From contig JAISEK010000032.1 in the NCBI GenBank assembly GCA_031264145.1, positions 1 to 33,662 on the forward strand: a DNA stretch of 33,662 nt, written 5' to 3'. Below the pieces are notes generated by a model. The model worked only from the letters and a program-made list of their open reading frames with translations. It was not told the DNA's origin and ran no database searches. Position 1 is the stretch's first letter, and every line of letters starts with the position of its first letter. Origin of the DNA: Deltaproteobacteria bacterium. GTDB lineage: Bacteria > Desulfobacterota > Desulfarculia > Adiutricales > Adiutricaceae. A program made the translations under genes and the position numbers. Positions 1 to 33,662 of the stretch are shown in pieces.

Positions 1-1656
1 GACAGCAAAACAAAGCTGGAAGCGAAAATCACAAAAGAACTTCTGGTAAACGCCAAACGCCATGACGTTTCCCCGCAAGGGGTTGACTCGGCCGATCTTT
101 TTTTGAGCCTGATAAGGGACATCAATGAGAGTTGCTCGCAAAAAGTCGTCCTTCTGATTGACGAGTACGACGCGCCGGTGATAAAGGTCATCCAGGATCC
201 AGGATTGTCCGGGATCGCGGATCTGCTAAGGGACACCCGGTCCGTCATGTCCGATTTCTACGGCAAGATCAAATCCGCGGATGAACATCTGGAACTCGTC
301 TTCATCACCGGGGTCACCAAGTTTTCCCGCATGGGCGTGTTCTCCACGTTGAACAATATAACGGATATTTCCCTTTTGCCCGAGTTTGCCGCCATCGTTG
401 GTTTCACGCAGGAGGAGCTGGAAAGATATTTCAAGCCATTCGTCAGGAGGACGGCCGACTCGCTGGACCTGGGGGAGAACGTCCTGCTGGACAAGATAAG
501 GGACTATTATGACGGTTTTTCCTTTGACGGGGAGACCCGGCTGTACAATCCCTTCTCCACCATGCACTTCTTTGGGGACATGGAGTTCAACAATTATTGG
601 ATGGAATCCGGGTCCAACACCCTCCTGAGGGAGATGCTGAGGGACAAGGGACTCACGGTCGACCAGTTCAAGGACTTGCCGGTGGAAAAGGATTTCGCCC
701 GTTCCCCGGGGGAAATAGAGAAGACCCCGGCCCACGGGTTCCTTTACCAGGCCGGCTATCTGACCCTGCGAAAAAAGACCGACTCGTCCTATGCGCTCGA
801 CTATCCCAACTTCGAGGTGCTGTCGTCCATGTCGCGGCTGTTCATCGACAACCTGTTCTCCTCGACGGTCGAGGCGGGCCAGGCCTCCATAAGGCTTGAG
901 GAACATGTCGCCGCTGGGGATGTCCCGGCGATCGTGGACGACATCATGATTCTTTACTCCAACTTGGCCTATGACGATCATGCGGCCGCCAAACGCCTTT
1001 CCATGTTCATAGCCCTGGCCAATGACCAAAAGGCCGAGGTGACGCGCCTCATGGAACCGGCTCTTGGACGTAGTGCGGTTTTGGGAATGACGAAGAGAAT
1101 AATACGGGCCATGGATAGAAACAAGCATGAGGAGGCTTTCTCCATCATGGACGATCTCATAGATAATAGCGGCCAAGGAAAAGAAATCCGCATAAAGCTG
1201 AACGAGAGCTTCTATCGGTCGAACCTGCATTCCTTCCTGCTGGGCGCGGGCCTGAGGGCCACCCCCGAGATCCATTCCAGCCTGGGCCGAAGCGATCTGG
1301 CCATAGAGCACAAGGGTCTGGCCTACGTCATCGAGATGAAGGTCGTCGGGAAGTCCTCCCAGGCCGGGACCGCCGCCCAGAGCGCCATGCGGCAGATCGT
1401 CGAGCTCGGCTACGCCGGCCGCTACGCCAGCCCCCCCATCCTCATGTCGCTGGCCGTGGCCGAGGACACGAGAAACGTCGCCGCCTGCGTCTTCTTCAAG
1501 GACGGAATGACTGAGAGGCTCGAATTCGGGTCTCCCATAAAAAAACTACCGAAGAAAGGGTCAAAGGGCCAGATGAAGGAGAAATCTGTCAAGACCGATA
1601 AGAGTAAACTTTCGGATAAATCTCCGAAGAAGACAAAGGGAGGCCCCAGACCATGA
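1..1656 (+). CDS. AAA-ATPase-like / PD-(D/E)XK nuclease family protein (DUF1703 type), 5' end outside window
   Basis: The reading frame is open from base 1, so the true start and the Walker A loop lie upstream of the window. The first in-window start-like codon, TTG at 103, is not a convincing start. What remains shows a Walker B-like strand (VVLLIDEYDAPV) and the FITGVTKFSRMGVFS segment typical of the AAA-ATPase_like family. A C-terminal nuclease-fold core follows, with GRSDLAIEHKG and then VIEMKV, which fits the D...ExK pattern of PD-(D/E)XK enzymes. The last 40 or so residues are a lysine-rich tail. These proteins are often multicopy in gut anaerobes and their biological role is not settled; mobile-element and defence-related roles have been proposed. 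The gene uses AGG-rich codons like the core genome. It is followed by about 170 bp of very AT-rich DNA. Confidence 0.85.
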   Translation, partial: DSKTKLEAKITKELLVNAKRHDVSPQGVDSADLFLSLIRDINESCSQKVVLLIDEYDAPVIKVIQDPGLSGIADLLRDTRSVMSDFYGKIKSADEHLELVFITGVTKFSRMGVFSTLNNITDISLLPEFAAIVGFTQEELERYFKPFVRRTADSLDLGENVLLDKIRDYYDGFSFDGETRLYNPFSTMHFFGDMEFNNYWMESGSNTLLREMLRDKGLTVDQFKDLPVEKDFARSPGEIEKTPAHGFLYQAGYLTLRKKTDSSYALDYPNFEVLSSMSRLFIDNLFSSTVEAGQASIRLEEHVAAGDVPAIVDDIMILYSNLAYDDHAAAKRLSMFIALANDQKAEVTRLMEPALGRSAVLGMTKRIIRAMDRNKHEEAFSIMDDLIDNSGQGKEIRIKLNESFYRSNLHSFLLGAGLRATPEIHSSLGRSDLAIEHKGLAYVIEMKVVGKSSQAGTAAQSAMRQIVELGYAGRYASPPILMSLAVAEDTRNVAACVFFKDGMTERLEFGSPIKKLPKKGSKGQMKEKSVKTDKSKLSDKSPKKTKGGPRP

Positions 1657-2074
1657 GGCATTCACTAGACCATGTAATACTATATTTAATGTTAATTTAG
1701 ATTCATCATATATACTTAATGCTACGAGTATAAAAATAAATCAATCAAAATAATATAAAATACTTATATAAATAAATTATAATTAGATTTATATTAAGCA
1801 TCTATCAATTCTCAGAATCCCACACAACCACAATATGAGCCCTCAATCCACATATGGCTTTCCAGCGCCATGGGCCATGGCTCGGGCGTCATGCCCAGCC
1901 ATCCGAATTTCCGGGCCCATTTGTTATTCCCCCCCAGGCCGTCTTGCCCTGGACGGACAGGCCGATTTCCTATACAATGGAATCCGGCGTAACTGAATTT
2001 GGGCCCTTTGGCTTCAAGGTATTGGTTTTTTGGCCCATCAGGGCCAGGCCGGGGGGCCGCGGGAAGGATCATCG
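1657..2074. other. intergenic region, no gene seen
   Basis: The first half (about 1670-1800) is extremely AT-rich. The second half returns to genome-like GC content. Reading frames here lack family similarity and a convincing ribosome site until the GGGAAGGA at 2061-2068. I see no clear sigma-70 promoter or terminator. Confidence 0.5.
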
Positions 2075-3097
2075 ATGGGCGTCGGAATGGAGGCCGGGCG
2101 CAGGGCCCTGTCCTGGGCCAGGGAACGGCTGGGCGTCGGGGGGGACTGGCTCGCCGAGCCCCTCGCCTCGGACGCCTCCCCCAGGCGCTACTGGCGCCTG
2201 GCGGGCAAGTCCGGGAGCGTCCTGGTGATGGCCGGCCCTGACCTGGCCGAGAACATACGCTGGCTCAGGCTGGGCCAGAAGCTCCTGGCCAATGGCCATC
2301 CCTTGCCCAGGATATTCGCCCACGATCTCGGCCTGGGCCTCTTCGCGCTTGAGGATTTGGGAAGCGATCGCCTCGACGGCCTTGGCCGGGCGGGGGCCGA
2401 CGCGGGAAGGCTCCTTTCCGCCTACCGCCACGTGGCCGCCGTCCTGGCCGACTGGCACGACCGGGCCAGGGCCGGCGTGGGGGAGGCCTGCCGGCTGAAC
2501 CAGCCCTATGGGCCAGGCTTCGCGAGAAGGCACGAGTGGGACTATTTCGTCTCCGGCCTGGGCCTGATGGGCCTGTCGGGCTTTTTGTCCCCGGGCCTCT
2601 CGGCCGAGGCCGGGAGGCTGTGCCAGGCCGCCGGCTCCCCGGGCCAGGCCCCCGTCCTCATCCACCGGGACTTCCAGAGCCGCAACGTCATGCTGGCCAG
2701 GGGCGGCCCCCGGGTAATCGACTGGCAGGGGGCCAGGCTCGGCCCGCCCCTCTACGACCTGGCCAGCCTCGTCCTGGACCCCTACGTCGATCTGGGCCAG
2801 GAGGTCCGGGACGGCTGCGTCGGCGCCTACCTGGAGGCCAGCCGGTCGCCTGCCGGCCGCCGGGGGTTCGGCCGGCGGCTGGCCGTCGCGGGCCTCGTCA
2901 GGCTCATGCAGGCCACCGGGGCCTACGCCAGGCTCTGGAAGGTCCTGGGCCGGCCCTCCTACGCGGCCTACGTCCTGCCGGCCCTGTCAAGGATGTCCGG
3001 CCTTCTGGGGACAATCGGCCCCAAGGCCTTCCCCCTCGTGTCCGGACTGGTCAACCAAGCCCATGCGGCCTTGGCGGAGGCCCCATGTCAGCCATGA
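2075..3097 (+). CDS. AmgK-like sugar/aminoglycoside phosphotransferase-family kinase
   Basis: This is a 340-residue protein of the APH/choline-kinase fold. The catalytic loop HRDFQSRNVML matches the HxDxxxxN Brenner motif, and VIDWQGARLGPPLYDLA carries the metal-binding aspartate. The DFQSRN...QGARLGP...YDLASL pattern is typical of COG3178, which includes AmgK, the anomeric N-acetylmuramate/N-acetylglucosamine kinase of peptidoglycan recycling. The substrate here is an inference, because no MurU-type nucleotidyltransferase is adjacent. ATG 2075 is chosen because GGGAAGGA lies at 2061-2068; a TTG at 2030 is less likely. The end overlaps der by 13 bases, which suggests translational coupling. 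Confidence 0.8.
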   Translation: MGVGMEAGRRALSWARERLGVGGDWLAEPLASDASPRRYWRLAGKSGSVLVMAGPDLAENIRWLRLGQKLLANGHPLPRIFAHDLGLGLFALEDLGSDRLDGLGRAGADAGRLLSAYRHVAAVLADWHDRARAGVGEACRLNQPYGPGFARRHEWDYFVSGLGLMGLSGFLSPGLSAEAGRLCQAAGSPGQAPVLIHRDFQSRNVMLARGGPRVIDWQGARLGPPLYDLASLVLDPYVDLGQEVRDGCVGAYLEASRSPAGRRGFGRRLAVAGLVRLMQATGAYARLWKVLGRPSYAAYVLPALSRMSGLLGTIGPKAFPLVSGLVNQAHAALAEAPCQP

Positions 3098-4527
3098 TCG
3101 CCCTAGTCGGACGGCCGAACGTCGGCAAGTCCTCCCTCTTCAACCGCCTTCTGAGGCGCTCGGCCGCCCTGGTCGACGACCGCCCCGGGGTGACCAGGGA
3201 CCGCCACTACGCCAGCCTGGTCATCGACGGTCGCCGGGGCCTTCTGGTCGATACCGGCGGCTTCGATTTCTCGGACCTCGATCCCCTGGCCGGGCCCATA
3301 ACCTCCCAGATCAGGGCCGCCCTGGGGGAATGCGACCTGGCCGTCCTGGTCGTCGACGGGCTTCTGGGTCTCCACCCCCAGGACGCCGAGCTGGCCCGGA
3401 TGCTGAGGGAGTCGGGCCGCCCCTCCGTCCTGGCGGTCAACAAGATTGACAATCCCGGTTCCGCGGCGGCCGCCCTGGAGTTCCACGCCCTGGGGTTCGA
3501 CTCGGTGGTCCCGGTCTCGGCCGCCCATGGCCTGGGCCTGGAGGAGCTGAGGGGTATCCTGGCCGAGAGCCTCGAGCCCATCCCCCCGGATGACCCCGGG
3601 CCTGCCCTCGCCCCGCCCAGGATAGCCGTGATTGGCCGCCCCAATGCCGGCAAGTCATCCCTGGTCAACCGCCTTCTGGGCCAGGACCGCCTGGTCGTGG
3701 ACCAGAGGCCGGGGACGACCAGGGACGCCATCGACGTGGAGATAAGCCACGGGGGCCGGCCCTACGTCCTGGTCGACACGGCCGGGGTCCGGCGCAAGGG
3801 ACGGGTCTCGGAGAAGCTGGAAAAGCTCTCCGTCATGCGGGCCATCGGGGGCATAGAGGGCTCGGACGTGGCCATCCTGGTCATCGACGCCCTGGAGGGC
3901 CTCGCCGAGCAGGACGCCCACATCGCCGGCTACGCCGACGAGCGGGGCCGCCCGCTGATCATCCTCCTCAACAAGTGGGACGCGGTCAAGGAACGCCTGG
4001 AGACACGCCGGGCCATCCAGCGGGAGCTGGATCTGAAGATGGTCTTCCAGGAAAGGGCCCCGGTCATCACCGGCTCGGCCCTGTCCGGGGCCGGCCTTGG
4101 GCGGATCTTCCAGCTGGTTGACCGGATCATGGTCCAGTACGGCTTCAGGGCCTCCACGGCCGAGGTCAACAGGGTCCTGGAGGAGGCCACCGCCGCCCAC
4201 GCGCCGCCCCAGGTCGGCTCGGCGAGGCTCAAGTTCTTCTACGCCACCCAGGCCTCCTCCCGGCCCCCGACCTTCGTGGCCTTCGCCAACAGGCCCGACT
4301 CGGTCCACTTCTCCTACCGCAGGTTCCTGGCCAACCGCCTGCGCGCCGCCTTTGGCCTGGACCTGGTGCCGGTCAGGCTCCTCGTCAGGGGCCGCCACGC
4401 CGAGGAAAGGGAACGGGCCCGGGGCCGAGCGCCTGCGGGCAAGCGGCCCTCGGCCAGGCGCCCCGCGGCCAAGGCCCCGGCCGGCAGGCGTCCCGCCGGC
4501 AAGGCCAGGACAAGGACGAGGAAGTAG
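3085..4527 (+). CDS. der: ribosome-assembly GTPase Der (EngA)
   Basis: A 480-residue double-GTPase that acts in maturation of the 50S ribosomal subunit. The first G domain starts with GRPNVGKSS (residue 9 on), followed by DTGG and NKID. The second has GRPNAGKSS (about residue 184), DTAG and NKWD. A KH-like C-terminal domain follows, and the protein ends in a basic Arg/Lys/Ala/Pro-rich tail of about 45 residues, as in many Der proteins. ATG 3085 is preferred over ATG 3094 because GGAGG lies at 3076-3080. The start lies inside the 3' end of the kinase gene, so the two probably form one transcript. Codon use is core-like, with frequent AGG. Confidence 0.97.
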   Translation: MSAMIALVGRPNVGKSSLFNRLLRRSAALVDDRPGVTRDRHYASLVIDGRRGLLVDTGGFDFSDLDPLAGPITSQIRAALGECDLAVLVVDGLLGLHPQDAELARMLRESGRPSVLAVNKIDNPGSAAAALEFHALGFDSVVPVSAAHGLGLEELRGILAESLEPIPPDDPGPALAPPRIAVIGRPNAGKSSLVNRLLGQDRLVVDQRPGTTRDAIDVEISHGGRPYVLVDTAGVRRKGRVSEKLEKLSVMRAIGGIEGSDVAILVIDALEGLAEQDAHIAGYADERGRPLIILLNKWDAVKERLETRRAIQRELDLKMVFQERAPVITGSALSGAGLGRIFQLVDRIMVQYGFRASTAEVNRVLEEATAAHAPPQVGSARLKFFYATQASSRPPTFVAFANRPDSVHFSYRRFLANRLRAAFGLDLVPVRLLVRGRHAEERERARGRAPAGKRPSARRPAAKAPAGRRPAGKARTRTRK

Positions 4528-4737
4528 ATTTTTGGCTATCTGGGGCCGGAATTTGCCTGGCTTTTCTCGCGGTTGCCCAGAACTATCCGCGAAAAACGAG
4601 AACCGTAAGTGCTTGGGGACCCCCAAGGCCAAAGGCGGCAGGCACCTGCCTGTCGCCGAGCGGCATCGGCCGGGGGAAAGGCCAGGCGGAGAACTGATTG
4701 GTTTTGCCGACAGAATCCCATTGCCAAGGTTATCGCC
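4528..4737. other. intergenic region with three hairpins
   Basis: This 210-bp gap between der and the binding-protein gene can fold into three separate stems: TCGCGG/CCGCGA around 4567-4592, CTTGGGG/CCCCAAG at 4612-4627, and an 11-bp stem at 4634-4644/4647-4657 with one G-T pair. None is followed by a T-tract, so I do not call a rho-independent terminator. They could be RNA structure in the mRNA leader or simply GC-rich dyads. Confidence 0.4.
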
Positions 4738-6066
4738 ATGAACATGCCAAACCGCGTTTTGGGCCCGGGTGCCCTTGTTTTCGCGACCGGGCTCCTTTTG
4801 GGGCTTTTGGGCCTTACCGATCCCTTCCGTCCAGGGCCCGCCATGGCCCAGGATTCCGCGGCCGCGCCTGGCCTGGACGCCCCCGGCCCCGAGGCAGGGG
4901 ACGCGTCCTCTGTGCCTGGCCTGGACGATCCCGGCCCTGAGGCCGTGGCCGGCGGGGCCCGGCCGGAAGGGCCGCCCGCCGCCGCCCCGCCGCGGCCTCT
5001 CCTGGCCCCGCCGGGCGGCCGGCCCACCTTCGTCATGGCCATCCCCGAGACCGGGCATTGGTCCGTCTTTGGCTCCGAGGCCGTCCTGGGGGCCCAGCTG
5101 GCCCTGAGGAACCTCGGCGGCGGCTTTGACCTCAAGACCATCGACGAGACGGCGCGGGATTTCCCCGACCGCCTGAGGAGCCTTGGCTCACCCGTGGTGG
5201 TCCTGGGGCACCTGTTCGAGACGAGCCTGGCCCTTGGGGCCCCCTTCTACTCCAGGGCCGGGGCCCCGGTCCTCCTGACCTTCATCGAGAGCCAGGAGAC
5301 CCAGGGCCTGGGGGACGGGTTCGTCCGGCTCCTCCCGGATCCTGCGGCCCAGGGCCGGCGTCTGGCCAAGGAGGTGCCCAGGTCTGGCAAAAGAATCAAG
5401 CACGTCTACATCCTGGAGGGGCCGGACCCGGCCCAGCGGGAGCTGTCCGAGGCTTTCCGGGAGGCCCTCCTGAACCCCCAGGCCCCGGCCCCGACCAAGG
5501 CCAACCCCAAGCCCTCCAAGCCCAGGGCCATGTCGGCCAAGAACGTCAGCACCATACCCATAGACTCGCCCGGGGATCTGAAGGTCCTCCAGGAGATCAA
5601 GAGCGTCCCCCAGGACTGGATCCTGGTCGCCCTGCCGCCGAGGCTGGCCATGAGGGCGGCTCCCATACTGGGCTCCACGGGCTTCAAGAAGGCGACCTTC
5701 CTCATGCCGACCTCCCTGGCCCTCAGGGAGGTCGGGGCCTCCTACCTGGCCGTGGAAATAAAGAACCTCCAGGTGGCCCTGCCCCTTGAGATCGGCTCGG
5801 GCAAGAACCTGAACAAGGTCCTGGCCGAGTTCCGGCGCCGCTTCGTCCAGTTCCACCGCCGCGAGCCCAGCTGGGCGGCCGTGGTGGCCTACGACGCCGC
5901 CACCCTGGCCGCCCTGGCCGCCTCCAGCGAGGAGGGCCCGGCCTCGTATCTCTCGGACGCCGAGATTCCGCACGTGGCAGCGGCCGGCCGCCTGACGCTC
6001 TCGGGGGAGGGCTGGCCGGTCTCCATGGTCAAGCTTGACCAGGAACGCCTCCACTGGCTGCCCTAG
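4738..6066 (+). CDS. secreted type-1 periplasmic-binding-fold protein (branched-chain amino acid receptor-like)
   Basis: A 442-residue exported protein. The N-terminus has a hydrophobic segment (VFATGLLLGLLGL) and an AMA-Q cleavage site near residue 37. A low-complexity Ala/Pro/Gly linker follows and contains a duplicated PGLD(A/D)PGPEA unit. From about residue 95 the protein looks like a Peripla_BP_6/LivK-type fold: MAIPETGHWSVFGSEAVLGA at the start, then the VVVLGHLFE and APVLLTFIES strands that line the ligand cleft in this family. No permease or ATPase gene is nearby, so it may be a stand-alone sensor or a cell-envelope factor. LpoA-like proteins share this fold. ATG 4738 gives a full signal peptide; there is no strong ribosome site. 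Confidence 0.75.
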   Translation: MNMPNRVLGPGALVFATGLLLGLLGLTDPFRPGPAMAQDSAAAPGLDAPGPEAGDASSVPGLDDPGPEAVAGGARPEGPPAAAPPRPLLAPPGGRPTFVMAIPETGHWSVFGSEAVLGAQLALRNLGGGFDLKTIDETARDFPDRLRSLGSPVVVLGHLFETSLALGAPFYSRAGAPVLLTFIESQETQGLGDGFVRLLPDPAAQGRRLAKEVPRSGKRIKHVYILEGPDPAQRELSEAFREALLNPQAPAPTKANPKPSKPRAMSAKNVSTIPIDSPGDLKVLQEIKSVPQDWILVALPPRLAMRAAPILGSTGFKKATFLMPTSLALREVGASYLAVEIKNLQVALPLEIGSGKNLNKVLAEFRRRFVQFHRREPSWAAVVAYDAATLAALAASSEEGPASYLSDAEIPHVAAAGRLTLSGEGWPVSMVKLDQERLHWLP

Positions 6067-6075
6067 GTCCTGACC

Positions 6076-7320
6076 ATGGGGGCCCGGAGGTGGATCATCC
6101 ATCTCGATCTGGACGCCTTTTACGCCTCGGTCGAGACCCTGGACGACCCCAGGCTCAAGGGCCTGCCGGTCATCATCGGCGGGGCCGTGCCCCGGAGCGT
6201 GGTCTCCACCTGCTCCTACGAGGCCAGGGCCCGGGGCGTGCGCTCCGGTATGCCCTCGCTTGAGGCCAAGAGGCTCTGCCCCGAGGGCGTCTTCATGCCC
6301 GTCCGCATGTGGCGATACCAGGAGATCTCCCAGCGGGTCATGGCCATCTTCAGGCGCTACACGCCCCTGGTCGAGCCCCTGGCCCTGGACGAGGCCTTCC
6401 TGGACGTCACCGGATCCATCCGGCTCTTCGGCCCGGCCGAGGCCATCGCCGTCCTCATCCGGCGGGAGGTCAGGGAGGAGACCGGCCTGACCATCAGCGC
6501 CGGTGTCTCGACGCTGAAGCACCTGGCCAAGATAGCCTCAGGCCATCGGAAGCCCGACGGCCTGACGGTCATCGGGGAGGGCCAGGAGCTGGCCTTCCTC
6601 AGGCCCCTGGACATCGGTAAGCTCTGGGGGGTCGGCCGGGTCACCGAGAAGGCCCTGCGGTCCATGGGCCTTGGGACCATCGGCGATTTGGCCGACCTGC
6701 CGGAGAAGTACGTCCAGGCCCGCCTGGGCCGGAACGGCCACCACCTGTGGCTTCTGGCCAACGGCGTCGACGAGAGGCCCGTGGAGCCGTCGAGGGAGGC
6801 CAAGAGCATCGGCAACGAGGAGACGTTCGCCGTCGACCTGGAGGGGCCGGAGGACGTGAGCCGGGAACTTCTGGCCCTGGCCGTCAGGGTGTCCGCCCGC
6901 CTGAGGGAGGAAAAGCTCGTCGCCCTCACCGTCACGGTCAAGGCCAGGGACAGCGGGTTCAAGACCGTCACCCGGTCCCGGACGGTCAGGGAGCCCATCT
7001 GGCAGCACGTCCAGCTCCATCGGCTGGCCCTGGAGCTGTTTCCCTCGGAAAGGAAGGGGCCCTGGCGGCTTCTGGGCATTTCCGCCTCCAGCCTCTGGCC
7101 GGCCAGGGAACCGTGGGGCCCCGCCAACCTCTTTGAGGCCGCAGGCCTCAGGGCCCCGACCTTCGACCCCAAGCTGTCGGCGGCCATGGACGACATAAAC
7201 CGCCGTTTCGGGGCCGACCGTCTCAAGCCGGCCACCCTCCTGGAGAGCCCCGGCCGCGGGGCCGGCCGCGGTCGGCCCCCGGGAGGCCCAGGCGAGGGCC
7301 AGGGGCCGGGACCGGGGTAG
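6076..7320 (+). CDS. dinB: DNA polymerase IV (Y-family translesion polymerase)
   Basis: A 414-residue Y-family polymerase that copies damaged DNA. The palm motifs are intact: HLDLDAFYASVE (Asp11) and ALDEAFLDVTGS (Asp105, Glu106). The steric/finger segment TCSYEARARGVRSGMP follows the first motif. The thumb helix-hairpin-helix region (LWGVGRVTEKALRSMGL) and little-finger domain follow. The C-terminus ends in a Gly/Pro/Arg-rich tail without a clear beta-clamp motif that I can recognise. It starts 9 bases after the binding-protein gene, so they are probably cotranscribed. The ribosome site is weak. No LexA box was identified. Confidence 0.95.
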   Translation: MGARRWIIHLDLDAFYASVETLDDPRLKGLPVIIGGAVPRSVVSTCSYEARARGVRSGMPSLEAKRLCPEGVFMPVRMWRYQEISQRVMAIFRRYTPLVEPLALDEAFLDVTGSIRLFGPAEAIAVLIRREVREETGLTISAGVSTLKHLAKIASGHRKPDGLTVIGEGQELAFLRPLDIGKLWGVGRVTEKALRSMGLGTIGDLADLPEKYVQARLGRNGHHLWLLANGVDERPVEPSREAKSIGNEETFAVDLEGPEDVSRELLALAVRVSARLREEKLVALTVTVKARDSGFKTVTRSRTVREPIWQHVQLHRLALELFPSERKGPWRLLGISASSLWPAREPWGPANLFEAAGLRAPTFDPKLSAAMDDINRRFGADRLKPATLLESPGRGAGRGRPPGGPGEGQGPGPG

Positions 7321-7437
7321 GGCGCCACTGCCGGCTTTCCAGTCCTGGCCCGGCAATCGGCCGGACATCGTATCCACGCCTTGAGGCGACTATTCGCTCC
7401 GTCGGGCTTGGCCCTGACCTGCGAAGGGAGGTGCCTG

Positions 7438-8694
7438 GTGCGAAGGACCTTGCTGCCCATCGTCTTGGCTTTTCTGGTGGCCCTCTCGGGCCTGGCCTCC
7501 CCGACCACGAGGGCCCAGGAGGGGCCCTGGGGGGCCCAGGGGCCCCTTTACCCGGCCGAGGGGGCCAATGGCCTCTACGGCTACGCCAGCCAGGGCGACG
7601 TGATGGTCATCGACAGCGTCTTCATGGCCGCCAACCCCTTCGGGGCCGACGGCACGGCCTGGGTCATCCTCGGGGAGGCCTATGGCCGGATAGACGTCCA
7701 TGGGCGCTGGGCCAGGCCGCCCGAGGCCTGGTTCGCCAGGGTCTCCGACTCTTTTCCCAACGGCCTGGCCGAGGCCGAGGACGCCCTGGGGAACATCGGC
7801 TTCATCGACGGGGAGGGCCATTGGGCCATAGGCCCCGGCTTCAGGAGGAGCCGCGGCTTTTCCGGCAACGGCCTGGCCGCGGTCATGACCGGGGAGGGAA
7901 AGTGGGGCTTCATCGACGGGGAGGGGCGCTTCGCCATAGAGGCCGAGTTCCTGGACGCCAGGCCCTTCGCCCCCAACGGCCTGGCCCTGGTCAAGTCGCC
8001 CCAGGGCCTCTTCGGCTACGTGGACCAGAATGGCCGGTTCGCCATCGAGCCCCGCTTCAGGGAGGCCCGCAGCTTCGGCCGCAACGGGCTGGCGGCGGCC
8101 ATGCCCGAGGGCGAGGAGCTCTTTGGCCTGATTGACCAAAGTGGGGCGCTGGTCGTGGCGCCCAGCTTCGGCCAGGCAGCCGGGCCCTCGTCCAACGACC
8201 TGGTGGCCGTCTCGGATCCCGACGGCCTCTGGGGCTTCGCCGATGCCCTGGGCCAATGGGCCATCGGGCCGAAATACCAAAGGGTCAGCCCGTTCGGGGC
8301 CAATGGCCTGGCCAGGTTCAGGCTTGAGGATGGGAGCATGGGCCTCCTGAACGAGCTGGACCAGTGGGTCCTGGAGCCCCAGTTCGCCTATCTGGGCGAT
8401 TTCTCCGCCCAGGGCAGGCCGACCGAGTTTACCCCGGCCCATTCCCTGGACGGCTCCTGGGGCCTCATAAACAGGAGCGGCGAGTGGGTGGCCATGCCCG
8501 GCCAGGGGCAATGCGTCCTCCGCCTTGACGGCCTTCTGGCCGTCAGGGAGGCCGACGGGCCTGGCTGGGCCTACTACAACCTACGCGGACAAAGGAGGGT
8601 GCCCCTGGGCTACGATCGGCAGGCCGATCCCGAGCCTCCCGGCCCAGGCCGCCGGGGATGGCGCCAGCGGGGACCGGGCGGCCATGTCCCTTGA
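7438..8694 (+). CDS. secreted WG-repeat protein
   Basis: A 418-residue exported protein made almost entirely of about nine WG-type beta repeats. Each has the form WGFIDGEGRFAIEAEF followed by ANGLA, with variants such as FGYVDQNGRFAIEPRF and MGLLNELDQWVLEPQF. WG-repeat proteins are generally surface or periplasmic, and their ligands are mostly unknown. The start is GTG 7438, preceded by AGGGAGGTG at 7425-7433; it yields a signal peptide (LLPIVLAFLVALSGLASP, then TRA-Q). An upstream TTG at 7381 would add 19 residues before the signal and is unlikely. The C-terminal 30 residues are Pro/Gly/Arg-rich and of unclear value. Confidence 0.8.
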   Translation: MRRTLLPIVLAFLVALSGLASPTTRAQEGPWGAQGPLYPAEGANGLYGYASQGDVMVIDSVFMAANPFGADGTAWVILGEAYGRIDVHGRWARPPEAWFARVSDSFPNGLAEAEDALGNIGFIDGEGHWAIGPGFRRSRGFSGNGLAAVMTGEGKWGFIDGEGRFAIEAEFLDARPFAPNGLALVKSPQGLFGYVDQNGRFAIEPRFREARSFGRNGLAAAMPEGEELFGLIDQSGALVVAPSFGQAAGPSSNDLVAVSDPDGLWGFADALGQWAIGPKYQRVSPFGANGLARFRLEDGSMGLLNELDQWVLEPQFAYLGDFSAQGRPTEFTPAHSLDGSWGLINRSGEWVAMPGQGQCVLRLDGLLAVREADGPGWAYYNLRGQRRVPLGYDRQADPEPPGPGRRGWRQRGPGGHVP

Positions 8695-8729
8695 GGGGAT
8701 CGCCGGGACCCTCCCCTCGACCCATAGGT

Positions 8730-8757
8730 TTGGTTTTGGCCCCCGAGGGGCTATAAT
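8730..8757 (+). promoter_or_regulatory. candidate sigma-70 promoter of rfbBA
   Basis: TTGGTT at 8730-8735 and a perfect TATAAT at 8752-8757 are separated by 16 bases. They lie about 110 bases before the rfbB start, in the only non-coding gap upstream of that operon. Confidence 0.5.
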
Positions 8758-8869
8758 GGCGCCAGTGGCCGCCTCCAGGGCCGCCAGGATGGGGCTCCTT
8801 TTTCCTGGCCGGCGCCCTCCCGGGGCGGCCGCCAGTCATCCCCAAGTCCCTTGCGCGTAGGAGATCGCA

Positions 8870-9979
8870 GTGCCCATATTGGTCACCGGAGGGGCCGGCT
8901 TCATCGGCACCAATTTCATCCTGGCCTGGCTGGCCCAGGGAGGCGGCCAGGTAGTCAACCTCGACAAGCTGACCTATGCCGGCAACAGGGGCAACCTGGC
9001 CCATCTGCCCGCCGACTCGTATGAGCTCGTGGTCGGGGACATAGGCGATCGGGCCCTGGTAGGACGCCTTTTGGCCGAGAGAAGGCCCGAGGCGGTCATA
9101 AATTTCGCCGCCGAGTCCCACGTCGACCGCTCCATCCATGGGCCGGCCGAATTCATAAGGACCAACATCGTCGGGACGTTTAACCTGCTTGAGGCCTTGA
9201 GGAGTCATGTTTCCGGGCTTTCGGCCACGGAGCTGGCGGCCTTCCGCTTCCTCCACGTGTCCACGGACGAGGTCTACGGTTCCCTTGGCCCGGGCGAGGC
9301 CCCTTTTTCCGAGACCACGCCCTATGCCCCCAACAGCCCCTATTCGGCCTCCAAGGCCTCATCCGACCACCTGGCCAGGGCCTACCACCACACCTACGGG
9401 CTCCCGGTCCTGACCACCAACTGCTCGAACAACTATGGCCCCTTCCAGTTCCCGGAAAAGCTCGTCCCGCTGATGATCCTCAACGGCCTATCGGGCAAGC
9501 CCATGCCGGTCTACGGCGACGGCCTCCAGGTCCGCGACTGGCTCCACGTCCAGGACCACGCCCAGGCCCTTATGGCGGTCCTGCGGCGGGGCCGGGTGGG
9601 GACGACCTACAACATAGGCGGCCGGGCCGAGATGGCCAACATGGAGGTGGTGGAGGCCATCTGCTCCCTCCTCGACGAGCTGGCCCCCGATCCCAAGATA
9701 GGCCCCCGGCGCTCCCTCATCACCCACATTGCCGACCGGCCGGGCCATGACCGCCGGTACGCCGTGAACCCGGACCGCATATCCGCCGAGCTGGGCTTCG
9801 AGCCCAGGCACGATTTCGCCTCCGGCCTCAGGGAGACGGTCAGGTGGTACCTGGACAACGGAAAGTGGGTGGAGAGCGTCCAGAGCGGGGAATACCGATC
9901 CTGGGTGGACAGGCACTACTCCTGGATTGACGGCGGCCAGGGCCGGAAGGGGCCCGCGGGCCAGGGAGGTGGGCGATGA
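8870..9979 (+). CDS. rfbB: dTDP-glucose 4,6-dehydratase
   Basis: A 369-residue short-chain dehydrogenase/reductase that converts dTDP-glucose to dTDP-4-keto-6-deoxyglucose, the second step toward dTDP-rhamnose and related sugars of surface polysaccharides. The NAD-binding glycine motif TGGAGFIG is at the N-terminus. [20 protein letters not shown] and the catalytic YSASKAS (YxxxK) follow in the usual order. The start is GTG 8870, with TAGGAG at 8858-8863. The stop overlaps the rfbA start (ATGA at 9976-9979), so the two are coupled. rfbC and rfbD are not in the window. Confidence 0.95.
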
Positions 9980-10857
9980 CGGCCCAGCGCAGGGGCATAA
10001 TCCTGGCCGGCGGGGCGGGGACCAGGCTCCACCCGGCCACCCTGGTCGTCTCCAAGCAGCTCTTGCCCATATTCGACAAGCCCATGATCTACTACCCCCT
10101 GGCCACCCTCATGATGAGCGGCCTGAGGCAAATCATGGTCATCTCCACCCCCCAGGACCTGCCGCATTTCCGGCGACTTCTGGGGGACGGCCGGAGATGG
10201 GGCATCGATTTGGCCTACGCCGTCCAGCCCAGCCCGGACGGCCTGGCCCAGGCCCTCGTGATCGCCGAGGAGTTCCTGGGGGGCGGGCCCTCGACCCTCA
10301 TCCTGGGCGACAACATCTTCTTCGGCCACGAGCTGATGTCGCGCCTCAGGGAGGCCTGCGGGCAGGACGGGCCGGGGGCCACGGTCTTCGCCTACCACGT
10401 CAACGATCCCCAGCGCTACGGGGTGGTCGAGTTCGACGACGACCACAGGGCCCTCGGCCTGGAGGAAAAGCCGTCCAGGCCCCGCTCCAACTACGCCGTG
10501 ACCGGGCTCTACTACTACGACGGGCAGGCTCCCTCGCTGGCGCGCCGGCTCAAGCCCTCGGCCAGGGGCGAGCTGGAGATAACCGATCTAAACCGCCTGT
10601 ATCTGGAGCAGGGCCTGCTCAGGGTCAAAATCCTGGGCCGCGGCTTTGCCTGGCTGGACACCGGGACCCACGAGATGCTCCTCGAGGCGGGGCAGTTCAT
10701 ACAGACCATAGAGAAAAGGCAGGGCATGAAGGTGTCCTGCCCCGAGGAGGTGGCCTGGCGCAACGGCTGGATAGACGACCGGCAACTCTGGGAACTGGCC
10801 GAGCCCCTGCTGAGGAACGGCTACGGCCAGTACTTAAGGGGCCTGCTGGGCCAATGA
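9976..10857 (+). CDS. rfbA: glucose-1-phosphate thymidylyltransferase
   Basis: A 293-residue nucleotidyltransferase that makes dTDP-glucose from dTTP and glucose-1-phosphate, the first step of the pathway served by the upstream rfbB. The N-terminal signature [20 protein letters not shown] is complete and is followed by [16 protein letters not shown]. The [13 protein letters not shown] and [14 protein letters not shown] segments are those of the RfbA/RmlA family. Length is normal. About 11 of 25 arginine codons are AGG, typical of the resident genome here. Confidence 0.96.
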
Positions 10858-11320
10858 CCTGGGGCCGCCGGCATCGGGTAGCAAGGCCTTGTTTTCCACC
10901 TAGACACAATATTGTTCATATAGAAATATTTTTCCTAAAAAGGATATTGAGTTTCGTTTTTCGTTCTAGGTTTATCTATCACGTGGGTTGCCAGTATTGC
11001 CGTGATATTGTGAAGAGACAAAATGCCCATTTTTATCATAAATAATGACATTAGAACCGTCCTGTTTGACCGGTCCGATCATTGACGCACCTCCTGGATG
11101 CTCGCTGGCATATGGCCACCGTTACCCGCCTGACTCATGGGTCTGGTCTTTGCATGGCCGGTTTGGGGATGTGGTAGGCCGGAAAACTCTGGTCTGTAAG
11201 GAAAATTATGACACTTTGAATATTTGAATATTGCTGATGGCATAAAGTAAGTAAACCCCACGTAAGCCATGGGGTTTGAGGAGAATTGGAAAGGCATGAA
11301 GACTGCTAAAAATTGGTGGT
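10858..11320. other. intergenic region left of the integrative element
   Basis: No gene is supported. About 10895-11045 is AT-rich. Short open frames here have no ribosome site or family similarity. The notable items are a candidate terminator dyad at 11253-11277 and, at 11321, the start of the left attachment repeat. Before integration this DNA would have lain directly downstream of tRNA-Arg. Confidence 0.5.
11253..11277 (-). terminator. candidate ancestral terminator of tRNA-Arg
   Basis: An 8-bp stem (AAACCCCA/TGGGGTTT) with a 9-base loop. Read on the minus strand it lies 44 bases past the CCA end of the left attachment repeat, where a tRNA terminator would be expected before the element inserted. 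The T-tract is weak. Confidence 0.35.
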
Positions 11321-11367
11321 TGGTGCCCTCGGCGTGACTCGAACACGCGACACCAGGATTAGGAATC
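11321..11367. repeat. left attachment repeat (attL-like)
   Basis: A 47-bp perfect copy of the tRNA-Arg(CCT) 3' portion, from CCA through the T arm to the anticodon loop. It is identical to 18428-18474. The flanking bases differ on both sides (T versus G, and T versus C), which fixes the length at 47. Confidence 0.93.
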
Positions 11368-11474
11368 TCTATGAATAGCAAATGATTACATCATGTTGCC
11401 AATTGCACTCTTTGCCCTGTAAGGCTTTGAGCATTCATGGATGCTCACGGTTTCGATCCGTTTTCCAATCCCGG

Positions 11475-11500
11475 TGGAGCAAAAATGGAGCAAAAAATCA
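11475..11500 (+). repeat. paired TGGAGCAAA motif, left arm of element
   Basis: Two TGGAGCAAA copies start 11 bp apart (11475 and 11486). The 26-bp block matches 24 of 26 bases at 18362-18387 near the other end. Candidate integrase arm-type sites. Confidence 0.5.
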
Positions 11501-11580
11501 GGGCGCTGAGCGTCAATCAACAGCTCTGCTCACTGCTGAATATGAATGCGCAAGCATGGCCTTGCGGCCCCAGTCAGGGC

Positions 11581-11898
11581 TTACTCGCTCTTCGACGACA
11601 GGCTTTTCAGTAGGATTGTCTCGTTGTTGGGCATGTGGGCCACCAGGTCCAGCCGGCCGCCCAGGGCCTCGACATATTCCCGAATGGTGGAGACGTGCGG
11701 GTCTTGCCGCGACTCCACTTTGGCCACAGCCGGCTGGCCCTTGTCCAGCCGTTCGGCCAGTTCGCCCTGGGAGAGGTCTTGCGCCCGGCGCAGTTCGGCC
11801 AAGTCCATGACGGCCAGCATTTCGGCGGCCAGAGCCTCGCTTCTGGCCCGGCTTTCGGGGCTCATCTTGGCCCGCAGTATAGAAAAATTCTTCGCCAT
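11581..11898 (-). CDS. XRE-family antitoxin, HigA-like
   Basis: A 105-residue protein with a helix-turn-helix in its middle: AELRRAQDLSQGELAERL, then a recognition helix region KGQPAVAKVESR, then VSTIREYVEALGG. This matches the XRE/HigA antitoxin family, which neutralises the partner toxin and represses the operon. It starts 23 bases after the toxin stop on the same strand, giving the toxin-first order typical of higBA modules. It is the last gene of a three-gene minus-strand operon. No operator dyad was identified with confidence. Confidence 0.82.
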   Translation of the reverse strand: MAKNFSILRAKMSPESRARSEALAAEMLAVMDLAELRRAQDLSQGELAERLDKGQPAVAKVESRQDPHVSTIREYVEALGGRLDLVAHMPNNETILLKSLSSKSE

Positions 11899-11921
11899 GT
11901 TTTTCTCTCAGTTCGGCCGGG

Positions 11922-12281
11922 TCAGTTTTCCGCCTTCAAAATCTCCAAATGGGATAGATACATCTTTTCCGCCAACGGCACGAATTTATCATACCAACGA
12001 TCGTCCCCGGTTTTGTCGCCGCCCAGCAGCAACAGGGCTGTCCGACGCGGATCGAAGATGTATAAAATGCGCAGGGGGTCGCCCTGATGTTGCACTCTGA
12101 GTTCTCGCAACGGATAGCGGGAACCCTTGATGGAAGTGCTGTGGGGATAGCCCAAGCTGGGGCCGAGTACTTCCAGCATTTGCACCTTGGCGCCGACGGA
12201 TTCTTGGGCCGCCACTGTCAATGCGTCCCACCACTCTTCAAACTCGTCGGTAAATTCAACTTCCCAAATGGTCTCAACCAT
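11922..12281 (-). CDS. RelE/HigB-like toxin (phage Gp49-like, DUF891)
   Basis: A 119-residue protein. WEVEFTDEFEEWWDAL begins the RelE-fold core. LRELRVQHQGDPLRILYIFD and a following hydrophobic strand (TALLLLGGDKTGDDRWYD) match the Gp49-like HigB group, which cleaves mRNA in the ribosome. The Arg-rich strand and the terminal K/Y-containing helix are present, so it looks intact. The ATG start at 12281 has GGAAGG upstream, immediately after the stop of the preceding 174-residue gene, which implies coupled translation. The adjacent XRE gene is the cognate antitoxin by position. Confidence 0.82.
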   Translation of the reverse strand: MVETIWEVEFTDEFEEWWDALTVAAQESVGAKVQMLEVLGPSLGYPHSTSIKGSRYPLRELRVQHQGDPLRILYIFDPRRTALLLLGGDKTGDDRWYDKFVPLAEKMYLSHLEILKAEN

Positions 12282-12298
12282 AAACCGTCACCTTCCAA

Positions 12299-12823
12299 TC
12301 AAATAATAACACTCGTCCCACATTCCGTCAAGGGCATAATGGGGATTAATTTTTCGCCGTCACCTTTCCGCCGTCGGTCTCTTTTCAAAGCCGCCAGCCA
12401 GGCTTCGGCCAGGGCCAGTTGCCGGATATCCACCAGGGGCTCGAAGTATACGCGATCATGAATGTAGGCGTCCATAGCTTGGCGGTACAGAGGGTTCACA
12501 TCGTCATCGAACGGGCCGTGAAAGACTTCCAGGACAAGGCGGTAGGCCTGGTCCCACTTTATGGCCTTCAAATCATATTCAGGCAATTCGTCCTTGAGGT
12601 AGGCCGCCAAATTCTTCAGCGGCGAGGTCGGCGAAGTCAAGTGGGACCAATTCAGTGCCCTGAAGGCTTCACGAGTAAAGCCATGGGCATGGTCTTTGGG
12701 ATAAACCGCTTTCAGTTCTTTTTCCAATTTCAGCGCATCCGCGTGCACGAGCTCTTGCAGGCGGTCATGGATTCTGGGCCCGGACTGGCTGCGCGAAGCC
12801 GCGCATTCAGAAACCGTGGCCAC
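12299..12823 (-). CDS. hypothetical protein, first gene of the toxin-antitoxin operon
   Basis: A 174-residue, probably soluble and largely helical protein that I do not recognise. The N-terminal third is charged (VHADALKLEKELKAVYPKDH). The middle includes NWSHLTSPTSPLKNLAAYLK. The C-terminal third (DIRQLALAEAWLAALKRDRR) ends in a short tail. There is no signal peptide or transmembrane segment. The start is GTG 12823 after an AAAAGG stretch; a later GTG at 12748 is possible and would leave more room for promoters. Its stop is 17 bases before the toxin start. It could be a third toxin-antitoxin component or an accessory cargo protein. Confidence 0.6.
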   Translation of the reverse strand: MATVSECAASRSQSGPRIHDRLQELVHADALKLEKELKAVYPKDHAHGFTREAFRALNWSHLTSPTSPLKNLAAYLKDELPEYDLKAIKWDQAYRLVLEVFHGPFDDDVNPLYRQAMDAYIHDRVYFEPLVDIRQLALAEAWLAALKRDRRRKGDGEKLIPIMPLTECGTSVII

Positions 12824-12849
12824 AGCCGCCTTTTATGAGGGGATGTGAC

Positions 12850-14115
12850 GTGAGCGTAAAAATCTGCACACACCAGGCCGCTGAAACCATCGGCGGCAAT
12901 TGCGTGGAAATCGTTTCCGAAGAGGGCCGCCGCCTCATCCTGGATGCCGGGCGTCCTCTGGAACTGGAGACCCGGCAAAAAGCCGTGCCGCCGCCCAGCC
13001 TTGATGTGGAAGGCGATATCGAAGGGCTCCTGATTTCCCATGCCCATGCCGACCACTGGGGGCTTCTGCCGGAACTGCCGAGCCAGTGGCCGGTCCATTG
13101 CGGCCGGGCCACGGCGACGCTCTTGCGCCTCAATCCCGGATACGGCCCGCTCACTCGGCCTCTGAATATCTGGCCGAGCGAGCCCGGCGCGTCGGTTCAA
13201 TTGGGGCCGTTCACGGTCAGGCCCTACCTGATCGACCATTCCATCTTCGACGCCTACGCGCTGCAAATCGATGTGGATGGCCGCCGCGTTTTTTACTCCG
13301 GCGACTTTCGCGGCCACGGCCGCAAAGGAGTTCTGACCCGGAGGCTGGTGGAAAACCCTCCGGCCGGGGTGGACGCCTTGATTATGGAGGGCACCAACCT
13401 GGGGACGGCCCAGGCCCCGCCGCCGGCCACGGAAGAGGACCTGGAAGAGCGCTTCGGTGACCTGTTCCGGAAAACCAAGGGGCGGGTGTTCGTCACCTGG
13501 TCGTCCAGCAACATCGACCGCATGGTGACGATTTACAAGGCGGCCCGGCGGGCTGGCCGGGTGTTGGTGCCGGATTTGTATTGCTCCGCCGTGTGGCGGG
13601 AAATGGCCACGCTGACCAGAGGTTTACCGGACATCGAACGCGGGAGCGGCATCAGCGCTGTAGTGACCACCAAAATGAAGCGCGTACTGGCCGGGCTGGA
13701 CTACGAGGATATGGTGCCGGGGCTGGTCGAAAAACGGGCGGCCATCCCGGCCCGTTCCCTGGAAAAGCGTCCCGGGTTGTGGGTGGCCATGATCCGTCCC
13801 GGTCTGGTGTCGGGCTACCGGGGGCAGGTCATCCCCAGCGCCGACGACGCCTGGGTCTGGTCGCAGTGGCGCGGGTATCTGGATGAATCCCGGATCACCG
13901 AGCCGCTGCGCGAACTGATTGAGTTCATGAGTCCCTGCGGCGGGCCGATCTACATCCACACTAGCGGTCATGCCTCGCCCGCGCTCCTGCGCGACTTCGC
14001 CACGGCCCTCAACCCGAAAATGCTCGTGCCCATCCACGGCGAGGCCTGGCGTGAACATCAGCACGATTTTCCCAACATGCGAATCCTGGCCAACGGCCAG
14101 TGGCTGGAAATTTAG
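12850..14115 (+). CDS. beta-CASP/RNase J-like metallo-beta-lactamase-fold hydrolase
   Basis: A 421-residue metallo-hydrolase. The HxHxDH zinc motif is HAHADHWG at residues 64-71. VFYSGDFRGHG supplies the metal-bridging aspartate. ALIMEGTNLG fits beta-CASP motif A. The C-terminal HTSGHAS and VPIHGEAW segments are typical of RNase J and other beta-CASP nucleases. The length is shorter than RNase J (about 550), so the C-terminal dimerisation domain is missing. Nuclease activity on RNA or DNA is an inference. The start is GTG 12850, with GAGGGG at 12837-12842. It lies only 26 bp from the divergent toxin-antitoxin operon start and heads a six-gene plus-strand operon. Confidence 0.85.
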   Translation: MSVKICTHQAAETIGGNCVEIVSEEGRRLILDAGRPLELETRQKAVPPPSLDVEGDIEGLLISHAHADHWGLLPELPSQWPVHCGRATATLLRLNPGYGPLTRPLNIWPSEPGASVQLGPFTVRPYLIDHSIFDAYALQIDVDGRRVFYSGDFRGHGRKGVLTRRLVENPPAGVDALIMEGTNLGTAQAPPPATEEDLEERFGDLFRKTKGRVFVTWSSSNIDRMVTIYKAARRAGRVLVPDLYCSAVWREMATLTRGLPDIERGSGISAVVTTKMKRVLAGLDYEDMVPGLVEKRAAIPARSLEKRPGLWVAMIRPGLVSGYRGQVIPSADDAWVWSQWRGYLDESRITEPLRELIEFMSPCGGPIYIHTSGHASPALLRDFATALNPKMLVPIHGEAWREHQHDFPNMRILANGQWLEI

Positions 14116-14130
14116 AATAAGGAGTCTCGC

Positions 14131-14523
14131 ATGAAAGCGCTTCTCTTGGCGGCCGCTTTGATGCTGACCGCACCTATTTCCGTTCTCATGGCCCAGGACG
14201 GGTTGTCGAGTCAATGCCTTCAGTGCCTGGAAAACACGGGCGGCGTGGTCCCGGATATGATCGACTGCCTTCAGGCTGAATACGAGAAGCAGGACGCCCG
14301 CCTGAACGCGGCCTACAAAAAGGTCCGAGCCGGGGAGTCCGAGGAGCAAGCCAAGAAGCTGCGAACGGCCCAGCGGGCCTGGATACAGTTCCGCGACGCT
14401 TATGGGGATTACTTGTATGACCCGGAGGGCGGCACCGACGCCAGGGTCAGCGCGATGATTTGGCTGGTCGTGTGCACCACGGAACAGGCCGAGCGGCTGG
14501 AACGCCTCAGCCCGGCCAGATAG
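14131..14523 (+). CDS. secreted LprI-like (DUF1311) protein
   Basis: A 130-residue exported protein with a signal peptide (LLLAAALMLTAPISVLMA-Q). A Cys-containing segment (SSQCLQCLEN...DCLQAEYEKQD) follows, and then the LNAAYKKVRA...LRTAQRAWIQFRDA pattern that defines the LprI/DUF1311 family. Some members inhibit lysozyme; most are uncharacterised. Four cysteines in the mature region suggest disulfides. ATG 14131 has AAGGAG at 14118-14123. It starts 15 bases after the hydrolase stop, so the two are cotranscribed. Confidence 0.85.
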   Translation: MKALLLAAALMLTAPISVLMAQDGLSSQCLQCLENTGGVVPDMIDCLQAEYEKQDARLNAAYKKVRAGESEEQAKKLRTAQRAWIQFRDAYGDYLYDPEGGTDARVSAMIWLVVCTTEQAERLERLSPAR

Positions 14524-14533
14524 GGGAATGGAT

Positions 14534-14915
14534 ATGAAATTCAAGGCGCTGCTGATCTGCTTGGGCATCATTCTTCTGGCGGCCACCGGGCTCCAGGCCG
14601 ACCCGCTGTCCGGAGCCCGGAAAATGCAAGAACACTTCATTAAACAGTTTGGATTTACGCCGGGCTGGTATGTCCAGTGCCGCGGCCGCACCACCCAGGG
14701 TTGCCAAGTCGCCAAAGAGGCAGTGTTGAGCGATCCCGAAGGGCACCGGGAAACCCTGTTCATTTTCGGCAGCGACGGACGGCTATGCCGCGATTTTCAC
14801 CTATGGCGAACCGTTGCTCGAAGGGTCAACGCTCGATTTCACCCGTGAGGGAGTGAGCATCCGCCTCAACGCCAAGGTGCCGAACAAAAAAGAAATCTGG
14901 AGGTTCTTCTTCTAG
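14534..14915 (+). pseudogene. small secreted protein, frameshifted by a GACG duplication
   Basis: An exported protein of unknown family. ATG 14534 has AGGGGA upstream and gives a signal peptide (ALLICLGIILLAATGLQA). The frame runs normally to FIFGSDG and then turns into unlikely sequence ending at 14848. The bases at 14774-14781 are GACGGACG, a 4-bp tandem duplication. Removing one copy joins the frame to DGYAAIFTYGEPLLEGSTL and continues to VPNKKEIWRFFF, with a stop at 14913-14915, giving about 125 residues. I therefore read it as a recently broken gene or a sequencing error. An overlapping ATG at 14528 is also possible. Confidence 0.65.
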
Positions 14916-15048
14916 CCCGGCTGGATTACCTGGAATCAACGAGCGACGATCACCTGTATATTCTGGTGATCGATGAAGTGACGCTCCAAAGCGCAGGCTG
15001 ACCCCGGAACCGTATCGAGCCGACTTCCGATAGAGGAGGCGAAGCACC

Positions 15049-15504
15049 ATGAAAATTATGATCCTCAGCAGATTTGACGCTTAAGATTTCCGGCAACAAT
15101 ACGGTTCCCTGCCTGATTGTTCCTACGCCTATTTATCCATAAGCGATTATTCTTGGAACAGAGTCGAATCCCCGCTCATTTATAATGAAAACTGCCAAGG
15201 GTATCTGCCCATTGCTTTCCTTGACGCTGAAGATGAAGGGTTCGAATTTGCGGGCGGGAAAAGTATACGTGATGAACAAGCTGAAGAGATAGCCGATTTT
15301 ATATATAAGATGCGAGATGTGAAATTATTCATATCCCAATGCGAAGCCGGAATATCTCGTTCCGCCGCTGTGGCCAGGGTGGTCGATGAAGCTTTTAATG
15401 AACAGAGAATGTATATCGGGCCGCCGGATTATTTTCCCAATTCCATGGTGTACTTAAAAGTCAAGGAAGCGTTTATCCTGTTGCCGTATTTACGGAAATG
15501 ACGG
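15049..15504 (+). pseudogene. CX5R (dual-specificity/tyrosine) phosphatase-like gene with in-frame stop
   Basis: ATG 15049 has GAGGAGG upstream and opens a frame that meets TAA at 15082-15084 (codon 12). The same frame then stays open for 139 codons to TGA at 15502-15504. The continuing protein has the phosphatase P-loop CEAGISRSAAVARVV: catalytic Cys at codon 98 and Arg at codon 104. ADFIYKMRDVKLFISQ precedes it as in small bacterial cysteine phosphatases. No start codon with a ribosome site follows the TAA before 15310, and a start at 15310 would lose the N-terminal fold. It is probably a pseudogene, unless the stop is a sequencing error or is read through. Confidence 0.7.
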
Positions 15505-15544
15505 GCGACCCATGGGCCAACGGCCCATCTGTTGGAGCATCACC

Positions 15545-16810
15545 ATGTCTCTCGTACACCTTCACGTCCATTCCGACTACAGCCTTCGAGACGCCTCAAT
15601 CAATTTGGTCGCGGCGGCCGGGGAGATGAACATGCCCGCCGTGGCCCTCACCGACCACGGCAACATGTTCGGAGTCCATCACTTTTAACAGGCGGCTCTG
15701 GCGGCTGGAGTAAAGCCCATCCTGGGGGTGGAAGCCTATGTCACCGCCGACCTTCGGCGGCGAGACCTCATCGACGAGCGTCACCACCTGACTCTCCTGG
15801 CCGAAAATCTGGAAGGCTACCGCAACCTCCGCCGGCTGGCGTCCCGGTCCCACATCGACGGTTTCTATTACCGGCCCCGGATGGACAAGGGCCTCCTGAC
15901 CCGTCACAGTGAGGGCGTCATTGCCCTTTCGGGGTGCCTATCCGGTGAGGTGCCTTGGCGGTTCCTTAACCGGAGCCCGGCCGCCGCCGCTCGCGCGGCC
16001 GGGGAATACGCCGCCATTTTCAAGGACCGCTTCTACCTGGAACTGCAACACAACGGCCTCCCCGAACAGGACGAGGTCAACCGGGGCCTCATCGAACTGG
16101 CCCGATGTCTGGGGCTCCCGCTGGTGGCCACCAACGATTGCCACTACCTGCGGCAGGATGATTATGAGGCCCATGACCATCTCTTGGCCCTCTGGGACGG
16201 CAAAACCGTCGACGATGAAAACCGGAGACGATTTCCCACCAACGAGTTCCATTTCAAATCGCCCGCCGCGATGGCGGAACGTTTTCAGGATGTGCCTGAA
16301 GCCCTGGCCAACACCTTGGTCATTGCCGAACGGTGCCAGGTCGATCTTCGTCAGGCTTTCGTCCGTCGGTCGGATGCGACGCCCGCGCCCGAGCCGCTCA
16401 GGCCCGGCGCTCCGGAGGAACCGGCGCGACTGACCGCCAGTCAACGGGCGGAGCCGGAGCCGGCTGGGAATATGATGGCGGCGAGCCCGGGTGATTTGGA
16501 CGGTCTGGCCACATCGGCCGCCGGGCTCGCTCCGTTCGGTCCGGGGAATCCGGCGCCGGTGGTGGCTTTGCACGCGGCGCGCGTCTGCCATGCGGCGACG
16601 GCCTCCGCCGGAGCCGGCCGGCACCTGAAAATGATAATTTACGTTGGGCGGGGCCAACGGTTGACGGTGGTGGGCTTCGATTTGGGCCACCGGCTCGACG
16701 AATGCGAAATCGAAATGGACCTGATCCTCCATCTCGAATTTTCCACCCGTACCGGCTTGCCAACCCCTTACTGGCGGCTGCTGGATTTCAAGCCGTCGGA
16801 AACCCTGTAA
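15545..16810 (+). pseudogene. PHP domain (DnaE N-terminal type) fused to RecJ-type C-terminal domain, in-frame stop at codon 48
   Basis: The conceptual product is 421 residues. Codons 1-270 are a complete polymerase-III-alpha-type PHP domain: [63 protein letters not shown] and VATNDCHYLRQDDYEAHDHL. The polymerase domains are absent. After a Pro/Ala-rich linker, codons 328-421 match the RecJ C-terminal OB-like domain (LAPFGPGNPAPV, GRHLKMIIYVG, LPTPYWRLLDF). TAA at 15686-15688 interrupts GVHHF-QAAL, where DnaE proteins usually have Tyr. The metal motifs after the stop are intact. No good restart precedes GTG 15728, which would lose the first metal ligands. Fusion partners and stop are seen directly; nuclease function is inferred. 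Confidence 0.72.
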
Positions 16811-16846
16811 CCAGGCCGAAAGGCCTCACCATGGAGGAGATGACTC

Positions 16847-17287
16847 GTGAGCGCAGGGCATCCCGCACATGCGTCACGGCCAAGCCGCCCCGAACGTCAG
16901 CCCCGAAAGGCTGGCCATCCCAAGCCCCAGGTTTCCATTTTCTGGTGGATCCCTTTCCTCAACGAGCCTTTGGTCAATTTTCCCTCGGACTATGACGCCT
17001 GGCCCGACTACGGCATCGGGGTGGTCTCTTCCGGTCTCGATCATGTTTCCACCTGGCCCGGCGTTTGTCAGGAATTTGCGGATTTGAAAGATGCTGATTT
17101 TGACGTATCCCGATATGACCAGTATCCAAGGGGCCGGGTCAATATCCGGCTCTCCAGGCCTCTGGAGGCGCTGATCCTGGCCTCGCCCGCGATTCTGAAT
17201 AATCCCGATGCTGTCGAGGCGATCAAGATCCGTAACAATCTCCCCCGCATCAAATGCGTGTTGATGATAGACAGCCATTACAGGTAA
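16847..17287 (+). CDS. hypothetical protein, last gene of the element's plus-strand operon
   Basis: A 146-residue protein that I do not recognise. GTG 16847 is preceded by GGAGGAG, 37 bases after the PHP-RecJ gene. The first 27 residues are Pro/Arg/His-rich and disordered-looking. The rest is more structured, with aromatic segments (VSIFWWIPFLNEPLVNF, DYDAWPDYGIGVV), a polar DVSRYDQYPRGRVNIRLSR stretch and LPRIKCVLMIDSHYR at the C-terminus. There is no signal peptide. It converges with the integrase gene, whose stop is 24 bases away. Confidence 0.55.
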   Translation: MSAGHPAHASRPSRPERQPRKAGHPKPQVSIFWWIPFLNEPLVNFPSDYDAWPDYGIGVVSSGLDHVSTWPGVCQEFADLKDADFDVSRYDQYPRGRVNIRLSRPLEALILASPAILNNPDAVEAIKIRNNLPRIKCVLMIDSHYR

Positions 17288-17310
17288 AGCGAATTGTGGG
17301 ACGGCTTTCT

Positions 17311-18339
17311 TCAACGCCTGGCCCCCGCCAACCGATCCGCGTGCCGATCCATCCGCAGGTGGGTGTAGCGGGCCAGCATCTGGAGGGTTTTGTGGCCGGT
17401 GATGGATTTGATTTCCATCAGGTCCAGGTCGGTGTTCTCGAAGAGGCGGCTGGTGGCCTCGTGGCGCAGGTCGTGGAAGTGGAGGCCTTCGATTCCAGCC
17501 TCGCGGCAGGCCCGGCGCATGGCCTGAGTGATGGCAGAGGGGCTCTGGGTGAAGACGCGGTCGTCCGCTTTCGGCGGGCGGCCGTTTTTCGCGTGCGCGG
17601 CGGCTTGGGCTGACCGGATGGCTTCCAGAATCTCGATAGCCTTGGGCGACAGGGGGAGGGTGCGGGTTTCGCCGTTTTTGGTGACGAAGAGGGTGGCCGT
17701 GCGGCGGTCCAGGTCGATGGCGCTCCAGCATAGGGTGGAAAGATCCTCCCGGCGCATGGCCGTCTCCAGGGCCAGGGCGATGATGAGGCGCATCTCCGGG
17801 CCGGCGGCGGCCAGGAGGCGCTCCTCTTCATCCGCCTCCAGCCGGCGCTCGCGGCCCTTGGGCAGCTTGGGTCGGCTGACGCGGGCCACGGGGTTGACCA
17901 GGCTCTCCATGCTCCAATCACTGGCGGCCACGTTGAACAGCCGTGACAAAAGGGCCAAATCCAGCCGGATGGTGTTGCCCGAGGCCCCTTCGTCCTGCCG
18001 TTCCCTGATGAATTCCGCGATGTCTTTGCCGCGAATCGCGGCCATGAATTTTTCGGCCAGCCGGTGGCGCTGGATCATCCGGGCCTTGTAGACGTTGGTT
18101 TGGCTGTGCGCCAGGCGGGGCAGGTATTCTTCGATATAACGCTCCAGGGCCTCCCGGAGGGTGGTGGTCTCGGCCTCAGTCCGGGAGACGTAGACGCCCC
18201 GGTCCATCTCGGACTCGATCTCCCGCGCCCACTTCTCCGCGTCGAATTTGGTCTCGAACGTCTTGCAGGTGACGGGCATTCCCTTTTTACGGATTCGGAC
18301 TTCCCATTGGTAGGGGCCGCGTTTTCTGATGCTGGCCAT
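17311..18339 (-). CDS. int: tyrosine-type site-specific integrase
   Basis: A complete 342-residue phage-type integrase. The N-terminal arm-binding region (about 1-55, GPYQWEVRIRKKGMPVTCK) is followed by a SAM-like core-binding domain (about 60-165) and the catalytic domain. The catalytic set is present: Arg196 (ETAMRRED), Lys221 (TKNGETR), His289/Arg292 (HDLRHEATS), His316 (GHKTLQML) and Tyr325 (ARYTHLR). It lies next to the tRNA-Arg attachment site and reads away from it, separated by a strong terminator hairpin, so tRNA transcription should not enter int. It almost certainly catalyses integration and excision of the 11321-18474 element. Confidence 0.95.
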   Translation of the reverse strand: MASIRKRGPYQWEVRIRKKGMPVTCKTFETKFDAEKWAREIESEMDRGVYVSRTEAETTTLREALERYIEEYLPRLAHSQTNVYKARMIQRHRLAEKFMAAIRGKDIAEFIRERQDEGASGNTIRLDLALLSRLFNVAASDWSMESLVNPVARVSRPKLPKGRERRLEADEEERLLAAAGPEMRLIIALALETAMRREDLSTLCWSAIDLDRRTATLFVTKNGETRTLPLSPKAIEILEAIRSAQAAAHAKNGRPPKADDRVFTQSPSAITQAMRRACREAGIEGLHFHDLRHEATSRLFENTDLDLMEIKSITGHKTLQMLARYTHLRMDRHADRLAGARR

Positions 18340-18361
18340 ACGCTCCTCCCTTTTGGGTCAT

Positions 18362-18387
18362 TGGAGCAAATTTGGAGCAAAAAATCA
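18362..18387 (+). repeat. paired TGGAGCAAA motif, right arm of element
   Basis: Two TGGAGCAAA-like copies 11 bp apart, 24 of 26 bases identical to 11475-11500. They lie 41 bp inside the right attachment repeat and partly overlap the terminator's A-tract. Confidence 0.5.
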
Positions 18388-18425
18388 AAGGGGTTCAGCG
18401 TGTATCGCTGAACCCCTTTGATTTT
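18381..18425 (-). terminator. rho-independent terminator after tRNA-Arg
   Basis: A perfect 20-bp stem (18381-18400 with 18406-18425) and a 5-base loop. Read on the minus strand it starts 3 bases after the tRNA CCA end and runs into a T6 tract. It belongs to the element, not to the ancestral locus. Confidence 0.8.
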
Positions 18426-18427
18426 AG

Positions 18428-18474
18428 TGGTGCCCTCGGCGTGACTCGAACACGCGACACCAGGATTAGGAATC
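18428..18474. repeat. right attachment repeat (attR-like), within tRNA-Arg
   Basis: Identical over 47 bp to 11321-11367. It begins exactly at the encoded CCA and ends at the anticodon loop. Confidence 0.93.
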
Positions 18475-18505
18475 CTGTGCTCTATCCTAACTGAGCTACG
18501 AGGGC
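18428..18505 (-). tRNA. tRNA-Arg(CCT)
   Basis: The gene folds as a complete cloverleaf: acceptor GCCCTCG/CGAGGGC, D stem GCTC/GAGC, anticodon arm CAGGA-TTCCTAA-TCCTG with anticodon CCT, T stem GCGTG/CACGC, discriminator A, and an encoded CCA at 18428-18430. It reads AGG, a frequently used arginine codon in the resident genes. Its 3' 47 bases come from the element's attachment site. Confidence 0.96.
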
Positions 18506-19081
18506 GACATTATTGTGAAGGCCCTAAAGCCTGTCCAGATTCCAGATCGTTTCGGCATATCGGCTGATGGCCTGTCTGGCCGGCATAATTCGGGCATGAT
18601 AGCATTTTTGGCCGTCCCATACAATGGTTTTTTGGGGAGCAAGCTGTAGCTTGGCGGCCCTTCGCCATCCCGTTCCGTTCCTTCCTGGGAGTTCTTCGCG
18701 ATCGACAGGGCTGCAGAGAATTGCCCAAGGCCAGATGGCAGGCATTCGCCGCCGTCATTGACTTTGGGAAGTCGTGCGACACCAGGATTAGGAATCCTGC
18801 GCTCTATCCTGGCTGAACTACGAGGATGCCATTATTATGAACCAGTCCATTATGTCGGTCTCCCTGCCGCCTAAGCATCCAGGCGGATGGTCTGGCCTGC
18901 CAACTTAATCTGGGCGACGGCATTTTGGGCCATCCCATTGCAGTGGTTTTTTGAGGCGCCCGTGGCCATCCAGTTCCTTCTTGGTGGATATTCCAGGCCG
19001 GCTGGCCGGAAGGGTAATTGTCCAAAGTCAGATGGCCGGCACGCCCGGCACATGTCGCCTTGATTGAACTTGGGCGGTCAC
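18454..19081. repeat. diverged tandem duplication of tRNA-Arg 5' part plus upstream flank
   Basis: Unit A (18454-18775) and unit B (18776 to about 19081) align along most of their length. The tRNA part is nearly identical. Farther along, GCATTTTTGGCCGTCCCAT matches GCATTTTGGGCCATCCCAT, both followed by a GTTTTTTG stretch, and CCAGATGGCAGGC matches TCAGATGGCCGGC. No gene is convincingly encoded in either unit. Confidence 0.75.
18776..18827 (-). pseudogene. truncated tRNA-Arg(CCT) pseudogene
   Basis: This copy keeps the anticodon arm with CCT, the D arm and a mutated acceptor 5' strand (ATCCTCG for GCCCTCG). It lacks the T arm, the 3' acceptor strand and CCA. The break lies at the start of the T stem, the edge of the tandem duplication unit. 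Confidence 0.75.
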
Positions 19082-19273
19082 TGTGGCTTTGGCGGGACAG
19101 GGAAAGTGCCCTGGCATCTGGCTGTGATTGCCCCAATAGCCATACGAGCCTCTTTCCGACATCGGTAAGGAACATGGGTTTTCGGTTTTTTTTGTAATTG
19201 TGCTGTGTTTTGGATATGAAATCCGGAGGCCTGAGGAGCTGACCCAGCCAACGGGAAAAGTAAAAAATAATGC
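19082..19273. other. intergenic region, no gene seen
   Basis: Between the duplicated tRNA flank and the hydrogenase-cluster promoter I see no supported gene. There is a T8 run at 19188-19195 without a strong preceding stem. Confidence 0.4.
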
Positions 19274-19302
19274 TTGACAAGGGGACCATCGGGACTTACT
19301 AT
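19274..19302 (+). promoter_or_regulatory. strong sigma-70 promoter before the hydrogenase-maturation genes
   Basis: TTGACA at 19274-19279 and TACTAT at 19297-19302 with an ideal 17-base spacer. The sequence around the -35 (ATGCTTGACAA) is the same as at the tRNA-Ser promoter at 30772. Confidence 0.65.
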
Positions 19303-19308
19303 TCCAAG

Positions 19309-19437
19309 TAGGCCCTTTGACGGTTGTGGGCCTAAGAATTTTTCGACATTGCCAAACCTGACGTCGAGTCAACTTTTCGAGACGGAAGGCGCTAATTGGT
19401 AGTCCAGGCGTCTTTGCATTCAAAGGCGCCTTTTTTT
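19309..19437 (+). ncRNA. candidate leader RNA/attenuator or small RNA
   Basis: From the predicted start near 19309 to the terminator T-tract is about 130 bases. The RNA can form a 6-bp AGGCCC/GGGCCT stem near its 5' end, a TCGAC/GTCGA stem in the middle and the terminator at 19406-19431. A sequence near 19386 (AAGGCGC) can also pair with the terminator's 3' arm (GCGCCTT), an alternative fold that would disrupt termination. It matches no riboswitch family that I recognise. It could regulate the downstream genes or be an independent small RNA. Confidence 0.4.
19406..19437 (+). terminator. rho-independent terminator ending the leader RNA
   Basis: AGGCG-TCTTT pairs with AAAGG-CGCCT around a GCATTC loop and is followed directly by T7 (19431-19437). 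It ends 124 bases before the TM1266-like start codon. Confidence 0.7.
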
Positions 19438-19561
19438 CGCCCGATCACCTCGCCGGAACTCGGCCGCCCGGCGATTGACACATCCGGCTGGCTGCCCTGG
19501 CCGGTGGGCCTCCGGGACCACAGGGGGCCCGGAAAGCCCTGGCCGTAAAGGAGCCCCGCCA

Positions 19562-19822
19562 ATGGATACCAGGGTGGCCATAATCGGCCTGGTGGTCGAG
19601 AACCCAGCTTCGGTCGAGGAGCTTAACCGCGTCCTCCACAACTATTCCGAGTATATAATTGGCCGCATGGGCATCCCCTATAGCCAGCGCAAGATCAACA
19701 TCATCAGCGTGGCCGTGGATGCGCCGGAAAGCGTCATCAGTGCCATCTCGGGCAAGATCGGCAAGCTGCCCGGGGTCACGGCCAAGATAGCCTACTCCAA
19801 TTTCATTAGCAGAACCGACTAG
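19562..19822 (+). CDS. TM1266-type iron-only hydrogenase system regulator
   Basis: An 86-residue ACT/NikR-C-like domain protein. RVAIIGLVVENPASVEELNR, YIIGRMGIPY, INIISVAVDAPESVISAISG and KIGKLPGVTAK match the family named putative iron-only hydrogenase system regulator, which normally neighbours hydE/hydG/hydF. A ligand or DNA target is not established. ATG 19562 has AAAGGAG at 19547-19553; an upstream extension is not credible. It is the first gene after the leader terminator and lies 36 bases before the chosen hydE start. Confidence 0.9.
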   Translation: MDTRVAIIGLVVENPASVEELNRVLHNYSEYIIGRMGIPYSQRKINIISVAVDAPESVISAISGKIGKLPGVTAKIAYSNFISRTD

Positions 19823-19858
19823 TTTTTACTCTTATTGACCAAAAACGAGATTAAATAT

Positions 19859-20932
19859 ATGATTAACAATTATTCATTGGTTGATAGGCTCATGACCGAC
19901 GGCACGCTGTCGCGTCCGGAATTCTTCACCCTCATCGAGGGTCGCACCCCCGAACTCGCCGAGTACCTTTTCGACAAGGCCAGACAGGTGCGCCACGCCG
20001 TGTATGGCAAGGATATTTTCCTTAGAGGCTTGATTGAGTTTACTAATTTTTGCCGCAACGACTGTCTTTATTGTGGCATCCGCAAGAGCAACCTCTCTGC
20101 CGAGCGATACCGTCTAAGCCAGGAGGAGATTCTAGCCTGCTGCCGGCAGGGCCACGAGCTGGGCTTCAGGACCTTCGTTCTCCAGGGCGGGGAGGATCCC
20201 CATTACACCGACGATCGCATGGTCGGGATCGTCAGGGCCATAAGGGCCGCCTACCCCGACTGCGCCATCACCCTGTCCCTGGGCGAACGGGACAGGGAGA
20301 GCTACCGGCGGCTCTTCAGGGCCGGGGCCGAGCGCTACCTTCTGCGCCACGAGACCAGGAACGAGGGGCACTACGCCTATCTACATCCGGCCGGCATGTC
20401 CCTCAGGGATAGGCTTGGCTGCCTGGAGGACCTGCGGTCGATCGGCTACCAGGTCGGTTGCGGCTTCATGGTCGGAAGCCCCGGCCAGACGACCGACTGC
20501 CTGGTCGACGATCTTCTGTTCATCAAGGAGTTCAGGCCACACATGGTCGGCATTGGCCCCTTCATCCCCCACAAGGACACCCCCTTCGCCGGCAGGGAGG
20601 CCGGATCGCTGGAATTGACGGTTTTCCTTCTGGGCATCCTGAGGCTCTTGGATCCCAAGCTCCTGCTTCCGGCCACCACGGCCCTGGGCACCATTTCCCC
20701 GACCGGCCGCGAGATGGGGGTCATGGCCGGGGCCAACGTCATCATGCCCAACCTTTCCCCTGTCGGGGTCAGAAACAAGTATCTGCTTTACGACAACAAG
20801 ATCTGCACGGGAGACGAGGCGGCCGAGTGCCGGTTCTGCATCCAGAGGCGCATGCTCAGCATTGGCTACGACATCGCCGTGACCCGTGGGGATTACGCCG
20901 GCCTCTCCGGCGAGGAGCGACGGGCCGTTTGA
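19859..20932 (+). CDS. hydE: [FeFe]-hydrogenase H-cluster maturation radical SAM enzyme HydE
   Basis: A 357-residue radical SAM enzyme that helps build the 2Fe subcluster of [FeFe] hydrogenase, probably acting on the complex-B intermediate made by HydG. The [4Fe-4S]-SAM motif CRNDCLYC gives Cys65, Cys69 and Cys72. FVLQGGEDPHYTD, RYLLRHETRNEGHYAYLHP and GCGFMVGSPGQTTD are family segments, and the barrel runs to NLSPVGVRNKYLLYDNKICTGDE-like sequence near the end. ATG 19859 is preferred; TTG 19835 in the same frame would add 8 residues and has no ribosome site. The first 150 bases are less GC-rich than the rest. Confidence 0.95.
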   Translation: MINNYSLVDRLMTDGTLSRPEFFTLIEGRTPELAEYLFDKARQVRHAVYGKDIFLRGLIEFTNFCRNDCLYCGIRKSNLSAERYRLSQEEILACCRQGHELGFRTFVLQGGEDPHYTDDRMVGIVRAIRAAYPDCAITLSLGERDRESYRRLFRAGAERYLLRHETRNEGHYAYLHPAGMSLRDRLGCLEDLRSIGYQVGCGFMVGSPGQTTDCLVDDLLFIKEFRPHMVGIGPFIPHKDTPFAGREAGSLELTVFLLGILRLLDPKLLLPATTALGTISPTGREMGVMAGANVIMPNLSPVGVRNKYLLYDNKICTGDEAAECRFCIQRRMLSIGYDIAVTRGDYAGLSGEERRAV

Positions 20933-20994
20933 GCCCTCTACATTGCCATTTCGCTAACGGGGAAGGACAGCCCGACCCGGAAGGAGTTTCAGAA

Positions 20995-22413
20995 ATGTAT
21001 GATCCAAAGTCCAGGAAGGCCACCGAGTTCATCGATCACGGAGAGGTCCTAGACACGCTGGAGTACGCCAGAAAGAACGCCACCAACGCCGCCCTGATTG
21101 GCTCCATACTGGAAAAGGCCAGGAAGCGGAGCGGTCTCACCCACCGTGAGGCCATGGTCCTTCTGGATTGCGGTCTTGATGACAAAAACGAGGAAATCTT
21201 CGCCCTGGCCCGCCAAATCAAGCAGGACTTCTACGGCAACCGCATAGTCATGTTCGCCCCCCTGTATCTTTCCAACTATTGCGTTAATGGCTGCCTGTAC
21301 TGCCCCTACCACCAGAAAAACAAGCACATCGCCCGCAAGAAGCTTTCCCAGGAGGACATCGTCCGTGAGGTCACGGCCCTCCAGGACATGGGGCACAAGC
21401 GCCTGGCCCTGGAGGCCGGCGAGCACCCGACCATCAACCCAATAGAGTATATCCTGGAAAGCATCGGGACCATCTACTCCATCAAGCACAAGAACGGGGC
21501 CATCCGCCGGGTCAACGTCAACATAGCGGCCACGACGGTCGAGAACTACGCGCGGCTCCGGGAGGCCGGCATAGGCACCTACATACTCTTCCAGGAGACC
21601 TACCACCGCAAGAGCTACGAGGAGCTCCACCCCACCGGACCCAAGCACGACTACGCCTGGCACACCGAGGCCATGGACAGGGCCATGGAGGGCGGGATCG
21701 ACGACGTTGGCCTGGGCGTCCTCTTCGGCCTTGAGATGTTCCGTTACGAGTTCGCGGCCCTCCTCATGCACGCCGAGCACCTGGAGGCCGTGCACGGCGT
21801 GGGGCCACACACCATCAGCGTCCCCAGGGTCAGGGCGGCCGACGATATCGACCCCGACCAGTTCGCCAACGGCATCACCGACGACCAGTTCGCCAAGATC
21901 GTGGCCTGCATCCGCATCTCCGTCCCCTACACCGGCATGATCGTCTCCACCAGGGAGAGCAAGGAGTGCCGGGCCCGAGTCCTGGATCTGGGAATCTCCC
22001 AGATCAGCGGGGGCAGCCGGACGAGCGTCGGCGGCTACTACGAGCCCGAGGCCGAGGAGGACGATTCCAGGCAGTTCGAGGTCAGCGACAACCGGAGCCT
22101 CGACGAGGTCATCGGCTGGCTGATGGAGCTGGGGCACATCCCCAGCTTCTGCACGGCCTGCTACCGGGAAGGCCGGACCGGGGACAGGTTCATGGCCCTG
22201 TGCAAGAGCGGCAAGATCCTCAACTGCTGCCATCCCAACGCCTTGATGACCCTCAAGGAGTACCTCATGGACTATGCCTCGCCCCACACGGCCAGGCTGG
22301 GCAACGCCCTGATCGAGACGGAGATCAACCAGGTCCCCAACCTCAAGATCCGGGCCCTGGTGGCCGACCATCTCACGGCCATCCAGCACGGGGATCGCGA
22401 TTTTAGGCTATAG
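20995..22413 (+). CDS. hydG: [FeFe]-hydrogenase maturation tyrosine lyase HydG
   Basis: A 472-residue radical SAM enzyme that cleaves tyrosine to supply CO and cyanide for the H cluster. The SAM cluster motif CVNGCLYC gives Cys96, Cys100 and Cys103. The auxiliary cluster motif CTAC...C is exact: Cys386, Cys389 and Cys412, in the CX2CX22C spacing of HydG. This distinguishes it from ThiH. ATG 20995 has AAGGAG at 20981-20986. It is 62 bases after hydE and ends just before a strong terminator, so TM1266-like, hydE and hydG form one unit. hydF and the hydrogenase itself are not in the window. Confidence 0.97.
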   Translation: MYDPKSRKATEFIDHGEVLDTLEYARKNATNAALIGSILEKARKRSGLTHREAMVLLDCGLDDKNEEIFALARQIKQDFYGNRIVMFAPLYLSNYCVNGCLYCPYHQKNKHIARKKLSQEDIVREVTALQDMGHKRLALEAGEHPTINPIEYILESIGTIYSIKHKNGAIRRVNVNIAATTVENYARLREAGIGTYILFQETYHRKSYEELHPTGPKHDYAWHTEAMDRAMEGGIDDVGLGVLFGLEMFRYEFAALLMHAEHLEAVHGVGPHTISVPRVRAADDIDPDQFANGITDDQFAKIVACIRISVPYTGMIVSTRESKECRARVLDLGISQISGGSRTSVGGYYEPEAEEDDSRQFEVSDNRSLDEVIGWLMELGHIPSFCTACYREGRTGDRFMALCKSGKILNCCHPNALMTLKEYLMDYASPHTARLGNALIETEINQVPNLKIRALVADHLTAIQHGDRDFRL

Positions 22414-22474
22414 GGCCGTCTTAGCGGTGGCTGGGGACGGAATTCCGCCCCCTACCCACCTGGGGGCGTCCGTC

Positions 22475-22511
22475 AGCCGGCCTTGGGCCTAGCCCTGGGC
22501 CGGCTTTTTTT
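22475..22511 (+). terminator. rho-independent terminator after hydG
   Basis: An 8-bp AGCCGGCC/GGCCGGCT outer stem with further pairing inside (TTGGGC/CCTGG), followed by T7 at 22505-22511. It closes the hydrogenase-maturation unit. Confidence 0.82.
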
Positions 22512-22918
22512 GATCCGGCCTCCAGCCGTGTGGACGGGCTCCAGGGGACGGTCCTGGCGGGTCGGGGTTACCCGCCTGGTCATAAATTATAAAAAAAGAT
22601 CCTCTTGGCATATAAAATATTTATTAAACGGTATTATATGTATTATTATGGCGATTTTAATGATAGTCTGGCCCCTGGCCTGACCTCTGGGAGGCACCGC
22701 CGAGGCCTTGGGCAAAAATGAAAAAAGTCAAAATACATGGATATTCCCGATAGGGTGGCCAGCTAGTGGGGCCAGAAGCCTGGTAATTCTTGACTTTTTT
22801 GTTTGACAAATATTTTTGATTAATGTTAACGAAAGGTTATATTTTTAGGTTGGTCTTGACATTTTACTTCACTGTGGGAAAATAGCCCCTAGCAAAATTG
22901 GGTCACACGAGGTCACTT
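22512..22918. other. intergenic, AT-rich toward the integrase remnant
   Basis: No supported gene. Two TTGACA hexamers occur, at 22803-22808 and 22856-22861. The second has AAAATA 17 bases on and could drive the downstream integrase fragment, but neither -10 is good. Confidence 0.4.
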
Positions 22919-23686
22919 ATGACAAAAATTAACCGTGCTATTTTAGATGGGCTCAAACCGGCGGCCAAAAGTTACCGCATGGCCGCCGGCGGCCAGCCAG
23001 GCTTGTTTTTGGAGGTGTTGCCGAGCGGCTTGAAGAAATGGCGTCTCAGGGCCAGGGCCATGGGCCGGTCAATGCAGGCGACTTTGGGCTCCTTTCCCGA
23101 GCTGGGTCTTTTGGCGGCCAGGGAGAAGGCCGCCAAGCTCCTGGAGGAGGGCCCGTTGAACCCCAACAGGGCCCAAAAGATTTGTTCTTTTGGCGATTTG
23201 TCCTGCGCCTGGCTGGGCCACAACGGCGACAAGCGCTGGAGCACCGGCTTCAGGCACACCATTAGCCTCCTGAAGTCCAACATCCTGCCTTCGTTGGGCC
23301 GTCAGTCCCTGGGAGACATCTCGCCCTCGACCATCGTCCTGGACCTCCTCAAACCACTGGTGGAGAGGGGCGGCATCGATCTGGCCAACTCGGCCCTGAA
23401 GGTCTGCCGGCTCATTTTCCGTTTTGGCCTTTCCCAGGGCCATCTGGAGTCCGATCCGACCGATAGCCTGCCTGAGTTCGACTCCAAGACCATTACCTGC
23501 CAGATCGTCCCCAACATCGATCCCAACGTCGCCCCTAGCCTTGATCCCGTTGGGCTGGCCTATCCCAGGGTCAATCACGCGACCGCCGAACACCGGCACC
23601 CGGAGAAGGCCCATCATTACCATGTCAAGCGCAACCCACTTTTGCTGACCAACTTCCTCAGCCAGCCCCAGACCGGCAAGAGGTAG
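22919..23686 (+). pseudogene. P4-type integrase fragment lacking the catalytic domain
   Basis: The 255-residue product begins with a DUF4102-type arm-binding domain: LKPAAKSYRMAAGGQPGLFLEVLPSG and WRLRARAMGRSMQATLGSFPELGLLAAREKA without a break. A core-binding-like domain follows (NILPSLGRQSLGDISP, NSALKVCRLIFRFGLSQG). The catalytic domain (Arg, HxxR, Tyr) is absent. The last 70 residues are unrelated Pro/His-rich sequence up to the stop. Intact relatives are about 400 residues. ATG 22919 has GAGG 6 bases upstream; a TTG at 22898 is less likely. It is probably a remnant, though a DNA-binding-only regulator cannot be excluded. Confidence 0.7.
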
Positions 23687-23829
23687 GGGGTCCCGCTAAC
23701 TTCCCCATAGCCAATCTGAGAACAAGGAAAGGGAATGTCGCCGGTTGCCCGGGCTGAGTCCTTGCGGCCTTTTTGGGCCCAAGTCCACGGCCAGGGCCCG
23801 GCGGCACCGACGGCGACGCCCGAAAGGCC

Positions 23830-24720
23830 CTAGCCTTGGCCCTGTCCGGCCAGGGGAGGGGCCTTGGGGGTATGGTGAAAGCCAAAGGCCGCGTAGATTA
23901 TCATGATGCCGCCGACCAGTGACTGGAGGCCCAGCCTGTCGTCGAAGAACAAAAGGCTGAACAGGGCGCTGCCCAAAATCTCCAGGCTGCCGATGACCCC
24001 GACCTTGAAGGGCGGCAGGTAGCGCAGGGCCAGATAGGCCAGGAGCTGGGCCGATGAGCCCAAAAGGCCCAGAAGCGAGCCCCGCCCGGCCTCGGCCAGG
24101 CTGTCCAGGCCCAGGCCCTGCCCGGCCAGGAAAGCCAGGGGCAGGGCGCTCAGGCCGGCGAAGAGACTGTAGAAGAATATGGGCTCCAGGCCCCTGTTGC
24201 CCTGGCCCAGGCGGCGGGTAAGGACTATGGAGAGGGCATAGAGGCCCCCGCCGGCAAAGGCCAGAAGGTGGCCCAGCCGGAGGCCCAGGCCCGTGGCCCC
24301 GGAGGGCCAGACCAGGACGACGCAGCCGGCGAAGGCCACGAGCACGCCGGCGATATCCCTGGCGCCGACGCCCTCGCGGTTGATGATGGCGGACAGGACA
24401 ACGGACTGCGAAGGGTAGAGGTATAGGATGACCACCGCCTGGTAGAGGGGGACCATGGTGAAGGCCGAGGTGGTGAAGACGGTCGACAGGGCCCCCAGAA
24501 ATCCTATCAGGCACAAAAACCCCGGTTGATTGGCCCAGGGCAATCGTCTGAGGAAACATGAGGCCAGGCACACCAGAACCACGCCCGTCCATCCCCTGAG
24601 GAGCAAAAGCCCGAACACGGTCATTTCCTCGGAAATGACCCTTACGCCGGCGTTGAAGAGGGAGAAGGCCAAGGGCGAGGCCACGGCCAGGACTAAACCG
24701 GGACTGGGGGATTTTGGCAT
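23830..24720 (-). CDS. EamA/DMT-family inner-membrane transporter
   Basis: A 296-residue polytopic protein with about ten transmembrane helices in two EamA repeats, for example LVLAVASPLAFSLFNAGVRV at the N-terminus and IGSLEILGSALFSLLFFDD in the second half. VILYLYPSQSVVLSAIINRE and YLALRYLPPFKVGVIGSLEI are the typical second and later helix motifs. Members export amino acids, nucleosides or other metabolites; the substrate here is unknown. It is a single gene on the minus strand, and the ATG at 24720 opens directly into the first helix. The C-terminal tail is short and Pro/Gly-rich. Confidence 0.9.
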   Translation of the reverse strand: MPKSPSPGLVLAVASPLAFSLFNAGVRVISEEMTVFGLLLLRGWTGVVLVCLASCFLRRLPWANQPGFLCLIGFLGALSTVFTTSAFTMVPLYQAVVILYLYPSQSVVLSAIINREGVGARDIAGVLVAFAGCVVLVWPSGATGLGLRLGHLLAFAGGGLYALSIVLTRRLGQGNRGLEPIFFYSLFAGLSALPLAFLAGQGLGLDSLAEAGRGSLLGLLGSSAQLLAYLALRYLPPFKVGVIGSLEILGSALFSLLFFDDRLGLQSLVGGIMIIYAAFGFHHTPKAPPLAGQGQG

Positions 24721-25766
24721 GGTTTTCTCAAGCCTGGGGGTTTTTTTGGGGTTTTCGGCCTTGGGTCCTGACGGTTCCCTCGGCTGGACCTTGGCGATGG
24801 GGGCTTGGGGATTGAGGTTTTTCTGAACGTTATAGGATGAAGATATGTCGATATCGTTTAAAACAGTAACTTATTAAATATAAATATACAAATTTATAAA
24901 AATTAAATATGTTATCATTAATATTTGATGTTAAAACTAGTGTCACAATTTATAAGTGATCCATGTAAATGACTACTTTTTAATATAGCATCAAGTCAGA
25001 CGAAAAACAACAGGGACCGGGACAAAATATTCCAGGACGATCCGCCAAGGTCAGCGTCCTTGGCCAGGACCAGGCCTCGGTCTTGGAGACGGTCATATAT
25101 TAGAGCTAAAAAACTATTTTTATTAAGTATATGATATATAAATTTAATTTTTATTACTAAAAATAAAATAAATTAATATCTAATGTCCTAGGCCCATGAG
25201 CGAACCGATGATCATTTTGGCCTTGATTTTCCAAAGGTAGCGGTCAGGCAGATTTATTTTGCTATTATATCTGGTTAAATTTATTGAGCAAATCAATAAA
25301 GAGGTAGCCGAGGAAGTTTAATTTTGGTATTATGGCCGTAAGCAAAATACGCCATGGCCCCCCTGGTTAGCCGAGGGCCGCCAGTCCCTGGCCGGTTTTT
25401 TTCTTTCCCCTCCCGCCGCAATCCATGGCCTGGCCTGACACGACCACCTCGCCCTTGGCTTCAAAAAACAAAGAGGACAAAACCATTTGTTTATGGTAAA
25501 ATAAGTTTGCTCTTGTTTTTTATGAAAATTAATTTCTATCTTGAGCTTAACCTGAAATAAAAATCAAGAATTATTCAAATTATTTTCTGTATTTTAATGT
25601 TTTATTATATAAAATACATTGTTTAGTCATTTTCTTATTTTGAATATATTTGAAATAAGCAAACATAGCTCGCATGTCAGATTATTATTGTCTAATATGT
25701 ATTGCGTTGCGAGTCAATTGCCCCAATCCTTAAGTGGTCTTGCCTTTTTCGTCGTGGGAGAATCGA
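24721..25766. other. one-kilobase gene desert with two AT-rich blocks
   Basis: No coding region is supported. About 24830-25000 and 25090-25190 are very AT-rich, separated by a GC-rich patch at about 25000-25090. A second long AT-rich stretch runs from about 25450 to 25720. Short open frames in these blocks lack ribosome sites and family similarity. I see no tRNA, terminator or IS end that I can defend. Confidence 0.5.
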
Positions 25767-27164
25767 ATGCCTAGTCTGCTGGATAAGCTCTGGGAGTCCC
25801 ATCTGGTCAAAAGGGAGCCGGGAAAGCCGGATCTTCTCTACATCGACCGCCATCTAATCCACGAGGTCACCTCGCCCCAGGCCTTCGAGAGCCTTAGGTT
25901 GTCCGAGCGCCGCCTCAGGCGGCCCGAGCTGGTCTGCGGGGTCATCGACCACTCCATCCCCACCGACGATCGCGGCCGGCCCTTGAAGGATCCCGTGGCC
26001 GAGGCCCAGCTGGCGGCCTTGGAGAGGAACCAGGCCGAGTTCGGGATCGGGACCTTCTTTGGCGATCGGGACCCGGCCCAAGGGGTCATCCACGTGACCA
26101 TGCCCGAGCAGGGCCTGATCCTTCCCGGCCACTCGGTCGTCTGCGGTGACAGCCACACGGCCACCCACGGGGCCATCGGGGCCCTGGCCTTCGGCATAGG
26201 GACCAGCGAGGTCGAGCATGTCATGGCCACCCAGACCCTCTTCCAGGCCAAGCCCAGGAACCTGGCCGTCGAGATCTCCGGCCAGCTGGGTCCCCTTGTG
26301 ACCGCCAAGGACCTAATCCTGCACGTCATCAGGCTTCTGGGCGTTTCTGGCGGCACAGGCCATGCCCTGGAGTATCGGGGCCAGGCCATCGAATCGATGT
26401 CGATGGAGGGCCGCCTTACCCTTTCAAACATGGCCATAGAGTGTGGGGCCAAGATGGGCCTGATCGCCCCCGATGGGACGACTTTCGCCTATCTGCGCGG
26501 CCGTCCCTTTGCCCCCGCTGGCCGGGATTTTGACCTGGCCGTGGAGCACTGGCGGGCCTTGGCCACTGACCCTGGCCACGTTTTTGACCGGACACTGTGC
26601 TTTGGGGCGGAGGAGGTCGTTCCCGTGGCCACCTGGGGCACGAACCCGGCCCAGAACCTCTCCTTCTCCGAAACGGTGCCCGACCCTAGGTCAATCGATG
26701 ACCCCAACGAGCGCCTGGCGGCCGAGAACGCCCTGAGGTACCAGGGACTCGCCGCTGGGACCCGGCTTTCCGACATCCCCATAGATTACGTCTTCATCGG
26801 TTCCTGCACCAACGGGCGCCTGGAGGATCTGGCCCTGGCCGCCATGGTCATCAAGGGCCGCAAGGTCCAAAAGGGCCTGACCGCCCTGGTCGTTCCTGGT
26901 TCCGGGCCGGTCAAGAGGGCCGCCGAGGCTGAGGGCCTGGACCGGATCTTCGTCGAGGCCGGCTTCCAGTGGCGCGAGCCGGGCTGCTCGATGTGCCTGG
27001 GCATGAACCCGGATCTGGTGCCATCGGGCCGGCGCTGCGCCAGCACCTCCAACCGCAATTTCGAGGGCCGCCAGGGCCGGGGGGCAAGGACCCATCTTGT
27101 CAGCCCGGCGGCGGCGGCGGCCTCGGCCGTGGTCGGCAAGCTGGCCAGCCCCCTGTCCCTCTAG
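25767..27164 (+). CDS. leuC: 3-isopropylmalate dehydratase large subunit
   Basis: A 465-residue aconitase-family enzyme that isomerises 2- to 3-isopropylmalate in leucine synthesis. It is nearly colinear with E. coli LeuC: LLYIDRHLIHEVTSPQAF, VCGDSHTATHGAIGALAFG and FIGSCTNGR. The cluster cysteines fall at 347, 407 and 410 (SCTN and CSMC), the same numbers as in E. coli. ASTSNRNFEGRQGRG near the C-terminus is intact. ATG 25767 has GGGAG 6 bases upstream. leuD is not adjacent, which is unusual, so the small subunit must be encoded elsewhere. The gene stands alone between a gene desert and a signalling cluster. Confidence 0.96.
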   Translation: MPSLLDKLWESHLVKREPGKPDLLYIDRHLIHEVTSPQAFESLRLSERRLRRPELVCGVIDHSIPTDDRGRPLKDPVAEAQLAALERNQAEFGIGTFFGDRDPAQGVIHVTMPEQGLILPGHSVVCGDSHTATHGAIGALAFGIGTSEVEHVMATQTLFQAKPRNLAVEISGQLGPLVTAKDLILHVIRLLGVSGGTGHALEYRGQAIESMSMEGRLTLSNMAIECGAKMGLIAPDGTTFAYLRGRPFAPAGRDFDLAVEHWRALATDPGHVFDRTLCFGAEEVVPVATWGTNPAQNLSFSETVPDPRSIDDPNERLAAENALRYQGLAAGTRLSDIPIDYVFIGSCTNGRLEDLALAAMVIKGRKVQKGLTALVVPGSGPVKRAAEAEGLDRIFVEAGFQWREPGCSMCLGMNPDLVPSGRRCASTSNRNFEGRQGRGARTHLVSPAAAAASAVVGKLASPLSL

Positions 27165-27227
27165 GATTCGGGAACAGGTTCCGAGCGCTTGGGCCAAAAG
27201 GCCAGGCATCCTTAGGCCATTTTCCGG

Positions 27228-27258
27228 GGCCCGCTGCCTGGCCGCGGGCCGGCCTTTT
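27228..27258 (+). terminator. possible weak terminator after leuC
   Basis: GGCCCGC/GCGGGCC 7-bp stem (27228-27234 and 27244-27250) followed within 5 bases by only four T residues. Functional termination is uncertain. Confidence 0.3.
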
Positions 27259-27281
27259 GTCCACCTGGGGGCGCGAAGATA

Positions 27282-28319
27282 GTGAAGCCAATCACTGGCC
27301 AGCCTACCATCCTTCTAGCCGACTCGAACCTGGAGCAGTTGGACAGGAACGCCAACATGCTGCAGGAACTGGGGTATTTCAACCATCTCCATGCCGAGAA
27401 CGGGTCTGAGGCCGTGGCCATGATCAAGAACTTCCATCCGGAGCTGTTGATCATCAGCCAGGATCTTCCCGACGTAAACGGCCTGGCCATCCTGGGCATG
27501 ATCAGGCAGAATGAGTCCATCGAGGACCTTCGCAGCATCGTCATAGTCTACGGGGAGAAACTGTCCGACCGGACGATGACCAAGCTGGGCCGCATCGGCG
27601 TTGACAGCATCCTCCATCATCCTTATGACGCCGAGACCTTCAAGCGCCAGGTGAGCGAGACCCTGAACCAGACCATGGACCCAAAGCTGGAGATGGCCGA
27701 GGAGCTCCAGACTAAATGCCAGGAACAGATTGAAAGCGGCAAGCTGGAGGAGGCCCTGGTGACCTGCAACGAGATTCTTGAGGTCGACGCCAACGCCGAA
27801 GTCTTCTACAACATGGGCTACATCCTGAGCATGAGGGGAAACTTCGAGGAGGCCTTGAAGAGCTTCAGGAAGGCTACCCTCATAAACCACCAGCATGCCA
27901 GGGCCTTCAAGCAGATGGGGCTCATATACCACAAGCTGGGCCGGGTGGAGGACGCCGAGCAGTGCCTAGAGCATGCGGCCGAGCTCCACCTGAACCAGAA
28001 CCAGGACAGCGAGGCCGAGGAGATCCTGAACACCGTTTTGGCCTTGCGTCCCGACACTACCAACGTATATAATAGTTTGGGTATCATCTATCGTCGCCAG
28101 GGACGCTTCGACGAGTCCATCAAGGCTTACGAGAAGGCCATGCTGGTCCATCCGGAGGACGAGAACATATACTTCAACTTGGCCAGGGCCAACCTTGAGA
28201 TCGACAATCCCCAGGCCGCCAGCCATGCCCTTAAAAAGGCCATCCAACTGAACCCTGAATTCGTTCCGGCCAAGGACCTCCTGAGGGCCGTGGAGCTTGG
28301 TTTGAAGCTTAAGCCATGA
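27282..28319 (+). CDS. pseudo-receiver domain fused to TPR repeats
   Basis: A 345-residue cytoplasmic protein. Residues 8-130 have a CheY-like fold pattern, but key residues are missing. The phosphoacceptor Asp position is Ser59 (IISQDLPDVNG), the conserved Lys is His113 (ILHHPYD), and the acidic pair is reduced to one Asp (LLADSN). It should not be phosphorylated in the usual way. Residues 135-340 hold about five TPRs, such as AEVFYNMGYILSMRGNFEEA and TNVYNSLGIIYRRQGRFDES, which usually mediate protein-protein contacts. The start is GTG 27282, with a poor ribosome site (GCGAAGAT). It lies 60 bases before the PilZ gene, which suggests a shared function. Confidence 0.82.
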   Translation: MKPITGQPTILLADSNLEQLDRNANMLQELGYFNHLHAENGSEAVAMIKNFHPELLIISQDLPDVNGLAILGMIRQNESIEDLRSIVIVYGEKLSDRTMTKLGRIGVDSILHHPYDAETFKRQVSETLNQTMDPKLEMAEELQTKCQEQIESGKLEEALVTCNEILEVDANAEVFYNMGYILSMRGNFEEALKSFRKATLINHQHARAFKQMGLIYHKLGRVEDAEQCLEHAAELHLNQNQDSEAEEILNTVLALRPDTTNVYNSLGIIYRRQGRFDESIKAYEKAMLVHPEDENIYFNLARANLEIDNPQAASHALKKAIQLNPEFVPAKDLLRAVELGLKLKP

Positions 28320-28379
28320 ACCACTGCCCTTCGGAAGCCCACCTTGTGGTCGGCTTTGGGATAATTCGCGACTAGCAAT

Positions 28380-29033
28380 ATGAGCGCCGGAACACAGACG
28401 TTTTCTGCCGAGGCTTTGGTCCCTGGCCAGCGGGTAAGGCTTCTGGCCCTGGAGACCACCAAGTCGAAATGGACTTCCGTCCTTATAGGCTGCCGGCCAG
28501 GCCGCTACCTGGTCATCGAGGTGCCAAGGGTCAACGGCCTGCCCATAGTCTTGGAGGAGCGGAGCCAGTGGTCCATAAATTTCATAAACCGAGGCCAGAT
28601 TTATTACTTCTCCAGCGAGATAATAGCCTCCATTAGCCGGCCCTTCGCCCTGGCCTTTCTTTCCTGGCCGGCGAAAGTGGAGATCTCCAACCTGAGGACC
28701 GACAAGCGTTACCCGGTCAACATCCCGGTGACCATGCACCAGGCCGAGGGCAGCTGCGAGATAGTCGCCAAGGGCTTGCTTTTGGATTTGTCCTGGGGGG
28801 GCTGCCTGGCCGCCTCCACGGTCGAGCTGCCCGATCAGATGCCGCTGGCCATGACCATGTATCTTGATTCCAATAATATTATAGAAGGATTATTGGTTGA
28901 AAAGAAAGGTAGTCGTATCCAACAAGGTACTTTTTATACCGGCCTATCTTTTATGACAACTAATAAGAGTGAAATTATGGATCGATTAACAGAATTTTTA
29001 AGTGATATTGAAAGTATCCCTCTACGGTTATAA
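28380..29033 (+). CDS. YcgR-like PilZ domain protein (c-di-GMP receptor)
   Basis: A 217-residue protein with an N-terminal YcgR/PilZN-like barrel (about 10-95) and a C-terminal PilZ domain (about 100-205). The c-di-GMP motifs are present: RxxxR at Arg106-Arg110 (NLRTDKRYPV) and DLSWGG at 136-141. YcgR proteins use bound c-di-GMP to act on the flagellar motor or other surface machines; the target here is unknown. From about base 28860 to the stop the coding sequence becomes markedly AT-rich (codons such as AAT, TTA, ATA), although the protein still looks like the end of a PilZ domain. There is no clear ribosome site before ATG 28380. Confidence 0.85.
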   Translation: MSAGTQTFSAEALVPGQRVRLLALETTKSKWTSVLIGCRPGRYLVIEVPRVNGLPIVLEERSQWSINFINRGQIYYFSSEIIASISRPFALAFLSWPAKVEISNLRTDKRYPVNIPVTMHQAEGSCEIVAKGLLLDLSWGGCLAASTVELPDQMPLAMTMYLDSNNIIEGLLVEKKGSRIQQGTFYTGLSFMTTNKSEIMDRLTEFLSDIESIPLRL

Positions 29034-29212
29034 TATTTTGTCATCTGAAACACCAGGTAATTTGTTTTCCCATTTCAAGCTTTCAAAAAACCACTATATA
29101 TGCGATAATGGCCTGTCTTGGCAATTTGTGCTGGACCACCAAGGAGGCCAACAACCCCGGAGACGGCCCCCAGGGGTCAGAAATCAGCGACTGCCGAAAA
29201 GGAATCACCAGA

Positions 29213-30472
29213 ATGAATAAGACCACCGAAATCTTGTCGGCCTTGGCCATAATCGCTTTGGCCATCGTGTTCTCGGCGCCAGGCCTCATGGCCGCCGATG
29301 AGGAAAAGCCAAAGGTTCGCCATCCATCGTACACCCTGCTGGGGCACGATCCGCCTCCCGAGGACTCTCCCCTCAATCCCAACTTCGTCATAGCCCAGGA
29401 GTCCAGGATCGTCGAGGGCACGTTGTGGCACGGCAGCTACATCAATGAGCGTCTGGTGGGCCTTGACGTGGCCGATGCCGACGGCGACGGCAAAAATGAG
29501 CTGGTCTACGCCACGCTGAACAACGTGTATTTCGCCCGCCGCAGCGGCGATGTGCTGGAACAGCTGGCCACCTTCAATGTCCCCTCTACCCAGAAGATCC
29601 TGTCCATAGATTTCTATGACACTGACGGCGACGGCCGGCATGAGATCATCCTCAGCTGCCAGCAGGACGGTTCCGGGGCCTCCTCCTACGTCCTTTCCTT
29701 CAGCGGCCAAAAGGAACTGCAGGTCCTGGGTGCCTACATTCCCTGGTACATGAGGGTTTTTGGCGGCCCGGGCAACAGGACCCTGGCCGTCCAGAAGAGC
29801 GCCACCGGCTCCAGCTCGGCCTACAGCGGCGCGGTTTACTTCGCCTCCTTCAAGGACGGGAAGGTAACCACCAGCCAAAAGGTCGACGTCCCCTTCGGCA
29901 TCAACCTCTACAACTTCAACATGGGCAAGCTTGGGCCTTCCGGCCAGAACGTAATCGCGGCGGTGAAATTCCCTGACGAGCACCTGAGGCTCTATTCAGG
30001 CAACAGACGGGACGACATCATCACCGAGAGCGCCTTCGAGTACTGCGGCACCATAAATTACATCAACATCAAGACTTCCGTTGACGTGGGCAAGGACGTC
30101 GAGTATCTGCCCAGCCGCATCATCTTCGCCGACCTCGACAACGACGGGGCCAACGAGGTCATAGTGGCCAAGAACAACCAGGGCGGCATCCCCTTCATGA
30201 AGAACATGCGGGCCTTCAACGGCGGCGTCATTGAGGCCATGAAGTTCTCCAACCTGTCCCTGGTCCCGTTCTTTTCCAGCACCAACCTGCTGCCTGGGCC
30301 CGCCGTTGACTACCAGCTGGCCGACTTCGACAACAACGGCACCAGGGATCTGGTGGTGGGCGTGATCATTGCCCCTGGCAGCGGCATGCTCCAGCAGGGC
30401 CGCTCGGTCATAATATCCTACAGCAACCTCTACACCCCTCTGCAGCCTTCCCAGGCCACGGCCTCAAAGTAA
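29213..30472 (+). CDS. secreted FG-GAP/VCBS-like beta-propeller protein
   Basis: A 419-residue exported protein. ATG 29213 is preceded by AAAGGA and gives a signal peptide (ILSALAIIALAIVFSAPGLMA-A). The mature part carries calcium-loop motifs typical of FG-GAP/VCBS repeats: DVADADGDGKNELVY, DTDGDGRHEIIL, DLDNDGANEVIV and DFDNNGTRDLVV, spaced as in a beta-propeller. Such proteins bind ligands or partners at the cell surface. An upstream extension to 29108 would put 35 residues before the signal and is rejected. It lies 179 bases after the PilZ gene and may belong to the same surface-related cluster, though it could have its own promoter. Confidence 0.8.
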   Translation: MNKTTEILSALAIIALAIVFSAPGLMAADEEKPKVRHPSYTLLGHDPPPEDSPLNPNFVIAQESRIVEGTLWHGSYINERLVGLDVADADGDGKNELVYATLNNVYFARRSGDVLEQLATFNVPSTQKILSIDFYDTDGDGRHEIILSCQQDGSGASSYVLSFSGQKELQVLGAYIPWYMRVFGGPGNRTLAVQKSATGSSSAYSGAVYFASFKDGKVTTSQKVDVPFGINLYNFNMGKLGPSGQNVIAAVKFPDEHLRLYSGNRRDDIITESAFEYCGTINYINIKTSVDVGKDVEYLPSRIIFADLDNDGANEVIVAKNNQGGIPFMKNMRAFNGGVIEAMKFSNLSLVPFFSSTNLLPGPAVDYQLADFDNNGTRDLVVGVIIAPGSGMLQQGRSVIISYSNLYTPLQPSQATASK

Positions 30473-30506
30473 TTTTTGGGCATCTCTGGCCAAAAGGCGG
30501 CCCCTT

Positions 30507-30535
30507 CCCCGCGGGTTCGATTTGAACCCGCGGGG
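30507..30535. other. perfect 12-bp hairpin after the FG-GAP gene
   Basis: CCCCGCGGGTTC pairs perfectly with GAACCCGCGGGG around GATTT. It lies 35 bases after the stop and lacks a T-tract. It could stabilise the mRNA 3' end or terminate transcription weakly. The centre resembles a tRNA T-loop, but no tRNA is formed. Confidence 0.5.
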
Positions 30536-30771
30536 GCGGATACGACGACGGATGGGCCAGCACCGTTTCCCGGCCAAGCGCGGCCCAACGCCCGGTTGTC
30601 CTGGCGGAGTATGTGCCATCCTTAGAGGGACTGGCCCCGTTGCCGGACTGGTCAGAGGGTGAATGACAGTGACGCCCATAGAGCCATGGACCAGGATCGT
30701 CCCGGGCGAACAGGCCCTTAGGCAAAGCGGCACGGTTACCGCCCGGGGACTGGGCGGGCCTGGAAAAATGC
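30536..30771. other. intergenic region, no gene seen
   Basis: GC-rich sequence before the tRNA-Ser promoter without a supported coding region. Confidence 0.4.
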
Positions 30772-30799
30772 TTGACAATAAGGAGCCTTTCAGTATAAT
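30772..30799 (+). promoter_or_regulatory. consensus sigma-70 promoter of tRNA-Ser
   Basis: TTGACA at 30772-30777 and TATAAT at 30794-30799, both perfect, with a 16-base spacer. The predicted start is a few bases before the tRNA at 30813. Confidence 0.82.
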
Positions 30800-30812
30800 C
30801 AGAGATTCCAGC

Positions 30813-30905
30813 GGAGAGGTGTCCGAGTGGTTTCAGGAGCACGATTGGAAATCGTGTGTGGGGCCTCAAACCCCACCGAGGGTTCAAATCCCTCTCTCTC
30901 CGCCA
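30813..30905 (+). tRNA. tRNA-Ser(GGA)
   Basis: A class II tRNA of 93 bases including the encoded CCA. The acceptor GGAGAGG pairs with TCTCTCC (one G-T). The anticodon arm is CACGA-TTGGAAA-TCGTG with anticodon GGA. The long variable arm includes TGGGG/CCCCA, and the T arm is GAGGG-TTCAAAT-CCCTC. Discriminator G fits serine. Confidence 0.96.
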
Positions 30906-31046
30906 GACATAACTTTTCAGCCTTCTTGGCAAAGAAAGTGGCTACGAAACTCATCGGCCGATCGCTTCTTGGTAGAGGCTTTCGCAAGAGGGCTCTCGGA
31001 TCCCCATGGCCCCTGCGGATCACCACGGCCCTAGCGTTAAAAGCCT

Positions 31047-31132
31047 GCCGGAGTGGCGGAATTGGTAGACGCACAGGTCTCAAAAACCTGCGAGGTTTCC
31101 TCATGTCGGTTCGACCCCGACCTCCGGTACCA
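31047..31132 (+). tRNA. tRNA-Leu(CAA)
   Basis: A class II tRNA of 86 bases including the encoded CCA. The acceptor GCCGGAG pairs with CTCCGGT (one G-T). The anticodon arm is CAGGT-CTCAAAA-ACCTG with anticodon CAA, reading UUG. The variable arm is GCGAGGTTTCCTCAT-like, the T arm is GTCGG-TTCGACC-CCGAC, and the discriminator is A, as expected for leucine. Confidence 0.96.
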
Positions 31133-31834
31133 ATAACAGTCACAGGATATCACGCTAGATCACAGCTACCCATATGTAGATTATTTTAAAGAAATCAAGG
31201 GCACTTGTGAAATAGCTACTTTGGGTCAGCTCTAGGCTTATTGCCAAAATCAGAGCATTTTGCGTTGTAAATATCGCTTCGATTTCAATAGCACGATTGT
31301 TATAGGCTGTTTGTATATATAAAAGATACATTTTGAGCAACTGTTGGCTCGGTCTGATTCTTGCCATATTATGAGTGGTGCGAATCTTGTTGTGTTTATT
31401 TTGGTCATTATTTTCACGATGTTAGCTAGAATCAAGCTATGGCGATGAGGGAATGGCGGCTTCATCATATTCTTCATGAATCCGACTGAATTGGCTTTTG
31501 CTCTATCTCTTAGCCCGTTAAAGGCAGCTTTCTTTCAACATCCCGGATTTGGTTCGCTCTTTCGTCGTCTTTTTCTGTCTAAAAATATAGATAAATATCG
31601 CGTCTGGCCTTGGCCTAGGCGTTTTTTTTTGAGAGGAAATCTTGGTGACGGCCTAGCGCCTTGTCTTTCTTGGTTTGAACGGGTGGGGATAACCCACACC
31701 AATTCGAAAAAACATGGTACTAGACCACCTCCCAAAAATAAAACGGATCCGCACTGAATTAGATGGAGATTGGAACTATAACCATATTACCTTAAAAACA
31801 TTATAATTTGTATCATCTATTATTTCGTTGGCTC
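31133..31834. other. AT-rich region after tRNA-Leu, no gene seen
   Basis: About 700 bp with lower GC content and weak, overlapping open frames on both strands. A 93-codon plus-strand frame at 31476-31757 and minus-strand frames at 31155-31477 have no recognisable domain or ribosome site. The region after a tRNA gene is a common landing site for mobile DNA, but I see no attachment repeat of tRNA-Leu here. Confidence 0.45.
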
Positions 31835-32217
31835 TTACCAGATGCTGTCATAGCTGGCTAAATCACGAATTCGGCGATCGGCGGTGATCAAGGGCAGATG
31901 GAGGCTTATTTTGGCTGTGGCGGCGATGAGGCGGTCGGCAGGGTCACCGTGCATGACGGTGGTGCCGCTTAGGGCGGCGATCTCTGGAGTGATTTCCTGA
32001 AGTTTGATTTTGGGTAGGGCACAGACGGTTCCAGCCAATCGATCAGCGGACAGGGTAATTCTAGGCGATGGTAGCTGACCAGCATGGATATTTCCCATAA
32101 ACTGATCGAAGGGATAAACAGGAAGTCGGCTTCGGAAATGGCCTTGACGGCCGCATCGGACAATTTTTACGTGGCCAGATGCATCCAGATTAGAACATGG
32201 GTATCAACTACAATCAT
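31835..32217 (-). pseudogene. VapC-type PIN-domain toxin, broken by stop and frameshift
   Basis: ATG at 32217 starts MIVVDTHVLIW, the PIN-domain first strand with its catalytic Asp. TAA follows 17 codons in. The same frame continues with KLSDAAVKAI and IPSISLWEISMLVSYHRLEL, as in VapC. After WLEPSVPYPK the match moves to another frame: KIKLQEITPEIAALSG, HGDPADRLIAATA and LPLITADRRIRDL, ending at 31835. A single-base loss in the CCCAAAA run would explain the shift. The PIN acidic residues are all still encoded across the fragments, but no intact toxin can be made as the sequence stands. Confidence 0.82.
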
Positions 32218-32400
32218 GCTTATTTGCTCTGGAGCCGGCCGATTCCCATTCGGCATCTATCGGGGCCATGAATTCGTTATCGTCGACCAGAATCTTTCCC
32301 CTGCCCATGAGTTTGGGGGCGACGATGCCATCCATCCACGGTTGGCGGCTGGCGCCAGATGCAACTTTAGGCGAAGAAGCTGTTTTGGGTGCACAGAATT
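32204..32400 (-). pseudogene. Phd/VapB-type antitoxin C-terminal remnant
   Basis: The segment APKLMGRGKILVDDNEFMAPIDAEW resembles the C-terminal toxin-binding end of Phd/YefM antitoxins (G-x-I-x-x-x-D-D-F-x-x-P). Its stop at 32204 overlaps the VapC start by 14 bases, the usual toxin-antitoxin arrangement. The DNA-binding N-terminal domain is missing, and the sequence upstream turns AT-rich where the transposase region begins. The 5' end given here is approximate. Confidence 0.55.
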
Positions 32401-33662
32401 TTACTAGGTTTTTAAGCTTTCTTGTGTTATAGTAGTTTCGTTGATACTTTTTGTGGAGGCGAACAGATGGACCCACGAAACCCTTTTCCCGGAGCACAAA
32501 TTAATGAAGTCCACACTATGTATTCGGATTTTTTTCAGAATATGGAAGCAATGACAGATGATAAAGAGTCTTTTATTAATTTAGATAGGTTAGATAGAAA
32601 TTTTAAAGAATTTAATAAAAATATAGAGTCTTTAGATAACAGTATGTTGAGTTATTTTTTTTCAAACATTAATGAAAAAGAAATAATAAAACAGACAAAA
32701 GAAGAATATAGAACTTATGGGATAAATTTGAGAAATAATGTACGTAGTTCAATAAAAATTCAAGCAGAACGTAGAAAAATAACTATTACTAGGAGTCTTC
32801 TTACACCTGTCTCCAAAGAAGATCGCGAGCGGCTTTTCCAGCGTGATGGTTGCTATGGAGTTTATCCTTTAGACAGAGTTATTGGCTTATCCGCCCTGCC
32901 TTTCAAGATGACAGTTGATGCAATGTTAAAGGTTAGTAAAATAGCCCAGCAAGCAAGGTCTTTTCGTGTTGCTTCCAAGGATCTCGATGATTATTGTGGA
33001 ATAAAACTTGATGTTTGTACCATAAGTGATGTTATTAGTCATATAGGATATATAATTTTCAAGCATGATTTAGCAAGATCTTTTGAACATTCAAAATCTT
33101 TTTACAAAAAAAATTGTAATTTACATCTACAAAATAAAGAAGGAGTATTGTATTTACAAGTTGACGGTGCAATGATTCATACAAGGGAAAAGAAAGATAA
33201 AGATGATTCAGGTTGGCGTGAACATAAGCTCGGTATGGTATATAATTCTAATGATATTAAATCAATAATAAGAACAAACAAGCGTGGTAAAAAAGAAATT
33301 CAACATAAAATTTTAAAAAAAGAATATACATCATATATAGGATCTGCTTCAGGATTTCAAAAACTTTTTTTTGAAAGTGTTTGCAGAAATAATTATGGAC
33401 AATATAAGGAAACAGTATTAATTAGTGATGGAGCTAGATGGATAAGCAATATGAAAGAATTATTATATCCTGATGCGACTCAAATACTTGATTTTTATCA
33501 TGTTTCTGAAAAAATCTGGGAATTAGGCAAGTTATATTTTGACAATAACTCAAAAAAATGTGAAGAGTGGTGTACTGAGATTTGTGATAAAATTGAGCAA
33601 AGTCAATATTTAGATGTGAAGAATGAAATTATAAAAAAAGAAAAATCAGTCAAAAATAAAAA
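32398..33662 (+). mobile_element. AT-rich insertion sequence, left end approximate, right end outside window
   Basis: The GC-rich-to-AT-rich transition at about 32398 and the loss of antitoxin similarity there suggest the left end of the element. No terminal inverted repeat can be confirmed, because the right end is not in the window. Confidence 0.5.
32467..33662 (+). CDS. DDE transposase (ISKra4/ISLre2-like), 3' end outside window
   Basis: The frame is open from ATG 32467 (GGAGG at 32454-32458) to the end of the window, 398 codons. YLQVDGAMIHTREK supplies a first catalytic-type Asp. WREHKLGMVYN follows. VLISDGARWISNMKELLYPD supplies the second Asp, and ATQILDFYHVSEKIWELGK matches the conserved block after it in ISKra4/UPF0236-type transposases. 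The catalytic Glu is beyond the window. Base composition is very AT-rich, unlike every resident gene, so this insertion sequence comes from a low-GC donor. It may have cut the antitoxin gene on its left. Confidence 0.82.
   Translation, partial: MDPRNPFPGAQINEVHTMYSDFFQNMEAMTDDKESFINLDRLDRNFKEFNKNIESLDNSMLSYFFSNINEKEIIKQTKEEYRTYGINLRNNVRSSIKIQAERRKITITRSLLTPVSKEDRERLFQRDGCYGVYPLDRVIGLSALPFKMTVDAMLKVSKIAQQARSFRVASKDLDDYCGIKLDVCTISDVISHIGYIIFKHDLARSFEHSKSFYKKNCNLHLQNKEGVLYLQVDGAMIHTREKKDKDDSGWREHKLGMVYNSNDIKSIIRTNKRGKKEIQHKILKKEYTSYIGSASGFQKLFFESVCRNNYGQYKETVLISDGARWISNMKELLYPDATQILDFYHVSEKIWELGKLYFDNNSKKCEEWCTEICDKIEQSQYLDVKNEIIKKEKSVKNK

Follow-up and report, generated by a model that had tools for sequence, protein, structure and literature searches.

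The leader of the TM1266-hydE-hydG operon in a Deltaproteobacteria bacterium is probably a cis-acting transcription attenuator that belongs to a new RNA class of the [FeFe]-hydrogenase H-cluster maturation regulon, a strand-swapped copy at the hydG site included. The computed support consists of a paired and conserved core, its association with particular genes, a terminator, and coevolution of the two RNA strands called 2 and 3 below. The H-cluster, the product of HydE, HydF and HydG, is an iron cofactor that carries CO and cyanide, and we know of no settled account of how its supply is controlled in cells. With a 31-nt RNA identified in front of these genes in two phyla, both this control and the action of TM1266 become testable. 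The window, meaning the whole stretch of DNA analysed (33,662 nt of contig JAISEK010000032.1), contains the following features.

19274-19302, plus strand: sigma-70-type promoter, TTGACA-17-TACTAT, with 10 of 12 consensus matches
19309-19334, plus strand: 5' hairpin TAGGCCC..GGGCCTA, from the fold; analogues of differing sequence seen by eye in near relatives
19345-19404, plus strand: outer stem 19345-19355/19396-19404 around the core, from the minimum-energy fold
19358-19388, plus strand: conserved core hairpin, A form, 31 nt, from alignments and pair counts; match to model R3 of 36.9 bits, E 2.4e-9, the window itself being one of R3's rows
19385-19392, plus strand: antiterminator strand GAAGGCGC, able to pair with 19408-19415, from the pairing test and step-wise folds
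19406-19438, plus strand: intrinsic terminator, an 11-bp hairpin (19406-19431) followed by T7, from the terminator scan
19562-19822, plus strand: TM1266-like protein (TIGR03959, PF21699), profile match over the curated cut-off
19859-20932, plus strand: hydE (TIGR03956), profile match over the curated cut-off
20954-20983, plus strand: B-form copy CTAACGGGGAAG-GACAGC-CCGACCCGGAAG, from the descriptor; its 3' end overlaps the hydG Shine-Dalgarno sequence AAGGAG (20981-20986)
20995-22413, plus strand: hydG (TIGR03955), profile match over the curated cut-off as 20980-22413, the start codon being read from the sequence

As expected of an attenuator, an intrinsic terminator lies between the promoter and the first gene, and the gene order behind the leader is TM1266-hydE-hydG. 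The initial annotation had called the promoter near-perfect; the promoter itself holds up, and since 10 of 12 positions match we grade it as good rather than near-perfect. Promoter-like sites number nine in 6 kb versus 2.4 expected, and of 25 related sequences, 23 show a promoter with at least 9 of 12 matches 5' of the motif, where shuffles predict 3.3. An independent promoter just 5' of 19562 would speak against control by the leader; the promoter scan found no promoter-like site in 19303-19562. The strong terminator proposed to end an RNA of about 130 nt was borne out by its 11 pairs and T7: the 19406-19431 hairpin has the highest pair number among nine terminator-like sites in 6 kb, a count of sites little above the 6.4 expected. 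The RNA 19309-19438 folds with an energy of -44.2 kcal/mol (z -2.9), and outer stems of different sequence were seen by eye in other genera. Two integrase-type genes and a tRNA frame the operon (17314-18339, minus strand; 18431-18505, minus strand; 22898-23683, plus strand), so the segment may belong, or may once have belonged, to a mobile region.

Beyond what the initial annotation had described, the conserved unit proved to be the hairpin 19358-19388, with a second copy at 20954-20983. These two are the sole descriptor matches on both strands of the window, with 0.01 and 0.00 expected, the B descriptor having been broadened after the copy at 20954-20983 had been seen. The core consists of four pairs between two 2x2 purine loops, closed by a conserved C-G and a conserved U-A pair and topped by a variable upper hairpin; its strands read CU-[GA]-N4-[NA]-R and Y-[GA]-N4-[GA]-AG. 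In the window the pairs are 19358/19388, 19359/19387, 19362-19365/19381-19384 and 19368/19378, and the purine loops are 19360-61/19385-86 and 19366-67/19379-80. The loops and their flanking pairs are kept in sequence across two phyla, and a conserved, covarying, aptamer-like core before related genes is also what is expected of a riboswitch.

Covariation supports the pairing. Among 25 sequences, columns 17-45 (UA 13, CG 10), 21-41 (GC 16, AU 8) and 22-40 (AU 11, GC 9) covary; the descriptor that collected them required three of the four central pairs, columns 21-41 and 22-40 not being required, and some sequences were added by eye. As the collecting models and descriptors favour central pairs, the counts for these pairs lean towards structure. 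In alignment A7, comprising 49 sequences with 24 from outside the window's class, 89.8% of 441 cells are paired and 72 cells show double changes, compared with 24.5 in shuffled and at most 18 in slid controls, a count that leans towards structure since the 24 outside rows were found with model R2. A7 leaves out L182 and L132 (copies of family members), R2 matches outside the 5' region and odd matches such as L153; alignment A5 leaves out L047 and L051 (odd or degenerate), and alignment A9 leaves out L178, a near copy of L177.

Within the window's family, the RNA accompanies TM1266 closely. BLASTN of the leader against 97 relatives' genomes returned five matches (E <= 4.3e-5), all in the window's family and directly upstream of TM1266, and common to these five relatives, with small changes, is ACCTGACGTYGAG...CGAGACGGAAGGCGC. 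Of the 37 family genomes, 27 carry TM1266, which stands at 29 places in all, and reading of the leaders found the core hairpin at 26 of the 29, L047 and L051 being the odd or degenerate ones among them; by eye, the hairpin was not seen in the leaders of L022 and L050. The model search added one copy, farther upstream, in genome G031. There, the RNA and TM1266 are some 400 bases apart (L036, G031:C128), with many short CCGGAA-type repeats in the interval, and a second TM1266 copy with a degenerate leader lies about 7 kb away.

Searched over 63 genomes of the class, model R2 gave 26 top matches (E <= 1.3e-6), one per genome and all upstream of TM1266, which cover 25 of the 27 TM1266-bearing family genomes plus one genome of another family. 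No R2 match below 1e-4 came from the ten genomes of the family that lack TM1266. Since 25 of the 26 matches are R2's own rows, the exception being G031, the class search shows mainly the lack of other strong copies, plus one new copy. Two weak class matches were rejected, one inside coding sequence (L102) and one lacking a fitting gene (L103). Over 395 genomes of the phylum at E <= 0.01, R2 matched in 35, and only six of the matches are leaders, all of them model rows. We inspected 24 weak phylum loci (L058-L081) and discarded them, as TM1266 follows none by eye and most lie in coding sequence. At a TM1266 locus from another class of the phylum (L111), short CUGAG..AAGGG repeats stand in place of the swapped-strand leader described below.

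The RNA also extends to Bacillota, a phylum with no rows in model R2. Within the best 80 of at least 587 TM1266 matches, R2 found 21 matches (E <= 1.3e-4). Each lies in the 5' region of TM1266, and 19 come from outside the window's family, among them Desulfosporosinus, an Acidaminococcaceae MAG and Loigolactobacillus rennini. Among the matches listed, 97 TM1266 loci lie outside the window's class; just 25 of these match model R3 at E <= 2.2e-5, with 24 of the 25 being R3's own rows, and most named Bacillota TM1266 loci have no strong match. By eye, five loci show divergent leaders upstream of TM1266, with two CUGACG..GGAAG-like strands and a weak R3 match or none (L147, L150, L155, L158, L184).

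In 61 genomes of the Desulfosporosinus order, R3 gave ten matches at E <= 9e-7, all before TM1266, and four weaker matches, none before TM1266. Six candidates (L217, L218, L228-L231) were rejected, TM1266 not being downstream. In 341 Clostridia genomes, R3 matched once in each of 27 genomes (E <= 1e-4), and one of these matches (L210) is an R3 row. By NCBIfam, 20 of the 27 stand directly before TM1266, one before hydF, two before hydE and four before hydG. This direct placement before hydE, hydF and hydG as well indicates that the RNA marks the H-cluster maturation regulon and not one gene. Profile placement further showed TM1266 adjoining the RNA, on either side, in 24 of the 27 loci; of the seven RNAs before hydF, hydE or hydG, four have TM1266 just upstream of the RNA. 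The profile found no TM1266 within the 3-kb loci L239, L243 and L245. Genome G636, read almost whole, has a single TM1266, next to the RNA.

The second half of the proposed attenuator is the competition for the terminator. The segment AAGGCGC, proposed near 19386 as a competitor for the terminator arm, was located at 19386-19392, where it pairs with 19408-19414. Of the growing transcripts that we folded, those ending at 19416, 19420 and 19424 have the antiterminator as their minimum, and those ending at 19428 or beyond the terminator; in the full-length RNA, forcing the antiterminator costs 5.2 kcal/mol. We then examined 81 loci, namely the model matches plus L047, with near-identical ones omitted (among them L210-L215, L220, L221, L227, L249 and L255). 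A terminator-like hairpin lies 3' of the core in 80 of the 81 by scan, and at a single score cut-off 75 of the 81 have a strong one, versus 27 of 243 dinucleotide shuffles. Some of the terminator picks are wrong by eye (L137, L176, L236).

The strand 3' of the core coevolves with the 5' arm of the terminator between loci. For 78 loci, left after dropping L246 (terminator not found) and L247 and L250 (weak), we computed how well a 20-nt segment spanning GGAAG pairs with the terminator's 5' arm from the same locus. The mean pairing energy was -12.8 kcal/mol for native partners versus -9.5 kcal/mol for permuted ones, with 0 of 10,000 permutations as low, a test that related loci inflate; individually, 42 of the 78 loci beat 95% of letter shuffles. 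The complementary strands themselves differ between loci, for example GGCCGAAG:CUUCGGCC in L026, GCAAGGC:GCCUUGC in L031 and GAUACAG:CUGUAUC in L163. The antiterminator is thus mutually exclusive with the terminator and kept by covariation. The alternative pairings that the initial annotation had singled out for a check in relatives are kept and covary, both within the core and between its 3' strand and the terminator arm, and transcription attenuation of TM1266-hydE-hydG, suggested there, is accordingly the best reading.

The copy at 20954-20983 carries the same plan with the strands in reverse order. It sits between the hydE stop (20932) and the hydG ATG (20995), and its 3' strand runs into the hydG Shine-Dalgarno sequence. 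A descriptor scan of 1.71 Mb over both strands gave 141 A-form matches and 4 in shuffles; for the reverse order it gave 32 and 2, several of the 32 being re-read A forms or coding sequence. The swapped form is itself the TM1266 leader in 11 of 19 over-cut-off loci from other classes of the phylum (L106, L107, L109, L110 and L112-L118, all upstream of TM1266). We considered these leaders as an unrelated element and rejected the idea, as folding gave the core's plan with its strands exchanged: stem, 2x2 loop, 3-4 pairs, 2x2 loop, stem.

A copy at the hydG site was found by eye in 14 of the 19 window-family loci with a located hydG start, and by the strict descriptor in 12 of 38 named loci, with 0.0 expected and further ones seen by eye. 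Across 35 chosen hydG-site copies, 88.9% of cells pair and double changes number 13 versus 2.8 in shuffled sequences; two of the eight pairs fail, in 8 and 11 of the 35 sequences. Compared with shuffles, the hydG-site hairpin of the window shows no gain in stability (z -0.43).

These elements suggest a three-strand switch. Strand 2 (GGAAG and the next nucleotides) could pair with strand 1 to form the core hairpin, an anti-antiterminator, or alternatively with strand 3, the terminator 5' arm, to form the antiterminator. A reader holding the core hairpin would leave strand 3 free, the terminator would form and the operon would be off; with no reader, strand 2 would take strand 3 and RNA polymerase would continue into TM1266-hydE-hydG. 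It is from this anti-antiterminator/antiterminator/terminator plan that a reader holding the core is predicted to switch the operon off. Since the full-length RNA, with no reader bound, is most stable with the terminator formed, the switch may alternatively terminate by default and be turned on by the reader. In the preferred OFF scheme, the B copy over the hydG ribosome-binding site would probably lower hydG translation under the same condition.

None of the known systems compared here matches this arrangement. The initial annotation had recognised no known riboswitch class, in agreement with Rfam 15, which gave no match on the window leader at gathering; relaxing the cut-off to E up to 10 brought up a single miRNA match, on the opposite strand and attributed to chance. 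Gathering-level matches were likewise absent from 14 other TM1266 loci and 16 Bacillota loci; six of the latter, searched at E up to 1, gave two chance matches, neither on the core, and no Rfam match was found for the swapped-strand TM1266 leaders. T-box, peptide attenuator and known riboswitches were set aside, an Rfam match and a leader ATG both being absent.

The closest parallel is the PyrR attenuator of Bacillus pyr operons, whose leader is an Rfam family. There, too, an anti-antiterminator hairpin has a 3' strand that alternates with the terminator 5' arm, and the regulon holds several copies; the small regulator binding the PyrR hairpin is the operon's first gene, the place that the putative reader TM1266 takes here. 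The core sequence differs, however, and the PyrR leader family leaves the core of the window and of the Bacillota loci unmatched; moreover, the putative protein is TM1266-like, the genes are those of H-cluster maturation, and a swapped-strand copy lies on a ribosome-binding site. The RAT hairpins of LicT, SacY and BglG share a length of about 30 nt, two internal loops, pseudo-two-fold symmetry and an adjacent terminator. Yet RAT overlaps and prevents the terminator, whereas here the core (19358-19388) lies upstream of the terminator (19406-19431) and pairs with its arm through the 3' strand. A CAT RNA-binding domain was not found in the operon, where TM1266 matches PF21699 only and the other genes are hydE and hydG. 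A Moco RNA, identified through Rfam, precedes a hydrogenase cluster of Eubacterium limosum (PMC5651825). This resembles our case as a conserved leader RNA before hydrogenase-related genes; unlike it, our RNA has no Rfam match, precedes [FeFe] hydrogenase maturases and has a 31-nt hairpin as its core. In the accessible portions of the literature searched, mainly open-access articles and including PMC3543383, PMC5651825 and PMC6239172, the RNA element is undescribed, and it is apparently an undescribed regulatory RNA class.

Of the inferred parts of our explanation, the identity of the reader is the weakest. The TM1266 protein, acting in a PyrR-like manner on the pseudo-two-fold symmetric RNA, comes close to an even chance of being the reader. 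This small protein consists of one domain, carries the annotation of a putative regulator of iron-only hydrogenase systems and, to our knowledge, has no DNA-binding domain; a relative in the PDB (2nzc, 'hypothetical protein') has four chains. In most loci its gene neighbours the RNA, and a pseudo-symmetric RNA suits a protein dimer. No stated mode of action for TM1266 was found in the literature searched. More speculatively, and somewhat doubtful as a whole, TM1266 might be an RNA-binding sensor of H-cluster assembly, responding to an organometallic intermediate, iron, CO or cyanide, and acting at leader termination and hydG translation via one symmetric core in two strand orders. A small molecule of the H-cluster pathway is a serious minority candidate, and is nearly as likely as TM1266 because the RNA directly serves hydE, hydF and hydG as well as TM1266-transporter operons. 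The core would then be a metabolite riboswitch, a possibility of the same modest weight, binding for instance iron, S-adenosylmethionine or an H-cluster intermediate such as the HydG product, with no protein involved. Its conservation in two phyla, its occurrence before hydE, hydF, hydG and TM1266 alike, the three Clostridia loci without a nearby TM1266, and its position before TM1266 operons with ABC transporters (L139, L173, L186, L171, L189, L190), as often seen in riboswitch regulons, all fit this reading. Nevertheless, a plain hairpin with pseudo-two-fold symmetry and swapped-strand forms looks more like a protein site, TM1266 adjoins the RNA in 24 of 27 Clostridia loci, and within the family 25 of the 27 TM1266-bearing genomes have the RNA, as against 0 of the 10 that lack TM1266.

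The remaining explanations fare worse. The promoter and terminator frame a 130-nt unit, and a terminated RNA would be made in either case, as for a free-standing, trans-acting small RNA whose place before the hyd genes is incidental; the orphan copy near an integrase gene in Loigolactobacillus rennini would also fit. All 27 strong Clostridia matches and all 26 class matches stand before maturation genes, however, and the copy at the hydG ribosome-binding site is inside the operon. This conserved placement favours cis action, and we regard a free small RNA as unlikely. Constitutive insulation, with a terminator that merely damps transcription, a core that is a structural spacer and no reader, draws on the fact that the terminator wins the full-length fold without a ligand; it is very unlikely, given that a spacer would have no need of the sequence conservation that the core's purine loops and flanking pairs show across phyla. 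The three-strand layout also resembles amino-acid attenuators, yet 19309-19438 contains no ATG and the core is conserved as RNA, not as codons, so that ribosome-coupled attenuation by a leader peptide is highly improbable.

If our reading of the leader as a cis-acting attenuator is true, it adds a regulatory RNA class, with swapped-strand forms and with transcription and translation control in one operon. The RNA would also serve as a marker of the maturation regulon, even for operons that seem to have something else in place of HydG. In Loigolactobacillus rennini DSM 20253, an isolate (L262), and in two Bacillota MAGs (L263, L266), the RNA leads TM1266-FecCD-ABC ATPase-HydE, with genes for nitrogenase-like proteins behind: L266 and, by eye, L262 show a NifH-like protein, and L263 and L266 have two PF00148 proteins. 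By cut-off, all three genomes are HydG-less; HydA exceeds the cut-off in Loigolactobacillus rennini and the L266 genome and does not in the L263 genome. Of 12 genomes chosen for a TM1266 followed by transporters, or by hydF (L163), seven have a HydA above the cut-off and a single one a HydG, so that in the sequence available six show HydA without HydG. The nitrogenase-like operon may supply the diatomic ligands in place of HydG, or it may import a precursor. At five loci (L134, L146, L173, L198, L202), the genes behind TM1266 encode sulfonate-type ABC transporters or an ECF S component. The orphan A-form copy of Loigolactobacillus rennini (L216:1500-1600; 35 bits) has a terminator-like tail, lies near an integrase-like gene and has no gene directly 3' of the RNA.
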